From Actinoallomurus spadix (lineage in GTDB: Bacteria > Actinomycetota > Actinomycetes > Streptosporangiales > Streptosporangiaceae), in contig NZ_JAMXMX010000018.1 of NCBI RefSeq assembly GCF_024055725.1, positions 1 through 64,000 of the forward strand: 64,000 nucleotides of DNA, in the 5' to 3' direction. The notes under the pieces were generated by a model. The model was not told the origin of the DNA, ran no database searches, and worked only from the letters and a program-made list of their open reading frames with translations. The translations under genes were made by a program, and so were the position numbers. Shown one piece after another: positions 1 to 64,000 of the stretch (its first letter is position 1; the number at the start of each line of letters is the position of its first letter).

Positions 1-1
1 T

Positions 2-16
2 GGGGGCTTCGCCCCC
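2..16. terminator. GC hairpin at window edge, likely terminator
   Basis: A six-base G-rich arm and its perfect complement flank a three-base TTC loop, so the RNA would form a very stable hairpin on either strand. No gene is visible to the left because the window starts here. It probably ends transcription of a gene outside the window. There is no T-run, as is usual for actinomycete terminators. Confidence 0.45.
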
Positions 17-205
17 GTGCCCCCCCCTGTGGCGGGGGTGGGTGCTCGCGGCGGGTGGGGGTTGCTGTCCCTCTTGTGGTGGGGGTGCCGCTGGTCTTCG
101 GGCCGGCGGCTTTTTTGCGTTCCGGGACTTTGGGATGGGACTGGGGGCCCTTTGAAGTCGCCGGAGGGATGGGCGAGACTCGGGGATCATCTTCGAGGGC
201 TCGAA

Positions 206-700
206 GTGAGGTTCGTACGAGTGCTTACCTCTGCGCCGGTGCCCGATGCGGCGGGTAGCGTGGGCGAGTTCGTCGCCGGGCTCCGAAGCCTGAAGGCCTG
301 GTCCGGCTGCTCCTATCGCGAGCTGGAGAAACGGGCGGCGCTGGTGGGAGACGCTCTTCCGCACAGCACGGTCGCCTCCTCGCTGAACCGGGACCGGCTG
401 CCGCGCGAGGAGATCGTCGAAGCGTTCACCCGGGCCTGCGGCTGCCCGCCGCCCGTCGTCGAGGCGTGGCTCGAGCGGCGCCGGCACCTGCTGCTCCGCG
501 CCCACGCCCCCGAGCCGCGGGCGGCGCGGATCACCAGGCGGCATCTGGCGGCGGCCGGTGGTGTCCTGGCGGCCGTGGCCGTCGGGGCGGCGCTGGTGAC
601 GGCCATCGGCCGGCGTCCGGCCCGCGTGGCGGGCCGGACGAGACCGGTGATGGTCAGGGCTTTACCGCGACGTGCACGTGATCCCGATGGCAGACGGTGA
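206..700 (+). CDS. Helix-turn-helix protein with C-terminal membrane segment
   Basis: About 164 residues from GTG 206. GTG 221 and GTG 239 are also possible starts; a GAGGG sits just before 206 and GTGAGG before 221. The first 85 residues read as the actinobacterial HTH module that begins 'EFVAGLRSLKAWSG.SYRELEKRA' and contains a Ser-Thr-Val-Ala recognition stretch. A single Ala/Val/Leu-rich membrane segment follows (around residues 115-138), then a short Arg-rich tail. Proteins of this kind are common but uncharacterised in actinomycetes; a membrane-tethered DNA-binding or scaffold role is only inferred. The 3' end overlaps the convergent downstream gene by 47 bases. Sequence upstream of 206 is G-tract-rich and does not look coding. 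Confidence 0.65.
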   Translation: MRFVRVLTSAPVPDAAGSVGEFVAGLRSLKAWSGCSYRELEKRAALVGDALPHSTVASSLNRDRLPREEIVEAFTRACGCPPPVVEAWLERRRHLLLRAHAPEPRAARITRRHLAAAGGVLAAVAVGAALVTAIGRRPARVAGRTRPVMVRALPRRARDPDGRR

Positions 701-1145
701 CGCCGGAGCCCTTCTTGCAGTTCTTGTCCGCGTGGCCGTGCCAGTTGCCGTTGGGCGAGTAGATGATCCCCTGCCAGATGACGTGGTCGATGGAGTACTT
801 GCCGTGGTACTTCACCAGCCACTTGACCATCTTCGCGCCGTCGGCCCTGTTGTCGCCGGTGGCCGACTTGCCGATCTTGCCGTAGACGAGATCGCAGGCG
901 CGGCCCTGCGGGTGGTAGGGCAGCGGGTCCGAATGCTTGCACCCGACCGAGTCCCAGTGGTACTTGCCCTTACTGGAAGCGCTGCTCGCCGCCTTGTACA
1001 GGCGGCACATCTTGGCGGTGACCTTGCCGGCGGACCCGCATCCGACCAGTGCCGTGGTGCTCGCGTGCGCCGTTCCGGCCGACGCGGCGAACAGGGTGGC
1101 GGTCACACCCGCGGAGGCGAGCAGGGGGATGATCCTCGTTCTCAT
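654..1145 (-). CDS. Secreted M15/ARB_07466-like C-terminal domain protein
   Basis: 163 residues. Residues 1-29 form a clear Sec signal peptide (MRTR, hydrophobic core, Ala-His-Ala cleavage context). The mature protein keeps the hallmarks of the ARB_07466-like domain, a small extracellular fold related to peptidase M15: a 'GRACDLVYGK' strand, a 'VIWQGIIYSPNG.W' segment, and a C-terminal H-x-D-H-V-H-V motif that would supply metal ligands. Members are often fused to NlpC/P60 or lytic domains in actinobacteria, so a role at the cell wall is likely. Here the domain stands alone. Enzymatic activity is not certain because some family members lack peptidase activity. It converges on and overlaps the HTH gene by 47 bases; a photolyase is divergent on the other side. 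Confidence 0.8.
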   Translation of the reverse strand: MRTRIIPLLASAGVTATLFAASAGTAHASTTALVGCGSAGKVTAKMCRLYKAASSASSKGKYHWDSVGCKHSDPLPYHPQGRACDLVYGKIGKSATGDNRADGAKMVKWLVKYHGKYSIDHVIWQGIIYSPNGNWHGHADKNCKKGSGVTVCHRDHVHVAVKP

Positions 1146-1286
1146 ACCGGGGCACCTTCCTGGGTTCGAGGTCTGTTGCCGCCCGAAGGTACGGATGTGA
1201 CCCATGGGCCGGAAGCTCGTTCGGTGTCCCGGACAGTCCGGGATGGGCGGTGTCCCGTTCGGCGGCGGCGGGCATGGCCACAGGTG

Positions 1287-2681
1287 ATGTCCGTCGCGAT
1301 CTGTCTCTTCACGGCCGACCTGCGGGTTCACGACAATCCGGTGGTCCGTGCGGCGGTGGGCGCGGCGGATCAGGTGGTGCCGCTGTTCGTGATCGACGAC
1401 GGGGTGCGGGACGCCGGCTTCGTCGTTCCCAACCGGGCGGCGTTCCTCGCCGACTGTCTCGCGGATCTGGACGGCGCGCTGCGCGGCCGGGGCGGTCGTC
1501 TCGTCGTCCGGCGCGGGGACGTCGTCGAGGAGGTCGCCCGGGTCGCCGAGGAGACCGGGGCCGGTGAGGTGCATCTGGCACGGGACGTCAGCGCGTTCGC
1601 GCAGCGCCGCGAGGCGAGGCTGGGCCACATGCTGGACCGCTCCCGCCGCCGGCTGTGCGTCCATGACTCCGTGACCTTCGTCGTTCCGCCGGGTGCGCTC
1701 ACTCCGGCGTCCCGGGGACACTTCGGGGTCTTCACGCCCTACTACCGGAAGTGGAGCGAGGTCCCGGTACGGGAGCCGCTGGGCGCTCCGGACACGGTGC
1801 CGGTCCCGGCCGTACGGTCCGAGCGCCTGCCGTCGGGCGCGGACCTGGCCGACGGCGACCCGTCGCCCGCCCTGCCGCGAGGCGGCGAGGAGGAGGGGCG
1901 GCGGCGCGCGGCCGCCTGGCTGGACGGGCCGGTCACGCGGTACGCCGACCGTCACGACGACCTCGCCGGGGACGCCACGTCCCGGCTGTCGCCGTACCTT
2001 CACTTCGGGTGCCTGTCCGCGGTGGAGCTGGTGCGCCGGGCCACGGCGGTGGGCGGTCCCGGCGCCGAGGCGTTCGTACGCCAGCTGGCCTGGCGGGATT
2101 TCAACCGGCAGCTGCTCGCGGACCGGCCGGAGACGGCGCACGAGGACTACCGGCCGCGGAACGACCGCTGGCGGACCGACGAGGCGCTCGTCGCGGCCTG
2201 GCGGCGGGGGCGTACGGGATATCCCCTGGTCGACGCGGCGATGCGGCAGATGGCGGAGCAGGGCTGGATGCACAACCGCGGGCGGCTGATCACCGCGAGC
2301 TTCCTCACCAAGACTCTTTATGTCGACTGGCGGGTGGGGGCGCGGCACTTCCTCGACCTCCTGGTCGACGGGGACGTGGCGAACAACCAGCTCAACTGGC
2401 AGTGGGTGGCCGGGACGGGCGCCAGCACCCGGCCGGACCAGGTGATGGACCCGCTCGTGCAGGCCCGGCGGTTCGACGGGCGCGGGGACTACGTGCGCCG
2501 CTGGGTGCCGGAACTCGCCGGGATCGAGGGCGGCGCCGTGCACCGCCCGTGGCTCCTGCCGCCCGAGGTCCGCCGGCGCCTGGACTACCCGGATCCCGTG
2601 ATCGGTCTCGCCGAGGGCCGGGAGCGGTTCCACCGGGCCCGGGCCGGGAGAACGGAGCCTCACACGCTGTTCGAGCTCTAA
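1287..2681 (+). CDS. phr: Deoxyribodipyrimidine photolyase
   Basis: 464 residues, the usual length for class I photolyases. It should repair UV-induced cyclobutane pyrimidine dimers using FADH- and light. The N-terminal alpha/beta antenna domain starts 'MSVAICLFTADLRVHDNPV', which fixes the ATG at 1287. The FAD-binding helical domain covers roughly residues 190-460 and shows 'FVRQLAWRDFNRQ' (about 268), 'MRQMAEQGWMHNRGR' (about 320), and the flavin-pocket block 'NNQLNWQWVAGTGAS' (about 365) with its electron-transfer tryptophans. A cryptochrome-type sensory role cannot be excluded from sequence. The stop lies 9 bases before the next gene's GTG, so the two may be cotranscribed. Confidence 0.92.
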   Translation: MSVAICLFTADLRVHDNPVVRAAVGAADQVVPLFVIDDGVRDAGFVVPNRAAFLADCLADLDGALRGRGGRLVVRRGDVVEEVARVAEETGAGEVHLARDVSAFAQRREARLGHMLDRSRRRLCVHDSVTFVVPPGALTPASRGHFGVFTPYYRKWSEVPVREPLGAPDTVPVPAVRSERLPSGADLADGDPSPALPRGGEEEGRRRAAAWLDGPVTRYADRHDDLAGDATSRLSPYLHFGCLSAVELVRRATAVGGPGAEAFVRQLAWRDFNRQLLADRPETAHEDYRPRNDRWRTDEALVAAWRRGRTGYPLVDAAMRQMAEQGWMHNRGRLITASFLTKTLYVDWRVGARHFLDLLVDGDVANNQLNWQWVAGTGASTRPDQVMDPLVQARRFDGRGDYVRRWVPELAGIEGGAVHRPWLLPPEVRRRLDYPDPVIGLAEGRERFHRARAGRTEPHTLFEL

Positions 2682-2690
2682 TGTGGGCGC

Positions 2691-3473
2691 GTGCGAGATT
2701 TGGCGATGGGCGTCCGGTATTTCCTGCGGGGCATGGCATGGGTCGCGCGGCGGCCGCGGCAGTGGTTGTTCGGCCTGATTCCGGCTTTGATCGTCCTCGC
2801 GATCTACGTCGTCGCCCTTGTGTTCCTGGCCAATTACGACTGGGACCTGGCGAAGGCGATGAGCCCGTTCGCCGATCACTGGTCGAAGGGCGCCCGGGAC
2901 GCAGCGCGCGGGCTGATCGCCGTCCTCCTGTTCGGGACCGCGGTCATGATCGCGATCGTCACGTTCACCGCGGTGACCCTGATCGTCGGCGATCCCTTCT
3001 ACGAGAGCCTGTCCGGGAGGGTGGAGGAGAGCGAGGGCGGGCTGCCGCCGGAGGTCCAGGTCCCGCTCCTGCGGCAACTCACGCGGGCGATCGCCGACGG
3101 TATCGTCGTCGGGGCGGTGACCACGCTGCTCGCCGTGCTGTTCTTCGCCCTGGGCTTTCTTCCGGCCGTCGGCCAGACGGTCGTCCCGGTCATCGCGGCA
3201 TTCGTGTCGGGCTACTTCCTGACGTTCGAGCTGACGTCGATCGCGCTGGAGCGGCGCGGCGTGCGGCGGCGTGAGCGTTTCGCCCTCCTGCGCCGCCACC
3301 GGGGGCTGTCCCTGGGATTCGGCGTGTCGGTGTTCGTGACCTTCATCATTCCGCTCGGTTCCGTGTTGGCGATGCCCGGTGCGGTGGCCGGCGGTACGCT
3401 GCTGGCGCGGGAAAGGCTTGCCGGGCCGGGAGTTCCGCCAGATCACGGTGCGTTCGCCGACACTCCGGCGTGA
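2691..3473 (+). CDS. EI24/CysZ-family membrane protein
   Basis: 260 residues with about four hydrophobic helices (near residues 25-48, 78-102, 140-185 and 205-230). The pattern 'GDPFYESLSGRVEE' after the second helix and the 'PAVGQTVVPV' segment are typical of EI24-domain (CysZ-like) proteins. E. coli CysZ is a sulfate uptake channel, but actinobacterial EI24 proteins are mostly annotated only by domain, so substrate is unknown. GTG 2691 was taken as start because it directly follows the photolyase stop; ATG 2706 is an alternative. Its position right behind phr may indicate cotranscription but no functional link is known to me. Confidence 0.8.
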   Translation: MRDLAMGVRYFLRGMAWVARRPRQWLFGLIPALIVLAIYVVALVFLANYDWDLAKAMSPFADHWSKGARDAARGLIAVLLFGTAVMIAIVTFTAVTLIVGDPFYESLSGRVEESEGGLPPEVQVPLLRQLTRAIADGIVVGAVTTLLAVLFFALGFLPAVGQTVVPVIAAFVSGYFLTFELTSIALERRGVRRRERFALLRRHRGLSLGFGVSVFVTFIIPLGSVLAMPGAVAGGTLLARERLAGPGVPPDHGAFADTPA

Positions 3474-3575
3474 GACGGACGTCACATCGCGTCCATGTCG
3501 TGGCCAACAATCTGTGGCCTGAGCGTAATTGGTGTCCGAAGCGAGAAATGTTGATCTTCACGTAACCTGTGCGGC

Positions 3576-5519
3576 ATGTCTGATCAGGGGAGCGCCGGGC
3601 AGTGGCGTCCGGCGAACAGCCACAGCGGCCCGTACTCCGAACCGGACGAGCCGACGGGCCCGCTTCCCGAGGTCAGCGGACAGGACTCCGCGGCATCGGG
3701 CGTCTCGTCCCCGAACGGCGGGCCCGGCTCCTGGTCCAGCGACGACGATGCGCCGACGGGCGGGTTCCCCGCCGTACCCGAGCAGGATCAGGCCCCGAGC
3801 GCCCCGCGCCGGGAGCGCGCCCCGTTCGAGCCCGCCGATCCGTTCCCCGGCCCGGCCGAGGCTCCCGCGAAGCCCGCCGGATCCGGCGCGCCCGCCGGTT
3901 ACGGCGGCTTCGGCCCGTCCGAGCCGACCGGCTCGTTCCCCGCCGGGGGGTCGTACGGCGCCGAGCAGCCGGGCGAGCAGCGTGATCCTTACGGCTCCGA
4001 GGCATCGGCCGAACCCCAGATCTCGTTCGAGCCGACCACGGCGTTCCCGTCCGTGCCGGTCCCGGAGGAGGAGACGCCGTCGCACGGCCGTAGGACGCCG
4101 GAGACCTTTTCCGGCGCGTCCGAGGCCGCCTGGTCGCAGACCGCCGGGTCCACCGGTTCGACGCCGTCGCCCTTCGATTCCGAGACCCCCGACGTCGCCC
4201 CGTACGACGCGCGGGACGCGACGTACGGGTACGAGGTGGCGGATCCGTCGTTCGGCTTCGCGACCTCGCATCCGGGCCGGGAGGCCGACCCCGGACCCGC
4301 CGCCCCGTCCGTGAGCCCGGGCCCGGCGTCCGAGCCCTACTCCTTCGAGTCCCTGCTCGGTCCCGAGGACGGCGCGGCCGGCCCGGCGGCGCCGGGCGGT
4401 GCCCAGCCGGGCGGTTCACTGCCGGGCGGTGCGGAACCGGGTGGCCCGCAGATGGGCGGTGTGCAGCCGGGCGGTCCGCAGCCCTACGGTGACGGGGTCC
4501 CGCCCCGGCCGTTCCCCGGCGCGGGGGCGGTTCCCGGCGCGGGCATGCCTCCGGCGGGCGGGCCGGTGTCGGCCGAGGACCAGGCCGCCGAGAACGACTT
4601 CTTCTCCCACAACGACGACCCGGCGCTGTGGAACAAACCGCTCGGCCCGACCGGCCCGGTTCAGCCCGGCAAGCCGAGCAGCGGCAACCTGCGGCTGCCG
4701 GAATGGATGCGGGAGCAGGACGGCGACGGCGGAGCGCCCGGGGGGCTGACCGCCCCGCCGAGCGACGACTTCGAGGAGGGCCGGTCGAAGCGGCCGCTGC
4801 TGGCCGGGCTGGGGGTGCTCCTCGTCGGCCTGATCGCGGCGGGCGGCGCCTACTTCCTGAGCTCGGGCGGCGGTTCGGACAAGTCCGCCGACGCCGGCAC
4901 CGGCCACCACAAGACCGCCCCGGCGAAGTCGAAGTCCAAGTCGAAGGCGGGTCAGCCGGCGGACGCGCAGCCGGAGAAGCCCCTCGCGCAGTTCAAGGGC
5001 GACCACACCAAGCCGGTGGGGCACATCGCCGACGCGCACGCCGGCCTGTCCTACCCCAAGCTCGGCAAGCCGTGGCAGATGCAGACCCAGAAGGGCGCCA
5101 TGGCCGAGCTCGGGTTCAGCGCGGGCCAGTACGCCGTGAGCGAGCCCAAGCGCTGGGGCCGGCTGCTGAGCGCGCAGCTGGGCGGCGCGAACAAGGACGC
5201 CTACACCGGGCCGGGAAGTGAGCGTGCCGCCGCGACCCAGGTCGCCGACTCCTACGAGAAGCGGATGTACGGCTACAAGCACAAGAAGAGGGTGCTGGCC
5301 TCGCAGTCGCTGACCGTCGACGGCCACAAGGGATGGCTGGTCGGTTACTACCTGACCTACCGTCAGCGGGGCGTGAAGACCACCGGGGAGCTCTTCACGG
5401 TCGCGGTGGTCGACACGGGCAGGAAGGAGCCCGGAGTGCTGCTGATGTCGGTGCCGAACACCGCCAAGAAGCTCTGGCCCGACGTCAATTACGTCATGCG
5501 CTCGATCAAGGTGTCCTGA
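3576..5519 (+). CDS. Large Pro/Gly/Ser-rich single-pass membrane protein
   Basis: 647 residues in three parts. Residues 1 to about 400 are low-complexity and probably disordered, rich in Pro, Gly, Ser, Glu and Asp, with a Pro-Gly-Gly repeat block near residues 270-305. A single transmembrane helix lies at about 406-428 (LLAGLGVLLVGLIAAGGAYF). A Lys/Ser linker follows, then a folded extracellular domain of about 180 residues with 'SYPKLGKPW' and a C-terminal 'MRSIKVS'. The topology (long acidic cytoplasmic tail, external domain) resembles several uncharacterised actinobacterial envelope proteins. I do not recognise a function. The tail carries no kinase motif; it could be a phosphorylation target or scaffold. 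Confidence 0.8.
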   Translation: MSDQGSAGQWRPANSHSGPYSEPDEPTGPLPEVSGQDSAASGVSSPNGGPGSWSSDDDAPTGGFPAVPEQDQAPSAPRRERAPFEPADPFPGPAEAPAKPAGSGAPAGYGGFGPSEPTGSFPAGGSYGAEQPGEQRDPYGSEASAEPQISFEPTTAFPSVPVPEEETPSHGRRTPETFSGASEAAWSQTAGSTGSTPSPFDSETPDVAPYDARDATYGYEVADPSFGFATSHPGREADPGPAAPSVSPGPASEPYSFESLLGPEDGAAGPAAPGGAQPGGSLPGGAEPGGPQMGGVQPGGPQPYGDGVPPRPFPGAGAVPGAGMPPAGGPVSAEDQAAENDFFSHNDDPALWNKPLGPTGPVQPGKPSSGNLRLPEWMREQDGDGGAPGGLTAPPSDDFEEGRSKRPLLAGLGVLLVGLIAAGGAYFLSSGGGSDKSADAGTGHHKTAPAKSKSKSKAGQPADAQPEKPLAQFKGDHTKPVGHIADAHAGLSYPKLGKPWQMQTQKGAMAELGFSAGQYAVSEPKRWGRLLSAQLGGANKDAYTGPGSERAAATQVADSYEKRMYGYKHKKRVLASQSLTVDGHKGWLVGYYLTYRQRGVKTTGELFTVAVVDTGRKEPGVLLMSVPNTAKKLWPDVNYVMRSIKVS

Positions 5520-5554
5520 TCCGGCCTCGGTCCCCGAGAGTCGTGTCACATACC

Positions 5555-5565
5555 GAATGCCATTC
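5555..5565. promoter_or_regulatory. Small palindrome before acyl-CoA dehydrogenase pair
   Basis: GAATG-C-CATTC forms an 11-base perfect palindrome about 65 bases before the first dehydrogenase ATG. A wider ACCGA...TCGGT pair (5552-5574) surrounds it. It sits where a repressor would act, but I cannot assign a regulator and no KstR-type core (AACnnGTT) is present here. Confidence 0.3.
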
Positions 5566-5628
5566 CAATCGGTGTCCGTGGCCATCTAAGGTAGGCCGCA
5601 ACGGGACATCGCGGGATGAGGTGGGGAC

Positions 5629-7830
5629 ATGGCGATCGGTCTGACCGAGGAGCAGGAGGCGCTCGCCGATGCGGCGCGCGGCTGGGCTGAGCGGTACTCA
5701 TCCGTCGACGTCGTACGCGCGACGCTCGACGCCGAGGACGAGACCCGCCCGGCCTTCTGGGCCGGCCTCGCCGAGCAGGGTCTCCTCGGGCTGCACGTGC
5801 CGGAGGAACACGGCGGGCAGGGCGCCGGGCTGCTGGAGCTCGCGGTCGCCCTGGAGGCCCTCGGCCGCGCCGTCGTCCCCGGCCCGTTCCTGCCGACCGT
5901 GCTGGCCAGTGCCGCGCTGGTGCGCGCCGGGCAGGCCGGCAAGGCACAGTCCGAACTGCTGCCGGGTCTCGCCGGCGGCTCTCTGATCGGCGCCCTGACC
6001 CTCACGACCGGCCTCACCGGCCGCCGTACCGGCGACGGCCTGACGATCAGCGGCACGGTCGAGCCGGTCCTGGGCGCGGCGCTCGCCGACGTGATCGTGC
6101 TGCCGGTCGCGGTCGGCGACGGCGAGGAGTGGGTGGCCGTCGACGCCGCCGGCCTCACCGTCACGCCGGTCAAGAGCCTGGACCGGACCCGCCGCGTCGC
6201 ACGGCTGTCCGCCGAGGACGTCGCCGTCCCGGCCGACCGGATCCTGACCGGCCTCACGGGCGCGGAGGTCCGCGACCTGGCCGCGCTGCTGATCGGCGCC
6301 GAGGCCGTCGGCCTCGCCGACTGGTGCGTGACCACCGCCGCCGAGTACGCCAAGGTCCGCGAGCAGTTCGGCCGCCCGATCGGGCAGTTCCAGGGCGTCA
6401 AGCACAAGTGCGCCCGGATGCTGATCGACCTGGAGAAGGCCCGCGCCGCCGTCTGGGACGCCGCCCGCGCCTGCGACGACCCCGCCGACGAGTCCCGCTT
6501 CGCGGCCGGCGTCGCCGCCGTCATCGCGCCGGACGCCGCGCTGCGCTGCGCCCGCGACTGCATCCAGGTGCTCGGCGGCATCGGCTTCACGTGGGAGCAC
6601 GAGGCCCACCTCTACCTGCGCCGTGCCTCGACGCTGCGGGTCCTGCTCGGCCCCGGCAAGGAGTGGGCCGGTCAGGTGGCGCGGCTGGCGCTCGACGGTG
6701 TACGCCGCGCGGTCGAGGTCGAACTGGACGAGGACACCGAGCCGCTGCGCGACCGCGTCCGCGCGGAGGTCGAAGAGCTCGCCGCGATCTCCGAGGACCG
6801 GGAACGGCACGCGAGGATGGGCGACGAGGGCTGGGTGTTCCCGCACCTGCCGAAGCCCTGGGGCAAGGCCGCCTCGCCGGTGGAGCAGGTGCTCATCCTC
6901 CAGGAGCTGCGGGCCGCGAAGGTGAAGGGGCCGCAGCTCGGCATCGGCGCGTGGGTCGTGCCGTCGCTCGTCACGTACGGCACGCCGGAGCAGCAGGAGC
7001 GGTGGGTGGCGCCGACGCTGCGCGGCGAGCTGGTGTGGTGCCAGCTGTTCAGCGAGCCCGGCGCGGGCTCCGACCTGGCCTCGCTGCAGATGCGGGCCGA
7101 GCGGGTCGAGGGCGGCTGGCGGCTCACCGGGCAGAAGATCTGGACGTCCCTGGCCCAGCACGCCCAGTGGGCGATCTGCGTCGCCCGTACCTCGGTCGAG
7201 CCGCGCAAGCACGACGGCATCACGTACTTCATCGTGGACATGAAGGCCGAGGGCGTCGACGTGCGGCCGCTGCGCGAGCTGACCGGCGACGCGATGTTCA
7301 ACGAGGTCTTCCTCGACGGGGTGTTCGTGCCGGACGACCAGGTCGTCGGCGAGGTCGGCAATGGCTGGAAGGTCGCCCGCAACACCCTCAGCAACGAGCG
7401 GGTGCAGCTGTCCAGCGGGCAGGGCCTCGGCGCCGGCACGCGCGAGCTGCTCAACTCCTTCGACGGCAAGGAGCTCATCACCCCGCCCACCCTGATCGAG
7501 CTCGGCCGGCTGCTCTGCGAGGGCCAGGCCATCGACCTGCTCGGCCTGCGCCTCACCCTCAAGCAGATCTCCGGGCACGAGCCGGGCGCCGAGGCGAGCG
7601 TCCGCAAGCTGCTCGGCGTGCAGTTCAACCAGGAGGTCGCCGACTTCATCTGGGAGTCACAGGGCGCGGTGGCCGCCGAGGAGGAGCCCGGGCAGGCCAC
7701 CGGCCTCTGGGCGCGGTACATGCTGTTCAGCCGCTCGATGACCATCTACGGCGGGACGACCGAGGTGCAGCTGAACGTCATCGCCGAACGCATGCTCGGC
7801 CTGCCGCGCGACCCGGAGCCGGGCAGGTAG
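5629..7830 (+). CDS. Fused double-domain acyl-CoA dehydrogenase (FadE6/FadE34-like)
   Basis: 733 residues, twice a normal acyl-CoA dehydrogenase (ACAD). Two ACAD-like units are joined. Unit one (about 1-360) has the N-terminal helical domain and a C-terminal domain with 'REQFGRPIGQFQ' (about 243) and 'QVLGGIGFTWEHEAHL'. Unit two (about 370-733) has the FAD/substrate block 'CQLFSEPGAGSDLA' (about 470), 'GQKIWTSLAQHAQW', and a C-terminal 'YGGTTEVQLNVIAERMLGLPRDP'. This matches the size and plan of mycobacterial FadE6/FadE34. FadE34 acts on a steroid side chain, so a bulky acyl-CoA substrate is plausible, but specificity is not shown here. A second paralogue follows after 22 bases, so the two are surely cotranscribed. 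Confidence 0.88.
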   Translation: MAIGLTEEQEALADAARGWAERYSSVDVVRATLDAEDETRPAFWAGLAEQGLLGLHVPEEHGGQGAGLLELAVALEALGRAVVPGPFLPTVLASAALVRAGQAGKAQSELLPGLAGGSLIGALTLTTGLTGRRTGDGLTISGTVEPVLGAALADVIVLPVAVGDGEEWVAVDAAGLTVTPVKSLDRTRRVARLSAEDVAVPADRILTGLTGAEVRDLAALLIGAEAVGLADWCVTTAAEYAKVREQFGRPIGQFQGVKHKCARMLIDLEKARAAVWDAARACDDPADESRFAAGVAAVIAPDAALRCARDCIQVLGGIGFTWEHEAHLYLRRASTLRVLLGPGKEWAGQVARLALDGVRRAVEVELDEDTEPLRDRVRAEVEELAAISEDRERHARMGDEGWVFPHLPKPWGKAASPVEQVLILQELRAAKVKGPQLGIGAWVVPSLVTYGTPEQQERWVAPTLRGELVWCQLFSEPGAGSDLASLQMRAERVEGGWRLTGQKIWTSLAQHAQWAICVARTSVEPRKHDGITYFIVDMKAEGVDVRPLRELTGDAMFNEVFLDGVFVPDDQVVGEVGNGWKVARNTLSNERVQLSSGQGLGAGTRELLNSFDGKELITPPTLIELGRLLCEGQAIDLLGLRLTLKQISGHEPGAEASVRKLLGVQFNQEVADFIWESQGAVAAEEEPGQATGLWARYMLFSRSMTIYGGTTEVQLNVIAERMLGLPRDPEPGR

Positions 7831-7852
7831 CGGCGGTGCGGGAGAGCGTCCG

Positions 7853-10090
7853 GTGGGCATCGGGCTGACCGAGGAGCACGAGGAACTGGCCGCGAGCGTG
7901 CGCCGCCTCGCCGAGCGGCACGCGCCCCGGCCGGTCGTACGGGCGGCCGTCGCGGACGAGCGGGCCGTGGGGCGAGACCTCGAGCAGGCCGTACGCGCCG
8001 CGACGCCCGCCTACTGGCCGGAGCTCGCCGGGCAGGGGCTGCTCGGGCTGCACCTCCCGGAGGAGCACGGCGGGCAGGGCTTCACGGTCCTGGAGCTCGC
8101 GGTCGCCGTCGAGGAGATGGGCCGGGCGCTGGTCCCGGGGCCGTACGTCCCGACCGTGCTGGCGAGCGCGGTCATCGCGGCCGCCGGCGCGCCCGGCGCG
8201 GAGCGGGAGCTGCTCCCCGGCCTCGCCGGGGGGACGCTGACCGGCGCGGTGTGCCCGGCCGCCGGGCTCACCGGGCGGCGGGGCGACGACGGCCTGGTCG
8301 TGGACGGTGCCGCCGGTCCCGTCCCCGGCGGCCTGACGGCGGACGTCGTCGTGGCCCCGGTGACCGTCGACGACGGCGGCGAGACCTGGATCGTGCTGCG
8401 CCGCGGGGAGTTCGACGCGGAGCCCCTGAACGCCGTCGACGCCGTACGCGGTGCGGCGCGCGTGCGGGCACGGGACGCGGTCGTGCCCGCCGGCCGTGTG
8501 CTGACCGGGCTCACCGCCCGGGACGCGCGGGCCCTCACCGCGGTGATCCTCGGGGCGGAAGCGTGCGGGGTGGCCGCGTGGGCGGTCGAGACGGCCGCGT
8601 CGTACGCCCGGACCCGTGAGCAGTTCGGCGGGCCGATCGGGCGGTTCCAGGGCGTCAAGCACAAGTGCGCCCGGATGCTGATCGAGCTGGAGCGGGCCCG
8701 GGCCGCCGTCTGGGACGCCGCCCAGGCCGTCGTGGCCGGAGACCAGGTGCCGTACGCCACCGGCGTGGCGGCCGTCGTCGCCCCCGACGCGGCGGTGACC
8801 TGCGCGCAGGACTGTATCCAGGTGCACGGCGGCATCGGGTACACCTACGAGCACGACGCCCACCTGTACTACCGGCGCGCGCTGACCATCCGCGCGGTGC
8901 TGGGCCGCGCGGCGGACGAGCGGGCGTCGATCGCCGGGCTCGCCCTCGCCGGGGAGACGCGGGAGCGCGACCTGGACCTGCCGCCCGAGGCCGAGCCGCT
9001 GCGCCGGGAGATCCGGGAGCGGATCGCCGGGCTGGCCGCGCTCGGCGAGCGGGAGCGGATCCGGGAGCTGGCCGCCGGCGGCTGGGTGCAGCCGCACCTG
9101 CCCCGGCCGTGGGGCCGGGACGCCTCGCCCCTCGAACAGGTCATCATCCACCGGGAGCTGCGCGCCGCCGCGATCACGGGGCCGTACCTCGGCATCGGCG
9201 CGTGGGTCGCGCCGTCGCTGGCCGCGTACGGCACGCCGGAGCAACGGGAACGCTTCCTGCCCGCCACGCTGCGCGGCGAGCTCGTGTGGTGCCAGCTGTT
9301 CAGCGAGCCGGGCGCCGGCTCGGACCTGGCCGGCCTGCGCACCCGCGCCGAGAGAGTCGACGGCGGATGGCGGATCTCCGGGCAGAAGATCTGGACCTCG
9401 CTCGCCCAGCACGCCCAGTGGGGGATCTGCCTGGCCCGCACCGACCCGGACGCGCCCAGACGCGAGGGCATCACGTACTTCCTGGTGGACATGGCCACGC
9501 CCGGGGTCGAGGTGCGGCCGCTGACGGACCTCACCGGCGCGGAGGTCTTCAACGAGGTGTTCCTCGACGAGGTCTTCGTGCCCGACGCGCTTGTGGTCGG
9601 CCCCGTGAACGCGGGCTGGCGGGTCGCGCGGGTCACGCTCACCGCCGAGCGCGTCAACCTGTCGACCGGCTGGCAGCTCGGCGCGGACGTGCCCCGGCTG
9701 CTCGACCTGGTCCGCGACCTCGGCCTCGCCGGTGACCCGGTCGTCCGCGACGGCCTGGGCGGGCTGGTCGCCGACGCGCACGTGTTCGCGCTGCTCGGCC
9801 TGCGCGCCACGCTCAAGCGGCTGTCCGGAGTGGACGCCGCCGCCACCGCGAACGTCGGCAAACTCGTCGGCATGGAGCACGGCCAGCGTGTCACCGAGTA
9901 CGGCTTCGGGCTGCTGGGCGCGGAGGGCGCGCTGACCGGCCCGCCCGGCGCGGGCCCGCGCGCGGAGTGGACCAGGCTGCTGCTCGCCTCCCGGGCGATG
10001 ACCATCGGCGGGGGCACCACCGAGGTCAACCTCAACGTGATCGCCGAACGCCTCCTCGGGCTGCCCCGGGACCCCGAACCGGGGAGGTAA
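7853..10090 (+). CDS. Second fused double-domain acyl-CoA dehydrogenase
   Basis: 745 residues, starting at GTG 7853 behind a GGGAGAG site. It is a close paralogue of the gene before it: same 'IGLTEEHEEL' start, 'REQFGGPIGRFQGVKHKCARM' block, 'CQLFSEPGAGSDLAG', 'GQKIWTSLAQHAQWG', and an almost identical end (GLPRDPEPGR). It should oxidise an acyl-CoA at alpha-beta with FAD. The main difference is a short insertion near residue 40 and a more Gly/Arg-rich centre. Tandem fused ACADs suggest either two substrates in one pathway or assembly into a mixed complex, as seen for split FadE pairs of mycobacteria. Its last codons contain the GGGGAGG site that serves the next gene's GTG. Confidence 0.88.
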   Translation: MGIGLTEEHEELAASVRRLAERHAPRPVVRAAVADERAVGRDLEQAVRAATPAYWPELAGQGLLGLHLPEEHGGQGFTVLELAVAVEEMGRALVPGPYVPTVLASAVIAAAGAPGAERELLPGLAGGTLTGAVCPAAGLTGRRGDDGLVVDGAAGPVPGGLTADVVVAPVTVDDGGETWIVLRRGEFDAEPLNAVDAVRGAARVRARDAVVPAGRVLTGLTARDARALTAVILGAEACGVAAWAVETAASYARTREQFGGPIGRFQGVKHKCARMLIELERARAAVWDAAQAVVAGDQVPYATGVAAVVAPDAAVTCAQDCIQVHGGIGYTYEHDAHLYYRRALTIRAVLGRAADERASIAGLALAGETRERDLDLPPEAEPLRREIRERIAGLAALGERERIRELAAGGWVQPHLPRPWGRDASPLEQVIIHRELRAAAITGPYLGIGAWVAPSLAAYGTPEQRERFLPATLRGELVWCQLFSEPGAGSDLAGLRTRAERVDGGWRISGQKIWTSLAQHAQWGICLARTDPDAPRREGITYFLVDMATPGVEVRPLTDLTGAEVFNEVFLDEVFVPDALVVGPVNAGWRVARVTLTAERVNLSTGWQLGADVPRLLDLVRDLGLAGDPVVRDGLGGLVADAHVFALLGLRATLKRLSGVDAAATANVGKLVGMEHGQRVTEYGFGLLGAEGALTGPPGAGPRAEWTRLLLASRAMTIGGGTTEVNLNVIAERLLGLPRDPEPGR

Positions 10091-10093
10091 CGC

Positions 10094-11791
10094 GTGTCCC
10101 GCGGCTCCGCCGCCGTCGCCGCCGGAACGGGGCTGGTCCTGGGGCTGCTGGCGCTCGGGCCCGCGCTGGCGCCGGGGTTCACGCTCGCGTACGACATGGT
10201 GTTCGTGCCGCACCCGGTGTTCGACCGGGAGACGTTCGGGCTGGCCGGGATGCTGCCCCGGCACGTGCCGAGTGACGCGGTCGTGACGGCGCTGGCCCAG
10301 GTCGCGCCCGCCGACCTCGTGCAGAAGGCGATCCTGCTGGCCGTCTTCGTGATCGCCTGCGTGTCCGCGTCCGCGCTGGTCCCCTCCGAGCGGCGCACGG
10401 CCCGGCTGGCGGGCGGCGTCGTCTACGCCTGGAACCCCTTCGTCGCCGAGCGGCTGCTGCTCGGCCAGTGGGCGCTGCTCCTCGGGTACGCCGCGCTGCC
10501 CTGGGTGGCGCGGGCCGCCGCGCGCGGTGAGCCCCGGCGGCTGGTCCTCGCGCTGGTGCCGGCGGCGGTCGGCGGGTTCGCCGCGATGGCCGTGTCCGGC
10601 CTGGTCGTCCTCGTCGTCGGCCTGCACCGCCCGCGCCCCGGGAGGTCGGTCGGGGTCGGTCGGTCGGGGGAAAGACGACTGCCGTGGCTGCTCGCGGGGC
10701 TGCTCGTGATGAGCCTGCCGTGGCTCGTGCCGTCCCTCGCGCGGTTCTCAGGGGTGCCGGCGGATCCGGCGGGGGTGGCGGCGTTCGCGGCCCGCGCGGA
10801 CACGCCGTTCGGCACGCTCGGCAGTCTGCTGCTGCTCGGCGGCGGCTGGAACGCCGAGACCGTGCCGCCTGGATACGGCGCCGCCGTCACCGCGGTGCCC
10901 TGGCTGTGCGTCGTCCTGTTCGCCCTGGCCGCGTACGCCCGCGGCGGCCGGGCGGCCGGCCTTCGTGGCCTGGGCGCCGCCGCGCTCGCCGGTCTGGTCC
11001 TCGCCTCCCTCGGCGCGGTCGTCCCGGGCCTGCTGCGGTGGGCGATCGGGCTGTGGCCCGGGTTCGCGGTGCTGCGGGACGGCCAGCAGTACGTCGCGCC
11101 GCTCGCCGTCGTCGTCGCGGTCGGGATCGGCGTGGCCGTCGACCGCGTCGCGGGGCGGCGCCCGGAGCTCGCGGCCCTGGCGCTCCTGGTCCCGGTGGCG
11201 CTGCTGCCCGGCCTGGCCTGGGGCGCGGGCGGCCGGCTCGCGGCGGTGCGCTACCCGGCCGACTGGTCACGGGCGCGCGCCGTCGTACGGGCCGCCCCCG
11301 GTGACGTGCTCGTCCTGCCGTGGGAGGCGTACCGGGGCTACGCCTGGAACGGCGGGCGCCGGGTGCTCGATCCGCTGCCCCGTTTCCTGCCCGGCCGGGT
11401 GATCCTGAACGACGCCGTACGGGTCGGGACGGGCGGGCGGCGGGACCTGCGGATGGCGGTGGAGGACCCGAGGGCCCGCGCGCTGGACCCCCTCATCCGC
11501 TCCGGCGCGCCGCTCACCGGCGCGTTGCGCGCCCGGGGCGTCCGGTACGTCGCCGTGGACGCGCCGGAGGAGTTCGCGACCTGGGCGGGCCGGCTGCCCG
11601 GGGCGGAGCGCGTCGTCACCGGACCGGACCTGCTCCTCTATCGCATCCCCGGTGCCGCCCGGAGCAGGGCCGCACCGGCTGCGCAATGGCCTACTGCAAT
11701 AGCATCGTTCACTACTTTTGCGGCACTTGTCTGGTCAATCCGGCTACTGGTCGGTAGCCTTCTCGCACAATCGTCGCCGAAGGAGCCATGA
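10094..11791 (+). CDS. Polytopic membrane protein next to aftD cluster
   Basis: 565 residues with roughly ten to twelve Ala/Val/Leu-rich helices and a short C-terminal hydrophobic segment. The start is firmly set by GGGGAGG six bases before GTG 10094. Features such as 'GGVVYAWNPFVAERLLLGQW' and 'LWPGFAVLRDGQQYVAP' recur in actinobacterial glycosyltransferase-like membrane proteins distantly related to AftD/GT-C enzymes, and the C-terminal globular part (about residues 395-520) resembles their periplasmic domains. No convincing catalytic motif is visible, so 'glycosyltransferase' is inferred from context only. The stop codon overlaps the ATG of the DUF2613 microprotein, so translation is probably coupled. 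Confidence 0.72.
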   Translation: MSRGSAAVAAGTGLVLGLLALGPALAPGFTLAYDMVFVPHPVFDRETFGLAGMLPRHVPSDAVVTALAQVAPADLVQKAILLAVFVIACVSASALVPSERRTARLAGGVVYAWNPFVAERLLLGQWALLLGYAALPWVARAAARGEPRRLVLALVPAAVGGFAAMAVSGLVVLVVGLHRPRPGRSVGVGRSGERRLPWLLAGLLVMSLPWLVPSLARFSGVPADPAGVAAFAARADTPFGTLGSLLLLGGGWNAETVPPGYGAAVTAVPWLCVVLFALAAYARGGRAAGLRGLGAAALAGLVLASLGAVVPGLLRWAIGLWPGFAVLRDGQQYVAPLAVVVAVGIGVAVDRVAGRRPELAALALLVPVALLPGLAWGAGGRLAAVRYPADWSRARAVVRAAPGDVLVLPWEAYRGYAWNGGRRVLDPLPRFLPGRVILNDAVRVGTGGRRDLRMAVEDPRARALDPLIRSGAPLTGALRARGVRYVAVDAPEEFATWAGRLPGAERVVTGPDLLLYRIPGAARSRAAPAAQWPTAIASFTTFAALVWSIRLLVGSLLAQSSPKEP

Positions 11792-11922
11792 TGCGGATCG
11801 CCGTCGCCATGCTGGCCGGAGTGGTGCTGGCCCTCCTCGCCTCGTTCGGCGTCGTGCGGGTCATCACGACCTCCCAGCAGGACCCGGTGGTCAAGCCGCT
11901 GTACAACTACGGCACCCGGTGA
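11791..11922 (+). CDS. DUF2613-family membrane microprotein
   Basis: 43 residues (44 if ATG 11788 is used). A GGAG site lies five bases before ATG 11791. One hydrophobic helix spans about residues 4-22. It is followed by the conserved-looking tail 'TTSQQDPVVKPLYNYGTR'. It matches my memory of DUF2613, the family of Rv0236A, which sits beside aftD (Rv0236c) in Mycobacterium tuberculosis. The same gene neighbourhood here strengthens the call. The ATG overlaps the upstream TGA and the next gene begins 3 bases after the stop. Function is unknown; a small partner or stabiliser of the arabinosyltransferase apparatus is an inference. Confidence 0.82.
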   Translation: MRIAVAMLAGVVLALLASFGVVRVITTSQQDPVVKPLYNYGTR

Positions 11923-11925
11923 GCC

Positions 11926-12699
11926 GTGCGTCCGGAGTGCCCGCCCGCCCCGGCGCTGGACGTCGTCATCCCCGCGCGCAACGAGGCCGGGCGGCTTCCG
12001 CACGGCCTGGAACGGCTGTCCGCCACGCTGGCCGCGCTGCCGCTGAGCGCGTCGATCCTCGTGGTGGACAACGCCAGCACTGACGCCACCGCCCGGATCG
12101 CCGCGACCTGGTCCGGGCCCGTTCCGGTGCGCCTCCTCCACTGCCCGGTTCCCGGCAAGGGCGCGGCGGTGCGCGCCGGGCTCCTGGCCACCACCGCCCC
12201 GTACGCCGGGTTCTGCGACGCGGACATGGCCACCGACCCGGCCGCCCTCGACCAGGTCCTCACCCTTCTCCGGGCCGGGCACCAGGTCGTCATCGGCTCG
12301 CGGCGGCACCCCGGCTCGACCGTCGAGGTGTACGGGCATCCGCTGCGGCGCGTCGGCGCGCTCGCCTTCAACCGTCTCGTCCGCGACCTCACCGGAGGCG
12401 TCGCCGACACGCAGTGCGGATTCAAGTTCTTCACCGGCCCGCTGGCCCGGGCCGCCGCCGCGGACCTCCGCACGCCCGGCTTCGCCTTCGACGTTGAACT
12501 GCTGCTGCACTGCCGTCGCCGGGGCGCCGAACCGGTGGAGATCCCCGTGGTGTGGCACGACGTCCCGGGTTCGACGTTCTCCGTGCGGCGGCACGCGGCC
12601 GGCTGCCTGCGCGACCTGGCCCGTATCCACGCGGACGCCCGGCGCGCCCCGGCGGCGCGGCGGCCCCACGCCGTCGCCGACGAGCTCGGAGCGGGATGA
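11926..12699 (+). CDS. GT2 family glycosyltransferase (polyprenyl-phosphate type)
   Basis: 257 residues, GTG start 3 bases after the DUF2613 stop. The GT-A fold is shown by 'VVIPARNEAGRL' (about 13-24), 'VVDNASTDAT' (about 46-55), the metal-binding 'CDADMATDP' (about 97) and 'GSRRHPGSTVEV'. 'DTQCGFKFFTGP' near residue 163 is typical of dolichol/polyprenyl-phosphate mannosyl- or glucosyltransferases. It has no C-terminal membrane domain, so it would work at the inner membrane face to charge a polyprenyl phosphate that could feed membrane GT-C enzymes such as the downstream AftD homologue. The exact sugar is not predictable. Confidence 0.87.
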   Translation: MRPECPPAPALDVVIPARNEAGRLPHGLERLSATLAALPLSASILVVDNASTDATARIAATWSGPVPVRLLHCPVPGKGAAVRAGLLATTAPYAGFCDADMATDPAALDQVLTLLRAGHQVVIGSRRHPGSTVEVYGHPLRRVGALAFNRLVRDLTGGVADTQCGFKFFTGPLARAAAADLRTPGFAFDVELLLHCRRRGAEPVEIPVVWHDVPGSTFSVRRHAAGCLRDLARIHADARRAPAARRPHAVADELGAG

Positions 12700-12721
12700 G
12701 CGTTCCTGAGCGGGGGCGCGG

Positions 12722-13879
12722 ATGACCGCCGGGCGGGACCTGCGTACGCTCGCGATCGTGAACTGGCGCGACCCCTGGCATCCGGAGGCCGGCGGGGCGG
12801 AGCGCTACGCGTGGGAGATGGCGCGATGGTTCACGGCGCGGGGGACGCGGGTGTGCTTCGTCACCGGACGCGCGCCCGGCCAGGCCCGCCGGGAGCGGAT
12901 CGAGGGCGTCGAGATCGTGCGCCGGGGCGGCCGGTTCGGCGTCTACCCGCTGGTCCTGGCGTGGATGCTCGCGCACCGGCGCGGGTTCGACGCCGTGCTC
13001 GACTGCCAGAACGGCATCCCCTTCTTCACCCCGTGGGTGCTGCCGCGCCGCGTGCCGGTGCTGTGCGTCGTCCACCACGTGCACGACGCGCAGTTCGGCG
13101 TCTACTTCCCGGGGTGGCTGGCGCGGATCGGCCGGTTCCTCGAAGGGCCGGTGGCCCGGTGGACGTACCGGCGGCACGCCTGCGTCGCGGTGTCCCCGTC
13201 CACGGTGACCGCCATGCGCGAACGCCTCGCCTGGACCGGCCCCATCCACATCGTCCCGAACGGCGTCGCCCTGCCGGACGCCGCCCCAGAACCGGGGGGC
13301 GGTGAGCCGGAGCTGGTGTGCGTGAGCAGGCTCGTCCCGCACAAGCGCGTCGACCGGATCCTCGACGTCGCCGAACGCCTCCGCGTCCGCACCCACGTCA
13401 TCGGGCGGGGGCCCGAGGAGGCCCGGCTGCGGGCCCGGATCGCCGCGCGCGGCCTGTCCGATCTCGTCGTCCTGCACGGCTACCTGCCGGAGCGGGAAAA
13501 GAGCGCGCTCCTCGGCCGCGCCCGGCTGCACCTCAGCGCCTCCCGCGGCGAGGGCTGGGGCCTCAGCGTGATGGAGGCGGCGGCGCTCGGCGTGCCGACC
13601 GTCGCCTACGACGTCGACGGGCTGCGCGACGCCGTCGTCGACGGCGTGACCGGCCGGCTCGTACGCGGCGGCGAGGACCTCGCCGACGTGGTCGAGCGGG
13701 AGCTGAAGGAGCTGACCGCCCCGGAGCGGCGCCGCGCGACGGCCGCCGCCTGCCGGGCCCGGGCGGCCGAGTTCACGTGGGCGCGCAGCGCCGCGCGCAT
13801 GGCGGCGCTGCTCGACGCCGCAGTCCGGCGCGGGACCGCCCGCGGTCTGGGGGATCAGTCGTTCCCATGGCCGCGCTGA
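12722..13879 (+). CDS. GT4 family glycosyltransferase
   Basis: 385 residues with a two-Rossmann GT-B plan. The N-terminal domain opens 'IVNWRDPWHPEAGGAERYAWE', the usual acceptor-side Gly-rich loop. The C-terminal half has 'VSRLVPHKRVDRILD', 'VIGRGPEEARLR' and the donor-binding 'SRGEGWGLSVMEAAALG' (about 272-288), which contains the E-x7-E pair expected for retaining GT4 enzymes. It should transfer a sugar from a nucleotide donor in the cytoplasm. It lies between the GT2 gene and aftD, and aftD starts 13 bases inside its 3' end, so all belong to one glycan-building operon. Confidence 0.88.
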   Translation: MTAGRDLRTLAIVNWRDPWHPEAGGAERYAWEMARWFTARGTRVCFVTGRAPGQARRERIEGVEIVRRGGRFGVYPLVLAWMLAHRRGFDAVLDCQNGIPFFTPWVLPRRVPVLCVVHHVHDAQFGVYFPGWLARIGRFLEGPVARWTYRRHACVAVSPSTVTAMRERLAWTGPIHIVPNGVALPDAAPEPGGGEPELVCVSRLVPHKRVDRILDVAERLRVRTHVIGRGPEEARLRARIAARGLSDLVVLHGYLPEREKSALLGRARLHLSASRGEGWGLSVMEAAALGVPTVAYDVDGLRDAVVDGVTGRLVRGGEDLADVVERELKELTAPERRRATAAACRARAAEFTWARSAARMAALLDAAVRRGTARGLGDQSFPWPR

Positions 13880-16800
13880 CCCGCGTCGAACCGTCCCCCG
13901 GCACCGAGCCGTACCCCCTCGACGAACGGCTGCGGGACCGCCTGCGGGCCCTCCTGTGCTGCGCGCTCCTGACGCTGCTCGCGACGGCGACCCGGCCCGG
14001 CCGGATCGTCGCCGACACCAAGATCGACATGGCGGTGAACCCGCTCGGCTTCCTCGGCCGGGCGCTGCACCTGTGGGACATCGAACAGTTCGGCCAGTTG
14101 CAGAACCAGGTGTCGGGCTACCTGTTCCCGATGGGCCCGTTCTACGCGCTCGGGCACCTGGCCGGCCTGCCGCCGTGGATCGTCCAGCGGCTGTGGCTGG
14201 CGACGCTGCTGTGCACGGCGTTCCTCGGCGCCCGCCGCCTCGCCGGCCGCCTCGGGATCGGCACGCCGGCCACGCGGCTGATCGGCGCCCTCGCGTTCGC
14301 GCTGGGCCCGCACGGCCTGGCGTCCCTCGGCACGAACTCCTCCGAGTACCTGCCCCTGGCGATGCTGCCGTGGATGGTGCTGCCCCTGGTCACCGCCGCC
14401 CGCGGCGGCGGCCGGGTCCGCGCGGCGGCCCGGTCGGGCCTCGCCGTCGCCTGCTGCGGCGGCATCAACGCCACGGCCGTCCTCGCCGTCCTCGTCGTCC
14501 CGGTCCTGTACGTGCTGACCCGGAGCCCCCGGGGACGCCCCCGCCTGTTCCGTACGCGCCTGCTCGCGTGGTGGACGGTCGCGGTCGGCTGCGCCACCGC
14601 CTGGTGGTCCGTGCCACTGCTCCTGCTCGGCCGGTACGCCTACTCCTGGCTGCTCTACACCGAGAAGGCCGTCACCACCACCGCGACGACCGGCCCGGCC
14701 GACGTCCTGCGGGGGACGGAGCGCTGGCACGACCTCCTCGTCGTGGACGGCCGGCCCTGGTGGCCCCTCGGCCACCTCCTCGCCACCGCGACGGTCCCCG
14801 TCCTGTGCACCGGCGTCGTCGCCGCGCTCGGCCTCGCCGGTCTCGTACGGGCCCGGCTCCCGGAGCGGACCTTCCTCGTCCTCACCCTGCTGACCGGCCT
14901 CATGGTCGTGGTTGCCGGGCACGCGGGCCCGCTCGCGCCCGCCGTACGGAACCTGATCGACGGGCCGCTCGCCCCGCTGCGCAACCTCTACAAGTTCGAC
15001 GGCCTGGTCCGGCTGCCACTGGCCCTCGGCCTGGCACACCTGCTCGCGTCGCCGTTCCCGAGGCGGCGGTGGACCGCCGCCGGAGCGGCCGCCGCGCTGG
15101 CCGGCGTCATGCTGTCCGCGCTCGGCACCGGCCTGTCCGCCGACGGCGACTTCGCGAAGGTCCCGCAGTACTGGCGCGAGGCCGCCGCCTGGCTCAACGG
15201 GCGCGCCGGGGACCAGGGCGTCCTGGCCGTCCCCGGCGCGCGCTTCGGCGAGTACCTGTGGGGCCGGCCGATGGACGACATCGCCCAGCCGCTGCTGAAC
15301 GTCCGCTGGGGCGAACGGCAGCTCGTCCCCGCCGGCTCGGCCGGCCTCACCCGGCTGCTCGACGCCGTCGACCAGCGGATCACCACCGGCCGGGGCTCCG
15401 CCGGGCTCACCGAGATCCTGGCCCGGATGGGCATCCGGTACCTCCTCGTCCGCAACGACCTGCGCCGCGACGACCTGCGCGGCGCGTGGCCCGCCCGGGT
15501 GCACCAGGCCCTGGACTCCTCGCCCGGGATCCGGCGGGTCGCCTGGTTCGGCGGCGTACCGGCCGGCTCGACCCTGCCCGACGACGCCGTGAACTCCCCG
15601 GACCAGCCGTACGCGCCCGTCGAGATCTACGAGGTCGCGGGCGCGGACGCCGCCGTCGGCCTGCTCGACGCCGACCGGGCCCTGCGGCTGTCCGGCTCGC
15701 CGGAGGCCCTGCTCACGATGGCCGACGCCGGGCTGCTGGACGACCGGCCCGTCCTGCTCGCCGGCGACGACCCCGCGGCGGCCGGCCGGCCCGTCGTCGC
15801 CGACACCCCGCGCAAGGTCGAACGCGACTTCGGCGAACTACGGGGCCACACCTCGCCGACCCTCACCGCGGGGGAGAGGCGAGGCGTGCCCGCCACCCGC
15901 CGGGACATCCTCGAACCCGGCTGGGACCGCTTCGCCACCGTCGCCGCCTACACGGGCGTCAAGGACGTCACGGCCTCCTCGTCCGCGTCCGACATCACCT
16001 CGCCCGCCGAACTCGGCCGGCCTGGCGCCCTCCCGTACGCCGCCGTGGACGGTGACCCGCGCACGCGGTGGGAGAGCGGCGGCTGGACCGGCCCGGCCAG
16101 CCAGTGGCTGCGCGTCGACTTCGACCACCCGCTGACGCCCGGGAACGTCACGGCCGCGTTCGCCCGGGACGACGCCCTCGGCCCGCCGCCCGACGAGATC
16201 GCCGTCGAGACGGAGACCGGCCGGGTCGTCCAGCACCTCGCCCGCACCTCCGCCGCCCAGCCCCTGCGCGTCCCCGCCGGGCGGACCCGCTGGCTCCGCG
16301 TCCGGATCCGGTCGCTCACCGGCCGGCCCGCCGTCCCCGCCGCCGCCCGCGTCGCCGTCTCCGAACTGCATGTCGACGGAGTGCGCGCGGGCCGCGAGTA
16401 CCGCCTCCCGGACGTCCCGGCCGGCGCCACGGTGGTCATGTCCCGGACCCCGGACGCGATGCCGGCCTGCATGCGGGGTTCCATCCGCTGGGTCTGCTCG
16501 CCGTACTTCGAACGCCGGGCGGAGGAACCGTACGCCTTCGACCGCGTCTTCACCGCCGCCCGTACGACCACCGCGAAGCCGACCGGGACGGCCGTCCTCA
16601 CCGACCCGGACCTGATCCAGCGCTACACGAGCACCGACCCCCGCCTGAAGGTCACCGCGAGCTCGACCCTGACCGGGGAACCCGCGACGCTGCCCCGCTC
16701 GGCGTTCGACGCCGACCCCGCGACGACCTGGGTGCCCGCGACGGGGGACCGCGCGCCGTGGCTGTCGCTGTCCTGGGGGCGCGAGGTCCGCGTCGGGCAG

Positions 16801-17979
16801 ATCACCGTGCGGCGCCCGGCCGGCGCGGCGTTCCTCACCCGGGTCCGCGTGGAGGGCGACGACGGCCAGTGGCGCGAGGCACCCCTCGACGACAAGGGCC
16901 GCGTGGCGTTCAAGCCGATGCGCACGAGCCGGCTGACCCTGCGGTTCTCCGGCCTGCCGCAGATCACCGACGTCACCGTGCCGGGCGTCACGCCGTTCCG
17001 TACGCTCCCCGGCGCCCGCGTCCCGCTGCCGTGCGGCTTCGGTCCGCACCTCCGGCTGAACGGCGCCGACGTGCCGACCAAGGCCACCGGCACGTACGCG
17101 GACCTCCTCCAGGGGCGGGCGGTCCGATTCCAGGCCTGCCGCGCGGTCACGGTGAAGGCGGGCGAGGACCGGCTCGCCTCGGCACCCTCCGACGCCTTCC
17201 GCGTCGACTCCGCCGCGCTGGTCCCTTCGAGCGCCACGGCCACGACCGACCGGGAACCCGCCCCGGTGACCGTGACGCGCTGGACCTCCGAGCACCGGCA
17301 GGTCGAGGTCTCGGCGCAGCGCGCCTCGTACCTGGTGGTCGACGAGAACCACAACGCCGGCTGGCAGGCGAAGATCAATGGCCGGACCCTGCGGCCCGTG
17401 CGCATCGACGGCTGGCGTCAGGCGTGGGCCCTCCCGGCGGGCACCACCGGCACCGTTCGCCTGTCGTACACCCCCGACCGCACGTACCAGGCCGCCGTCC
17501 TCATCGGCCTGAACTTCCTGGTCATCCTGGTGATCGCCGCCCTCTGGCCGTCCCGCCACCACCCCGCCGGCCCGGAGCCGCGACCGGAGGCCGAGCGGGC
17601 GAGGTCCCGCGCCGCCACGGTGCCCACGCTGGTCCTCACGGCCGTAGCGGCGGCGGGCATCGGCTACTGGACCGGCGGCCTCGTCGCGATGGACGTGACG
17701 GCGGTCGCGGCGGTGGCCTTCGCCGTCGTCCCCGCGCGTACCCGGCTGGGCGCGGCGTGGCTCCCCGCAGCGGCGATGCTCGCCGCGACGATCTCCCTCA
17801 TCGCCGGCCTGCGCCTGGAGGCGGCGCAGAATACGCGGGCGCATCTGTTCGCCGAGACCGTTCCGCAGCTCCTCTGCCTCCTCATCGTGGCCCGTCTGAT
17901 CGTCACTTTCGCCGGGCCGCCGGGAGGCGGCCGATGGCGGTCTCTCGTCAGGTGGCCGCGAAGAACGCGCGGACGGTGA
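13867..17979 (+). CDS. aftD: Alpha-(1->3)-arabinofuranosyltransferase AftD homologue (DUF3367)
   Basis: 1370 residues, close to the roughly 1400 of mycobacterial AftD. The N-terminal half is a GT-C membrane domain (DUF3367) with about a dozen helices. The loop 'VADTKIDMAVNPLGFLGRALHLWDI' after helix 1 contains acidic residues typical of this family. Soluble carbohydrate-binding modules follow: an F5/8-type region near 690-850 (ASSSASDIT...W.S) and a second near 925-1010 (ASSTLTGEP...ATTWVP). Several C-terminal membrane helices start at about 1205. In mycobacteria AftD adds arabinofuranose branches to arabinogalactan and lipoarabinomannan. The ATG lies inside the previous gene; the 3' end overlaps the convergent MBL gene by 32 bases. 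Confidence 0.9.
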   Translation: MAALTRVEPSPGTEPYPLDERLRDRLRALLCCALLTLLATATRPGRIVADTKIDMAVNPLGFLGRALHLWDIEQFGQLQNQVSGYLFPMGPFYALGHLAGLPPWIVQRLWLATLLCTAFLGARRLAGRLGIGTPATRLIGALAFALGPHGLASLGTNSSEYLPLAMLPWMVLPLVTAARGGGRVRAAARSGLAVACCGGINATAVLAVLVVPVLYVLTRSPRGRPRLFRTRLLAWWTVAVGCATAWWSVPLLLLGRYAYSWLLYTEKAVTTTATTGPADVLRGTERWHDLLVVDGRPWWPLGHLLATATVPVLCTGVVAALGLAGLVRARLPERTFLVLTLLTGLMVVVAGHAGPLAPAVRNLIDGPLAPLRNLYKFDGLVRLPLALGLAHLLASPFPRRRWTAAGAAAALAGVMLSALGTGLSADGDFAKVPQYWREAAAWLNGRAGDQGVLAVPGARFGEYLWGRPMDDIAQPLLNVRWGERQLVPAGSAGLTRLLDAVDQRITTGRGSAGLTEILARMGIRYLLVRNDLRRDDLRGAWPARVHQALDSSPGIRRVAWFGGVPAGSTLPDDAVNSPDQPYAPVEIYEVAGADAAVGLLDADRALRLSGSPEALLTMADAGLLDDRPVLLAGDDPAAAGRPVVADTPRKVERDFGELRGHTSPTLTAGERRGVPATRRDILEPGWDRFATVAAYTGVKDVTASSSASDITSPAELGRPGALPYAAVDGDPRTRWESGGWTGPASQWLRVDFDHPLTPGNVTAAFARDDALGPPPDEIAVETETGRVVQHLARTSAAQPLRVPAGRTRWLRVRIRSLTGRPAVPAAARVAVSELHVDGVRAGREYRLPDVPAGATVVMSRTPDAMPACMRGSIRWVCSPYFERRAEEPYAFDRVFTAARTTTAKPTGTAVLTDPDLIQRYTSTDPRLKVTASSTLTGEPATLPRSAFDADPATTWVPATGDRAPWLSLSWGREVRVGQITVRRPAGAAFLTRVRVEGDDGQWREAPLDDKGRVAFKPMRTSRLTLRFSGLPQITDVTVPGVTPFRTLPGARVPLPCGFGPHLRLNGADVPTKATGTYADLLQGRAVRFQACRAVTVKAGEDRLASAPSDAFRVDSAALVPSSATATTDREPAPVTVTRWTSEHRQVEVSAQRASYLVVDENHNAGWQAKINGRTLRPVRIDGWRQAWALPAGTTGTVRLSYTPDRTYQAAVLIGLNFLVILVIAALWPSRHHPAGPEPRPEAERARSRAATVPTLVLTAVAAAGIGYWTGGLVAMDVTAVAAVAFAVVPARTRLGAAWLPAAAMLAATISLIAGLRLEAAQNTRAHLFAETVPQLLCLLIVARLIVTFAGPPGGGRWRSLVRWPRRTRGR

Positions 17980-18880
17980 AGCCGATCCACTCGGGGTTGG
18001 CCCAGGTGTTCCAGCGGGCGCGGGCCTCCTGGTCGAGCCGGGCCACGGCCTCCTCGACGGGCACGCCGACGCTCCTGAGCTCGGCGACGCGCTCGCGGAC
18101 GTGGGCGAGGTAGTCGCGCACGTCGCGGATGAGCCCGAGGTCGGTGACCTCGCCGTGTCCGGGCACGACCGTCCGCGGGCCCATGGCCGCCGACGCGCCG
18201 AGGACCTCGATCCAGCGGCCGCAGTCCACGTCGACGTCGTACGGCGGCATGTAGGGCGCGATGGGGAACATCCGCGTCTCGATCAGATCCCCGCCGAAGA
18301 GCACCGCGTCGTCGACGAGCACCGTCTGATCGCCCACCGTGTGCGCCGGGCCCCACTCGCGCAGCACCGCCGTGTGCCCGCCGAGGTCGAGCCGCGTCTC
18401 GCCCTCGTAGGTGACGTCGGGATCCACGAACTCGACGTCCGCGAGTTCGGCGGCGATGTGCTCGCTCATCCTCTTGAACATGTCCAGGTAGGCGGCGCCC
18501 TTGCGGCGGAGCTCCTCGTGCTGCGCCCGGTTGTAGATGATCGTGGCCGCTCCCTGGAACGCCTGCGCGCCGAACCCGTGCTCGGGGTGGAAGTGCGTGA
18601 TGGTCAGATACAGCCGCCGGTCGCCCGCCAGGCGCCTGGCCTGATCGAGCACGTACGCGCCGTTGCGCGGGCCGACGCCGGTGTCGATCACGAGGGCGGC
18701 GCGCTCGCCGACGACGATGCCCACGTTCGGGACGATCGGGATTCGCCGGTCCGGGATCACGAAGATCCCGTCGGTGACCTGGACGGGCTCGCCCTGCACG
18801 ATCGGTGCCGGCGCGGAGCTGAGGTCGGGAGGAGCCTGGCCTGCGGCCGAGACCGGTCCGGCGGAATCGGGAACGCTCAT
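17948..18880 (-). CDS. MBL-fold metallo-hydrolase
   Basis: 310 residues. The metallo-beta-lactamase fold is shown by 'ALVIDTGVGPRNG' (about 62-74), the metal motif H96-F-H98-P-E100-H101, 'GPAHTVGD' (about 190) and 'VVPGHGEV' (about 250). The usual HxHxDH aspartate is a glutamate here (E100), which may change or weaken binding of the second metal. Substrate is unknown; relatives include quinoprotein-relay SoxH-like proteins and lactonases. It is divergent from a TetR gene, and two near-identical palindromes lie in the gap, so the TetR protein very likely represses it. Confidence 0.85.
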   Translation of the reverse strand: MSVPDSAGPVSAAGQAPPDLSSAPAPIVQGEPVQVTDGIFVIPDRRIPIVPNVGIVVGERAALVIDTGVGPRNGAYVLDQARRLAGDRRLYLTITHFHPEHGFGAQAFQGAATIIYNRAQHEELRRKGAAYLDMFKRMSEHIAAELADVEFVDPDVTYEGETRLDLGGHTAVLREWGPAHTVGDQTVLVDDAVLFGGDLIETRMFPIAPYMPPYDVDVDCGRWIEVLGASAAMGPRTVVPGHGEVTDLGLIRDVRDYLAHVRERVAELRSVGVPVEEAVARLDQEARARWNTWANPEWIGFTVRAFFAAT

Positions 18881-18894
18881 CTGAGGACTCCAAT

Positions 18895-18909
18895 CTGAGC
18901 AGTGTTCAG
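18895..18909. promoter_or_regulatory. TetR-type operator copy 1
   Basis: CTGAGCA-G-TGTTCAG is an imperfect inverted repeat with seven-base arms (one mismatch), 14 bases upstream of the MBL gene's start codon. It matches the second copy at 18937-18951 with the same spacing, which supports binding by one dimeric regulator. Confidence 0.65.
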
Positions 18910-18936
18910 TTCGCGCCCCGAACGTAGCACATCAAT

Positions 18937-18951
18937 CTGAACGCCGTTAAG
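18937..18951. promoter_or_regulatory. TetR-type operator copy 2
   Basis: CTGAACG-C-CGTTAAG (extendable to ATCT...AGAT) lies 8 bases before the TetR ATG, next to its ribosome binding site. Its centre is 42 bases from that of copy 1, about four DNA turns, so two dimers would sit on the same face. This fits autorepression plus control of the divergent MBL gene. Confidence 0.68.
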
Positions 18952-18959
18952 ATCGAGGC

Positions 18960-19616
18960 ATGGCCGACCGCCCCTATCACCACGGTGAGCTCCGCACCGC
19001 CCTCCTCGACACGGCCGAGGCCCTGATCCGGGAGCGAGGCGTCGACGGCTGGTCGCTGCGGGAGGTGAGCGTCCGCGTCGGCGTCAGCCCGAGCGCCGCG
19101 TACCACCACTTCGCCTCCCGCGACGCGCTCGTGCAGGCCCTGTCACGGCGCGTCCTCGCCCGGCTCGGCGAACGTCTGGGAGACGAGGTCGAGCGTGCGG
19201 GCGGCGACGGCGTGGAGGGCGTGGTCGCGTTCGGGCGCGGCTACGTGCGGTGGGCGCTGGAGGACCCCGCCGTGGCCCGGCACTGGCTGGCGTACAACGC
19301 GGGGGGCGGTGATCGGACGGCCCCCCATCCCCACCGTGTCCTCGCCGCCGCGCTCGACCGGCTGGTCGAGACCGGTGGGCTGCCGGCGGAGGCCAGGCCC
19401 GGAGCCGACTTCGTCGTCTGGGCGGCCGTGCACGGCCTCGCCGCCCTGCTCGTCGACGGCCTGGTGCACCTCGACACCCCCGAGGCCGTGTACGCGCAGG
19501 CGGAACGCGTCGTCCGCGCCACGCTGATCGGCCTGTCCCGGCAGGCGCCCCCTCCGCAGGGCTGGCCCACCCCCCGCTCCGCTTACACCGAGCGGGCCGT
19601 CGACCCACGCCGCTGA
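18960..19616 (+). CDS. TetR/AcrR family regulator
   Basis: 218 residues. The N-terminal HTH reads 'RTALLDTAEALIRERGVDGWSLREVSVRVGVSPSAAYHHFASRDALV', typical TetR, with the recognition helix near residues 37-45. The C-terminal domain contains 'WALEDPAVARHWLAYN', like the WHG/TetR_C_33 ligand domain. It is divergent from the MBL hydrolase and two matching palindromes fill the gap, so it most likely represses that gene and itself. The inducer is unknown. Confidence 0.88.
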   Translation: MADRPYHHGELRTALLDTAEALIRERGVDGWSLREVSVRVGVSPSAAYHHFASRDALVQALSRRVLARLGERLGDEVERAGGDGVEGVVAFGRGYVRWALEDPAVARHWLAYNAGGGDRTAPHPHRVLAAALDRLVETGGLPAEARPGADFVVWAAVHGLAALLVDGLVHLDTPEAVYAQAERVVRATLIGLSRQAPPPQGWPTPRSAYTERAVDPRR

Positions 19617-19646
19617 GCCGCCGCCCATCCGGCGACGATCCGGCCG

Positions 19647-19775
19647 TTGCTCGCGGTCGTGAGCACGGTGGAGGACGACCGGGTCGCCGAGTACGACATC
19701 GCCGCCGATCCCGAGTGCCTCCGGCGGCTCGGCCTCGCCCTCCTACCGTCCCAGCGCGATGACCATCTAGGGTGA
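19647..19775 (+). pseudogene. Fragment resembling the C-terminus of an ECF41-type sigma factor
   Basis: An uninterrupted stretch of about 42 codons encodes 'LLAVVSTVEDDRVAEYDIAADPECLRRLGLALL', ending at TGA 19773-19775. The V-x-D-x-R-V-x-E-x-D-I-x-A-D-P-x-x-L-x-x-L pattern is the characteristic end of SnoaL-like C-terminal domains of ECF41 sigma factors. No HTH or start is present upstream because the TetR gene occupies that space, so I read it as a decayed gene end. It lies between two TetR genes and ends 4 bases before the next start. Confidence 0.5.
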
Positions 19776-19779
19776 TCGC

Positions 19780-20460
19780 GTGCCGGATTCATCGCCGCGT
19801 CGGCTGCCCCGCGGGCGTTACGCGCTCGCGCGGGAGGAAGTGGAACGCATCCAGCGCTCGCGGTTGTGCGCGGCGATGGCGGAGGTGATGGCCGAGAAGG
19901 GGTACGTGGCCACCTCGGTCGCCGACGTGCTGCGGCGGTCGGGTGTGTCGCGGCAGAGCTTCTACCAGGTCTTCGATTCGAAGATCGACTGCTTCATGGC
20001 CGCCTTCGACACGGCGGGTGACCTGCTGATGCGGCGGCTGCTGGAGATGGTCGGCGCCGACGAACACGGGGTACCCGGCCCGGAGGCGACGGGGGACCCG
20101 CTGGACCGGTTCGAGCGGGCGTTCACCGCCTACCTCGAGGCGCTCGCCATCGAGTTGCCCTACACCCGGCTGTTCCTGATCGAGGTGTACGCGGCCGGGC
20201 CCGCGGCGATCCGGCGGCGGAGCGAGCTGCAGGCCGCCATCACCGACGGGTTCGCCGACCTGATGGGCGTCACCGGCGACGCGGGCCGGTTCACGTGCCA
20301 GATGATCGTCGCGGCGACCAGCACCCTGGTGACCAGGGCGGTCGCCGACAACGACATCGAGGGCCTGCGCGCCATCGGACCGCGGGTGATCGACCATGTC
20401 CGTACCCTCTGGCAGGCGGGCGCCTTCGGATCGGTGGCGGACCGGCCGGGCCCATCCTGA
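19780..20460 (+). CDS. TetR family regulator
   Basis: 226 residues from GTG 19780. The HTH is 'RLCAAMAEVMAEKGYVATSVADVLRRSGVSRQSFYQVFDSKIDCFMAAF' (about residues 27-75). The C-terminal half (about 85-215) is helical, as in regulators with TetR_C-type ligand pockets, and shows 'LPYTRLFLIEVYAAGPAA'. No obvious operator or divergent partner is nearby: a gene fragment lies upstream and a kinase gene converges downstream. Its target is therefore unclear. Confidence 0.85.
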   Translation: MPDSSPRRLPRGRYALAREEVERIQRSRLCAAMAEVMAEKGYVATSVADVLRRSGVSRQSFYQVFDSKIDCFMAAFDTAGDLLMRRLLEMVGADEHGVPGPEATGDPLDRFERAFTAYLEALAIELPYTRLFLIEVYAAGPAAIRRRSELQAAITDGFADLMGVTGDAGRFTCQMIVAATSTLVTRAVADNDIEGLRAIGPRVIDHVRTLWQAGAFGSVADRPGPS

Positions 20461-20487
20461 GCGAGCCGGGGGACTCCCCGGCGGCCG

Positions 20488-22521
20488 TCAGCCGATCGTC
20501 CACAGCGTGAGGTTCCCTCCGCCGGCGGCGAAGGTCCTGCCGTCCGGGCTGAAGGCGACGCAGCCGATCCCGGTCCGGCTGTTGACGGTCGCGATGGACG
20601 TGCGGCGGGTGATGTCCCACAGCGCGACGGAGCCGTCCTTGAAGCCGCTCGCCAAGACGGCCTTCGGACCGAACGCTATACAGGTGACGCCGGAACCGGG
20701 CCCGGTGAGGGTGGTGGTCCTCGTACGGGTGCCGACGTCCCACAGGGTGATCGTCCCGTCGTTGCAGAGGTTCGCCAGCGTCTTCCCGTCGGAGCTGAAC
20801 GCCAGGGAATGCACGTCGGAATTGACCTTGGCGAGGGTGGCGATGTTCGCGCGGGTCGAGGTGTCCCACAGCTGAAGCAGCCCGTCACTGCTGCTGTTCC
20901 CGGGGTTGCCGTTGCCGCTGGCCGTGGCGAGGATCCCGCCGGAGGGGCTGAACGCCAGGGCCGCGACCCAGTGGCCATCGCCGGTGTGCAGGGTCGCGCT
21001 GTTCGCTCGGGTGGCCGGATCCCACAGCCGGACGGCCGGGGCGTCGTAGGTGGTCGCCAGCGCCCTGCCGGACGGGTCGAACGCCACGGAGCTCAGGGAG
21101 CCGTTCCACTCGACGGGGTCGAGGTAGGGAAGGGTGGTGACGGCACCCGTGGCGACGTTCCACAGGCTGACCGTCCCGTCACCGTTGCCGACCGCCAGGC
21201 GGGTCCCGTCCGGGCTGTACGCGGCCGACATGGCGGCCGTGAACCGGTGGTTGAAGGCGGTGACCTGCGCGAGCGGCCTGGGCCACGGGTTGCTGACCCT
21301 GTGGGTGAAGGTCCTGACCGGCCTCGTGGTGCGGGTGTCCCACAACCTGGCCTTACCGTCGTCGCCGACACCGGCCAGCGTTCCGCCGTCGGGGCTGAAG
21401 GTCACCGACCGTACGACGCCGCCGTCGAGGAGCGTCACCGGCGCTCCGATGTGGAGGGGACTTCGCGTGGCATCCGGCCGTGGAGCCGGGTGCCGGCCCG
21501 ATTTCCCCGAGCGCATCATGGCGGCCGTCGGGATCGCCGCGACGGCGGCGACGCTTAATCCGGCCACCATGAAGTCGCGGCGGCTCGGACGCCACTGGCG
21601 GACGCGCGTCCTCGAGGTCGGTGCCCCGGTGTCGAGCGCCGGTCCACGACCTCGGTGCCGGAGTTCACGGTCGCGGTCGCTGATCATCGTGGTCACGGCG
21701 GGCGGGAGCCACGCGCCGTCCGTCCCCGAGGGCGCCGTGAGCCGGTTCAGGATCTCGGCGAGGCCCGGCCGGTCCTCCGGCTTCTTGGCCAGGCAGGCGC
21801 CGACCAACCCGGAGAGGTGGGCGGGGAGCCGGGTCAGGTCGGGATCGTCGTGGACGACGCGGTACATCATCGCCTCGGCCGAACCCGTGCCGAACGGGTT
21901 GTGCCCGGTCGCGGCGTACGTGAGTACCGATCCCAGCGCGAACACGTCACTGGGCGGCCCGACCGGACGTCCACGCGCCTGTTCGGGAGACATGTACCCA
22001 GGGGTCCCGAGAACGGTGGCCGAGACCTGGGCGGCGTCCAGCGCGCGGGCGATGCCGAAGTCGATGACACGGGGACCGTCGGCGGCGAGGATGATGTTCC
22101 CGGGCTTGAGGTCCCGATGGACCAGACCCGCGGCGTGGATCGCGGCCAGCCCCTCCGCCAGCCCCGCTCCCAGGACACCGACGGCCTGGGCCGGCAGTGG
22201 TCCATGGGCGTCGACGGCCTGTCGCAAGGACGGTCCGGAGATGAAGGCGGTGACCAGCCACGGCGGATCGGCGCCGGGAGCGGCGTCGACGACCGGTGCG
22301 GTGTAGAAGCCACCGACCCTGCGGGCCGCGGCGACCTCCTGGGCGAACCTGCGCCGGAACCCCGCGTCGCTCGCCAGCTCGGGGCGCACGAGTTTCACCG
22401 CGACCAGCCGGCCTCCGCGAGAACGGCCGAGGTAGACCTGCCCCATCCCACCCCCGCCGAGCCGTCCGAGCAGGCGATACGGCCCGACCTGGTGCGGATC
22501 GCCGGGCTGCAGGAGGTCCAT
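20488..22521 (-). CDS. Ser/Thr protein kinase with WD40 repeats
   Basis: 677 residues from ATG 22521, behind GGTGAGG. The cytoplasmic kinase domain is complete: Gly loop (LGGGGMGQVY, 21-30), K43, HRD 135-137 with K139 and N142, DFG 154-156, and 'GTPGYMSPE' 172-180. A linker leads to one hydrophobic segment (about 316-336), preceded by S-R-R-D-F (313-317), a twin-arginine-like motif. The external part (about 360-677) is a WD40 propeller with repeated 'SVTFSPDGGTLA', 'AYSPDGTRLAVG', 'LWD' units, about seven blades. It probably senses an external cue and phosphorylates cytoplasmic proteins. Neighbouring genes do not reveal targets. Confidence 0.92.
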   Translation of the reverse strand: MDLLQPGDPHQVGPYRLLGRLGGGGMGQVYLGRSRGGRLVAVKLVRPELASDAGFRRRFAQEVAAARRVGGFYTAPVVDAAPGADPPWLVTAFISGPSLRQAVDAHGPLPAQAVGVLGAGLAEGLAAIHAAGLVHRDLKPGNIILAADGPRVIDFGIARALDAAQVSATVLGTPGYMSPEQARGRPVGPPSDVFALGSVLTYAATGHNPFGTGSAEAMMYRVVHDDPDLTRLPAHLSGLVGACLAKKPEDRPGLAEILNRLTAPSGTDGAWLPPAVTTMISDRDRELRHRGRGPALDTGAPTSRTRVRQWRPSRRDFMVAGLSVAAVAAIPTAAMMRSGKSGRHPAPRPDATRSPLHIGAPVTLLDGGVVRSVTFSPDGGTLAGVGDDGKARLWDTRTTRPVRTFTHRVSNPWPRPLAQVTAFNHRFTAAMSAAYSPDGTRLAVGNGDGTVSLWNVATGAVTTLPYLDPVEWNGSLSSVAFDPSGRALATTYDAPAVRLWDPATRANSATLHTGDGHWVAALAFSPSGGILATASGNGNPGNSSSDGLLQLWDTSTRANIATLAKVNSDVHSLAFSSDGKTLANLCNDGTITLWDVGTRTRTTTLTGPGSGVTCIAFGPKAVLASGFKDGSVALWDITRRTSIATVNSRTGIGCVAFSPDGRTFAAGGGNLTLWTIG

Positions 22522-22631
22522 GCGTAAGCGCCTCACCTGAAAAGAACATCGATGTCTGTCAGCTCGGACGTGATTCTTCCAGACTCCGGTTCCCTCCCGG
22601 CGGAACCGGCAGCGCCTCCGGCCGCTGAACC

Positions 22632-23861
22632 TCAGGGTCCTGCCGTCTCGGCGCGAGCCGTAGAGCGGTGCTCGACCATCGTGGCCGGCGTATCCCAGTC
22701 GATCCTGTGGCGCTGTTCCCAGGTGAGGGACTTCTCGATGTTCATGACCTTGAATGCGAGCGGCATCAGCACCGGAACGATCCTGCGCGCCACCGGGCCG
22801 GGAGCCTTCGTATGGTTGACCTTGGCGCCGCGCGCCGCGATCTTCTCCACCCGGGCCCGGCGCAGGCGCTCGTACGCGGCGAACGCCGATGACGGGTCGG
22901 GCAGATCGCGCAGGCAGCGCGCCAGCTCGATCGCGCTCTCGATGGCCAGCGAGGCGCCCTGCCCGGTGCTGTTGGACGGTGCGTGCACGGCGTCGCCGAC
23001 CAGCACCATGCGGCCGCGATACCAGTGCGGCACCGGCGGCATGATGTGAAGACCTCCGACGACGTGCAGGTTCTCCGGAGTCGTGCGCTCGGCCAGCGCA
23101 CCGCCGGGGACGTCGTCCGCGTACGTCTCTCGTAGCGTGCGCAGCCACTCCTCGGCGGGGATCTCCCGTGCCTGGGTGAGCGTCAGGTACGTGCGCGAGG
23201 GCAGGTTGGCGCCCCACGCGGTCCCGCCCCCGGGCTGCGGCCAGTACAGGTAGTAGGCGCGCTTACCGTAGGCGAACGTCGTCGTGCCGGGCTCGACGCC
23301 GAGGTCCACGTCGGCGAGGCCGCCCAGGCCGAGCAGGCCGGTGTAGTCAGGGCCGGGCGCGTCCGGATCGATCAGGGCACGGACGGTGGAGCGGATCCCG
23401 TCGGCCCCGATCAGCACGTCGGCGTGGGCGCTGGAGCCGTCGGCGAACCGCGCGGTGACGCCGTCCGGGCCGTCGTCCGCGGCCACCAGGCGCTTGCCGT
23501 ACGCGAACCGCACGCCGGCGGCGACCGCCCGTTCCCGCAGGACCCGGTGCAGGTCGCCGCGCTCGACCATGTGCAGCGGCGTCACGTCCGGCAGGGTGGG
23601 CAGCACCTGGGGCCTTCCGCCGAACGACATGACCATCCGCCGCATCGGGATGGCGATGGCGCGGACGGCCTCGTCGGCCCCGATGACGCCGAGCGCCGCG
23701 AGGCCGTTGGGCGCCAGGCCGAGGGCGCCGCCGATGCCGTCCGACCCGGCCGGGTACGCCTCGTGAACGGTCGCCTCGATGCCCGCCTTGAGCAGCGCGG
23801 CGGCCACGACGGGACCGGCGATTCCGCCGCCGATGACCAGCGCGGTACGTACCTTGGACAT
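22632..23861 (-). CDS. FAD-dependent monooxygenase (PHBH-like)
   Basis: 409 residues. The Rossmann motif G-G-G-I-A-G at 11-16 binds FAD. 'GADGIRSTVRALI' near 165 is the DG motif, and 'LVGDAVHAPSNSTGQGASLAIESA' near 280 the GD motif. Together they identify a group A flavoprotein hydroxylase using NAD(P)H and O2. Such enzymes hydroxylate aromatic rings or antibiotics, but the substrate here is unknown. An AGGAG site seven bases before ATG sets the start. A PadR regulator gene lies upstream in the same direction, separated by a strong hairpin, so PadR control is possible but not demonstrated. Confidence 0.87.
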   Translation of the reverse strand: MSKVRTALVIGGGIAGPVVAAALLKAGIEATVHEAYPAGSDGIGGALGLAPNGLAALGVIGADEAVRAIAIPMRRMVMSFGGRPQVLPTLPDVTPLHMVERGDLHRVLRERAVAAGVRFAYGKRLVAADDGPDGVTARFADGSSAHADVLIGADGIRSTVRALIDPDAPGPDYTGLLGLGGLADVDLGVEPGTTTFAYGKRAYYLYWPQPGGGTAWGANLPSRTYLTLTQAREIPAEEWLRTLRETYADDVPGGALAERTTPENLHVVGGLHIMPPVPHWYRGRMVLVGDAVHAPSNSTGQGASLAIESAIELARCLRDLPDPSSAFAAYERLRRARVEKIAARGAKVNHTKAPGPVARRIVPVLMPLAFKVMNIEKSLTWEQRHRIDWDTPATMVEHRSTARAETAGP

Positions 23862-24009
23862 GGTTCTCTCCTGTGAGGATGCGTCGGCGCAGCCCGCCGA
23901 CGTGCTGATTCGCGCGTGGGTGCGAACCGTCCCCCGCGTAGAGAACCCGGATATCCTTCGGTTGCCGCCTTGTGGCCGGGTTCGCGTGCGCGGGCATCGG
24001 TTCGAGGTA

Positions 24010-24047
24010 GGTCCCGGTGGCGGTGTTGGCGCACCGCCGCCGGGACC
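24010..24047 (-). terminator. Strong hairpin terminator after padR-type gene
   Basis: Two 16-base arms, complementary except for one position that pairs as a wobble in one strand, flank a 6-base loop (24026-24031). It starts 18 bases after the PadR stop codon on the minus strand. There is no T-run, as is typical for intrinsic terminators of actinomycetes. It should largely separate the regulator from the monooxygenase gene. Confidence 0.65.
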
Positions 24048-24064
24048 GTTCTTGGGAGCCGGCT

Positions 24065-24715
24065 TCAGTCCGGTGTCGTCCCCCTCTCGGCGATCTCCGC
24101 CATCTCCTCCGGCATGGCGCCGGTCTCATGCCAGGCCTGCCATCCGGCGAGGCCCGGGAACGTCCCGGACGTCAGCTCGTCGAGCAGCGAGCGAACCCAG
24201 GCGGCCTCCGCCTCGAGCATCGCCACGCCGTACTCGTTCTCCACGAGGAACAGCCGGGGAACCCCGTCGTCGGCGACCTCCGCGAGTGCCGCCCGCTGCG
24301 CCCTGATCGACTCATCGAGGTGCCCGAGTCGCTCCTGGAACAGGGCGATCGCCTCCTGCGGGGACAGCGTGGCGAGCACCGAGAGTCCCGCCGCGAAACT
24401 CGGGTGCTCGCGCCGAGGGGCCGAGATCAGTTCCCGCGTCCAGTCGACCAGCTCACGCTTGCCCGCCTCGGTGATCGCGTAGATCGTGCGCTCGGGGCGA
24501 GCACCCTCGCGGTTCGTCCCGATGGCCTCGAGGAGGCCGTGCCTCTCCATGTTCTGCACGACGGTGTAGAGCGACCCCCACTTGATGTCCATGTCCTGGT
24601 CCTTGCCGCGGGCACGCATCACGGAGGCCATCTCGTACCGGTGCATCGGCCGGGTGTACACCGTGGCCAGCACGGCGAGGGCCAACAGATTGCCGACCTT
24701 CCGCTTCTTGACCAC
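24065..24715 (-). CDS. PadR family transcriptional regulator
   Basis: 216 residues. GTG 24715 is set by GGGGAGG a few bases upstream. The winged HTH reads 'LLALAVLATVYTRPMHRYEMASVMRARG', with the wing region 'GSLYTVVQNMERHGLLEA' and 'ERTIYAITEAGKRELVDW', all standard PadR. A long C-terminal helical part (about 100-216) fits a Vir-type dimerisation domain. A near-perfect 30-base palindrome 21 bases before the start codon (24737-24766) is the likely operator, so it probably represses itself. A target outside this promoter is not visible. Confidence 0.88.
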   Translation of the reverse strand: MVKKRKVGNLLALAVLATVYTRPMHRYEMASVMRARGKDQDMDIKWGSLYTVVQNMERHGLLEAIGTNREGARPERTIYAITEAGKRELVDWTRELISAPRREHPSFAAGLSVLATLSPQEAIALFQERLGHLDESIRAQRAALAEVADDGVPRLFLVENEYGVAMLEAEAAWVRSLLDELTSGTFPGLAGWQAWHETGAMPEEMAEIAERGTTPD

Positions 24716-24736
24716 GGTGCCTCCCCTCAGTCGATT

Positions 24737-24766
24737 ACTCGTCTACGAATATACGTGTACGAGTAT
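24737..24766. promoter_or_regulatory. PadR operator, 30-base palindrome
   Basis: TACTCGT at the left end and ACGAGTA at the right end are perfect complements, and the core continues the symmetry around a TATA centre with few mismatches. It begins 21 bases before the PadR start codon. Its position and length suit dimeric PadR binding and autorepression. The AT-rich centre probably also contains the -10 region. Confidence 0.75.
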
Positions 24767-24952
24767 GCGCCCGCAAGGGCGCCTGCCGCGATCTCGAGCG
24801 TTGGATCGCCGGACCCCGACGTCGTACGGCGGCCTGGGGAGGGGGCGCGGGCCCCGCCGGCGCAGGGGGGCTTCGAGGAGGTATGCGATATGTGCGTCAT
24901 GAGGGTTGATGGGGCTGCGGCCGAGGCCGCCGGCTGGGGGCATCTTTTTCTG

Positions 24953-24996
24953 GGGTGTTTCCTGAGGCGGGAAAATTTCCGCCTCAGGAAACACCC
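24953..24996. repeat. Perfect 18-base inverted repeat hairpin
   Basis: Arms 24953-24970 and 24979-24996 are exact complements around an 8-base A/T-rich loop (GAAAATTT). It lies 50 bases past the end of the convergently oriented small hypothetical gene (minus strand). The simplest reading is a bidirectional terminator. The length, perfection and A/T-rich loop are unusual for the local composition, so a remnant of a small mobile element is an alternative. Confidence 0.7.
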
Positions 24997-25045
24997 TCGG
25001 GAACGAAGGGCGTCGGGGGTGAGGGGGCGTCGTCCGACATTGACC

Positions 25046-25282
25046 CTATTCGTGGCGGCCTGGAAGCTGATCTCGACGCTGGATCGCCGGGTAGGTGTTC
25101 TCCATTAGCGCCATTCTGTGGTGGAGTTCCGCAGAGGACTCGGCGGTCAGCCAGATGCCTGGTCTGCCCAGCATGTAGCCGTGCGCGACATAGCGGTGGG
25201 TATATGCGCCGAAAAGGATGAGCCACCCCGGATGGGCGCGCCGGAGGCCGTACAGTTCCGTCTCGACGTCGCCGACCGTCAT
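25046..25282 (-). CDS. Small hypothetical protein paired with ATPase-like gene
   Basis: 78 residues from ATG 25282, which overlaps the stop of the ATPase-like gene by 4 bases. The sequence begins 'MTVGDVETELYGLRRAHPGWLILFGAYTHRYVA'. It includes 'ELHHRMALME' and a short charged tail. I know of similar small proteins encoded near XRE/ATPase pairs in actinomycetes but not of a function. Translational coupling to the anti-sigma-like protein suggests a shared role. Confidence 0.72.
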   Translation of the reverse strand: MTVGDVETELYGLRRAHPGWLILFGAYTHRYVAHGYMLGRPGIWLTAESSAELHHRMALMENTYPAIQRRDQLPGRHE

Positions 25283-25662
25283 CGGGTCACCCGGGCCCAC
25301 ACGGTCTTCCGTGAGCCCTCCCGGCGGACTCCCCAGTGGGCGGCGAGCGCCTCGACGATGAGCAGACCCCGTCCGCCCTCCGCGTCGGAGTCCCCGAACG
25401 CGTCCCTGACCCGAGGCTCGTCCGGGGATGAGTCCACCACCTCGATGAGCAGAGCCCCGTCCTCGGGCATGAACCGGGCCTCGAAGATCTCGCCGAGCCT
25501 GGCCGCGTTGGCGACGAGCTCGCCCGTGACGGTGCCCGCGTCCTCCAGCAGTTCCGTCAGGCCCCATTCCCGCAACCGATCTTCGAGTACGAGGCGGGCG
25601 CACGGTGCCGCCGCCGTGTTCGGGCTAAGAGATATTTCATACGGAAGACGCGATTCGATCAC
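25279..25662 (-). CDS. HATPase_c_2 anti-sigma-factor-like ATP-binding protein
   Basis: 127 residues. The GHKL N-box is 'DAGTVTGELVANAARLG' (about 42-58, with Glu and Asn), followed by 'LLIEVVDSSPDEPRV' and the G-box 'GGRGLLIVEALAAHWGV'. This is the RsbW/SpoIIAB-like fold, common as stand-alone small regulators in actinomycetes. It may phosphorylate or sequester an anti-anti-sigma or sigma factor, although none is encoded here. It is divergent from an XRE-DUF5753 gene with a DUF397 gene behind it. This arrangement resembles whiJ/abaA-type clusters of Streptomyces. Confidence 0.85.
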   Translation of the reverse strand: MIESRLPYEISLSPNTAAAPCARLVLEDRLREWGLTELLEDAGTVTGELVANAARLGEIFEARFMPEDGALLIEVVDSSPDEPRVRDAFGDSDAEGGRGLLIVEALAAHWGVRREGSRKTVWARVTR

Positions 25663-25804
25663 GAGACTTCCTCCGCGGTCGACGATTTCTCCTACCCCTC
25701 GCAGGTCGCTGAAGGGATCGCCTCCTCAGCGTGTCGCGCAGGCTTTACCGTCGATACGGTTTCATCGCTACACATCACAACAGCAGACAAGGGAGATCGA
25801 AACG

Positions 25805-26614
25805 ATGGGGCGAGAACGGGAACTCGATCCGCGCGTCTCGGCGATCGCGCAGTACGGCTATCGCCTCCGCTATTACCGGAAAAAGGCCAATCTCTCCCAA
25901 GACGCATTAGGAGCGCGAGTCGGGGTGACCGGCCAGATGATCGGTCATATCGAGACCGCCAAACGGCCGACCACCCCGGAGATGTCCAAGGGCTTCGACG
26001 AGCTCTTCGGCCTCGACGCCTACTTCGAAGAGCTCTGGTGGCACGTCCGCCGCGAACAGACCCCCAGCTGGTTCCGCGACTACGTCGCCGCCGAAGCCCG
26101 CGCCGCCTCCCTCCGCCTCTTCAACCCATTGTTGATCCCCGGGCTTCTCCAGACCGAGGCGTACACACGCGAGGTACTGCGAGCAGGACAGCAGGACGGC
26201 AAGCTGGAGCAACTTGTCGCCGCACGGCTGGCGCGGCAGGAGATCCTGAATCGAGAAGACCCGCCATGGCTGGTCTTCGTCATCTCCGAGTCGGCGCTGC
26301 GGCGGGTCGTGGGCGGTCCCGAAGTCATGCGTGAGCAGTATGCGCGGCTGCTCGAATTGGCAGAGCGGCCGAACATCACGATCCACGTCCTCCCAGATGA
26401 CGCACCCGTCTACCCATCGGGAGGCTTCACGATCTTCAGCTTCGATGAAGCGCCAGACCTCGGATATGCGGAGGCCGTTAACGGCCATGGTCCACTGATC
26501 GAGCAGCGCAAACCGATCGAGGGACTTAGGGTGATGTTCGACCTCATCAGGTCCACCGCCCTCCCGACGGCGGCGTCGGCAGATCTGATCCGAGCCCTGA
26601 TGGAAGGCACGTGA
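25805..26614 (+). CDS. XRE regulator with DUF5753 (WhiJ-like)
   Basis: 269 residues from ATG 25805, with AGGGAGA upstream. The N-terminal HTH_XRE is 'YGYRLRYYRKKANLSQDALGARVGVTGQMIGHIETAKRPTTPEM' (about 17-62). The DUF5753 part (about 85-265) shows the usual 'WFRDYVAAEARAASLRLFNPLLIPGLLQTEAYTREVL' and 'ALRRVVGGPEVMREQ'. In Streptomyces this family (WhiJ and paralogues) influences development and antibiotic production together with a DUF397 partner. The DUF397 gene here overlaps the stop codon. The divergent ATPase-like gene completes the cluster. Intergenic DNA from 25663 to 25804 likely carries the shared control region. Confidence 0.88.
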   Translation: MGRERELDPRVSAIAQYGYRLRYYRKKANLSQDALGARVGVTGQMIGHIETAKRPTTPEMSKGFDELFGLDAYFEELWWHVRREQTPSWFRDYVAAEARAASLRLFNPLLIPGLLQTEAYTREVLRAGQQDGKLEQLVAARLARQEILNREDPPWLVFVISESALRRVVGGPEVMREQYARLLELAERPNITIHVLPDDAPVYPSGGFTIFSFDEAPDLGYAEAVNGHGPLIEQRKPIEGLRVMFDLIRSTALPTAASADLIRALMEGT

Positions 26615-26787
26615 GCCCTATGGACAGCTCCTCCCCGGAATGGCGTAAAAGCACCCACAGTGGTCAAGAGGGTGGAGAGTGTGTCGAAGCAGCCCTCATG
26701 TGGCGGAAGAGCAGTCGGAGTGGTCAAGAAGGCGGCCAGTGCGTCGAGGTCACGGTGCTCGATGAGCGCGAGGGGCGCGGCGACTGA
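26611..26787 (+). CDS. Short DUF397 protein with internally duplicated motif
   Basis: 58 residues from GTG 26611, which overlaps the XRE stop (GTGA), or 55 from ATG 26620. DUF397 proteins usually have one W-R-K-S-S-x-S-G-x-x-G-x-C-V-E-V block, then a V-R-D-S-K-D-P half. Here the first block occurs twice in direct tandem: W at codon 8 and again at codon 28 (counting from ATG 26620), a 20-residue, 60-base period. The second half-domain is absent. The partner regulator lies directly upstream. In known pairs DUF397 proteins interact with or antagonise the XRE protein. Whether this variant still does so cannot be said. Confidence 0.83.
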   Translation: MSPMDSSSPEWRKSTHSGQEGGECVEAALMWRKSSRSGQEGGQCVEVTVLDEREGRGD

Positions 26788-26815
26788 GTGCGGTGACGGC
26801 TGCTTCGCCGGTCGT

Positions 26816-27772
26816 CTACCGCTCGCTCCCCGCACGTAGCCAGCCGACGTAGTCGCGGACCGCACGCTCGGTGTCGTACGCGGAAGTGAAGCCGGTGTCC
26901 TGGTGGAGCCGGGTGATGTCGAGGTACGGGTCCTCGCCGGGAGCATCGGGACCGCGACCTGCGGGCAGGTCGATCGCCGCGTCGGGGATGACCGTACGGA
27001 TCGCGTCGACGACGTCGGCGTTCCTCGTCACTTGGCCGGACCCGATGTTGTACGTGCGGTGGTGCAGCGTCGGCGCGGTCTGCAGCAGGGCGATGGCGCG
27101 GCCGCAGTCCTTGACGTAGCAGTAGTCGCCGCCGTCGTCGGCGTACGCGGGCCGGCGCGGTGGGGAGAAGTCGGCCGGCTCGCCCTTCACCGCCGCGTGC
27201 ACGAGGCGGGGCACCGGGAAGAACGGCGACTCGGAGCGGCCGAGCGGACCCCAGATCGCCCCGATGCGCAGGTTGACCGCCTCGAAGTCCGACCGCTCGG
27301 CGATCGTGCCCGCCAGCAGCTCGGCGCTCTTCTTACCTGCGGGGATCGGGTGTGAGGGGGCCATCGACAGCGGCGCGTCCTCGCGGAGCACGGTGTCGTC
27401 CACTCCGAGGTAGACGCCGATCGTGCTCGCGAGGCTCACCCGCGGCACGCCCCACTCGGTGGCCGCCCGCAGGACGTTCAGCAGCCCCAGCGTGTTGGCC
27501 TGCACCTCATCGACGGGGGAGTGGTCGCGGAAGAACACCGCGGCCAGATGCACGATGCCGGTGATGGGGTGACGCTTGCCCAGTTCGAGCAGCGCGTCTA
27601 GATCGGTGACGTCGAGCGGTTCGACGAAGACCCGCCGGCCGACCTCCTCTTCGAGGAAGGCGGGGATCCGGGCCGTACGGCGCCGGGTGAGCACGCAGGA
27701 CTCGCCGAGGTCGAGCAGGGCACGCGCGGTGTGCGAGCCGATGAAGCCGAGCCCGCCGGTGATCAGGATCAT
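26816..27772 (-). CDS. NAD-dependent epimerase/dehydratase-like protein lacking YxxxK Tyr
   Basis: 318 residues. The extended SDR fold is clear: '[19 protein letters not shown]' with GxxGxxG, 'DVTDLDAL' (about 54-61), 'GIVHLAAVF' (about 72-80), and '[13 protein letters not shown]' (about 111-123). The catalytic Tyr-x-x-x-Lys should come about 25 residues later, where the protein has I143-P-A-G-K147-K148, so the lysine remains but the tyrosine is replaced. The enzyme may be inactive as a classical epimerase or use a different acid/base. It is divergent from a MarR gene, with CATTAGC palindromes between them. It may therefore be controlled by that regulator. Confidence 0.84.
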
Positions 27773-27791
27773 GCAGAGCCTCCAGGAGTAT

Positions 27792-27807
27792 CATTAGCTT
27801 GCTAATG
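27792..27807. promoter_or_regulatory. MarR-type operator 1
   Basis: CATTAGC-TT-GCTAATG is a perfect inverted repeat with 7-base arms, 19 bases before the epimerase start codon. A related half-perfect copy, CATTAGC-AT-GCAAT, lies at 27826-27839, 20 bases before the MarR gene. The pair fits autoregulation by the MarR protein and control of the epimerase. Confidence 0.72.
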
Positions 27808-27825
27808 AGACGGTAGCGCTCAAGT

Positions 27826-27839
27826 CATTAGCATGCAAT
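27826..27839. promoter_or_regulatory. MarR-type operator 2, degenerate
   Basis: It repeats the left arm CATTAGC of the perfect operator at 27792-27807 and keeps a weaker right arm (GCAAT). Position, just before the GTG of the MarR gene, suggests a lower-affinity autoregulatory site. Confidence 0.55.
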
Positions 27840-27858
27840 CGACCTTTAGGATCGAGAG

Positions 27859-28302
27859 GTGGACGACTTCCTGACGCTGCTGGTCCGGGCGCACAAACTC
27901 CTGCAGGCGGCCTCCGACGAGGCGATGAGCCGGCACGGCGTCCGGATCGGCCAGAACCTCATCCTGGAGGCGCTCTGGGAGACGGACGGCCTCACTCCGG
28001 GTGAGGTGGCGTCACGGGCCCGCCTGCCCATCACCACCCCGACGATCGTGAACACCGCCACGCGCATGGAGGCGGCGGGGCTGCTCACCCGCCGCCGCGA
28101 CCCGAAGGACGGCCGGCTCGTCCGCCTCTACCTGACCGACCGCGCCCGCGCCGCACAGCAGCCCATCAGGGAGAGCCGCCGCCAGCTGGCGGAGCACGCC
28201 ACCGCCACCCTCACCGACGAAGAGCGCGCCCACCTCAGGACGGCCCTGCTCAAAATCATCCAACAGCTCGCCACCGATCAGGCCGGCCCGGGTGAACGGT
28301 GA
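27859..28302 (+). CDS. MarR family regulator
   Basis: 147 residues from GTG 27859. The winged HTH runs 'QNLILEALWETDGLTPGEVASRARLPITTPTIVNTATRMEAAGLLTRRRDPKDGRLVRLYLTDRA', with the D-x-R-x-x-x-x-x-L-T wing of MarR. N- and C-terminal helices form the dimer interface. The operator pair in the gap to the divergent epimerase identifies its probable targets. The ligand is unknown. Confidence 0.88.
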   Translation: MDDFLTLLVRAHKLLQAASDEAMSRHGVRIGQNLILEALWETDGLTPGEVASRARLPITTPTIVNTATRMEAAGLLTRRRDPKDGRLVRLYLTDRARAAQQPIRESRRQLAEHATATLTDEERAHLRTALLKIIQQLATDQAGPGER

Positions 28303-28381
28303 GGTTCCCTCGCCCGGTCATCAGAAGAGGTGGGCGACTCGTGAGGCGACGCCCTAAACTCCGAAGTGGAGGTGGCGAGCA

Positions 28382-28771
28382 GTGTCTGACCAGGCATATC
28401 GACCGATGACGGTGGCCGATCTCGCCCTGTACCTGAAGAATGCGACAGATGATGCGACCCGGTGGCGTCTGATCGCTGAATTCCTGGAAGAGTATCGCCA
28501 GGAAGGCGTCGAAGGACGTGGACGTCTGCTGTTGCGAGAGCCGCTAAGCAGCGGCGATCAACGGTGGGATGTCCTTTTGGCGGCTCTTGCCGAGCATCTG
28601 GCTGCACGTGATGGCCGGGGTGCCCCAAGCTGGGCCGAAGGACGCTGTCTCCGGCGCTTCTGGTTCCCCTTCAACACGCCGGCCGCGCGTGTGGACGCGG
28701 TGGTTCACGCGCCGGCGGCCTTCCGCCGTCGCGGAGTGTTCATCGCTCCGCAGGAACTCGAAGTCGCGTGA
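28382..28771 (+). CDS. Hypothetical protein upstream of nucleotidyltransferase
   Basis: 129 residues from GTG 28382, behind a GGAGG-type site. The N-terminal part (about 1-45) is helical (MTVADLALYLKNATDDATRWRLIAEFLEEY). The rest contains 'QRWDVLLAALAEHLAARDG' and 'RFWFPFNTPAARVDAVVHAPAAFRRRGVFI'. I recognise proteins like this next to DUF6036-type nucleotidyltransferases, where they may act as antitoxin or DNA-binding partner, but no function is established. Its stop overlaps the next GTG by 4 bases, so the pair is translationally coupled. Confidence 0.75.
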   Translation: MSDQAYRPMTVADLALYLKNATDDATRWRLIAEFLEEYRQEGVEGRGRLLLREPLSSGDQRWDVLLAALAEHLAARDGRGAPSWAEGRCLRRFWFPFNTPAARVDAVVHAPAAFRRRGVFIAPQELEVA

Positions 28772-29295
28772 GTGACGCAGCGCCGCTACTCGATCGGAAG
28801 GGCATCGAGGAGGCTTTCAGCAGGCTCGGCGATCGCCTTGTCCGTCGTGGAGTCGTCGCGGACGGAGGAGCGGCGATGGCCCTCGCTTACGACGCTCGCC
28901 GCTCCACACGCGATATCGATGCCGTCTTTGAGCCCCACGGCATCGTCCTCGACGAGGCGCAGAACACGGCTAAGGAGCTCGGCCTGCCTCCTTGGTGGCT
29001 CAATGAACAAGCCAGCGTCTACGTCGCGCCTGGCGGTGACCCTTCAGCGCGACGCGTTTTCGACCATCCGGGACTCCGAGTGTCCGCTGCATCTCCTGAG
29101 CACCTGCTCGCGATGAAGATCATGGCGGCCCGTCGTCGTGATGCCGACGACATCCGGTTCCTGGCCGAGCAGCTCAAGCTGCAGTCTGCTGCGGAAGCCC
29201 TTGCCGTTTGTGCCGAGGTGTTCCCCGACGAAGCCGTGTCTGACCGGGCGCGATTGGTACTGGAGGACATCTTCGCCGCGAGCGAGGACTCTTAG
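28768..29295 (+). CDS. DUF6036-type nucleotidyltransferase, putative toxin
   Basis: 175 residues. The nucleotidyltransferase signature is seen in 'VVADGGAAMALAYDARRSTRDIDAVF' (about 29-54): a G-G motif, then D-I-D as metal-binding acidic pair. 'SPEHLLAMKIMAARRRDADDIRFLAEQL' follows near 110-138, as in DUF6036/AbiEii-like enzymes. Relatives inactivate tRNAs or other targets by nucleotide transfer in toxin-antitoxin modules. Enzyme target and toxicity cannot be read here. It shares a 4-base overlap with the small gene before it, which fits a two-gene module. No mobile element borders it. Confidence 0.8.
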   Translation: MSDAAPLLDRKGIEEAFSRLGDRLVRRGVVADGGAAMALAYDARRSTRDIDAVFEPHGIVLDEAQNTAKELGLPPWWLNEQASVYVAPGGDPSARRVFDHPGLRVSAASPEHLLAMKIMAARRRDADDIRFLAEQLKLQSAAEALAVCAEVFPDEAVSDRARLVLEDIFAASEDS

Positions 29296-29387
29296 ACCGC
29301 CACGCGGTCGAGCGCGCCGATTCAAATGGTGGCCGTCCCGTGCCGGTCACCCGCCGCCGTTTCATGGGTGTGGTCCGGTTGACTCGT

Positions 29388-30239
29388 TCAGACGTCGAGG
29401 AAGTGGGCGATCGCCTGCCAGGTGCCGTGCGGGTTCTCTTCCGCGAGGTAGTGAACGGCGTCGGGGACGAGTCCGACGGCGAGGTTCTGGTTCCCGGCGG
29501 CGGTGAGTCCGTCTCGGTAGACGCCGAGAGAGGTCGTGGTCATGCGCATGCCGTGCTCGCCGCGCAGGTAGAGCAACGGCGTCGCGCAGGCGCCGAGTGA
29601 ACGGTTGTGGTCGCTGTCCGCGGCGAAGGCGCGGTACATGTCGAAACCCGCCGTGAGGGCGGCCGGGGCGGCGTACGCGTCGGCGTAGACGCGTTGCCGT
29701 TCTGCGGGGATGGGGCGGTCGGGGCGGGTGAGCGGATCGAAGAAGTGCCCGAAGTACGCGGCTTCCCGGCCGGTGACGAGGGTCTCCGGAAGGTCGGGCG
29801 TGGCGTGGAACGCGAAGTGCCACAGCCGTGGGTTGGCCAGGACCCGGTCCCACGGGTCGACGCCGGGGACGACCGTGTCCAGGATGACGGCGCGGGAGAC
29901 GTCGTCGTGGTGGTGGACGTAGTCGTAGGCGACCATGCCGCCGATGTCGTGTCCGATCAGCACCGTGTCCGTCACGCCGAGGCCGGTGAGCGCCTCGTGG
30001 AGGATGGCGGCGATCTGGTGCTTGGTGCCGTCGGTGCGAACGCCGGCGGAGTCGCCGACGCCCGGCAGGTCGAAGGCGAGTACCCGGTGCGTGTCCGCGG
30101 CGATAGGAATGAGCAGGTCCCAGCACCGCCGGCTCTGCGGCCAGCCGTGCAGCAGAACGAGCGCCGGTGCGCCCGGGTCTCCTTCCTCGGTGTACGTCAA
30201 TGTCCCGGCCGGCACGGTGATCTCCAGTCCCGACGTCAT
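29388..30239 (-). CDS. Alpha/beta hydrolase, epoxide-hydrolase/dehalogenase-like
   Basis: 283 residues. 'LVLLHGWPQSRRCWD' (about 27-41) forms the oxyanion-hole loop HGWPQ. The nucleophile is an aspartate, D98 in 'LIGHDIGGMVAYDYV', which points to epoxide hydrolases and haloalkane dehalogenases rather than esterases. The catalytic histidine is H263 in 'VPDAVHYLAEENP'. The cap domain spans about 130-205. Substrate unknown. It is divergent from a MarR gene across a 31-base palindrome, so it is probably repressed by that MarR and induced by its substrate or a related compound. Confidence 0.88.
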   Translation of the reverse strand: MTSGLEITVPAGTLTYTEEGDPGAPALVLLHGWPQSRRCWDLLIPIAADTHRVLAFDLPGVGDSAGVRTDGTKHQIAAILHEALTGLGVTDTVLIGHDIGGMVAYDYVHHHDDVSRAVILDTVVPGVDPWDRVLANPRLWHFAFHATPDLPETLVTGREAAYFGHFFDPLTRPDRPIPAERQRVYADAYAAPAALTAGFDMYRAFAADSDHNRSLGACATPLLYLRGEHGMRMTTTSLGVYRDGLTAAGNQNLAVGLVPDAVHYLAEENPHGTWQAIAHFLDV

Positions 30240-30280
30240 CGTGTCCCCCTTGGTCGAAGAACCGCGAAATTAGTAGGGGC

Positions 30281-30311
30281 ACCCAACCATTGGCAAGTCC
30301 AAAGGTTGGGT
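30281..30311. promoter_or_regulatory. MarR operator, 31-base palindrome
   Basis: Arms ACCCAACCATTGG and CCAAAGGTTGGGT (13 bases, one mismatch) flank CAAGT. It sits in the 84-base gap between the divergent hydrolase and MarR genes, 12 bases before the MarR start. This placement fits control of both. Confidence 0.78.
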
Positions 30312-30323
30312 TAGTCTGGCGTC

Positions 30324-30779
30324 GTGTCGCGACATCCTGAGTCCCTTCGCCGGCAGCCGACGTTCGTCCTGTCCCGGGCGGCCACGACGGCGCGCCGGGC
30401 CTGCGGCGAGGCATTGGCGGAGGTCGGCCTGACGCAGGCCGAGCATGGGATCCTCGCCTGCCTCCACGAATGCGGTCCGCTGATGCAGCGCGATGTCGCG
30501 GCACGCCTCGCGCTGGACCCCGCCGACCTGGTCGCGTACCTGGACAGGCTGGAGGCGCGGGCGGCGATAAGCCGCAGGCACGACGCGAAGGACAGGAGAC
30601 GCCGCGTCATCGAGGCGACGGCGCTCGGCCGCGAGTTGCTCGCCCGCGCCGACGACGCTCTCGCCGCCGCCACTGCGCGTCTCCTGGAGCCGCTCGGCCC
30701 TGCGGAGGCCACCCAGTTGATGACGATCCTGACGCGGCTGCTCGGCGCACACGACCCCGCCCACTGGCGGCAGGCGTGA
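30324..30779 (+). CDS. MarR family regulator
   Basis: 151 residues, GTG start. The HTH is 'EHGILACLHECGPLMQRDVAARLALDPADLVAYLDRLEARAAISRRHDAKDRRRRVIEATALGRELL', with the D-x-R-R-R wing. It is divergent from the alpha/beta hydrolase. It overlaps by 4 bases with a nitroreductase gene downstream. The palindrome at 30281-30311 is its probable operator. The pair of enzymes suggests a response to a xenobiotic, but this is inferred. Confidence 0.87.
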   Translation: MSRHPESLRRQPTFVLSRAATTARRACGEALAEVGLTQAEHGILACLHECGPLMQRDVAARLALDPADLVAYLDRLEARAAISRRHDAKDRRRRVIEATALGRELLARADDALAAATARLLEPLGPAEATQLMTILTRLLGAHDPAHWRQA

Positions 30780-31333
30780 ACGCGCCGCGGCTCACGGCGG
30801 CGCTCCAGGGGCGGTCCAGCCCGCTGCGCTTCGACCCGGACCATCGGCTGTCCGGCTCGGACATCGAGACCCTGCTGGAGGCGGCCCGGTGGGCGCCGTC
30901 CGCCGGTAACTCCCAGCCCTGGGCGTTCCACCTGCGCCGCCGGGGCGAGGACGGGCACGAGCAGCTCGTCGAACACCTCGCGCCGAGCTCGCGCCGATGG
31001 GCGCCCGCCGCGAGCGCGCTCGTCGTCAACCTGGCTCGTCGGGAGGTCGACGACAGCGGTTTTCTCTACTCGGAGTTCGCCGACTACGACCTCGGCCAGG
31101 CCGTGGCCCACATGACCGTGCAGGCCCACGCGATGGGCCTGGCGTGCAGGCAGTTCCGCGCCTTCGACCTCGAAGGCCTGACCGGCCGACTCGGTGTCAC
31201 GCCCGGGTGGCACATCCTCACGATGACGGCCATCGGGGTTCCGCTTCCGGACGGCACGACACCCCCCGTACGCGAGCGCCGGAGCATCGCGGACCTCCGC
31301 ACCGCCTTTCTCGCTAACGCCTCCGGCGGGTGA
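30776..31333 (+). CDS. Nitroreductase family protein
   Basis: 185 residues from GTG 30776 (GTGA overlap with MarR). FMN-binding features are 'GRSSPLRFDPDHRLSGSDIETLLEAARWAPSAGNSQPWAF' (about 10-50) and the C-terminal 'RRSIADLRTAF'. The protein should be an FMN-dependent NAD(P)H oxidoreductase that can reduce nitro or quinone compounds. It lacks a long C-terminal extension. It is controlled with the MarR gene. It overlaps the convergent acyltransferase gene by 20 bases. Confidence 0.87.
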   Translation: MNAPRLTAALQGRSSPLRFDPDHRLSGSDIETLLEAARWAPSAGNSQPWAFHLRRRGEDGHEQLVEHLAPSSRRWAPAASALVVNLARREVDDSGFLYSEFADYDLGQAVAHMTVQAHAMGLACRQFRAFDLEGLTGRLGVTPGWHILTMTAIGVPLPDGTTPPVRERRSIADLRTAFLANASGG

Positions 31334-32534
31334 GGCGGAGTGCGGGTTTCTCGACGGCGTAGAAGCTGAGCGTCGCCGCCGCCAGGGTCAGGGCGGTGAT
31401 GACGGGGAAGGCGGTGAGGAAGCCGCCGGTGAAGGCGGCGTGGCCGGTGGCGCGGTACCAGGTGACGGACACGGCGAGCTGCCAGAGGAAGACGCCGTAG
31501 GAGACGCGGCCGAGGAAGCGCATGACGCGGTTGCCGAGGATCCGGCGCACGCCGTCGTCGTCCGGTCCGGCGAGGGCGACCGGGGCGGCGAAGAAGGCCG
31601 CGACCAGGCCGTACAGCAGGACGCGCAGCTCCGACGTCCAGGTCGAGTCGAGGGTGACCATGTCGGTGGGGCCGGTGAGCGGGGACGCCGCGACGCAGTA
31701 GAGCACGCCGGCGATCGCCCAGCAGGTGCCCCAGGACTGCGCGATCGTGCGGCAGAAACGGACCGGCGCGGCGGCGCCCGTACGGGCCCAGACGGTCACG
31801 ACGGACAGCGCCATGCCGATCGCGAACCAGGCGAAGTAGCGCGGCACGAACACGCCGAGCTGGACGGACAGGTGCGGCGTGAACATGAAGATCGTGAAGA
31901 CGAACGAGATCGCCGCGTAGACCGCGATGGCCCGGAGCAGCCGCCGGGCCCGTACGCCGGGGTCCTCGCCGCCGCGGCGGGCGTACCGGCCGAGGACGGT
32001 GGCGGTGACGGGCAGCAGCGCGTACCAGGCGGCCTCGACGGTGAGGCTCCACATCTGGCCGAGCCCGGACGGGCCGAGGTACGTGTGCCACCACGGGTGC
32101 GGGTCGTACGTGTAGGTGAGGGTCGCCAGCTTCAGCCAGGTCCACGGGTCGCCGGTGTGACCGGTGAGGATCGTGGCCATCACGAAGACGACGACGAGCC
32201 AGTACGCGGGCAGGATGCGGACGGCGCGCCGCCACAGGAACCGGCCCGTACGGGGCCTGCGGTGGCCGTCGAGCAGCAGGGCGGCGGCCCACGGGCGGTA
32301 GAGGAACAGGCCGGACAGGGTGAAGAACACCGGGACCCCGATTCCGGCCCCGGACAGGAGCCAGGCCGTCGGGTCGTTCCGGAAGGTGTGGCCCGTGTCG
32401 GCGGCGACGTGGAAGACGAGGACCGCGAGCGCGGCGACGGCCCGGACGCCGTCCAGGGCGTCCTGGTGGCCGGAGATCCTGGGCAGGCCGGTGGGCGGGT
32501 CCGGCGTCCGCTCCTCGGCGCGCGTCGCGGTCAT
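31314..32534 (-). CDS. Membrane acyltransferase 3 family protein
   Basis: 406 residues from ATG 32534, which overlaps the methyltransferase stop. About ten helices are visible. The start 'LDGVRAVAALAVLVFHVAAD' has the Arg and His typical of acyltransferase-3 (OafA-like) proteins, followed by 'VPVFFTLSGLFLYRPW' and 'WSLTVEAAWYALLP'. These proteins transfer O-acyl groups to envelope glycans or secreted metabolites. The methyltransferase upstream on the same strand is probably cotranscribed and may modify the same molecule. It converges on the nitroreductase gene. Confidence 0.9.
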   Translation of the reverse strand: MTATRAEERTPDPPTGLPRISGHQDALDGVRAVAALAVLVFHVAADTGHTFRNDPTAWLLSGAGIGVPVFFTLSGLFLYRPWAAALLLDGHRRPRTGRFLWRRAVRILPAYWLVVVFVMATILTGHTGDPWTWLKLATLTYTYDPHPWWHTYLGPSGLGQMWSLTVEAAWYALLPVTATVLGRYARRGGEDPGVRARRLLRAIAVYAAISFVFTIFMFTPHLSVQLGVFVPRYFAWFAIGMALSVVTVWARTGAAAPVRFCRTIAQSWGTCWAIAGVLYCVAASPLTGPTDMVTLDSTWTSELRVLLYGLVAAFFAAPVALAGPDDDGVRRILGNRVMRFLGRVSYGVFLWQLAVSVTWYRATGHAAFTGGFLTAFPVITALTLAAATLSFYAVEKPALRLTRRRR

Positions 32535-33268
32535 GGCATCTTGCGCAGCACCAGGAGGAGGTTCCAGGTGAGGAACTCCCGGACGCCGGGGACGCGGATG
32601 ACGGGGGCGGCCCAGCCGGGGAGGTAGCGCGGCGCCGCCGCCTCGACCGTGACGTCCGCGCGGCGGCGGGCCCAGGCGAGGGCGGCGCCGACGGAGACGG
32701 GGTGGAGGCTGTGGCCGTACCGGTTCTTGGGCGGCCGGCCGTACGACCGTTCGTACCGCCGGGCGGCCCGGTGCCCGCCGAGGTAGTGCCAGGGCGAGGT
32801 CTCGTGGCCGCCCCAGGGCGACAGCCAGTTGGTGAAGGCGAGGAACACGACCCCGCCGGGGCGGACGACCCGGATCATCTCGGCGCCCATCCGCCAGGGG
32901 TCGGGCACGTGCTCCAGGACGTTCGAGGAGAAGCACACGTCGACCGAGCCGGTGGCGAGCGGCAGGCTCAGCGCCGTGCCGAGGACGGTGCCGGGCGGGG
33001 GCGGGCCGTGGAGGGTGAGCTCTCCGGCGTCGCACTCGACGCCGACGCAGCGGGCGCCCGCGTCCCGCAGCGCGGTGGTGAAGAACCCGGGGCCGCTGCC
33101 GACGTCCGCGACCGTCGCGCCGTCCAGGGCGGCGTACCGGCCGAGCTGGGCGACGGTGTCGGCGGCCAGCAGGCGGTAGAAGCCCTCCGGGTCGGACTGC
33201 TCGTCGCGGAAGGCGCGTAGCAGGCGCACCGAGCGGGCGAGCGTCGCGCGGTGGGGGACGGGCGGCAC
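32531..33268 (-). CDS. Class I SAM-dependent methyltransferase
   Basis: 245 residues from GTG 33268, chosen because GGAGGT lies five bases upstream; an upstream frame to GTG 33325 lacks a good site. Motif I is 'VADVGSGPGFFTTAL' (about 53-67), 'GVECDAGELTL' supplies the acidic residue of motif II, and 'DVCFSSNVLEHVPDPW' with 'RVVRPGGVVFLAF' gives motifs III-IV. The C-terminal portion (about 155-245) contains 'WLSPWGGHETSPWHYLGG' and looks like a lipid or glycan methyltransferase, but the acceptor is unknown. It is followed by the acyltransferase with a 4-base overlap. Confidence 0.86.
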   Translation of the reverse strand: MPPVPHRATLARSVRLLRAFRDEQSDPEGFYRLLAADTVAQLGRYAALDGATVADVGSGPGFFTTALRDAGARCVGVECDAGELTLHGPPPPGTVLGTALSLPLATGSVDVCFSSNVLEHVPDPWRMGAEMIRVVRPGGVVFLAFTNWLSPWGGHETSPWHYLGGHRAARRYERSYGRPPKNRYGHSLHPVSVGAALAWARRRADVTVEAAAPRYLPGWAAPVIRVPGVREFLTWNLLLVLRKMP

Positions 33269-33398
33269 GGGGGACCTCCGGGACGGCGAGGCGGTAATCC
33301 TACGCCTCGGTAACGTACTCATCACAGCAGCTCAGCCCAAGGGTGCATTGCCCCTTTTGTCCTCTACGATGCGGTGCACGTCGAGCGGGAGGTCAATT

Positions 33399-34442
33399 GT
33401 GCGGCGCAATGTCGGATTGGTCCTGGTCGGAGTCGCGGCGTTCTTCCTCGCCCTCGGCGCGCTCGTGCGGTTCTACGTCGCGGATCAGGTGATCGCCGCC
33501 CCGGCGAACTTCTTCCAGCAGTCGACGCTGGAGGCGACCGGCGCCTCGTACCTCGACACCGCCACCCTCAAGATGCGCACGGGCGCGCACCTGCGGGCGG
33601 TGAACACCGTCCGCGGCGACGCGCGCGCCGCCACCCACAAGATCGCCGTGTGGGACTCCTTCACCTCCATCGAGGACCCGGCGACGAGGAAGAGCATCGA
33701 GATCCAGCAGCAGCGCGCCGCCTTCGACCGCCGGACCGGGACGCTCCACAACACCAAGGGCGCCTCGGTGGGCGGCGACACCGGCGTCCGGCAGTCCGGG
33801 ATCGGGACGTTCTGGCCGATCGGCGTGAAGAAGCACTCCTACCCGTACTTCGACCTCTCGACGAAGCGGACCTGGCCCGCGGTCTTCGCGGGGGAGGAGC
33901 GCGTCCAGAAGATCAAGACCTACCGCTTCGTCCAGCGGATCCCGCCGACCGTCACCGAGTCCGTCAAGGGCGGGCTGCCCGCCGCGCTGCTGAAGGTGAA
34001 GAACCCCGAGAAGCTCTCCGGCTATGACAAGAAGACCGGGAACGTCGCCGTCGACCGTGTCTACGACGCGACCGTGACGCTGTGGGTGGACCCGCGCACA
34101 GGCGGCCAGGTGAGCCAGGAGCAGCGGGTACGGACCACGCTGCGCACTAGAGACGGCGTAGACCGGCTCGTCGCCGCCGACCTGGACCTGAAGATGACCG
34201 ATGCGAGCCAGAAGGCCCTCGCCGAGGTGAACAAGGATCAGGCGCTGAAGATCGCGGCGTTCCGGACGGTCGTGCCGATCGGCGGCGCCGTCCTCGGCCT
34301 CGTCCTGCTCGTCGTCGGGCTCGTGCTGGCGATCCCCGGCCGCCAGACCATCATTCCGCTGCCGGAGTCCGCCGAGGGCGCCGCGGGCACGACGAAGGCG
34401 GACGGCCCGAGCCGGGCCGTCCGCCCCCGATCCGGGAACTGA
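33399..34442 (+). CDS. DUF3068 (PorA-family-like) membrane protein
   Basis: 347 residues, GTG 33399 six bases behind GGGAGG. A membrane helix at about 5-25 (VGLVLVGVAAFFLALGALV) and another at about 290-313 enclose an external domain with repeated 'KSIEIQQQRAAFDRRTGTL', 'YPYFDLSTKRTW' and 'YRFVQRIPPTV' segments. This is the DUF3068 plan, widespread in actinobacteria and sometimes annotated as porin PorA-like. Function is not settled; an envelope role is likely. The final codons contain a 12-base-arm hairpin that may terminate this gene and the convergent M1 peptidase, only 2 bases apart. Confidence 0.88.
   Translation: MRRNVGLVLVGVAAFFLALGALVRFYVADQVIAAPANFFQQSTLEATGASYLDTATLKMRTGAHLRAVNTVRGDARAATHKIAVWDSFTSIEDPATRKSIEIQQQRAAFDRRTGTLHNTKGASVGGDTGVRQSGIGTFWPIGVKKHSYPYFDLSTKRTWPAVFAGEERVQKIKTYRFVQRIPPTVTESVKGGLPAALLKVKNPEKLSGYDKKTGNVAVDRVYDATVTLWVDPRTGGQVSQEQRVRTTLRTRDGVDRLVAADLDLKMTDASQKALAEVNKDQALKIAAFRTVVPIGGAVLGLVLLVVGLVLAIPGRQTIIPLPESAEGAAGTTKADGPSRAVRPRSGN
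34397..34425. terminator. Bidirectional hairpin inside a coding 3' end
   Basis: Arms of 12 bases, perfectly complementary, flank GAGCC within the last 18 codons of the DUF3068 gene. The convergent M1 peptidase gene ends 2 bases after the DUF3068 stop, leaving no other room for a terminator. The hairpin could stop transcription from both sides. Confidence 0.6.
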
Positions 34443-34444
34443 AC

Positions 34445-35818
34445 TCAGCCGTCGATGCGGTGCTGCGTCCAGAAGGACGTCAGGTCGGTCGAGGTCGCGG
34501 CCTGGGCCGCCGCCTTGAACTCCGCCGTCGTCGACACGCCGTACCAGTGCGACTGCGCGTAGGTGCGCAGCAGGTTCGTCATCGCCGTCGTTCCGATCAG
34601 CCGGCGCAGGTCGTGGAGCGCGCACTTGCCGTAGCCGTACACGACCGTGCTGTACCGGCTGGAGTGCGCGTCCCAGTACGCCATCGAGTTGGTGATCTTC
34701 TCGGCGGACGACGCCCAGGAGACGTTGCTCCAGCAGCCCGAGCCGCTCAGGCCCTGGTACAGGTCCGTGGAGTAGTCGGCGAACGCCTCGTCCAGCCACG
34801 GGCTGGTGTACTCGTCGTCGCCGACGATGCCGTACCACCACTGGTGCGCCAGCTCGTGCGCGAGCGCCGTGGAGCTGACCAGGTCCAGGACGAAGCCGGG
34901 GTACTCCATGCCGCCGAACCAGTACCCGTTGTCCAGGACGACGTCGACCTCGCCGTACGGGAAGGCGCCGAACCGCCCGCTGTGCGCGTCGACCGCCGAC
35001 TTCGCCGTGCTCAGCATCGAGTTCGCCGAGCTCGAGCCGATCGAGCTCACCCGGTAGACGTTGATCTTCACGCCGTTCGGCGAGGTGCCGGACACGAGGC
35101 TGAACGGCCCGGCCGCCCAGGCGAAGTCGCGGACCTTCGCCGCGGTCGCCGTCGTGACGGTACGGCCGGAGGAGCCGGGCGTGTCCACCGACGTGCCGGT
35201 CGCCGGGACACTGATCGAACTCGGGTGATCCAGTGTGACCTTGAAATCACCGGCGAGGGTGTAGAACGACTCGCCGTTGTTCGTGTACGGGTCCAGGTGC
35301 CAGCCCGACCCGTCGCGTACGGCCAGGACCGGCAGGGCGTTGCCGAGGAAGTTGTACGACCCGTCGCGGCCGAACCGGTCGATGCCGCTCGGGACGACGA
35401 TGCTCAGGTCGAACCCGATCGAGCCGCTCTGCCCCTGGTTCAGCGCGCTCGGGAGGGTCACCTTCAGCGCCGTGCAGCCGACCTCGAGGGAGCCGGCGGT
35501 GCCGCCGGTCACGTTCGAGACCGTGATGGGCGTCGACGGGCAGCTGCCGTGGTAGTTGTCCCACAGCCGCAGGTACACCTCGGTGAGCGGGGTGGCCGAG
35601 GCGTTCGTGAAGCTCACGCTCTCGTGCCCGGTCCAGGTGGAGCCGCTGGAGTTGCTGGTCAGGCTGACCGTGTACGACGGCGTCGCCGGCGTCCGTACGG
35701 AGTCCGCGAGGGCGGCGGACGGGGCGGACGGGGCGGTCGGGGACGCGGCGTGGGCCGCGCCGAGCGGGGTCAGCGCGGTCGCCGCCGAGGCGACCAGCGC
35801 GAGCAAGGCCTTCTTCAA
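34445..35818 (-). CDS. Secreted M1 family metallopeptidase
   Basis: 457 residues. The start is TTG 35818, six bases behind AGGAG. Residues 1-24 form a Sec signal peptide ending Ala-His-Ala. The zinc site is H-E-L-A-H (about 319-323) followed 18 residues later by the third ligand Glu in 'WLDEAFADYS', i.e. HExxH-x18-E. 'WFGGMEYPGFV' upstream replaces the GAMEN exopeptidase motif (GGMEYP). It is shorter than full aminopeptidase N, lacking the C-terminal helical domain, as are several secreted actinobacterial M1 enzymes. It probably cuts extracellular peptides. A gene for an M4 protease lies upstream on the same strand, separated by a hairpin. Confidence 0.92.
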   Translation of the reverse strand: MKKALLALVASAATALTPLGAAHAASPTAPSAPSAALADSVRTPATPSYTVSLTSNSSGSTWTGHESVSFTNASATPLTEVYLRLWDNYHGSCPSTPITVSNVTGGTAGSLEVGCTALKVTLPSALNQGQSGSIGFDLSIVVPSGIDRFGRDGSYNFLGNALPVLAVRDGSGWHLDPYTNNGESFYTLAGDFKVTLDHPSSISVPATGTSVDTPGSSGRTVTTATAAKVRDFAWAAGPFSLVSGTSPNGVKINVYRVSSIGSSSANSMLSTAKSAVDAHSGRFGAFPYGEVDVVLDNGYWFGGMEYPGFVLDLVSSTALAHELAHQWWYGIVGDDEYTSPWLDEAFADYSTDLYQGLSGSGCWSNVSWASSAEKITNSMAYWDAHSSRYSTVVYGYGKCALHDLRRLIGTTAMTNLLRTYAQSHWYGVSTTAEFKAAAQAATSTDLTSFWTQHRIDG

Positions 35819-35840
35819 GGAGAACTCCTGGTGATGGAGA

Positions 35841-35869
35841 GGGCCCCGCGCGCCGTACGCGCGGGGCCC
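35841..35869 (-). terminator. Terminator hairpin after M4 protease gene
   Basis: GGGCCCCGCGCG and its exact complement flank CCGTA, 14 bases after the M4 stop codon on the minus strand. It lies between two tandem secreted-protease genes, so they are probably separate transcription units. Confidence 0.75.
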
Positions 35870-35882
35870 CGATGGATCACGG

Positions 35883-38357
35883 TCAGGATGCGTTGATGGC
35901 GACGTCGTCGATCGTGAAGCTCGTCTGCAGGCCCGAGTCCTCGGTGCCGCTGAACGATAGCGTCACGGTCTGGCCCGCGTAGGACGACACGTCGAAGGTC
36001 TTCTGCGTGTATCCGGACGCGGCGTCGACGTTGCTGTAGGTGGCCAGCGTCGTGCTGCCGACCTTGACCGTCAGCTTGTCGTAGACGGTGCTGCCGGTCT
36101 CGCTCGTGTCGATGTGCAGCCAGAAGCTGAGCGAGGCCGTGCAGCCGGACGGGATCGTCACCGACTGGGTGGCGCTGTCGGTGTGGGTGGTGCCGTACCC
36201 GTCGAGGTAGGCGAAGTAGCTGCCCGAGTGCGGGCTCTCACCGCTGCCGCTGGTGGACACGACGCCGGAGGTGGTCGTCCACGGTGAGGTGCCGCTCTCG
36301 AACCCGCCGTTGCTCACCTTGTTGCCGGACGAGGAGCACCCGCCGCCGACCGGGTTCACCGTCCACGTGAACGTCGTGGTGCCGGTCGCCCCGGAGGTGT
36401 TCTTCGCCGTCACGGTGACCGAGGAGGTCCCGGCCGTCGTGGGCGTCCCGGAGATCAGGCCGGAGGAGGAGTTGATCGACAGCCCGGCGGGCAGGCCCGT
36501 CGCGCTGTAGGTCAGCGTCTGCCCGGCCGGGTCGGTGGCCTTGATCTGCAGGCTCGCCGCCGTGCCGACCGTGCTCGTCTGGTTGCCGGGGTTGGTCACC
36601 GACGGGCCGCCGGGCTGGCCGGAGCAGGTGCCGGGGACCGGGTCGGAGCCGGTGACGCTGACCGCCGCCCAGGCGGCGTCCACGGTGTTGTACTCGGTGC
36701 AGTGCGCGCCGTACAGGTCGGCGGCGGCCTTCAGCGAGTCGGTCCGCGCCCGTGAGTAGTTCTCACTGCTGCTGGCGTACGACGCGAGCGCCTTGTACCA
36801 GATCTTGCCGGCCTTGTCGTTGCCGATGCCGGTGACCGTGGAGTTGTTGCACGTCGGGCTGTTGCCGTACCCGTGGTTGCCGCTGCCGACGGCCAGCAGG
36901 AAGAACCAGTGGGCCAGTGGGCCGAGCGAGTAGTGCGGGTCCAGCGAGCCGTTGCCGCTCGTGTAGCAGTTCGGCGAGGTGCCGTCGAGCGAGGGCTGGT
37001 ACATGTACCGCAACGGCTTGTTGGTGCCGTCGATGTTGATCAGCTCGCCCATCGTGTAGTCGGGCGTGTCCTTGGCGTTGTTCGCGTAGAACTCCACCAT
37101 GGTGCCGAAGATGTCGCTGGTGCCCTCGTTCATGCCGCCGGTCTCGCCGTTCTCACCCCAGCCGGTGAGCGCGCCGCTGACGCCGTGGCTCATCTCGTGG
37201 CCGGCGACGTCGATCTCGACGAGGGGTCGGGAGTTCCCGGACCCGTCGCCGTACGTCATCTGGGAGCCGTCCCAGAACGCGTTGACGTAGGCGTTGCCGT
37301 AGTGCGTACGGGACGGCACGCCGCGGCCGTCGCCGAAGATGCCGTTGCGGCCCTGGACGTTCTTGAAGTAGTCGAACGTCTTCGCCGCGCCGTAGTGCGC
37401 GTCGACGCCGGCCGACGCCGCGTCGCTGTTCGTCCCGTTGCCGAACGTCCCGGTCGAGTTGCTGAACGTCGTCCCGGTGCCGCTCGTCGCGTGGTTCAGG
37501 TTGGTGGTGTACCCGTTGCCGTGCGACGGGTCCTTCATCGACCAGGTGCTGCCGGACTGCGTCAGGTCGATCGACACCGTGCCGCTGTAGATCGAGTTGC
37601 CGGTGCCCGCGGTGAGGGCACTGACACCCCCGCCCGGCGCGGCCTTGGCGCGGGCTTCGGCGGCGCGCTGCTGCGCCGGCGACAGGAACGTGTCGATCTC
37701 GTCCCGCGTGGTCACGACCTTGCCCTTGGTCGTGTCGACCAGGACGTGCAGGACGCTCGGCGTACGGTCGGCGCGCACGCCGCGTACGACGGTCTCCCAC
37801 ACCAGCTGGGAGGACCGGCCGGTGGCCCACACGGCCAGGTGCGGCGTGCCGACCGAGGACACCGTGCCGGCCAGCTGCGCGCGCGAGGTGCGGGCCGCGT
37901 CGGCGGCGGCGACGTGCGGCGTCGTGGACACGGCCGCGGCGGGGGTGGCCGTGTTCAGCGCGCGGTACGCGCCACCGGGCTTGAGGTGGACGATGAGGTC
38001 GCCGCCGTAGACCGGCAGGCCGTGGAACGTCCGGTCGAACCGCACGTCGGCCGCGCCGTTCTCGGCGACCACGACCGTACGCGGCGTGAAGGCGTCACCC
38101 GACTTCACGTGCCCGGCGCTCTTGTGCGCCGCGAGGGCCTTGCGGGCGTCGGCGACGACCTTGTCGCGGGTGGAGGGGGACGGGTCGACCGTGAAGTCGT
38201 TCGGCGTGAACCCCGAACGCCCCGCCGGCTGCGGTTGGGCGGGGGCCTTCGCGGGAACCTGGGACGGGGCGGCGGTGACGGCCGGAGCCGTCAGCAGTCC
38301 GCCTGCGACGGCGATGACGGCCGTGGCCGACACCGTCGCGATGCGTCGTTTGGACAT
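35883..38357 (-). CDS. Secreted M4 (thermolysin-like) metallopeptidase with Ig and C-terminal binding domain
   Basis: 824 residues. A signal peptide covers about 1-30. The propeptide has FTP-like sequence (FTPNDFTVDPSPS, SAGHVKSGDAF). The catalytic domain shows H-E-M-S-H (about 387-391) and the third ligand Glu in 'GGMNEGTSDIFGTMVE', plus 'HYSLGPLAHWFFLLA' with the proton-donor histidine. A putative Ig (He_PIG) domain follows ('QTLTYSATGLPAGLSINSSSGLISGTP'), then a jelly-roll-like domain at the C-terminus ('NGGFESGTSPW'...'SFTIDDVAI'), which may bind substrate. ATG 38357 was chosen because it gives the signal peptide. A broad extracellular endoprotease is expected. Confidence 0.92.
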   Translation of the reverse strand: MSKRRIATVSATAVIAVAGGLLTAPAVTAAPSQVPAKAPAQPQPAGRSGFTPNDFTVDPSPSTRDKVVADARKALAAHKSAGHVKSGDAFTPRTVVVAENGAADVRFDRTFHGLPVYGGDLIVHLKPGGAYRALNTATPAAAVSTTPHVAAADAARTSRAQLAGTVSSVGTPHLAVWATGRSSQLVWETVVRGVRADRTPSVLHVLVDTTKGKVVTTRDEIDTFLSPAQQRAAEARAKAAPGGGVSALTAGTGNSIYSGTVSIDLTQSGSTWSMKDPSHGNGYTTNLNHATSGTGTTFSNSTGTFGNGTNSDAASAGVDAHYGAAKTFDYFKNVQGRNGIFGDGRGVPSRTHYGNAYVNAFWDGSQMTYGDGSGNSRPLVEIDVAGHEMSHGVSGALTGWGENGETGGMNEGTSDIFGTMVEFYANNAKDTPDYTMGELINIDGTNKPLRYMYQPSLDGTSPNCYTSGNGSLDPHYSLGPLAHWFFLLAVGSGNHGYGNSPTCNNSTVTGIGNDKAGKIWYKALASYASSSENYSRARTDSLKAAADLYGAHCTEYNTVDAAWAAVSVTGSDPVPGTCSGQPGGPSVTNPGNQTSTVGTAASLQIKATDPAGQTLTYSATGLPAGLSINSSSGLISGTPTTAGTSSVTVTAKNTSGATGTTTFTWTVNPVGGGCSSSGNKVSNGGFESGTSPWTTTSGVVSTSGSGESPHSGSYFAYLDGYGTTHTDSATQSVTIPSGCTASLSFWLHIDTSETGSTVYDKLTVKVGSTTLATYSNVDAASGYTQKTFDVSSYAGQTVTLSFSGTEDSGLQTSFTIDDVAINAS

Positions 38358-38516
38358 GAGCGGAGAAATCCTTTCGCCAAGGGGGTGGGCCCGCGTCATC
38401 GCGGGCAGGCGGAAGGTGCAGGGTCTCGGCCCACCGGGGTGCGGAGGACCTTGTGGCAGAGTGTCCGATTCCGAGAAGAAGGTGAGAAGACTCTTCACGC
38501 AGCCGTAGGGAAATCC

Positions 38517-41393
38517 CTACGCCGGCCGGTCCGCCGCGCGCGGGCTCGTGACCGCCCGGGTGAGGCCGACGCGGGACCGCACCCCGAGCTTGCGGTACGA
38601 CCTGGTCAGAGCCGCCTCGACCGTCTTGATGCTCACGAACAGCCGGGCGGCGATCTCCCGGTTCGTGGCGCCCTCGGCGACCAGCGCGGCCACCCGGCGT
38701 TCCATGCCGGACAGCGCGCGCAGCGGGTCGTCGTCCCCGGCCGCCGCCGGAACGCCCAGGTCGAGCCGGTCCAGCTCGGCGGTCACCGCCGCGATCCACG
38801 GCGCGGCCTTGGCGCGCAGCAGCACCCGGCGGGCCCCGTGCAGCGCCTCCCGCGCCGCCGGAACGTCTCCCGCCCGCAGGTGCAGGCGGCCGAGTTCGAG
38901 CCGGGCCCGCCCCTCGTCGACCGGGTAGGGGAGGGCCGCCTGGGCCCGTACGGCGCGCTCCATCGCGGGTACGGCCTCCTCCAGGTCACCGCGCGCGGCG
39001 AGGACCAGGGCGGCGGCCCGGTCCAGGGCGGCCAGCACGCTCGGCCGGCCCAGCCGGACGGCCTGCCGCCGCGTCTCCTCGATCAGCGCGTCCGCCTCCG
39101 CGACCTCCCCGACCGCCGCGAGCGCCTCGGCGAGGTCGGCGTGCCAGCGCCGCAGGCCGGGTTCGGCCAGACCCTGCGCCGCCTCCATGGCGCGGACCCG
39201 GCGAAGGGCCTCGACCGCCCCGGCCGGATCGCCGCGCACCAGCCGGATGTGTCCCAGCGCGTGCAGCGTCGTCGGCAGGAACAGCAGGTCCCCGTCGTCC
39301 TCGCTGTGCCCGACGCCGCGTTCGGCGGCGGCCAGCCCGCGGTCGAGCGAACCGCCCGCGGCCTCGGCGGACGCGACCACGCACCAGGCGGGCCCCTGGC
39401 TCAGCTCGCTGTCCTGGGCCAGCCGCAGGCACTGGTAGGCCAGGTCGAGGGCCCGGTCACAGCGGCCGCGCGCGGTCTCCACCTGCGCGGACCCGTACAG
39501 GCACATGAACAGGCTCTCCACGGCGCCGCGCTGGCGCACCGCGTAGGTCAGCGCGCGCAGCTCCGCGCGCGCCTCCTCCAGCCGGTCGTGCAGCAGGTGG
39601 TGCTTGTGGCGCAGGTACACCGGGCCGTTGTGGCCGAGCCGGATCGCCGGATCCTGCGGCCCGGCCAGCGCCCGCGCCATGGTCCGCTCCGCCTCCGGCG
39701 ACCCGATGTGGAACTCCGCGAGCGCCTGCTTGGTCAGGGCCAGCAGCTCCGTGCTACGGTCGCCCGCCTCCGCCGCGAGCCGTGCCGCCGTCGCCGCCTC
39801 CGCGCGGGCCTGCGACGCGGAGCCCTTGACCAGCCAGGCCCGCCAGGCCAGGCGGTAGTGCAGCGGGGCGAGCAGCGCCGGGTCGTCCCGCGCGTCGGCC
39901 AGCGCGCGCGGGAACACCTCGTCGAGTTCGGCGAGGGCCTGCCCGCACGAGTCCAGCAGCACGATCCATGCCCGTACCCGCTCGGCGGGCAGTACGGCCG
40001 ACGCCAGGACGTTCTCGGCGATGCCGCGCGCCATGGCGAACTCACCCGCGGCCAGCGCGTCCTCGGCGGCGGTGAGCCGCAACCCCGGCTCCGCCTCCGG
40101 CTTGGTGGTGCGCTCGGCGGCCAGGACGCCCAGCCGCGCGGCGGCGGCGCGGGCCCCGCGCCGGCGGGCGGCGGTGGCGGCCTCGGCGAGGGTCTCGGCG
40201 ACCTGGGCGTCACGGCCCGGCGCGACCACCGCGAGATGGTGCGCGCGTTCGACCGGGTCGGTGACCGCGTCGGCGAGGGCCCTGTGGGCGGCGAGCCGGT
40301 CCCGCTCGGCCGACTCGGCGTACAGCACCGCGGACAGCAACGGATGTGTGAAGCGGATGACGTCCCCTGGCGCGACGATCCCGGCGTGCCGCGCCTCGGC
40401 GATGTCCGCGGCGGCCTCCGGCCGGCCCGCGGCGCGCAACAGGGCCAGCGTCGGCCGCGCCGCCGCGCAGGCGACCAGCAGCGTCCGCCGCGCGCCGGAG
40501 GACAGCGCGAGCAGGCGGCCCATCATCAGCGTGCGCAGCCCGTCGGGCACCGGCAGCGGCGCCGCCGGATCGAGCGGCTCGCGGTGGTCGGCGAGCGCCC
40601 GGCCCAGTTCGAGGGCGAAGAACGGGTTGCCGTCGCTGGCCCGGTGCACCTTGGCCAGGACCGGACGCGGCAGCCGCAGGTCGGCGAGCAGCCCGCCGAT
40701 CTCCGCGGTCGTCATCGCGGGCACGGGCAGCGTCAGCACGGGCGGCGGGCAGAGCCCCGGCGGATCCTGCGGGTCGCCCGGACCGGCGCGCAGGCCGACC
40801 AGGGCGCGCAGGGGGAGTCCGTCGGCGCGCCGGGCGATGAACGCCAGCAACTCCGCGCTCGGCGCGTCCAGCCACTGCGCGTCGTCGACGACGAGCAGCA
40901 CCGGCCCGGCGGCGCAGAGCGTACGGAAGGCCGCCAGCACGGCGACGCGCAGGCCGAGGACGTCGCGCTCGCCGACCGGGTCGTCGCGGCGCAGCAGCGC
41001 CGCCTCCAGGACGGCCCGCTGGTGCTTCGGGAGGGTCTCCAGCAGCTCGTCGCCGGTCTCGGCCAGCAGGTCGATGAGACCGAGGAACGGCAGGTGCCGT
41101 TCGGTCGCCGACAGGGAGCAGCGCAGCACCTGGTGCCCGGTGAACTCCTCCGCCAGGGTCGCCAGCAGTGTGGACTTGCCGATGCCGGCGGGCCCGGTCA
41201 GTACGACGCTGCCGCCCACGGCGAGATGGTCGCGGGCACGGGCGAGAAGGGGCGCGCGGTCCACCGGCGCGGGCGGCGGCGGTCTCTCGATCCGCGCCTG
41301 CCCCAGGGCAGGCGACGACGGTCCCCTGACCCGCGGCCGCGTTGCCGCCGGCCGGGCGGCCGTTCCATTGGCTGATCCGAACGGATCGGTCAT
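38517..41393 (-). CDS. LAL-type LuxR transcriptional regulator with AAA ATPase
   Basis: 958 residues. The ATPase part has Walker A 'TGPAGIGKSTLLATLAE' (about 66-82) and Walker B 'PVLLVVDDAQWLD'. A long TPR-like alpha-helical middle lies at about 400-870. The C-terminal LuxR HTH (about 890-950) reads 'LSGMERRVAALVAEGATNREIAARLFVSIKTVEAALTRSYRKLGVRSR'. Such 'large ATP-binding LuxR' proteins often control specialised metabolism or secreted enzyme genes. The nearest downstream genes on the same strand are the secreted M4 and M1 proteases, which may be targets, though the 159-base gap between them shows no clear site. Start ATG 41393, behind GGAGGG. Confidence 0.9.
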   Translation of the reverse strand: MTDPFGSANGTAARPAATRPRVRGPSSPALGQARIERPPPPAPVDRAPLLARARDHLAVGGSVVLTGPAGIGKSTLLATLAEEFTGHQVLRCSLSATERHLPFLGLIDLLAETGDELLETLPKHQRAVLEAALLRRDDPVGERDVLGLRVAVLAAFRTLCAAGPVLLVVDDAQWLDAPSAELLAFIARRADGLPLRALVGLRAGPGDPQDPPGLCPPPVLTLPVPAMTTAEIGGLLADLRLPRPVLAKVHRASDGNPFFALELGRALADHREPLDPAAPLPVPDGLRTLMMGRLLALSSGARRTLLVACAAARPTLALLRAAGRPEAAADIAEARHAGIVAPGDVIRFTHPLLSAVLYAESAERDRLAAHRALADAVTDPVERAHHLAVVAPGRDAQVAETLAEAATAARRRGARAAAARLGVLAAERTTKPEAEPGLRLTAAEDALAAGEFAMARGIAENVLASAVLPAERVRAWIVLLDSCGQALAELDEVFPRALADARDDPALLAPLHYRLAWRAWLVKGSASQARAEAATAARLAAEAGDRSTELLALTKQALAEFHIGSPEAERTMARALAGPQDPAIRLGHNGPVYLRHKHHLLHDRLEEARAELRALTYAVRQRGAVESLFMCLYGSAQVETARGRCDRALDLAYQCLRLAQDSELSQGPAWCVVASAEAAGGSLDRGLAAAERGVGHSEDDGDLLFLPTTLHALGHIRLVRGDPAGAVEALRRVRAMEAAQGLAEPGLRRWHADLAEALAAVGEVAEADALIEETRRQAVRLGRPSVLAALDRAAALVLAARGDLEEAVPAMERAVRAQAALPYPVDEGRARLELGRLHLRAGDVPAAREALHGARRVLLRAKAAPWIAAVTAELDRLDLGVPAAAGDDDPLRALSGMERRVAALVAEGATNREIAARLFVSIKTVEAALTRSYRKLGVRSRVGLTRAVTSPRAADRPA

Positions 41394-41563
41394 CCGCGCT
41401 GGCCCTCCGGGGTGCGCTCCTGGTGCAGGAGCCCCGAGCGGGCAAGCTAACAATCGGTCATACGGCCGTCAACACCTCTGGTCGGGATGTTCTCCGCATT
41501 CGTCTGTTACATGTTTCAGTGTGCGGAGCGGCACACCGGCCCGGGCTTCCAATGGAATAGAAC

Positions 41564-41577
41564 TAGAACCTGTTGCA
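41564..41577. promoter_or_regulatory. KstR-type operator (exact TnnAACnnGTTnnA)
   Basis: TAGAACCTGTTGCA fits every fixed position of the published KstR consensus for cholesterol catabolism genes. It ends 31 bases before the preferred GTG of the nitronate monooxygenase. The motif is A/T-rich for this genome and lies in non-coding DNA at a promoter. No kstR-like gene is in the window. Confidence 0.72.
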
Positions 41578-41608
41578 GTTGGCGGTCCTGGCACCTATGG
41601 TCGGGACT

Positions 41609-42721
41609 GTGCGGACACGGGTAACGGAACTCTTCGGCATCGAATATCCGATCTTCGCCTTCAGCCACTGCCGTGACGTCGTCGCCGCGGTCAGCCGCGC
41701 GGGAGGCATGGGCGTCCTCGGCGCCCTCTACTTCACCCCCGAGCAGCTGGAGACCGAGCTGGCGTGGATCGACGACCACGTCGGCGGCAGGCCGTACGGC
41801 GTCGACGTCGTCATGCCCGCCAAGTACGAGGGCGCGGACCTCGGCGACGCCGGCGAACTGCTCACCAGGCTCCAGGGCATGATCCCCGAAGGCCACCGGC
41901 GATTCGTCAACGACCTGCTCGAACGCCACGGCATCGACCCGCTCACCGAGGAGGGCGCCGGTCACTACCTCCTCGGCTGGACCGACGCCACCGCCCGCCC
42001 CCAGGTCGAGGTGGCGCTCAAGCACCCGATCGCCCTCCTGGCCAACGCGCTCGGGCCGCCCCCCGCGGACGTCGTCGAGCAGGCCCACCGCCACGGCGTG
42101 AAGGTCGCCGGCCTGGCCAGCAACGCCCGCCACGCCCGCAAGCAGGTCGAGGTCGGCGTCGACATCATCGTCGCGCAGGGCACCGAGGCCGGCGGCCACA
42201 CCGGCGACGTCGCGACGATGGTCCTCATCCCCGAGGTCGTCGACGCCGTCGGCCCCGGCACCATCGTGCTCGCCGCCGGCGGCATCGGCCGCGGCCGTCA
42301 GATCGCCGCCGGCCTCGCGCTCGGCGCCGAGGGCGTCTGGACCGGCTCGATCTGGCTCACCGTCGAGGAGGCCGACACCCCCGAGGCGTCCCGCGACCGG
42401 CTCCTCGCCGCGACGTCCCGCGACACCGTGCGGTCCCGCTCCTGGACCGGCAAGCCCGCGCGGATGCTCAAGACCGCCTGGACCGACGCCTGGGAGTCCC
42501 CGGAGTCGCCCGGCACACTCCCGATGCCGATGCAGTTCATGCTCATCTCCGACGCCCTCCGCCGGATCAACCGCGCCGGCGCGGGCGAGCTGACCACCTT
42601 CCCGGTCGGCCAGATCGTCGGCTCGATGAACCAGGTCAGGCCCGCCGCCCAGGTCATCTACGACCTCATCGAGGAGTACGTCGAGACGATGGAACGCCTG
42701 AACACCCTCACCGACCCCTGA
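41609..42721 (+). CDS. Nitronate monooxygenase family flavoprotein
   Basis: 370 residues from GTG 41609. Upstream ATG 41597 is possible; TTG 41573 would start inside the KstR-type box and is unlikely. The TIM-barrel FMN protein begins 'TRVTELFGIEYPIFAFSHCRDVVAAVSRAGGMGVLGALY'. The flavin-binding 'AQGTEAGGHTGDVATMVL' and 'VLAAGGIGRGRQIAAGLALGAEGVW' are signature blocks of 2-nitropropane dioxygenase-like enzymes. Many such proteins in actinomycetes take part in steroid or lipid catabolism rather than nitronate oxidation. I recall mycobacterial Rv1894c in the KstR regulon, and the box upstream suggests a similar role. It converges on the adenosine deaminase gene. Confidence 0.85.
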   Translation: MRTRVTELFGIEYPIFAFSHCRDVVAAVSRAGGMGVLGALYFTPEQLETELAWIDDHVGGRPYGVDVVMPAKYEGADLGDAGELLTRLQGMIPEGHRRFVNDLLERHGIDPLTEEGAGHYLLGWTDATARPQVEVALKHPIALLANALGPPPADVVEQAHRHGVKVAGLASNARHARKQVEVGVDIIVAQGTEAGGHTGDVATMVLIPEVVDAVGPGTIVLAAGGIGRGRQIAAGLALGAEGVWTGSIWLTVEEADTPEASRDRLLAATSRDTVRSRSWTGKPARMLKTAWTDAWESPESPGTLPMPMQFMLISDALRRINRAGAGELTTFPVGQIVGSMNQVRPAAQVIYDLIEEYVETMERLNTLTDP

Positions 42722-42728
42722 TCCCGGC

Positions 42729-43742
42729 TCAGGCGGGCTCGACGGCGTCGATCTCGGCGAGGATCGCCCGCTTGCGCCCCTCGCTCAGGAAGGACGCGCG
42801 GACGCCGTTACGGGCCAGGTCCGCGAGCTCCTTGCGGCCGAGCCCCAGGTCCCGCGCCGCGACGCGGTACTCATTGGTCAGCGTCGTGCCGAACATCGGC
42901 GGGTCGTCGCTGTTCAGCGTCACGTACAGGCCCTCGGCCAGCATGCGGGGGAGCGGATGCGCGGCGATGTCCGGCACCTGCTTGGTGCAGACGTTCGAGG
43001 TCGGGCACACCTCCAGCGGCAGCCGCGTCTCCCGCAGGTACGCCACCAGCTCCGGGTCGTCGAGGCAGCTGATCCCGTGCCCGATCCGCTCGGCCTTCAG
43101 CTCCCGGATCGCCTCCCAGATCGTCTCCGGACCGGTCATCTCCCCGGCATGCGGCACGCTGTGCAGCCCGGCCGCGACCGCCGTTCGGAACGCGTCCCGG
43201 ATCGACTGCTGGTGCGAGAGCCGATCCTGCTCGACCCCGCCGATGCCGAAGCCGACGAGCCTCTCCGGCGGGTGGTTCAGCGCGTGGTCGAGGGTCCCGC
43301 GGTCCGCGTCCTCCCCGAATTCGCCGGGGATGTCGAAGACGTAGGCCACCTCGATCCGGTCCGCCACCTCCCGGGCCGCGAGGTCCAGCGCCTCGGTCAC
43401 GGCCGGCATCGTCATCCCCACCGACACGTGGGAGTACGGCGTGACGGTCAGCTCGACGTACCGGACGTTCTGCGCGGCCAGGTCCCGGGCCACCCCGGTG
43501 ACCAGCGTCGCGACGTCCTCCGGCTCCCGGACGAGGCCGTTGACCGCGAAGTAGACCTCGGCGAAGTGTGGGAAGTCGCGGAACTCGAAGAACTCCCGCA
43601 GCGCCGCCTCGCTCGTCGGCACGTTGTGGCCGGAGTGCCGGCGGGCCAGCTCCAGCACGGTGGGTACGGAGGCCGAACCGACCAGATGAACGTGAAGTTC
43701 GGCCTTGGGCAGCGCGTCGATGAAGTCGTCGGTAACGGTCAT
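42729..43742 (-). CDS. add: Adenosine deaminase
   Basis: 337 residues, the usual length. Zinc ligands H17 and H19 are in 'KAELHVHLVGSAS'. 'GLHSVPHAGEMTG' provides the next His and catalytic Glu, 'ERIGHGISCLDDPEL' the base His, and 'TLNSDDPPMFGTTL' the final Asp ligand. It should convert adenosine to inosine in purine salvage; aminofutalosine deaminases have a similar plan and cannot be fully excluded. It follows a small membrane protein gene on the same strand after 81 bases. Its 3' end is 7 bases from the convergent monooxygenase gene. Confidence 0.9.
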   Translation of the reverse strand: MTVTDDFIDALPKAELHVHLVGSASVPTVLELARRHSGHNVPTSEAALREFFEFRDFPHFAEVYFAVNGLVREPEDVATLVTGVARDLAAQNVRYVELTVTPYSHVSVGMTMPAVTEALDLAAREVADRIEVAYVFDIPGEFGEDADRGTLDHALNHPPERLVGFGIGGVEQDRLSHQQSIRDAFRTAVAAGLHSVPHAGEMTGPETIWEAIRELKAERIGHGISCLDDPELVAYLRETRLPLEVCPTSNVCTKQVPDIAAHPLPRMLAEGLYVTLNSDDPPMFGTTLTNEYRVAARDLGLGRKELADLARNGVRASFLSEGRKRAILAEIDAVEPA

Positions 43743-43823
43743 GGCGGCGAAGCTAACAGCGCCGGATCGCCCCGAGCCAGAGAAATCCGCCGAACCTGAC
43801 GCGGATTGGTCAAGTTTCGCGCG

Positions 43824-44213
43824 TCACCAGCGCAGCAGCCAGGCGAGGACGCGGCCCGCGACGAGGTAGACACCGGCGGCGAACAGCCAGTTCTCCGTCA
43901 ACTGCTTGCGCGCGTCGTCGTTGCGGAACACGTCGTCGAACGGGGACGCCAGCCAGGTGCCGGCCCGCATCACGCCGTGCACCACGTTGTTGGCCTGGTT
44001 GGCGCCGCCCCAGGTGAGCGCGATGCCGAACAGCAGGACGAGTGTGATGGTCCAGGCGGCCAGCCACACGAACGCGCTGAGCCCGTCGTGCCGCTGGAAC
44101 CGCCGGACACGCGTGGTGTCCCATCGCCGGGTCCGGGCGCCGCTCACCGCCCCGGCCGGGGCCGTCGTCTCCGCCGCCGATTCACGCCGGCGCCGCCATA
44201 TCTGCGTGGCCAT
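43824..44213 (-). CDS. Small two-helix membrane protein
   Basis: 129 residues, ATG 44213 with GGAGG upstream. A basic N-terminal tail (about 1-45) is followed by a helix at about 46-68 (FVWLAAWTITLVLLFGIALTW) and a second near 108-127 (WLFAAGVYLVAGRVLAWLL). Between them is 'GGANQANNVVHGVMRAGTWLASPFDDVF', a pattern I have seen in actinobacterial envelope proteins with no known function. It lies upstream of add on the same strand. Confidence 0.8.
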   Translation of the reverse strand: MATQIWRRRRESAAETTAPAGAVSGARTRRWDTTRVRRFQRHDGLSAFVWLAAWTITLVLLFGIALTWGGANQANNVVHGVMRAGTWLASPFDDVFRNDDARKQLTENWLFAAGVYLVAGRVLAWLLRW

Positions 44214-44397
44214 CTGTTCCTCCTCAGAGGCCCGTCTTTTGACGGAGTTGTCCCTCAGAGAAAAGCCACTAAACGGTCACTTCCCGTAATCGCCTGCGGC
44301 GCTCAGCGCCACCTGGCATGGTGAGCAGCCGAAATCGAAGGTCAGTTCGCCCTCGACCTGCGGAAGGAGAGAGGCGCTTCGCGCGGAGGAGGGCGCG

Positions 44398-44967
44398 TTG
44401 TCCTGGTCCGCTTTCGTCGACGAGTCCGAGTCCAACCGCAAACTCGACCCCGACGTCTACATCCTCGCCGCGTCGATCATTTCCGCCGACTCGTGCGAGG
44501 CGGTGCGAGACGCCGTCCGCCGATTTAGGCTACCTGGCCAGCGAAAGGTGCACTGGCGTGACGAGTCGGAAAAGCGGCGACGATGGCTGGCTGAGGCGGT
44601 CGCCTCTCTCGATGCGTTGCACCTCGTCGTAGTGAGGCGGGGCTACGTCGGCGAGCCCTCGGAACGCCGCAGGCGTAAGACCAGGGAGCGGCTGCTGTTC
44701 GAGTTGTCCGCAATGGGCGTGCACGGAATGTTGATGGAAGGCAGGGAGGCTAAGCAGAACCGCCATGATCTGTCGCTTGTCAGAGCGCTGCGCGCGCGCA
44801 AGGAAGTACCCTCGGGCTTTCGGGTCGACCACGCCTTCGGCTCGGAAGAGCCTCTTCTCTGGCTACCGGATGTCGTCGCCGGCTCGGTAGTGGCTGCGCG
44901 ATGCGGCGATCCGTGCCACCTTGCCTCACTCATGCCGCTCGTGACCATCTGCATGATCGAAGCTTAG
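44398..44967 (+). CDS. DUF3800-like protein (RNase H-fold)
   Basis: 189 residues. TTG 44398 is the start, supported by a GGAGGAGGG tract just upstream. 'SAFVDESES' (4-12) provides the first acidic pair of DUF3800. 'KVHWRDESEKRRRW' (about 49-62) follows, then the late 'LLWLPDVVAGSVVAA' (about 153-167), equivalent to the typical L-P/A-D-x-x-A-G motif. DUF3800 proteins have an RNase H-like fold and are suspected nucleases. Weinberg and colleagues (2017) described several RNA motifs next to such genes. Directly after this stop is a set of hairpins that could be such an RNA. Function is unproven. Confidence 0.72.
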   Translation: MSWSAFVDESESNRKLDPDVYILAASIISADSCEAVRDAVRRFRLPGQRKVHWRDESEKRRRWLAEAVASLDALHLVVVRRGYVGEPSERRRRKTRERLLFELSAMGVHGMLMEGREAKQNRHDLSLVRALRARKEVPSGFRVDHAFGSEEPLLWLPDVVAGSVVAARCGDPCHLASLMPLVTICMIEA

Positions 44968-44977
44968 AAAGACGCAA

Positions 44978-45079
44978 GCCCGGGACCCCGTCGTCCGGCG
45001 GGAACTTCCCGGGCCCACTTCCTACCGCTTCGCAAAGCGGCGGCCTTGTCGCTTAGTGTGCCTCGCTCACTGCGAAGCG
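44978..45079 (+). ncRNA. Candidate structured RNA downstream of DUF3800 gene
   Basis: It begins 10 bases after the stop codon. Stem P1 has GCCCGGGA (44978-44985) with TCCCGGGC (45007-45014) and an inner CCCG/CGGG pairing. P2 is CCGCTT/AAGCGG (45025-45040) with a CGCA loop. P3 is CGCTT-AGTG with CACT-GCG-AAGCG (45050-45079). In addition, CGCTTCGCA (45026-45034) is fully complementary to TGCGAAGCG (45071-45079), a pairing that excludes P2 and P3, so the RNA could switch. Terminator-only function of P1 is the main alternative. Confidence 0.5.
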
Positions 45080-45127
45080 TCAACCAGATGGGAGAACTCA
45101 CACCTCCCGCCGGGCGGATCGGGATCA

Positions 45128-45153
45128 CTGTGACGCCGGTGACGACGTCACAG
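45128..45153. terminator. Hairpin before convergent enoyl-CoA hydratase end
   Basis: CTGTGACG and CGTCACAG, perfect 8-base arms, flank a 10-base loop. It lies 84 bases from the end of the minus-strand hydratase gene and could terminate either that gene or the RNA transcript on the plus strand. Confidence 0.45.
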
Positions 45154-45236
45154 ATCCGGCGAACCGGTCGCCGTTCGTCGACATCGACGGCAACGAGACG
45201 ACGGTGGCGGCAACCTGGCCGTGGCGGTCGAGGCTC

Positions 45237-46049
45237 TCATTCGCCGGTGAAGACGGCGGGGCGCTTCTCCTTGAAGGCGCGGGCGCCCTCCTTGGCGTCG
45301 GCGGAGCCGATGACCGGCCAGCCGAGCTCGTCGGAGATCTTCAGTGCGTCGGCCTCGGGCAGGCCCTCGGTCCTGCGGCAGGTCTCCAGGATCGCCTGGA
45401 CGGCGAGGGGGCCGCAGGCGGCGATCTGGTCGGCGATCTCGCGGGCGGTCGCGAGCGCCCGGCCGTCCGGGACGATCCGGTTGATCAGGCCCATCCGCAG
45501 CGCCTCCTCCGGAGTGACGGACCGGCCGGTGAGCAGGATGTCCATCGCGAAGGCGTACGGAATCTGGCGGGGGAGCCGGATCGCGCTGCCGCCCATGGGG
45601 AACAGGCCGCGTCTCGCCTCGTACAGCCCGAGGGTCGCGCCCTCCGCGACGACGCGGAGGTCGGTGCCGACCAGCAGCTCGGTCCCGCCGGCCACCGCGT
45701 ACCCCTCGATCGCGCTGATCAGCGGTTTCTTCGGCCGGCAGGCGCGCAGGAGGCCCTTCCAGTGGAAGTCCTGGATCTCGGCCGCCCGCCGCCGTACCCG
45801 CTCGTTATCCGACGGCCGGCCCATGGCCTTCAGGTCGGCGCCCGCGCAGAACTGCCCGTCGGCCCCCGTGAGGATGGCGACCCGCACCTCCGGGGTATCG
45901 GAGACGTAGGCCCACGCGTCGGCCATGCCGACGAGCATGTCGGTGCTGAGGGCGTTGCGGGCCTCGGGCCGGTTCATGGTGACGATGACGACGTGGCCGT
46001 CCCGCTCGACCGTGCAGTGCGGGGTGCTGATGGGCAGGCGTTCCGCCAT
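45237..46049 (-). CDS. Enoyl-CoA hydratase (crotonase family)
   Basis: 270 residues. The crotonase fold shows 'VVIVTMNRPEARNALS' (about 20-35) and 'FCAGADLKAMG' (about 67-77), whose Ala-Gly-Ala-Asp-Leu forms the oxyanion loop. 'GYAVAGGTELLVGTDL' and 'LGLYEARRGLFPMGG' carry the two glutamates expected for hydratase activity. It should hydrate a 2-enoyl-CoA in beta-oxidation. It is divergent from a fadD gene, like echA19/fadD19 of M. tuberculosis, but orthology is not proven. Two degenerate KstR-type sites lie in the 171-base gap. Confidence 0.88.
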   Translation of the reverse strand: MAERLPISTPHCTVERDGHVVIVTMNRPEARNALSTDMLVGMADAWAYVSDTPEVRVAILTGADGQFCAGADLKAMGRPSDNERVRRRAAEIQDFHWKGLLRACRPKKPLISAIEGYAVAGGTELLVGTDLRVVAEGATLGLYEARRGLFPMGGSAIRLPRQIPYAFAMDILLTGRSVTPEEALRMGLINRIVPDGRALATAREIADQIAACGPLAVQAILETCRRTEGLPEADALKISDELGWPVIGSADAKEGARAFKEKRPAVFTGE

Positions 46050-46099
46050 GGCCGTCCTCCCTGCTCGCGGCCGCGCACGCTGTCACGCGACGCCGAAAC

Positions 46100-46168
46100 A
46101 AGAACGGATTCTAGTAATGTTCATCGCATCCGAACAGGGGTTGTCGACCAAAACGAGAACGTGATCTA
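46100..46168. promoter_or_regulatory. Two degenerate KstR-type sites between divergent lipid genes
   Basis: AAGAACGGATTCTA (46100-46113) and GAGAACGTGATCTA (46155-46168) each match six of the eight fixed positions of TnnAACnnGTTnnA and keep the AGAAC half. They lie between the divergent hydratase and FadD genes. Alone they would be weak evidence; the exact sites elsewhere in the window make them more credible. Confidence 0.42.
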
Positions 46169-46220
46169 CTGCGAGCGGAACCTCCGTACGACCGATGCCG
46201 AGACGTACAGGGAGTAGTCC

Positions 46221-47798
46221 ATGGGCTCGTTGGGCTTTTGGCGGCTGGCGGAGCAGAACCCCGACTGGGTCGCGGCCGTGGACCCGGACGGGACGGAGTA
46301 CCGCGCGGCGGACCTGCTCGTCCGCTGCAACCGGGTCGTCCACGGGCTGCGCGACCTCGGGCTCGAGCCGGGCGACGGCATCTGCGGGCTCGTGCCCAAC
46401 GGCGTCGACGGCCTCGTCCTCTACCTCGCAGCGTTGCAGGCGGGCTGGTACTACACGCCGATCAACTGGCACCTGACCGGCCCGGAGATCGGTTACATCG
46501 TCGCGGACAGCGAGGCCAAGGCGTTCTTCGTGCACGAGCGGTACGCCGCGGAGGGCGCCCGGGGCGCGGAGGAGGCGGGGCTCGATCCGCGGCGGCGGTT
46601 TTCGCTCGTGCCGGAGACGCGGAATGGGCGCCGTGGCGAGGTGCCGGGATTCCGGGACTTCGGCGAGCTGGTCGCCGGGCGGCCGGACACGCTCCCGCCG
46701 GACCGTACGAACGGCGCGACCATGCACTACACGTCGGGGACCACGGGCCGGCCCAAGGGGGTCCGCCGTCCGCTGGCCGGGATCGACCCGGACGACAGCG
46801 CGGAGCTGATGACGTTCCTGCTGACGTTCTTCGGCTTCACGCCGGGCCCGCCGAACGCGCACCTCGTCACCTCGCCGAACTACCACACGGCGGTCACGCA
46901 GTTCGGCGGGTCGGCGCTGCACATGGGGCACACGCTCGTCTACATGGACAAGTGGGACGCAGAGGAGGCGCTGCGCCTCATCGAGCGGTACCGGATCACG
47001 AACACGCACATGGTGCCGACCCACTTCAAGCGCCTGCTGTCGCTGCCCGAGGAGGTGCGCAAGCGGTACGACGTCTCGTCGATGCGGTGGGCGATCCACG
47101 CCGCGGCGCCCTGCCCGGTGCCGCTCAAACGGGCGATGCTCGACTGGTGGGGCGACTGCGTCTGGGAGTACTACGCGGCCACCGAGGGCGGCGGCACGAT
47201 CGCGAGCCCCCAGGAGTGGCGCGAGCACCCCGGCACCGTCGGCCGGGCCTGGCCGATCAGTGAGCTGCTGATCGTCGACGACGACGGCAACGAGGTCCCC
47301 CCGGGCACCCCCGGCACCATCTACATGAAGATGGCGAGCACCTCGTTCGAGTACAAGGGCGATCCGGCGAAGACGCGGGCGAACCGGCTCGACGACTACT
47401 TCACCGTCGGCGACGTCGGTCATCTCACCGAGGACGGGTTCCTGTTCCTGTCCGACCGCAAGGCCGACCTGATCATCTCGGGTGGGGCGAACATCTACCC
47501 CGCCGAGATCGAGAACGAGATCATCGTCCATCCCAAGGTCGCCGACGTCGCCGTCTTCGGTGTCCCGGACGATGAGTGGGGCGAGCAGATCAAGGCCGTC
47601 GTCGAGCCCGCGGAGGGCGTGCCGCCGGGGCCGGAGCTGGCCGAGGAGATCCTCGCCTCCCTGGACGGGCGGCTCGCCCGGATGAAGTGGCCGCGCTCGT
47701 TCGACTTCATCGAGCGAATGCCCCGCGAACCCAACGGCAAGCTCCTCAAACGCAAACTGCGGGACCCATATTGGAAGGACCGCCAGAATGCCATCTGA
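46221..47798 (+). CDS. Fatty-acyl-CoA synthetase (FadD-like)
   Basis: 525 residues. The AMP-binding P-loop is 'MHYTSGTTGRPKGVRRPL' (about 168-185), followed by 'YYAATEGGGTIAS' (about 317-329, the A5 motif), 'YFTVGDVGHLTEDGFLFLSDRKADLIISGG' (A7-A8), and 'PREPNGKLLKRKL', with the catalytic Lys of A10. It should activate an acid as acyl-AMP, then acyl-CoA. The acid is unknown; context suggests a steroid or complex lipid intermediate. It is the first gene of a five-gene operon with a DUF35 protein, two lipid-transfer proteins and a second FadD. The next gene starts 11 bases inside its 3' end. Confidence 0.9.
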   Translation: MGSLGFWRLAEQNPDWVAAVDPDGTEYRAADLLVRCNRVVHGLRDLGLEPGDGICGLVPNGVDGLVLYLAALQAGWYYTPINWHLTGPEIGYIVADSEAKAFFVHERYAAEGARGAEEAGLDPRRRFSLVPETRNGRRGEVPGFRDFGELVAGRPDTLPPDRTNGATMHYTSGTTGRPKGVRRPLAGIDPDDSAELMTFLLTFFGFTPGPPNAHLVTSPNYHTAVTQFGGSALHMGHTLVYMDKWDAEEALRLIERYRITNTHMVPTHFKRLLSLPEEVRKRYDVSSMRWAIHAAAPCPVPLKRAMLDWWGDCVWEYYAATEGGGTIASPQEWREHPGTVGRAWPISELLIVDDDGNEVPPGTPGTIYMKMASTSFEYKGDPAKTRANRLDDYFTVGDVGHLTEDGFLFLSDRKADLIISGGANIYPAEIENEIIVHPKVADVAVFGVPDDEWGEQIKAVVEPAEGVPPGPELAEEILASLDGRLARMKWPRSFDFIERMPREPNGKLLKRKLRDPYWKDRQNAI

Positions 47799-48741
47799 GC
47801 CATCCGACCGCTCGGAACCGCTCGTCGCCGAGCACGTCCTGGAGTTTCCCGGCGGGTACACGCGGTCGGTCGGGCCGGTGATCGGGCGGTTCCTGACCGA
47901 GTTGCGCGACGGCCGCCTCGTCGGGGTCCGTACGGCCTCCGGCGGGGTGCTGTTCCCACCGGCCGAGTACGACGCCGACGGCGAGGCGGTCACGGACGAG
48001 TACGTCGAGGTCGGGCCCGGTGGCACGGTCACGTCCTGGTCGTGGGTGTCCCGGCCGCGCGCGACCCATCCCCTCGACCGGCCGTTCGCCTGGGCACTGA
48101 TCCGGCCCGACGGTGCCGACACGGCCCTCCTGCACGCCCTCGACGTGGGGACGTTCGAACCGGGCGCCGACCCGCCGAGGTCCCTGCGCACCGGCATGCG
48201 CGTACGGCCGAGCTTCCGGGCGGAGCGGACCGGCTCGATCCGGGACATCGCGTGCTTCCGGCCCGACGTCACGATGATCACCGCGCCGAGCCGGGCGGAG
48301 TACCGCCTGAACGCGGGCCGGGCGCTGACCAGGTTCCTCGACGGAGTGTCGGAGGGCCGCCTCCTCGGCCACCGCTGCGACGTCTGCGGCAAGGTGTACG
48401 TGCCGATGCGGGGGCTGTGCCCGGTCGACGGCGTGCCCACGACCGAAGAGGTGGAGGTCGCCGACACCGGCACGGTCACGACGTTCGCGGTGAACAACAT
48501 CCCGGACCCGCGCGCCCCGCAGGTGCCGTTCGTCTCGGCGTACATCCTGCTCGACGGCTCCGACATCTCCCTGCTCGCGCTCGTCGCCGGCATCGACGCC
48601 GACCGGGTGCGGATGGGCATGCGCGTGAAGGCCGCCTGGAAGCCGCGCGAGGAGTGGGGCCGGACCATGGAGAACATCCGGTGGTTCGAACCCACCGGCG
48701 AGCCCGACGTCCCCTTCGACGCCATCAAGGAGTATCTGTGA
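47788..48741 (+). CDS. Two-domain DUF35 OB-fold protein
   Basis: 317 residues. The first half (about 10-150) is an OB-like domain without zinc ligands; the second (about 175-300) has a rubredoxin-type zinc ribbon 'CDVCGKVYVPMRGLCPVDG' near 199 and an OB-fold part ending 'MGMRVKAAW'. DUF35 proteins partner with thiolase-fold proteins and bind acyl-CoA, as in ChsH2-Ltp2 of steroid side-chain degradation. The order DUF35, lipid-transfer, lipid-transfer matches my memory of M. tuberculosis Rv3521-Rv3522-Rv3523. It overlaps the genes on both sides. Confidence 0.85.
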   Translation: MPSEPSDRSEPLVAEHVLEFPGGYTRSVGPVIGRFLTELRDGRLVGVRTASGGVLFPPAEYDADGEAVTDEYVEVGPGGTVTSWSWVSRPRATHPLDRPFAWALIRPDGADTALLHALDVGTFEPGADPPRSLRTGMRVRPSFRAERTGSIRDIACFRPDVTMITAPSRAEYRLNAGRALTRFLDGVSEGRLLGHRCDVCGKVYVPMRGLCPVDGVPTTEEVEVADTGTVTTFAVNNIPDPRAPQVPFVSAYILLDGSDISLLALVAGIDADRVRMGMRVKAAWKPREEWGRTMENIRWFEPTGEPDVPFDAIKEYL

Positions 48742-49763
48742 GCAGGGACGTCGCGGTCGTCGCGTTCGCGCAGACGAAGCACACCGGCGAGGACGCCGGG
48801 CTGACCGAGGTCGAGCTGCTCGCCCCGGTCATCACCGAGATCAAGCAGGCGACCGGGCTGAACCGCTTCGGGTTCACCTGCTCCGGGTCGCTGGACTACC
48901 TCGCCGGGGCGCCGTTCTCGTTCGTGTCCGCGCTGGACACGGTCGGGGCCTGGCCGCCGATCTCCGAGAGCCACGTCGAGATGGACGGCGCGTGGGCGCT
49001 GTACGAGGCGTGGGCCCGGCTGCGGCACGGCGACGTCGACACCGCGCTGGTGTACGGCTTCGGCAAGTCCACCCAGGGGTCGCTGCGGGAGCTCATGACG
49101 CTGCAGCTCGACCCGTACTACCTCGCGCCGCTCGGCCCCGACCAGGTGTCGCTCGCCGCCCTGCAGGCCCGCGCGTTCCTCGACGCCGGGCACAAGGAGG
49201 ACGACCTGCGCGCCGTGGCCGCCCGGTCCCGCGCGGCCGGGCGCGCCAACCCGTACGCCCTCGATCTGCCCGACCCTGCGGATGAGGGCTACGAGGTCGC
49301 GCCGCTCCGCCCGCATGACTGCGCGCCGATCACCGACGGCGCGGCGGCGGTCGTGCTGGCCGCCGGCGACCGCGCCCGGGAGCTGAGCGAGCGCCCGGCC
49401 TGGATCCGCGGCATCGACCACCGCATCGAGGCGCACTCCCTCGGCGCCCGCGACCTGAGCCGGTCGGAGTCGGCGGCGCTGGCGGCCGAGCGGGCGGGCG
49501 CGCGGGACGTCGAGGTGGCCGAGCTGCACGCGCAGTTCAGCCACGAGGAGCTCATGTTGCGGGAGGCGATCGGGTTGGCCGACGGCGTCCGCGTCAACCC
49601 CTCCGGCGGGCCGCTGGCCGCCAACCCGGTCATGGCCACCGGCCTGATCCGCATCGGCGAGGCCGCGTCGTGGATCCACCGCGGCGAGGCCCGCCGCACG
49701 CTCGGGCACGCGGCGTCCGGGCCGTGCCTGCAGCACAACCTCGTCTGCGTCCTGGAGGCCTGA
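48738..49763 (+). CDS. ltp4: Thiolase-fold lipid-transfer protein without nucleophilic Cys (Ltp4-like)
   Basis: 341 residues, GTG 48738 overlapping the DUF35 stop (GTGA). The thiolase fold is visible in 'DVAVVAFAQTKHT', 'DTALVYGFGKSTQGS' and 'VNPSGGPLAANPVMATGLIRIGEAA'. Where thiolases have C-A-S-G, this protein has E-M-D-G in 'ESHVEMDGAWALYEAW', so the cysteine is missing. Cysteine-free relatives such as Ltp2 are retro-aldolases that remove propionyl-CoA or similar from a steroid side chain. The final 'GHAASGPCLQHNLV' also differs from thiolase. It probably forms a complex with the DUF35 protein and the next gene's product. Confidence 0.83.
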   Translation: MSRDVAVVAFAQTKHTGEDAGLTEVELLAPVITEIKQATGLNRFGFTCSGSLDYLAGAPFSFVSALDTVGAWPPISESHVEMDGAWALYEAWARLRHGDVDTALVYGFGKSTQGSLRELMTLQLDPYYLAPLGPDQVSLAALQARAFLDAGHKEDDLRAVAARSRAAGRANPYALDLPDPADEGYEVAPLRPHDCAPITDGAAAVVLAAGDRARELSERPAWIRGIDHRIEAHSLGARDLSRSESAALAAERAGARDVEVAELHAQFSHEELMLREAIGLADGVRVNPSGGPLAANPVMATGLIRIGEAASWIHRGEARRTLGHAASGPCLQHNLVCVLEA

Positions 49764-49766
49764 GTC

Positions 49767-50924
49767 ATGGGAGAGCCCTGCGCGGTCATCGGGGTCGGCC
49801 AGACCGAGTACCGCACCAAACGCACCGACGTGTCCATCGCCGGTCTCGTACGCGAGGCGGCGCTGCGCGCCCTCGAGGACGCCGGGCTGACGTTCAAGGA
49901 CATCGACGCGGTCGTCATCGGCAAGGCGCCCGACCTGTTCGAGGGCGTCATGATGCCCGAGGCGTATCTCGCGGACGCGCTCGGCGCGCGCGGCAAGCCG
50001 ATGATCCGCGTGCACACCGCCGGGTCGGTCGGCGGGTCCACCGCCCTCGTCGCGGCGAGCCTCGTACAGGCCGGCGTGCACGATCGCGTCCTCGTCGTCG
50101 CCTGGGAGAAACAGTCCGAGTCGAACGCCACCTGGGCGCTGTCCACGCACCCGCCGCTGTCCCCGACCATCGTCGTCGGCGCGGGGGGCTACTTCGCCCC
50201 GCACATCCGCGCGTACATGCGGCGGACCGGCGCGCCCGACCACATCGGCACCCTCGTCGCGGTCAAGGACCGGCAGAACGCCCTGAAGAACCCCTACGCC
50301 CACCTGCGCATCCCCGGCATCTCCCGCGAGATGGTCGAGTCGACGCCGATGCTGTGGGAGCCGATCCGCTACCTGGAGACCTGCCCGTCCAGCGACGGAG
50401 CGGCCGCCATGGTGCTCGCCTCCGAGAGCGCCGCCCGGCGGGCCCCGAACCCGCCCGCCTGGGTGCACGGCACCGCCATGCGCTCCGAGCCGATCTTCTT
50501 CGCGGGCCGCGACACCGTGAGCCCGCAGGCCGGCAAGGACTGCGCCGCCGACGTGTACCGGCAGGCGGGCATCACCGACCCGCGCCGCGAACTCGACTGC
50601 GCCGAGGTGTACGTCCCGTTCTCCTGGTACGAGCCGATGTGGCTGGAGAACCTCGGGTTCTGCGGTGAGGGCGAGGGGTGGAAGCTCACCGAGAGCGGCG
50701 CGACCGGCCTCGACGGCGACATCCCCTGGAACGCCTCGGGCGGTGTCCTGTCGTCCAACCCGATCGGCGCGTCCGGGCTCATCCGCTTCGCCGAGGCGGC
50801 CCTGCAGGTCCGCGGGCTGGCCGGCGAGCACCAGGTCGAGGGCGCGCGCCGGGCCCTCGGCCACGCGTACGGCGGCGGCGCGCAGTTCTACGCGATGTGG
50901 GTCGTCGGCTCCGACCGGCCCTGA
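49767..50924 (+). CDS. ltp3: Thiolase-fold lipid-transfer protein (Ltp3-like)
   Basis: 385 residues, ATG 3 bases after the previous stop. Typical blocks: 'CAVIGVGQTEYRTKRTDVSIAGLVREAALRALEDAGL' (5-41), 'DIDAVVIGKAPD', 'SSDGAAAMVLASE' and 'WNASGGVLSSNPIGASGLIRFAEAALQVRG'. The position of the thiolase Cys is occupied by serine/glycine in 'VHTAGSVGGSTALVAAS'. 'AEVYVPFSWYEP' and 'GHAYGGGAQFYAMWV' provide tyrosines in the places known to matter in the Ltp2 aldolase. I therefore expect retro-aldol cleavage with the DUF35 partner rather than thiolysis. Name by analogy with Rv3523. Confidence 0.84.
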   Translation: MGEPCAVIGVGQTEYRTKRTDVSIAGLVREAALRALEDAGLTFKDIDAVVIGKAPDLFEGVMMPEAYLADALGARGKPMIRVHTAGSVGGSTALVAASLVQAGVHDRVLVVAWEKQSESNATWALSTHPPLSPTIVVGAGGYFAPHIRAYMRRTGAPDHIGTLVAVKDRQNALKNPYAHLRIPGISREMVESTPMLWEPIRYLETCPSSDGAAAMVLASESAARRAPNPPAWVHGTAMRSEPIFFAGRDTVSPQAGKDCAADVYRQAGITDPRRELDCAEVYVPFSWYEPMWLENLGFCGEGEGWKLTESGATGLDGDIPWNASGGVLSSNPIGASGLIRFAEAALQVRGLAGEHQVEGARRALGHAYGGGAQFYAMWVVGSDRP

Positions 50925-50954
50925 CACCCGGACCGGCCCCCAGGGAGGCCCGTG

Positions 50955-52553
50955 ATGGAGTTCAACCACGCCGACCTGTTCGAAGGACTCGCGGACGCGA
51001 TCGGTGAGCGCACCGCCGTGGTCGTCTTCGACTCGGCCGGTGGCACCGAACGCCGGACGTACGCCGAGCTGAACGACGAGGCGGACCGGCTCGCGCACCA
51101 CCTTCGGGAGGCGGGCGTCGAGCCCGGCGGCCACGTCGGGATCCAGCTGTACAACGGCGTCGAGTACGTGACGGCGCTGCTCGCCGCGCTGAAGATCCGC
51201 GCCGTGCCGGTCAACGTCAACTACCGGTACGTCGAGGCGGAGCTGGCCTACCTCTACGCCGACGCCGACCTGGTGGCGCTGGTGTACGACGCGGAGTTCG
51301 AGGACCGCGTCGAGGCCGCGGCCGCCGGCGCCCCCTTACTGCGGCACCGGATCGTCGTCGGCGGGGAGTCCACCCGCGCCGTTCCCTACGCCGGCGCCCT
51401 CGCGGAGCGGCCCGCCGCCGGAGACTTCCCGGAGCGGTCCGGCCAGGACGTCTACATCATCTACACGGGCGGCACGACCGGCATGCCCAAGGGCGTCATG
51501 TGGCGGTGCGAGGACCTCTTCATGGCGTTCGGCGGCGGCAACCCGTTCGGCGAACCGCGCCGGACCCCCGGTGAGGTCATCGAGGCCGCCAAGGGCTCCG
51601 GGCCGCTCGTGATGATGGCCGCCGCGCCGCTCATGCACGGCGCCGCGCAGATGGCCACGTTCATCGGCTGGTGGATGGGCGCGACCATCGTCTACACCCG
51701 CCGCTTCGACGCCGCCGAGGTGCTGCGCGCCATCGAGGCCGAGAAGGTCTTCACCGTGAACGTCACCGGCGACGCGATGGCCCGGCCCCTCACCGACGCC
51801 ATCGCCGCCGGCTCCTACGACCTGAGCTCTCTCGGCGTGCTCAGCTCCACGGGCGCGATCCTGTCCGGTGCCGTACGGGAGCGGCTGCGGGAACTGCTGC
51901 CGAACGTGATGATCCTCGACAACTTCGGCTCCTCGGAGTCCGGCTTCACCGCGTCGGGCGTCGAGGGCTCCTCACCGGAATCGGGCATGCGCTACCGGCC
52001 GAACACCACGCGCCTGCGGGTGCTCGACGACACGCTGAAGGAGGTCGAGCCGGGCTCCGGCGTGATCGGACAGGTCGCCAAGAGCGGCCCCATCGCCTTC
52101 GGCTACTGGGGCGACCCGGCGAAGACGGCGAAGACGTTCGTCGAGGTCGAGGGCGTCCGCTGGCTGCTCACCGGCGACATCGCGACCGTTGAGGCGGACG
52201 GCACCATCATGATCTTCGGCCGGGGCTCGCAGTGCATCAACACCGGCGGGGAGAAGGTCTTCCCCGAGGAGGTCGAGGCGGTTCTGAAACGCCACCCCGC
52301 CGTCTTCGACGCGCTGGTCACGGGCATCCCCGACGAGCGCTTCGGCAGCCGCGTCGCCGCCGTCGTCCAGCCGTACGGCGAGCCGCCCGCCGCCGCCGAC
52401 CTCGACGCCCACTGCCGCGGCGTCCTGTCCGGTTATAAGGTCCCCCGGGCGTACGCCTTCGTCCCGGAGATGCGACGCTCCCCGGCCGGCAAGGCCGACT
52501 ACCGCTGGGCGAAACAGGTCGCCCAGCAGGCCGCCTGTTTAGGAGAACATTGA
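50955..52553 (+). CDS. fadD19: Acyl-CoA synthetase, FadD19-like (steroid side chain)
   Basis: 532 residues. AGGGAGG lies six bases before ATG 50955 (GTG 50952 is too close). Strongly recalls M. tuberculosis FadD19, the steroid-24-oyl-CoA synthetase: 'VPVNVNYRYVEAELAYLYADADLVALVYD', P-loop 'IYTGGTTGMPKGVMWR' (about 170-185), 'TGDAMARPLTDAI', 'CINTGGEKVFPEEVEAVLKRHPAVFDALVTG', and A10 'RRSPAGKADYRWAK'. It would activate the C26 or C24 acid of a sterol side chain. It closes the operon. Assignment comes from recalled sequence, not alignment. Confidence 0.83.
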   Translation: MEFNHADLFEGLADAIGERTAVVVFDSAGGTERRTYAELNDEADRLAHHLREAGVEPGGHVGIQLYNGVEYVTALLAALKIRAVPVNVNYRYVEAELAYLYADADLVALVYDAEFEDRVEAAAAGAPLLRHRIVVGGESTRAVPYAGALAERPAAGDFPERSGQDVYIIYTGGTTGMPKGVMWRCEDLFMAFGGGNPFGEPRRTPGEVIEAAKGSGPLVMMAAAPLMHGAAQMATFIGWWMGATIVYTRRFDAAEVLRAIEAEKVFTVNVTGDAMARPLTDAIAAGSYDLSSLGVLSSTGAILSGAVRERLRELLPNVMILDNFGSSESGFTASGVEGSSPESGMRYRPNTTRLRVLDDTLKEVEPGSGVIGQVAKSGPIAFGYWGDPAKTAKTFVEVEGVRWLLTGDIATVEADGTIMIFGRGSQCINTGGEKVFPEEVEAVLKRHPAVFDALVTGIPDERFGSRVAAVVQPYGEPPAAADLDAHCRGVLSGYKVPRAYAFVPEMRRSPAGKADYRWAKQVAQQAACLGEH

Positions 52554-52587
52554 TCGCGCAGAGTCACCAACATGCTACATAAGGTGC

Positions 52588-53043
52588 ATGACTGCGCATG
52601 GGGGTGACGGAACGCCGTCGGGTGATGTGCGGCTTCGTGAGCTGTACGACAGCCTGGTACCGGGCCTTGGCCGGTGGCGTGCGGAGATCATCGACAGGAG
52701 GCTGATCATCGGGCCACGCGGTACTCCCGGTGAGCGCTGGATGACCGCCGTGCTGAGTGAGGCGCTGGCTCCGCTGGCGCGAGAGCGGGGGTGGCGGGTG
52801 CATCCGGGGCTCGACGTGTGCCTGCCCGGCGCGAGGGAGCCGTTCGAGCCGGATTTCGCGATGGCGTCCAAGGACGCACCACGCTGGGGCGAGCGGGAGG
52901 TCTTCACCGATGGGCTCGTCATGGTCGGCGAGATCGTGTCACCGGCGAGCGTCGCGCCGGCCCCGGCCCGGTGGTGCGCATTTCGGTTCCCCCGAAATCG
53001 GCCGTGTTGCGAGTCGGATCCTCGTCGGCCACGGATAGACTGA
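52588..53043 (+). pseudogene. Truncated Uma2-family (DUF820) nuclease-like gene
   Basis: 151 codons. The first 115 or so residues follow Uma2: 'LYDSLVPGLGRWRAEIIDRRLIIGP', 'VHPGLDVCLPGAREPFEPDFAMASKD' and 'MVGEIVSPAS'. In intact proteins the V-E-V-x-S-P-S strand is followed by a Lys-containing helix and a C-terminal half. Here it changes abruptly after 'SPASVAPAP' into unrelated, Arg/Cys-rich sequence and stops. I therefore call it a 3'-truncated or frameshifted gene. A MarR gene follows after 51 bases. Confidence 0.68.
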
Positions 53044-53051
53044 GAGTGATA

Positions 53052-53066
53052 GCTCTAAATGAGAGC
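53052..53066. promoter_or_regulatory. Possible operator before MarR gene
   Basis: GCTCT-AAATG-AGAGC is a perfect 5-base-arm palindrome 29 bases before the MarR ATG. Short, but AT-rich centre and location fit an autoregulatory site. Confidence 0.4.
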
Positions 53067-53094
53067 GTCTTGAGTCGACCGGATGTGAGGTTCG

Positions 53095-53568
53095 ATGGCG
53101 GCGTCCGAGCGTGCGGAGCTCATCGCGGAGCTGAGCCACCAGGCGCGGGTGAGCACGATGTGGACGGTGCTCCTGCACAACGCCATCGCCAGCCGGTCGG
53201 GCATCAACGTCACCGACATGCAGTGCATCAACCTCCTGCAGCTCCGCGGTCCGATGACGCCGGGCCAGCTCGCGGACGCCATGTTCCTCACCACCGGAGG
53301 GGCCATCACGGCCGTCATCGACCGGCTGGAGCGGGCCGGGATGGTGCGGCGCCGGCGAGACGAAAAGGACCGGCGCCGCGTCATCGTCGAGGCCCTGGAA
53401 GAGGGCCCGATCGCGGAGCTCGGCAGGCGCTTCATGCCGGTGGCCGAGATGTACGAGAAGGTGCTGGCCGGCTACAGCGACGAGGACCTCCGGACCGTGC
53501 TCCGCTACCTCGCCCGGAACAACGAGGTCTCGCCGGAGGTCATCGAGCGGGTGAAACAGCTCGGCTGA
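53095..53568 (+). CDS. MarR family regulator
   Basis: 157 residues, ATG 53095 with GTGAGG upstream. The winged HTH is 'MQCINLLQLRGPMTPGQLADAMFLTTGGAITAVIDRLERAGMVRRRRDEKDRRRVIVEAL' (about 43-102), with the expected wing D-x-x-D-R-R-R. Its C-terminal helices read 'EMYEKVLAGYSDEDLRTVLRYLARN'. No divergent partner exists. A short palindrome precedes it. The regulated genes are not obvious. Confidence 0.86.
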   Translation: MAASERAELIAELSHQARVSTMWTVLLHNAIASRSGINVTDMQCINLLQLRGPMTPGQLADAMFLTTGGAITAVIDRLERAGMVRRRRDEKDRRRVIVEALEEGPIAELGRRFMPVAEMYEKVLAGYSDEDLRTVLRYLARNNEVSPEVIERVKQLG

Positions 53569-53594
53569 CCGTCCACGGCCTCCTGCCCGCGCCC

Positions 53595-54170
53595 TCAGCC
53601 GACGGCCGGCGAGGCGATGACGACGGTGACGTCCGCGGGGACGTCCTCGGTGCGGTAGGCATGGGGGGCGTCTCCGGCGAAGGCCAGCAGATCTCCCGTC
53701 TTGAGCGGCCGGGAGTCGTCGGCCGGGCCGGCGACGAGCCGCCCGGAGGCGACGAGGAGGTGCTCGACGGTGCCCGGCGCGTGCGGCACACCGTCGACCG
53801 AGGTGTGCGCCGGGAGGCGGAGCCGCCAGAGCTCGAGACTGTGACCGCCGCTGATCCGCCGTAGCAATTCGCGGGTCGGGCCCTCGTCGCTCGCGGCGGT
53901 CGCGGGGAGATGCACGGTGCCCGGTGACGCGTCGCGGGTCAGCAGGTCGGTGAGCGGGATGCTCAGCGCGACGGCGATGGCGTCGAGCGTGTCGATCGTC
54001 GGGTTGCCGGCGCCGGCCTCCAGTTGCGACAGTGTCGCCTTGCTCAGGCCGGTGCGCCGCGCCAGTTCCGCCTGGCTCATTCCGCGCTGCCGGCGGCGGC
54101 GCTGGATCTGGGCCCCGGCCGCGGCCGCCGCGCTGCTGGCCGCCCGGCGTTCCCGGTCCGGAGCCGTCAC
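53595..54170 (-). CDS. XRE regulator with cupin domain
   Basis: 191 residues. The HTH 'QIQRRRRQRGMSQAELARRTGLSKATLSQLEAGAGNPTIDTLDAIAVALSIPL' (about 22-74) is followed by a cupin barrel (about 110-190) with 'HAPGTVEHLLVASGRLVAGP' and 'LKTGDLLAFAGDAPHAYRT'. Such regulators often bind small metabolites, for example amino acids, in the cupin. Its ATG overlaps the AlaX gene's stop by 4 bases, so they are coexpressed. The palindrome next to the AlaX start may be its operator. Confidence 0.87.
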   Translation of the reverse strand: MTAPDRERRAASSAAAAAGAQIQRRRRQRGMSQAELARRTGLSKATLSQLEAGAGNPTIDTLDAIAVALSIPLTDLLTRDASPGTVHLPATAASDEGPTRELLRRISGGHSLELWRLRLPAHTSVDGVPHAPGTVEHLLVASGRLVAGPADDSRPLKTGDLLAFAGDAPHAYRTEDVPADVTVVIASPAVG

Positions 54171-54895
54171 CGTCGCGGCCCGTGGAACGCGGTGTAGGAG
54201 ACCCGGATCCGGCTCTTCTTCAGCTTCACGGCCGTGATCGTAACGTCCGCGAGGTCGGCGAGGCTCCGTACGTGCGTCCCGCCGCAGTGCTGGGCATGCA
54301 GATCGCCCAGCCGGACGACGCGTCGCCCATCGATGTCGTACTCACTGCTCACCGGGAGGTCGGCGGCGATCGCCGCCGCGATCTCGGCCCGCAGGCGGTC
54401 GGCTGCCTCCTCCCGGGCCTCTGGTGCGGCGAGAGACGTGGCCGTCTCCGGCGGGGTGAACTCGATGCGGGCCTGACCGGGGAAGTGCATGTTGCCGGCG
54501 AGATACCAGCCCTGGCTCCGCCCGGCCGCGTCGATGAGGTGACCCGCCGTGTGCAGGGCCGCGTGCAGCAGGCGCGCGTCCCTGTCGACGTGGGCCTCCA
54601 CGGGGTCGCCTTCGGCCAGCGCGTCAAGCGCGCCGCCCTCCTCGTCCCGCGCGCGCAGGACGACCAGGCCCGTATCAGGGTGGCGAACCGGGACCACCGC
54701 GCACTCGCCCAGCCGCCCCCGGTCGGCGGGCTGCCCGCCCCCTTGCGGATGGAAGATGTTCTCCCGCAGTGCGACCCATGCCCCGCCGTCGGCCTCCCGG
54801 CCCGTCACCGCGACGCTCGTGCTGATCGTCGTGAGGTAGCAGTCCTCCAGGTAGACGGCCGACTGAGGACGACATACCGCAATTCGATGAACCAT
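54167..54895 (-). CDS. alaX: Alanyl-tRNA editing protein AlaX
   Basis: 242 residues. Zinc ligands are in 'ALHTAGHLID' (HxxxH, about 114-122) and 'HCGGTHVRSL' (CxxxH). The N-terminal 'ENIFHPQGGGQPADRGRL' block is shared with the AlaRS editing core. It should hydrolyse Ser- or Gly-tRNA(Ala) in trans. The protein lies in one operon with an XRE-cupin regulator, so its expression may follow amino-acid levels. Start ATG 54895 is inside the edge of an inverted repeat. Confidence 0.88.
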   Translation of the reverse strand: MVHRIAVCRPQSAVYLEDCYLTTISTSVAVTGREADGGAWVALRENIFHPQGGGQPADRGRLGECAVVPVRHPDTGLVVLRARDEEGGALDALAEGDPVEAHVDRDARLLHAALHTAGHLIDAAGRSQGWYLAGNMHFPGQARIEFTPPETATSLAAPEAREEAADRLRAEIAAAIAADLPVSSEYDIDGRRVVRLGDLHAQHCGGTHVRSLADLADVTITAVKLKKSRIRVSYTAFHGPRR

Positions 54896-54912
54896 TCGTT
54901 CACTATAACGAA
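54895..54912. promoter_or_regulatory. Inverted repeat at AlaX start
   Basis: TTCGTT-CACTAT-AACGAA is perfect, with a second overlapping CGTTC/GAACG pair, next to the AlaX start codon on its upstream side. It could be the operator for the XRE-cupin regulator of the same operon, which would bind over the ribosome binding region. Confidence 0.5.
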
Positions 54913-54962
54913 CGAATCCTCGGCGCGGAGCGCCCGTGGCAGGGGGCGGCCGAGAGGGCTCG

Positions 54963-54994
54963 CGGCCGCCGGCCACGATCGTGGCCGGCGGCCG
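54963..54994. terminator. Perfect 32-base palindrome, terminator
   Basis: The two 16-base halves are exact complements without a loop of their own (a few central bases must stay unpaired in RNA). It starts 18 bases after the stop codon of the PEBP gene on the minus strand and before the AlaX promoter. Most likely a transcription terminator; an extremely GC-rich recombination or binding site is less likely. Confidence 0.65.
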
Positions 54995-55011
54995 TCCGGG
55001 GGCCCTGCCCG

Positions 55012-55545
55012 TCAGGCGGGGGTCTCGGCGATGGCGGTCAGGACCGCGCGGCCGAGGATGTGGCCGGCCATGGTGAAGCCGAGGAGGGCCGGGGTGGCGT
55101 CGGCAGGGACGCCGATGGACTCGACGTCGAGGGCGTGCACCACCACGAAGTAGCGGTGCGGGCCGTGCCCCGCCGGTGGGGCGGCGCCGATGTAGCGGGG
55201 CAGCCGGGCGTCGTTGGGCAGCTGGAAGGCGCCCTCGGGCAGGCCCGACCCGGTGTCGTCGCCGGCGCCCTCGGGCAGTTCGGTGACGGTGGCGGGGATG
55301 TCGGCGACCGCCCAGTGCCAGAACCCGGACCCGGTGGGGGCGTCGGGGTCGTAGACGGTGACGGCGTAGCTCTTGGTGCCCGCCGGCGCGCCGTGCCAGG
55401 CCAGATGCGGGGAGAGGTCCTTCCCTCCGGGGACGCCGGAGGACCACTGCTCGGGCGGCCAGGCGGCGCCGTCGGTGATCGTGGTGCTCGTCACGGTGAA
55501 GGAGGCCGTCTCGGGGAGGCGGGCGAAGGGGTCGTTGAAGCTCAT
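55012..55545 (-). CDS. YbhB/YbcL family PEBP protein
   Basis: 177 residues. Phosphatidylethanolamine-binding-protein features: '[26 protein letters not shown]' (about 45-71), '[14 protein letters not shown]' and '[13 protein letters not shown]', which form the anion pocket with D-P-D-A-P and G-x-H-R-Y. Bacterial members (E. coli YbhB, YbcL) have no settled role; ligand is probably a small anion. It is divergent from a GntR gene with a palindrome between. Confidence 0.9.
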
Positions 55546-55650
55546 CGGTCGTTCCTTCCAGGTCGTGCTCTCGGGTGACGGGAATGCGGCCGCCGAAGCG
55601 GCCCGCGGGCGTCGCGCCGAGCATCCCGAACGGAATCGACCATAACACAG

Positions 55651-55662
55651 ATAATCGATTAT
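55651..55662. promoter_or_regulatory. GntR operator, ATAATCGATTAT
   Basis: A perfect 12-base palindrome 26 bases before the GntR start codon, followed by a related half-site (GAATCGTCTATC). A/T-rich in a GC-rich region and between divergent genes, it is the probable binding site of the GntR protein. Confidence 0.68.
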
Positions 55663-55687
55663 TTGTCGAATCGTCTATCCTGAGGTC

Positions 55688-56425
55688 ATGAGTCAGACGA
55701 CCCGAACCCCGGTTTCGTCGGGGAAACGGATGCTCTCCGACCAGGTCCACGCACACTTGCGAGATGCGATCATGCGTGGGGCCCACGCCCCCGGCGACGC
55801 CCTCAAACCGCAGGACCTCGCCAAGGAGCAGGGCGTGAGCCTGGCCGTCGTGCGCGAGGCGCTCGTGCGGCTGGTCGGCGAGGGCCTCGCCGACCGGCTG
55901 CCCAACCGCGGCTTCGCCGTCCCCGCCTTCTCCGACCGCCGCTGGCAAGAGATCGCGGAGGCCCGCCGGACCATCGAACCGATCGTGCTGCGCATGTCCA
56001 TCGAGCGCGGCGACGTCGACTGGGAGGCCCGCGTACGAGCCGCCCACCACCGTCTGGCCCGCACCCCGCCGTACGCGCCGGGGGAGGGGGAGTACTACAG
56101 CGATGCGTGGGCCGAGGCGCACCGGGTCTTCCACCGCACCCTGCTGGAGGGGTGCGGCAACCCCGTCCTGCTGGAGACCTTCGACCGGATGTGGACCGCC
56201 AGCGAACTGGCCCGCCGCCTCTCGGCGCACCGCACCCCCGGCCGGGACGCGATCGGCGAGCACCGCCGGCTGGAGGAGGCGGCGCTGGCCCGCGACGCCG
56301 ACACCGCGGCCGAGGTTCTGGCCCGGCACCTCACCCTGACCGCGGCCGGACTGACCGGCCGTGGTCAGGGCGAATCCGCGGCAGGGGCCGGACGCGAGGT
56401 CCGGTCAGCCGCCGACCAGGGGTGA
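55688..56425 (+). CDS. GntR family regulator with FCD domain
   Basis: 245 residues. The winged HTH 'MLSDQVHAHLRDAIMRGAHAPGDALKPQDLAKEQGVSLAVVREALVRLVGEGLADRLPNRGFAVP' (about 15-78) fits the FadR subfamily. The all-helical FCD domain (about 90-225) has 'EAHRVFHRTLLEGCGNP' and 'GEHRRLEEAALARDADTAAEVLARHL', with the His and Asp/Glu residues that bind metal and acid ligands. It is divergent from the PEBP gene. Ligand unknown. It overlaps the convergent LysR gene by 21 bases. Confidence 0.88.
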   Translation: MSQTTRTPVSSGKRMLSDQVHAHLRDAIMRGAHAPGDALKPQDLAKEQGVSLAVVREALVRLVGEGLADRLPNRGFAVPAFSDRRWQEIAEARRTIEPIVLRMSIERGDVDWEARVRAAHHRLARTPPYAPGEGEYYSDAWAEAHRVFHRTLLEGCGNPVLLETFDRMWTASELARRLSAHRTPGRDAIGEHRRLEEAALARDADTAAEVLARHLTLTAAGLTGRGQGESAAGAGREVRSAADQG

Positions 56426-57295
56426 GGGCTCCGTCCCGGTGCTCTCGATGAGAGCGTCGATGAGCGCGGCGGTGGCCGGGGGCTCGGGCGGCTCGCCGTA
56501 GGTCGCGGCGAGGACGTACCGCGTCGAGCCGGGGAGCGCGACGGTGTGCACGTCCGGGTTGCGGGCCGCCCGCAGGGTCAGGGCGGGCAGCGCCGTCACG
56601 CCGAGACCGGCCGCGACGAGCGCCTGGACGGCGACGAAGTCGTCCGTGGTGAAGGACACGCGCGGGCTGAACCCCGCGCGTTCACACATCTCGAGTAGGT
56701 GCAGGCGGCAGCGGTCGCAGCCGGCGATCCACTCGGCGTCGGCGTACGCCGCCAGGTCCGGCTCGGCCGCTTCGGCCGTCACGAGGTGGCTCGGCTCGTC
56801 CAGCAGCCGCCGCGTGCGGATGTCGTCCTCCTCGGTGCCGGGGTCGTACCGGAAGATCACCGCCACGTCGACGTAGCCGGCGCGGAGCATGCGGACGGCC
56901 TCGGGCGGCTCCGCCTCGGTGAGGCTGACGCGGAGGCCGGGATGGCGTTCGGCCAGCAGTGACGCGGCGCGGGGCACGAATGTGCCGAGCGCCGACGGGA
57001 ACGCGGCCAGGCGTACCCGGCCCTGGTCGAGCCCCACGTGGGCGGACAGTTCGGCCTCGGCCGCGTCGAGCCGGCCGAGGATCTCCGCGCCGCGCTCGGC
57101 GAGCGTCCGGCCCGCCTCGGTGAGGCGGATGCCCCGGCCGGCGCGCTGCACGAGCTTGGCGCCGGTCTCGGCCTCCAGCCGCGCGAGGTGGTGGCTGACG
57201 GACGGCTGGGAGTAGTGCAGCTCCTTGGCCGCGGCCGTCACCGAGCCCGTACGGGCGACGGCGACGAGCACCCGGAGCCGGGAAACGTCCAGCAT
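56405..57295 (-). CDS. LysR family regulator
   Basis: 296 residues from ATG 57295. The HTH 'MLDVSRLRVLVAVARTGSVTAAAKELHYSQPSVSHHLARLEAETGAKLVQRAGRGIRLTEAG' is standard, and the C-terminal part (about 90-290) is the two-lobed effector domain. It is divergent from a cysteine-dioxygenase-like cupin gene with 103 bases between them that include an ATCGAT core (57306-57311), compatible with a LysR site. It probably controls that gene. Effector unknown. Confidence 0.88.
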   Translation of the reverse strand: MLDVSRLRVLVAVARTGSVTAAAKELHYSQPSVSHHLARLEAETGAKLVQRAGRGIRLTEAGRTLAERGAEILGRLDAAEAELSAHVGLDQGRVRLAAFPSALGTFVPRAASLLAERHPGLRVSLTEAEPPEAVRMLRAGYVDVAVIFRYDPGTEEDDIRTRRLLDEPSHLVTAEAAEPDLAAYADAEWIAGCDRCRLHLLEMCERAGFSPRVSFTTDDFVAVQALVAAGLGVTALPALTLRAARNPDVHTVALPGSTRYVLAATYGEPPEPPATAALIDALIESTGTEPSPLVGG

Positions 57296-57398
57296 GCGGT
57301 CAATATATCGATTCGGTCTATGAGAGCGGCAGCGGATTGGCATTGGACCGATGAGTGCGTCCTCCGGCAGCCTGGGGGAGACGAAGGAGGTAGCCGAG

Positions 57399-57935
57399 AT
57401 GACGGCCGTTCTCGAGACCGTGCGCCCTGGCCTGGAAGATCTGGTGACGGGGGTACGCGCCGCCGTGAACCGTCACGCCGACTGGCGCGAGACCGCACGA
57501 CTCGTCGCGGCCGAGTTGCGGCGCCACCTGCCCACGCCGGACGTGCTGACCGCGGAGGAACGGCTCGGCGACCCCGACCGGTACGTCAGCCACACCCTGT
57601 ACGTCGAGCCCGGCGGCACCTTCTCCCTGGTAGGGCTCGTCTGGCGGCCCGGGCAGGTGACGCCGATCCACGACCACGTCACGTGGTGCGTCTTCGGTGT
57701 CCTGCAGGGTGTGGAGCACGAGGAGCTCTACGTGGAGCGGGACGACCACCTGGTCCGGGTGGGGACGAACGACAACCACGTCGGCGAGGTCAGCGGCTTC
57801 GCGCCGCCCGGCGACATCCACCGCGTGCGGAACTCCGGTGACGGTGTCGCGATCTCCCTGCACATCTACGGCACGGACATCTCCCGGGTCGAGTCGAGCG
57901 TGCGGCGCGTCTACGACCTGCCCGTCCTGGGTTAG
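57399..57935 (+). CDS. Cysteine dioxygenase-type cupin
   Basis: 178 residues. ATG 57399 is eight bases behind AGGAGG; an upstream ATG at 57351 lacks a site. The cupin metal site is in 'GQVTPIHDHVTWCVFGVLQGVEHEELY' (His-x-His near 89-91), with the third His in 'PPGDIHRVRNSGDG'. It resembles type I cysteine dioxygenases and related thiol dioxygenases that form sulfinates. The substrate could be cysteine, 3-mercaptopropionate or another thiol. It is regulated presumably by the divergent LysR protein. It overlaps the convergent enolase-superfamily gene by 4 bases. Confidence 0.82.
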   Translation: MTAVLETVRPGLEDLVTGVRAAVNRHADWRETARLVAAELRRHLPTPDVLTAEERLGDPDRYVSHTLYVEPGGTFSLVGLVWRPGQVTPIHDHVTWCVFGVLQGVEHEELYVERDDHLVRVGTNDNHVGEVSGFAPPGDIHRVRNSGDGVAISLHIYGTDISRVESSVRRVYDLPVLG

Positions 57936-59032
57936 GGGAGCCGCACGACGTCGGCCCGCTCGGTGAACGCGCGCAGGACGTCCGGGACCGGGGCCACGCC
58001 GAGCCCCGGACCGGACGGCACGGTCATCAGCCCGTCCTCCAGCCGGAACGGCTCGGTGATGTCGCGCGTGTAGTACCGGTCGGACGCCGAGACGTCCCCC
58101 GGCAGCGTGCAGCCGGGCAGGGCCGCGAGCGCGAGGTTGGCGGCCCGGCCCAGCCCGGTCTCCAGCATTCCGCCGCACCACACCGGAACGCCGTGCGCCG
58201 CGCACAGGTCGTGGATCCGCCGGGCCTCCAGGTACCCGCCGACGCGGCCGGCCTTGAGGTTGACGATCGAGCAGGCGCCCAGGGTGACGGCGTCGGCGGC
58301 GGCCCGCGCCGAGGTGATCGACTCGTCGAGGCAGACCGGGGTGGTCAGCGACCGGGCGAGCCGGGCGTGGCCGAGCAGGTCGTCCTCGGGCAGCGGCTGC
58401 TCGATCAGCAGCAGGCCGAAGGGGTCCAGCTCCGCGAGGTGCCGCAGGTCCGCCCGGCGGTACGCCGCGTTGGCGTCCACCTGCAGGAGGATGTCGCCGA
58501 ACCGCTCCCGTACCGCGCGCACCGGCTCGAGGTCCCAGCCCGGCTCGATCTTCAGCTTGATCCGCGCGTACCCCTGCTCCAGGTAGGCGCCCACGGCGTC
58601 CAGCAGTTCGGGGATCGAGTCCATGATCCCGACGGACACCCCGGCGGGCACCCGCGTCCGCGTCGCGCCCAGGTACGCCGCGTACGACATCCCCGCCAGG
58701 CGCAGCTCGGCGTCCAGCACCGCCATCTCGACGGCGGCCTTCGCCATCGGGTGGCCCCGGACCGGTTCGAACGCCGCGCCGAGCCCGCGGGCGGTGACCT
58801 CCGCGGGCAGCCGGGGGAGCAGGAAGTCGCGGATGACCTGCTCGGCGCCGTTGACGTACTCGGCGGAGTAGAGGGGGTCCGCGGCGGCGACGCACTCGCC
58901 CCAGCCCTCGGCGTCGTCACCGAAGACCCGGACGAGCAGCACCTCCCGGTCGATCTCCGTACCGAAGGACGTGCGGAACGGCGACACGAGGGGCACGCGG
59001 ATCCGCCGCAGCTCCACTCCGGCGAGCTTCAT
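57932..59032 (-). CDS. Enolase-superfamily OSBS/N-succinylamino acid racemase-like
   Basis: 366 residues from ATG 59032. The catalytic set is complete: 'RIKLKIEPGWD' (Lys-x-Lys near 156-160), 'LLQVDANAAYR' (Asp), 'LIEQPLPEDD' (Glu), 'PVCLDESITS' (Asp) and 'IVNLKAGRVGG' (Lys). This fits o-succinylbenzoate synthase (MenC) or N-succinylamino acid racemase. It directly follows a GNAT acetyltransferase-like gene with a 4-base overlap, the arrangement known from NSAR pathways for D- to L-amino acid conversion. No other menaquinone gene is near, so I lean to NSAR. Confidence 0.85.
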   Translation of the reverse strand: MKLAGVELRRIRVPLVSPFRTSFGTEIDREVLLVRVFGDDAEGWGECVAAADPLYSAEYVNGAEQVIRDFLLPRLPAEVTARGLGAAFEPVRGHPMAKAAVEMAVLDAELRLAGMSYAAYLGATRTRVPAGVSVGIMDSIPELLDAVGAYLEQGYARIKLKIEPGWDLEPVRAVRERFGDILLQVDANAAYRRADLRHLAELDPFGLLLIEQPLPEDDLLGHARLARSLTTPVCLDESITSARAAADAVTLGACSIVNLKAGRVGGYLEARRIHDLCAAHGVPVWCGGMLETGLGRAANLALAALPGCTLPGDVSASDRYYTRDITEPFRLEDGLMTVPSGPGLGVAPVPDVLRAFTERADVVRLP

Positions 59033-59796
59033 CTCGGGCGCTCCAGGAGGTAGTAGCCGGCACGGGTGAAACCGGTCACACGGTATCCCCCGGTGAGGGA
59101 GCCGCCGAGCGCCGCGCGCTGCGCCCGGCGCCACTCCCGGGCCGCGTCCGGGTCGCCCGCCCGCAGGGCGGTGATGTCGGCCGGCGTGCCGACCGCCAGG
59201 GTCGCGGCGCCCGCCGCGTCCCGCGTCTCAGGACGGTCCGCCGCGTCCGCGCGGAGCACGGCCGGCGTGTCCGGCCCGGGCTCCGGCCACGTCGCGGGCC
59301 GGCCGGCGAGGGCCGCCACCACCTTCGGGTCCTCGAGCGGCCAGGTGAGGAGGAGACGGTCGCTGGGGTCGCCCATGTTCAGCTCGTCGGGCATGTCGCC
59401 GTAGAAGTCCTCGGCGTACCCGGTCGCCCGCGCCGCCAGCTTCACCAGGTTGAAGTACGCGTTGCGCCGGGTCAGCGGGTCGAACGTCCAGCCGATGGTC
59501 GGGATGCCGCGCGCCAGCGCCCACGCGCGCTGGTGCGCTTTGATCGCGTACCCGACGCCCCGGCCCGGCACGGTGACGCCGGTGATGTGGGAGTGCAGGC
59601 CGCCGTCCGCGGTCGGGAAGGCCGCGCAGGCCCCGATCATCGTGTCCCCGTCGAACGCCCCGGCGACGTACCCGCCGATGTGCCGCGTCACCTGGAGCAT
59701 CTCGTACGGCATCGGATCGGTCGGCCGCCAGACCTCGGCGAGCAGCGCGGACGCGGCGAAGAGTTCGTTCCGGGTCGTCAGCTCGCGTACGTCCAT
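59029..59796 (-). CDS. GNAT family acyltransferase paired with racemase-like gene
   Basis: 255 residues. GNAT features are 'MIGACAAFPTADGGLHSHITGVTVPGRGVGYAIKAHQRAWALARGIPTIGWTFDPLTRRNAYFNLVKLAARATGYAEDFYG', containing the acyl-CoA loop G-R-G-V-G-Y and the downstream aromatic block. The 'TFDPLTRRNAYFNLVKL' pattern is typical of the GNAT proteins encoded next to NSAR/OSBS enzymes. It would N-acylate (succinylate) an amino acid. Directly downstream, with ATGA overlap, lies the enolase-superfamily gene. Confidence 0.83.
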   Translation of the reverse strand: MDVRELTTRNELFAASALLAEVWRPTDPMPYEMLQVTRHIGGYVAGAFDGDTMIGACAAFPTADGGLHSHITGVTVPGRGVGYAIKAHQRAWALARGIPTIGWTFDPLTRRNAYFNLVKLAARATGYAEDFYGDMPDELNMGDPSDRLLLTWPLEDPKVVAALAGRPATWPEPGPDTPAVLRADAADRPETRDAAGAATLAVGTPADITALRAGDPDAAREWRRAQRAALGGSLTGGYRVTGFTRAGYYLLERPR

Positions 59797-59839
59797 AGTC
59801 CGATGGTGGCCCCGGACCGGCCGTCCGCGCGCACCAGGG

Positions 59840-60991
59840 TCAGGGCAGGTATGGGAACGGGTTCGCGCTCTTGGACGGGGAGGGGCTGCCGCTCCTGGAC
59901 GGCGTGCCGGTCTTCGACGGGGACGGGCCGCCGGTCTTCGGGCTCTTCGACGGGCGGCCGGCCGTGTTCGTCTTCCCGGAGGACTTCTTGCCCGTCTTCG
60001 GCGCCGGGGTCGGCTGCGTGGTGTCGCCGCGGGTGCTGGGCGGGGCGATCGAGACCGGCAGCGGGATGAGGTTCTGGATGTAGACGTCGAACCACCGGCC
60101 GTTGCCGGTGAGGTCGGTCAGCTCGTTCCCGAAGGGGCCCATCAGCGCGAAGGACTTTTCCAGGTTGGCCTGGTTGCGCTGCAGGATCTGCACGACCTTC
60201 TGCAGGTTCCGCAGGGCGGGGTTGAGCGTCGCCTGGTTCTCGTGGATCGTCGCGGTGATCTGCTGGGAGAGGGAGACGGTGCCGGTCAGCAGCTGGTCGA
60301 TCACCGCGCGCCGGTCGTTGATCTCCTGTAGCAGCAGGCCGCCGTTCTGGACGAGGACGGCGAGGTCGCCACTGCGGGCGGCCAGCAGTGAGGTGACGTT
60401 GCCGGAGTGCTTCAGCAGCTCGTTCAGCTCGTCGTCGCGGGAGGACACCGCCCGGGAGACCTTCTGCAGGCCCGCCAGGGTGCGCCGGACGTTCTCCGGA
60501 GTGCCCTCCATCGTCTGGGTCAGGGTGTCCATCGCCTTGGCCAGCTGTTTCGTGTCGATCTTGCCGAGCTGGGCGCTGGCGTCCTGGAGGGCGGGCACCA
60601 CCTCGTACGGCGCCGTGGTGCGTGAGAGCGGGATCTCCCGGCCCGCGGGCTGCTGTCCGGGTCCCTTGGGGTCGAGGGAGAGGAAGTGCGAGCCGAGCAG
60701 CGTCTTGATCTTGATTTGGGCGCGGGTCTGCGTTCCGAAGCGCGCGCTGCTGGTGAACTTCACCTTCACGTGGTCGCCGTCGAGGTCGACGCTCGAGACC
60801 TTGCCGACCTTCACGCCCGCGATCCGCACCTCTTCGCCGGCCTTCAGGCCGGCCGCCTCACTGAACGCCGCGGAGTACGTCGTGCCGCCGGCGAAGTGCT
60901 GCAGGTTGAACGCGAGCAGTGTCGCCAGGCCGGCGGTCGCCAGGCCGGCGATGCCGATCGGCAGCGGATTGCGCTCCCGGAATGGACGCAT
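59840..60991 (-). CDS. Orphan MCE (MlaD) family protein
   Basis: 383 residues from ATG 60991, with GAGGTG upstream. One N-terminal helix (about 10-31) anchors it. The MCE/MlaD domain (about 35-120) has 'SAAFSEAAGLKAGEEVRIAGVKVGKVSSVDLDGDHVKVKFT' and 'LGSHFLSLDP'. A long helical region (about 135-310) and a Pro/Ser/Lys-rich tail with repeated 'PSPSK' units follow. MCE proteins form lipid-import channels, normally six genes with YrbE permeases. Here none of these partners is present. The tail is disordered and may face the outside. A 25-base palindrome lies about 100 bases upstream. Confidence 0.88.
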   Translation of the reverse strand: MRPFRERNPLPIGIAGLATAGLATLLAFNLQHFAGGTTYSAAFSEAAGLKAGEEVRIAGVKVGKVSSVDLDGDHVKVKFTSSARFGTQTRAQIKIKTLLGSHFLSLDPKGPGQQPAGREIPLSRTTAPYEVVPALQDASAQLGKIDTKQLAKAMDTLTQTMEGTPENVRRTLAGLQKVSRAVSSRDDELNELLKHSGNVTSLLAARSGDLAVLVQNGGLLLQEINDRRAVIDQLLTGTVSLSQQITATIHENQATLNPALRNLQKVVQILQRNQANLEKSFALMGPFGNELTDLTGNGRWFDVYIQNLIPLPVSIAPPSTRGDTTQPTPAPKTGKKSSGKTNTAGRPSKSPKTGGPSPSKTGTPSRSGSPSPSKSANPFPYLP

Positions 60992-61088
60992 CAGCGCGGC
61001 ACCTCGCGTCGAATGTCGGCGGACTGGGCGCGCGGTCAGGAGGGACGCCGGCGCCCGCACGGTGCGCGTGCGACACGGCTGAAACCTG

Positions 61089-61113
61089 CGCGTCAGTGAA
61101 AGGTACTGACGCG
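61089..61113. promoter_or_regulatory. Operator upstream of orphan mce gene
   Basis: CGCGTCAGT-GAAAGGT-ACTGACGCG has perfect 9-base arms, 98 bases before the MCE start codon on the minus strand. Its form suits a TetR-type dimer. It could instead be a terminator of the thiolase gene that lies further right (ends at 61223), since both are on the minus strand. Confidence 0.5.
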
Positions 61114-61222
61114 TAGCGTGGCCGACAAGAACCCACCGTGCCCGGCCCGGCCCGCCACCTGCGCACGAAGGAGCATCCACGCAGGTCAGCAATGCCTTAC
61201 TGGCGGCATCGAGTGATGTAAC

Positions 61223-62416
61223 TCACGTTCGGGCGATGATCGCCGATCCGTGGCCGAACAGCCCCTGGTTGACCGCGATCCCGGCGCGCGCCCCCTCCAC
61301 CTGCCGTTTTCCCGCCCTGCCTCGCAGCTGCCAGGTCAGCTCGCAGACCTGGGCGATCGCCTGCGCGGGAATCGCCTCACCGAAGCAGGCCAGCCCGCCG
61401 CTCGGATTCACCGGGATCCGGCCACCGAGCGCGGTCGCCCCATCGCGCAGCAGTCCCTCCGCCTCGCCCGGCGCGCACAGGCCGATGTCCTCGTACCAGT
61501 CCAGCTCCAGCGCCGTGGACAGGTCGTAGACCTCGGCGAACGACAGGTCCTCCGGGCCCAGCCCCGCCTCCTCGTACGCCGCCGCCGCGTTCGCCGACCG
61601 GAAGGGCCGCTCGGGCGGATCGACCGCGACACTCGAATCGGTCGCGAAGTCCGGCAGGTCGAGGGCGGTGTTCGGGAAGGCCGGGGTGACGGTCGCGATC
61701 GCGCCGACGCGCACGGGGGCGCCGTGCCCGCGCCGGCGCGCGTACGCCAGGCTGGACAGCACGACGGCCGCGCCGCCATCGCTGGTCGCGCAGACGTCCA
61801 GCAGCCGCAGCGGGTCGGCGACCACCGGCGACGCGGCCACGTCCGCCGCGGTGACCTCCGCGCGGTACCGCGCGTACGGGTTGTGCCGCCCGTGCCGGGC
61901 GTTCTTCACCTTGACGGCGGCGAAGTCCTCCCGCGTCGCGCCGTACCGCACCATGCGGCGCCGCGCGTACAGCGCGAAGTAGACCGGGTTCGTCGCGCCG
62001 AGCAGCCGGAACCGCAGCCAGTCCGGATCGTCGGGCCGGTCCCCGCCGACGGGCGCGAAGAAGCCCTTCGGTGCCGCGTCCGCGCCGACGACGAGGGCGA
62101 CGTCGACCAGGCCCGCCAGGATCTGCGCCCGGGCCACGCTCATCGCCTGCGCGCCCGACGCACACGCGGCGTAGCAGCTCGAGACGCGCGCCCCCGACCA
62201 GCCCAGTGCCCGGGCGAACGTCGCGCCCGCGACGAAGCCGGGATAACCGTTCCGTATCGTGTCGGCGCCCGCGACGTACTGCACGTCGGCCCAGGCGAGC
62301 CCGGCGTCCTTCAACGCGTCACGCGCCGCCGCCAGGCCGTACTCGACGAAGTTCCGCCCCCACTTGCCCCACGGGTGCATTCCGACACCGAGGACGGCGA
62401 CGTCGCGATCGCTCAC
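61223..62416 (-). CDS. Thiolase-family protein (Rv1627c-like)
   Basis: 397 residues, GTG 62416 overlapping the DUF35 stop (GTGA). The active-site Cys is present in 'SSCYAACASGAQAMSVARAQIL' (about 88-109). 'VNPSGGLACFGEAIPAQAIAQ' and 'GHGSAIIA' give the C-terminal His/Cys region. It is a sterol-carrier/thiolase-type enzyme for a large acyl-CoA. The DUF35 gene directly before it is its probable partner. The pair recalls Rv1628c/Rv1627c of M. tuberculosis, which I remember as KstR-controlled. An exact KstR-type box precedes the pair. Confidence 0.87.
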   Translation of the reverse strand: MSDRDVAVLGVGMHPWGKWGRNFVEYGLAAARDALKDAGLAWADVQYVAGADTIRNGYPGFVAGATFARALGWSGARVSSCYAACASGAQAMSVARAQILAGLVDVALVVGADAAPKGFFAPVGGDRPDDPDWLRFRLLGATNPVYFALYARRRMVRYGATREDFAAVKVKNARHGRHNPYARYRAEVTAADVAASPVVADPLRLLDVCATSDGGAAVVLSSLAYARRRGHGAPVRVGAIATVTPAFPNTALDLPDFATDSSVAVDPPERPFRSANAAAAYEEAGLGPEDLSFAEVYDLSTALELDWYEDIGLCAPGEAEGLLRDGATALGGRIPVNPSGGLACFGEAIPAQAIAQVCELTWQLRGRAGKRQVEGARAGIAVNQGLFGHGSAIIART

Positions 62417-62955
62417 GCGCCCTCCCCGGCGACCGGGCGCCACTTCCAGACGAGGTGGCCCGGGTCGAGCTCCTCGACGACGAGCTCGGCCGTCATCCCG
62501 ACGGCCAGGTCCCCGACGCCGACGCCCCTCACGACCTGGCCGAGGACGATGATCCGTTCGGCCGCCAGTTCGACGGCGGCAATGGCGTACGGCTCGAAGT
62601 CCTCGCCCGAGACGTACGGCGGCGGCGGGCGGTAGCGCGCGTCGGCGTACGACCAGATCCGGCCCCGGCGCGACAGCGGCGTGGGAACCAGGTCCTCGCC
62701 GTCGCAGGCGGGATTGCGGCAGGTCAGGGTCTGCGGCGGGAAGTAGACGGTGCCACAGGCGGTGCAGCGGGTGCCGGTCAGGCGGGGAGGGTCGACGGTG
62801 AACCAGCCGTCGACCACGCTCACCGGCGCGCCGGCGGCCGCGGACTCGGCCACCCGTTCGGCGACGCGTTCGGCCGCGGGCTCGGCTCCCGGCTCGGCCA
62901 TGCGTTCGGCTCCAGGCTCGGCCGCGAGTTCGGGCTCGGGTGCGGGCTGCGCCAC
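62413..62955 (-). CDS. DUF35 Zn-ribbon/OB-fold protein with repeat-rich N-terminus
   Basis: 180 residues, GTG 62955 behind AAGGAGG. Zinc ribbon: 'CTACGTVYFPPQTLTCRNPAC' (four cysteines, about 64-84), then an OB domain ending 'LVWKWRP'. It should act with the thiolase, overlapping it by 4 bases. The first 40 residues are an unusual Ala/Glu/Pro-rich run built from A-E-P-G-A-E-R and A-E-R-V type units (DNA copies of a 7-codon-like repeat). The exact KstR-type box is 37 bases before the start. Confidence 0.87.
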   Translation of the reverse strand: MAQPAPEPELAAEPGAERMAEPGAEPAAERVAERVAESAAAGAPVSVVDGWFTVDPPRLTGTRCTACGTVYFPPQTLTCRNPACDGEDLVPTPLSRRGRIWSYADARYRPPPPYVSGEDFEPYAIAAVELAAERIIVLGQVVRGVGVGDLAVGMTAELVVEELDPGHLVWKWRPVAGEGA

Positions 62956-62992
62956 CGGTGACCTCCTTGTTGACCAAGCGACCGCTCAAATC

Positions 62993-63006
62993 TATAACGC
63001 GTTCTA
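62993..63006. promoter_or_regulatory. KstR-type operator (exact TnnAACnnGTTnnA)
   Basis: TATAACGCGTTCTA fits all fixed positions of the KstR consensus. It lies 37 bases upstream of the DUF35 start and overlaps the stop codon of the transporter gene. Strong evidence that the DUF35/thiolase pair is a steroid-regulon unit. Confidence 0.78.
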
Positions 63007-64000
63007 GTCGAGTGGAAGGTCCGGAGATCGGCGGGGGCGGGGTCCGCGCGCACCGGGCTCGGCCAGGCGGAGGGCGGCGACCGCGGCGACGGCCAGGAGG
63101 ACCAGGCCGTAGCCGACCGTGGCCGGCCAGCGGCCGTGCTCGTACGCCAGGCCGCCCGCCGATCCGCCGAGGCTGCTCCCCGCGTAGTACGCGAAGAGGT
63201 ACAACGCCGACGCCTGCGCCTTCCCGCCGACCGCGCGCCGCCCGACCCAGCCGCTGGCGACCGAGTGCGCGGCGAAGAAACCCGCCGTGAAGAGCAGCAG
63301 CCCGAGCCCCAGGACCGGCAGCGTGTCCGGCATCGTCGCCAGCAGCCCTGCCGCGGCCAGGGCGAACGAACCGTACATGACCGGGCGGCGCCCGACCCGG
63401 TCGGCCAGCGACCCCGCCGCCGGGGAGCTGAACGTGCCCGCCAGGTACATCAGGAAGACCAGGCCGGTCAGCCACTGCGGCAGCCCGAACGGGGCGGCCA
63501 GCAGGCGGTAGCCCAGGTAGTTGTAGACGGTGACGAACCCCGCCATCAGCACCAGCCCCATCAGGTACAGCCGCCGCAGGCCGGGGTCCCGGAGGTGGCG
63601 CAGGAGCGCCCCCTGCCCGGCCCGGGCCGGGCGGAAGCAGCGGGAGGCGGGGAGCAGTGCCCAGAAGGCGAGCGTGAGCAGCAGCGCCCCGGCCGCGGTG
63701 ACGCCGAGCGCCCACCGCCAGCCCGCCAGGTCGGTGACGAAGCCGGGGATGAGCCGCCCGAGCAGGCCGCCGATCGTGTTGCCGGCGATGTACCGGCCCA
63801 TCGCCCCGCCCAGCGCCTCGGGATGCACCTCATCGGCGAGGTAGGCCATCGCCACGGCCGGCACCCCGGCGAGCGCCACCCCCTGTGCGGCGCGGATCAG
63901 TCCGAGCACGGGGAACGACGGGCTGAGCGGCAGCAGCAGGCCGAGGACCGCCGCCGCGACGGACGACACCAGCATGACCCGGGTCCGGCCGAGGTGCTCC
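63004..64000 (-). CDS. MFS transporter, 5' end cut by window
   Basis: At least 332 residues; the frame stays open through the window edge and the last 25 bases (63976-64000) encode 'EHLGRTRV', part of the conserved loop 2-3 motif of MFS proteins, so the true start lies outside. Nine or ten further helices are visible, with 'VLGLIRAAQGVALAGVPAVAMAYLAD', 'SLADRVGRRPVMYG' in the middle loop, and 'LLPLSPSFP'. It resembles drug or metabolite exporters of the MFS. Substrate unknown. It precedes the DUF35/thiolase pair on the same strand. Confidence 0.88.
   Translation of the reverse strand, partial: EHLGRTRVMLVSSVAAAVLGLLLPLSPSFPVLGLIRAAQGVALAGVPAVAMAYLADEVHPEALGGAMGRYIAGNTIGGLLGRLIPGFVTDLAGWRWALGVTAAGALLLTLAFWALLPASRCFRPARAGQGALLRHLRDPGLRRLYLMGLVLMAGFVTVYNYLGYRLLAAPFGLPQWLTGLVFLMYLAGTFSSPAAGSLADRVGRRPVMYGSFALAAAGLLATMPDTLPVLGLGLLLFTAGFFAAHSVASGWVGRRAVGGKAQASALYLFAYYAGSSLGGSAGGLAYEHGRWPATVGYGLVLLAVAAVAALRLAEPGARGPRPRRSPDLPLD

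Follow-up and report, generated by a model that had tools for sequence, protein, structure and literature searches.

Conserved RNA motifs beside DUF3800 genes, numbered I to XI, were reportedly described by Weinberg et al. in 2017, and to our knowledge the function of DUF3800-associated RNAs has been open since then. In type III toxin-antitoxin systems, the antitoxin RNA sits upstream of the toxin gene. Passages of PMC8860590 describe ToxIN, a system of this type, as a protein toxin to which a non-coding RNA binds, and type III antitoxins as consisting of multiple repeats. Passages of PMC12373285 describe the AbiF toxin as neutralised by its RNA through direct interaction, both in cis and in trans. 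DUF3800-I and DUF3800-IX are given as RF02969 and RF02968, respectively, in a passage of PMC11701678. The DUF3800 domain itself is described as an RNase H fold reported near putative ncRNAs and within Cas12a2 loci (excerpts of PMC10910872), and DUF3800 with an RNase H fold is also reported from VI-F and V-A2 loci (excerpts of PMC12669027).

The window, i.e., the whole stretch of 64,000 nucleotides from Actinoallomurus spadix analysed here, contains a DUF3800-related gene followed by a structured element (Table 1). At gathering score, Rfam gave no matches in the window. At permissive E, no Rfam DUF3800 family was hit in 44250-45300 or in 36 further homologue or array loci; no other Rfam family reached its gathering score over the element in these loci either, and the matches that did appear were sub-threshold and chance-like. 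Membership of an Rfam DUF3800 RNA family, which a sequence-only reading of this DNA had raised, was thus not borne out in the window or in its relatives. The DUF3800-I model gave no matches in 119 genomes, in which the control was equally silent. The entries listed by literature searches contained no description of this gene-RNA pair. We file the pair as a new variety among the DUF3800-associated RNAs, on a comparison with the 2017 motifs made only via Rfam.

The DUF3800-related gene and the element behind it

Table 1 Features of the gene and of the element downstream of it in the window.
Feature	Position	Strand	Basis or remark
DUF3800-related protein gene	44398-44967	+	TTG start, 189 aa; ORF listing, homologue comparison, and AlphaFold2
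Structured RNA/element, ~117 nt	44969-45085	+	Core 44969-45045 is the model match; 3′ end inferred
P1, two nested helices	Outer 44978-44984/45008-45014; inner 44987-44992/44997-45002	+	Covariation
Conserved CCCACUUCC, unpaired after first base	45014-45022	+	Alignments A4 and A5
P2 hairpin	45025-45030/45035-45040, then CGGCC	+	Covariation
3′ motif GUCAACC	45079-45085	+	Motif count after core
9-bp alternative pairing	45026-45034 with 45071-45079	+	Present in window, not conserved

DUF3800 (PF12686) was the sole Pfam relation of the 189-aa protein, with a score of 16 bits (E 0.02) against a curated cut-off of 21 bits; the gene, earlier called DUF3800-like, is therefore related to this domain at a score below the cut-off. 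At E ≤ 1, PF12686 matched 18 of 25 family members, the best at 2.2e-4 (these are E-values alone, and single members could pass 21 bits), and at E ≤ 0.1 it matched none of 10 distant members. The PADLOC model RT-DUF3800_VII-A1, which we take to be that of retron type VII, matched 3 of the 25 members weakly (best E 0.009). A profile comparison between the family and the canonical DUF3800 protein of the window genome gave a probability of 0.2, and an NCBIfam search with the protein returned nothing useful. The third-position GC was 0.77 in the gene and 0.96 in the neighbouring ECH gene. Comparing CUCACUUCC with the gene leader for complementarity gave no result of use.

Invariant residues across 25 homologues include D8, E9, S10, R37, H52, W53, R90, and R92, as well as E114, R116, D124, W155, D158, and G162. 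The AlphaFold2 model of the protein (pLDDT 93.7, pTM 0.90) has strands and helices in the order b-b-a-a-b-a-b-a-b-a-a-b. This order, together with the invariant acidic residues D8, E114, D124, and D158, points to an RNase H-like fold. Because a PDB sequence search with the protein gave no credible match (best E 0.15), we infer the fold from the model and these residues only, helped by the statements of an RNase H fold for DUF3800 in excerpts of PMC10910872 and PMC12669027.

The element begins one nucleotide past the stop codon of the gene. The 133-nt stretch 44968-45100 folds at -57.2 kcal/mol, and shuffled sequences fold at a mean of -46.2 kcal/mol (z -3.14; 1 of 200 shuffles equals the native value), which, together with the open reading frame, bears out the earlier placement of a gene and then a structured element at 44398-45079. 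P1 is followed by no U-run, and across 43500-46300 a terminator scan gave a single site (1.1 expected), at 44839-44852 inside the gene. These results rule out P1 as a simple intrinsic terminator, the case that the sequence-only reading had itself named as refuting. Of the three hairpins that it proposed, P1 and P2 are conserved and a conserved third hairpin is not established, a possible one being seen only by eye in E-type relatives. The alternative pairing that it proposed is exact and occurred in 0 of 200 shuffles, yet it is private to the window: in 39 other gene-adjacent RNAs, the longest match of this kind was 7. We therefore rejected a conserved switch built on this pairing, which is absent from all 39 relatives.

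In the relatives, the parts follow one another as a GCG-rich start, P1, an unpaired CACUUCC, P2, a GGC-rich stretch, and often a GUCAAC-like 3′ motif; conserved among these are P1, P2, the unpaired CACUUCC, and the downstream GUCAAC motif. A covariance model, R1, was built from 22 sequences of the window's family. It detected one copy in the window, at 73.8 bits (E 4.7e-17), and recovered two of three held-out F-type loci (L022, E 6.7e-6; L027, E 5.0e-5; not L016). Weak R1 matches of 24-33 bits at L156, L164, L170, L175, L181, and L183 had the look of plain hairpins and were treated as false. In alignment A4 (81 distinct rows, among them those used in training), two-sided changes were present at 15 of 17 pairs, with a score of 0.402 against 0.128 for shuffled alignments. 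In A5 (27 distinct rows, none from training), two-sided changes were present at 14 of 17 pairs, with a score of 0.436 against 0.155 for shuffled alignments and 0.101 for the best of the slid registers. Both alignments lean towards structure, since both were fitted to the R1 model. The helices of P1 and P2 covary, a point on which the sequence-only reading had proposed to check homologues.

Among the distinct alignment rows, 68 of 81 in A4 and 19 of 27 in A5 have the unpaired CACUUC. At 45015-45022, the window reads CCACUUCC. Many relatives, such as L007, have UCACUUCC, which is one base off UCACCUCC, presumably the anti-Shine-Dalgarno stretch of 16S rRNA; this likeness may be due to chance. 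The pattern GUCA[AC][CG] occurred within 85 nt past the core at 33 of 58 loci hand-picked from 89 R1 matches, at 28-34 nt in 29 of the 33, and in a control stretch at 5 of 58. When 14 pairs of related loci were compared, homology of gene and RNA ended between +116 and +134, counted from the start of the core, in seven pairs from four groups, ended at +173 in one, and continued beyond +320 in six. Moreover, L058 and L059 differ by a tandem duplication with a unit of 116 bp. From these stops of homology, the 116-bp unit, the 3′ motif, and the conserved core beside a variable flank, the RNA is estimated at ~117 nt, and its 3′ end is approximate. G-U and A-C wobbles numbered 45 and 48 in A4 and 26 and 19 in A5, and since these counts do not discriminate, they leave the strand undecided. 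We assume that the element acts as a sense-strand RNA.

Pairing of gene and element across genomes

Protein searches detected homologues in 53 of the 200 family genomes and in 78 of the 297 order genomes, and the element followed the gene or gene remains in all of the first 30 loci inspected by eye. In the 200-genome family sample, every full-length gene had the RNA (51/51), which was detected by the genome scan in 46 cases, by a focused search in three (L027, L203, and L215), and by eye in two (L016 and L235); the split between full and partial genes was set by hand from homologue listings. Among 40 more loci of the family and order (L200-L239), 36 had an R1 match at E ≤ 6.5e-4 and L235 had the element by eye, while no convincing R1 match was obtained at L227 and L234, which have long ORFs, and none at L239, which has a partial gene. 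The focused R1 search covered 37 of these 40 loci, L227, L234, and L239 being left out for want of a good match.

A first scan of named genomes found no relatives. When named genomes were searched by protein alone, with the D-type L018 protein as the query, 40 loci were obtained in Nonomuraea, Streptosporangium, Planobispora, Microlunatus, Nocardioides, Microbacterium, Promicromonospora, Atopobiaceae, Eggerthellaceae, and others. An R1 match (E ≤ 3.3e-5) lay within ~125 nt behind the protein match at all 40. Fifteen of them, from Nonomuraea and its near relatives, are close to the training set, and the other 25 are more distant; no full gene can be read at two of the 40, L259 and L279. The gap from the end of the protein match to the start of the element was 5-77 nt in 46 of 52 cases and 124-443 nt in the other six. 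In a phylum-wide sample, R1 matches occurred in 8 of 296 genomes.

Homologues of the L023 protein were present in 24 plasmid records, 15 of them conjugative, from Clavibacter (15), Mycobacterium (6), Arthrobacter (2), and Pseudarthrobacter (1). In the one conjugative plasmid that was inspected among these records, the RNA lies 1 nt past the stop codon of the gene. Phage records gave no match to the L023 protein, and neither a strict pattern scan nor an L023 protein scan of viral contigs found relatives.

Eighteen orthologue pairs were used to compare conservation along the locus. Identity was 78-100% in the core, 55-100% in the next 40 nt, and 13-97% in the flank; in 16 of the 18 pairs, conservation of the core equalled or exceeded that of the gene, and the flank was the least conserved part in all 18. 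The pairing of gene and RNA is well supported. The protein-RNA module proposed from the sequence agrees with these results, in that the gene-adjacent element is conserved and shows covariation.

Elements without a gene and the history of their loci

In the family sample, 132 R1 matches at E ≤ 1e-3 were obtained in 59 genomes. Of the 119 matches with at least 33 bits, 51 had a full gene beside them, 21 had a partial one, and 47 had no gene within 500 nt, the last number including later members of arrays. Conversely, 6 of 25 partial genes were without an RNA match in the genome scan. Another match on the same strand lay within 3.5 kb for 29 of the 132 matches, and tandem copies are present in some relatives. 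The window genome has few and divergent copies: besides the window copy at 73.8 bits, there is one without a gene (43.1 bits; G000:C8:112595-112667), another that follows a broken gene (36.7 bits; G000:C16:120253-120327), and a doubtful one of 22.1 bits. Further copies are located behind genes of other kinds, among them TetR, NYN, and PIN; at L171 and L173, PIN-like, VapC-like genes end 10 and 44 nt before the gene-less elements (assigned by Pfam for L171 and by eye for L173).

The gene-less RNA of one locus pair, G186 and G065, was compared with its surroundings. The cores are 92% identical (69/75) and the adjoining TetR genes 90% (271/300), whereas identity is 0.40 in the 3′ domain and 0.41 in the flank, for which 30 shuffles of the flank gave a mean of 0.32 and a maximum of 0.41. 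P2 shows one compensated base pair and the loss of another. Thus, in this one locus pair, conservation of the gene-less RNA is on a par with that of the adjoining coding gene, unlike that of the flank.

To follow the loci, the window locus was compared via ECH orthologues in eight genomes, and the TetR locus, in another genus, via orthologues in 15 genomes. In the genus of the window, G091 retains gene and RNA, and G052 has the RNA alone. G166 (L140) has only the start of the gene, separated from ECH by ~8.5 kb of other sequence, and neither gene nor RNA was found next to ECH in G176, G152, G115, and G135. At the TetR locus, gene and RNA are present in G139, gene remains and RNA in G243 and G193, gene remains without RNA in G238, G155, and G232, and RNA without a gene in G186, G065, and G097 (weak in G097, 30.8 bits; remains in G193, G155, and G232 were recognised by eye). 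In the other six of the 15 genomes, neither was found at this locus. No clean empty site with a target duplication was found at the ECH and TetR loci; clean insertion of a mobile element was accordingly dropped for both, which show gene loss and divergent flanks instead. In several locus pairs, indels of ~200-650 bp are located exactly at the 3′ end of the RNA, and the extra segments past the RNA look by eye like ordinary sequence, not like cassettes that end in an element.

A hot spot common to seven genomes (L095, L096, L101, L102, L160, L166, and L167) lies between genes for a DruE-like helicase and a type IIG restriction-methylase. Its content varies, with elements and DUF3800-like, NYN, small acidic MSDDEPIDYEAVRRRFPWVG, and ribbon-helix-helix genes, and L166 has a single element. 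We dropped an assignment of the hot spot to DISARM, since on pieces of L095 the PADLOC matches point rather to a DruE-like helicase of Druantia (E 4.3e-47) and to a restriction-methylase of type IIG (E 2.5e-55). By eye, a different two-hairpin element that ends near UGUCAA directly follows an NYN gene at L101 and L160; the NYN domain of the L101 protein was detected by Pfam (E 3.6e-10). L095 and L096 contain a stretch that by eye resembles this NYN-linked element, with no NYN gene directly before it. Also by eye, promoter-like sequence and the start GTGCTTACC are alike before E-type genes (e.g., L061) and before the NYN gene of L160.

Candidate mechanisms and known systems

The observations made here are the tight pairing, the covarying structure, the approximate ends of the RNA, the gene-less and tandem copies, and one conserved gene-less case. 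The reading that we favour for them, to which we give close to an even chance, is an RNA-antitoxin module of a type III-like kind, in which the RNA would restrain an RNase H-like nuclease. The gene would yield a small predicted nuclease related to DUF3800, presumably toxic when free. The RNA behind it would fold into P1 and P2, exposing the CACUUCC strand and carrying the 3′ GUCAAC motif, and would bind the protein directly and hold it inactive. Stress or phage infection may then disturb the RNA and release the protein, giving the module a putative anti-phage role. In the family sample, the full gene never stands without the RNA while the RNA stands alone and multiplies, which fits an RNA antitoxin, and AbiF/RCd22, as described in passages of PMC12373285, is a tested precedent. 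Against inhibition, the window has a single RNA, placed downstream of the gene, unlike the repeats of type III antitoxins; moreover, gene-less RNA could reflect plain decay, because the gene is the larger target. More tentatively, with the balance somewhat against it, the pairs may form a new class of RNA antitoxins, a ~117-nt downstream RNA with an RNase H-like nuclease, across Actinomycetota and conjugative plasmids, in which gene-less copies would provide trans-acting immunity and the NYN-nuclease/RNA pair would follow the same logic.

The RNA could instead activate the protein, as a scaffold like the omega RNA of TnpB/IscB in an RNA-dependent, possibly guided, nuclease. A nuclease-like protein with an RNA immediately 3′ of its gene would suit this, as would the presence of the RNA at every full gene of the family sample and the reports, in excerpts of PMC10910872 and PMC12669027, of DUF3800 near putative ncRNAs and in Cas12a2, VI-F, and V-A2 loci. 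However, the 18 orthologue pairs have no hypervariable segment within the RNA, which rules out a guide there and leaves the RNA-guided nuclease of the sequence-only reading without positive support, whereas its RNA-inhibited nuclease appears to be the best reading. A guide of the TnpB type would start just where the variable flank starts, and is therefore indistinguishable from it; this part of the flank varies in each of the 18 pairs, as a guide would. A scaffold explains a lone RNA less easily, and the gene-less RNA is conserved in the one pair measured. On balance, we consider activation unlikely.

Two further explanations dispense with a separate RNA partner. An element that mostly begins 5-77 nt past the protein match might be a 3′-UTR structure serving autoregulation, mRNA stability, or termination; the missing U-run, the copies in arrays and without a gene, and the conservation of unpaired stretches besides the helices speak against it and make it quite improbable. 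Least probable, we think, is a DNA site, either a folded recombination site or an element end (integron attC-like or REP-like) with the protein as recombinase or transposase. It would account for the hot spot with its variable sets of elements and genes, for the copies behind TetR, NYN, PIN, and other genes, for the undecided strand, and for the indels at the 3′ end of the RNA, but not readily for the few and divergent copies in the window genome, the two loci without a clean empty site, or the ordinary look of the segments past the RNA.

The protein family, the RNA with approximate ends, the covariance model, and the gene-less and tandem variants together delimit the pair, which allows a direct test of inhibitor versus activator. 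If the RNA is an inhibitor, RNA antitoxins would extend to a new nuclease fold.

As with the DUF3800 motifs, of which DUF3800-I is 115 positions long, a structured RNA stands beside a DUF3800-type gene here; unlike them, the element is missed by the Rfam DUF3800 models, and its protein is a sub-threshold DUF3800. The protein shares a DUF3800-type domain with RT-DUF3800_VII-A1, as judged by weak matches. With ToxIN, it is the tandem RNA copies of some relatives that are alike, whereas the window RNA is a lone downstream copy, and family searches gave no ToxIN match. AbiF differs in being a HEPN protein whose RNA, with two motifs, is upstream of the gene; as AbiF/RCd22 (abiF motif RF03085) is described in the passages of PMC12373285, it resembles the present pair in that a conserved RNA motif stands beside a protein, which in the case of AbiF is toxic.
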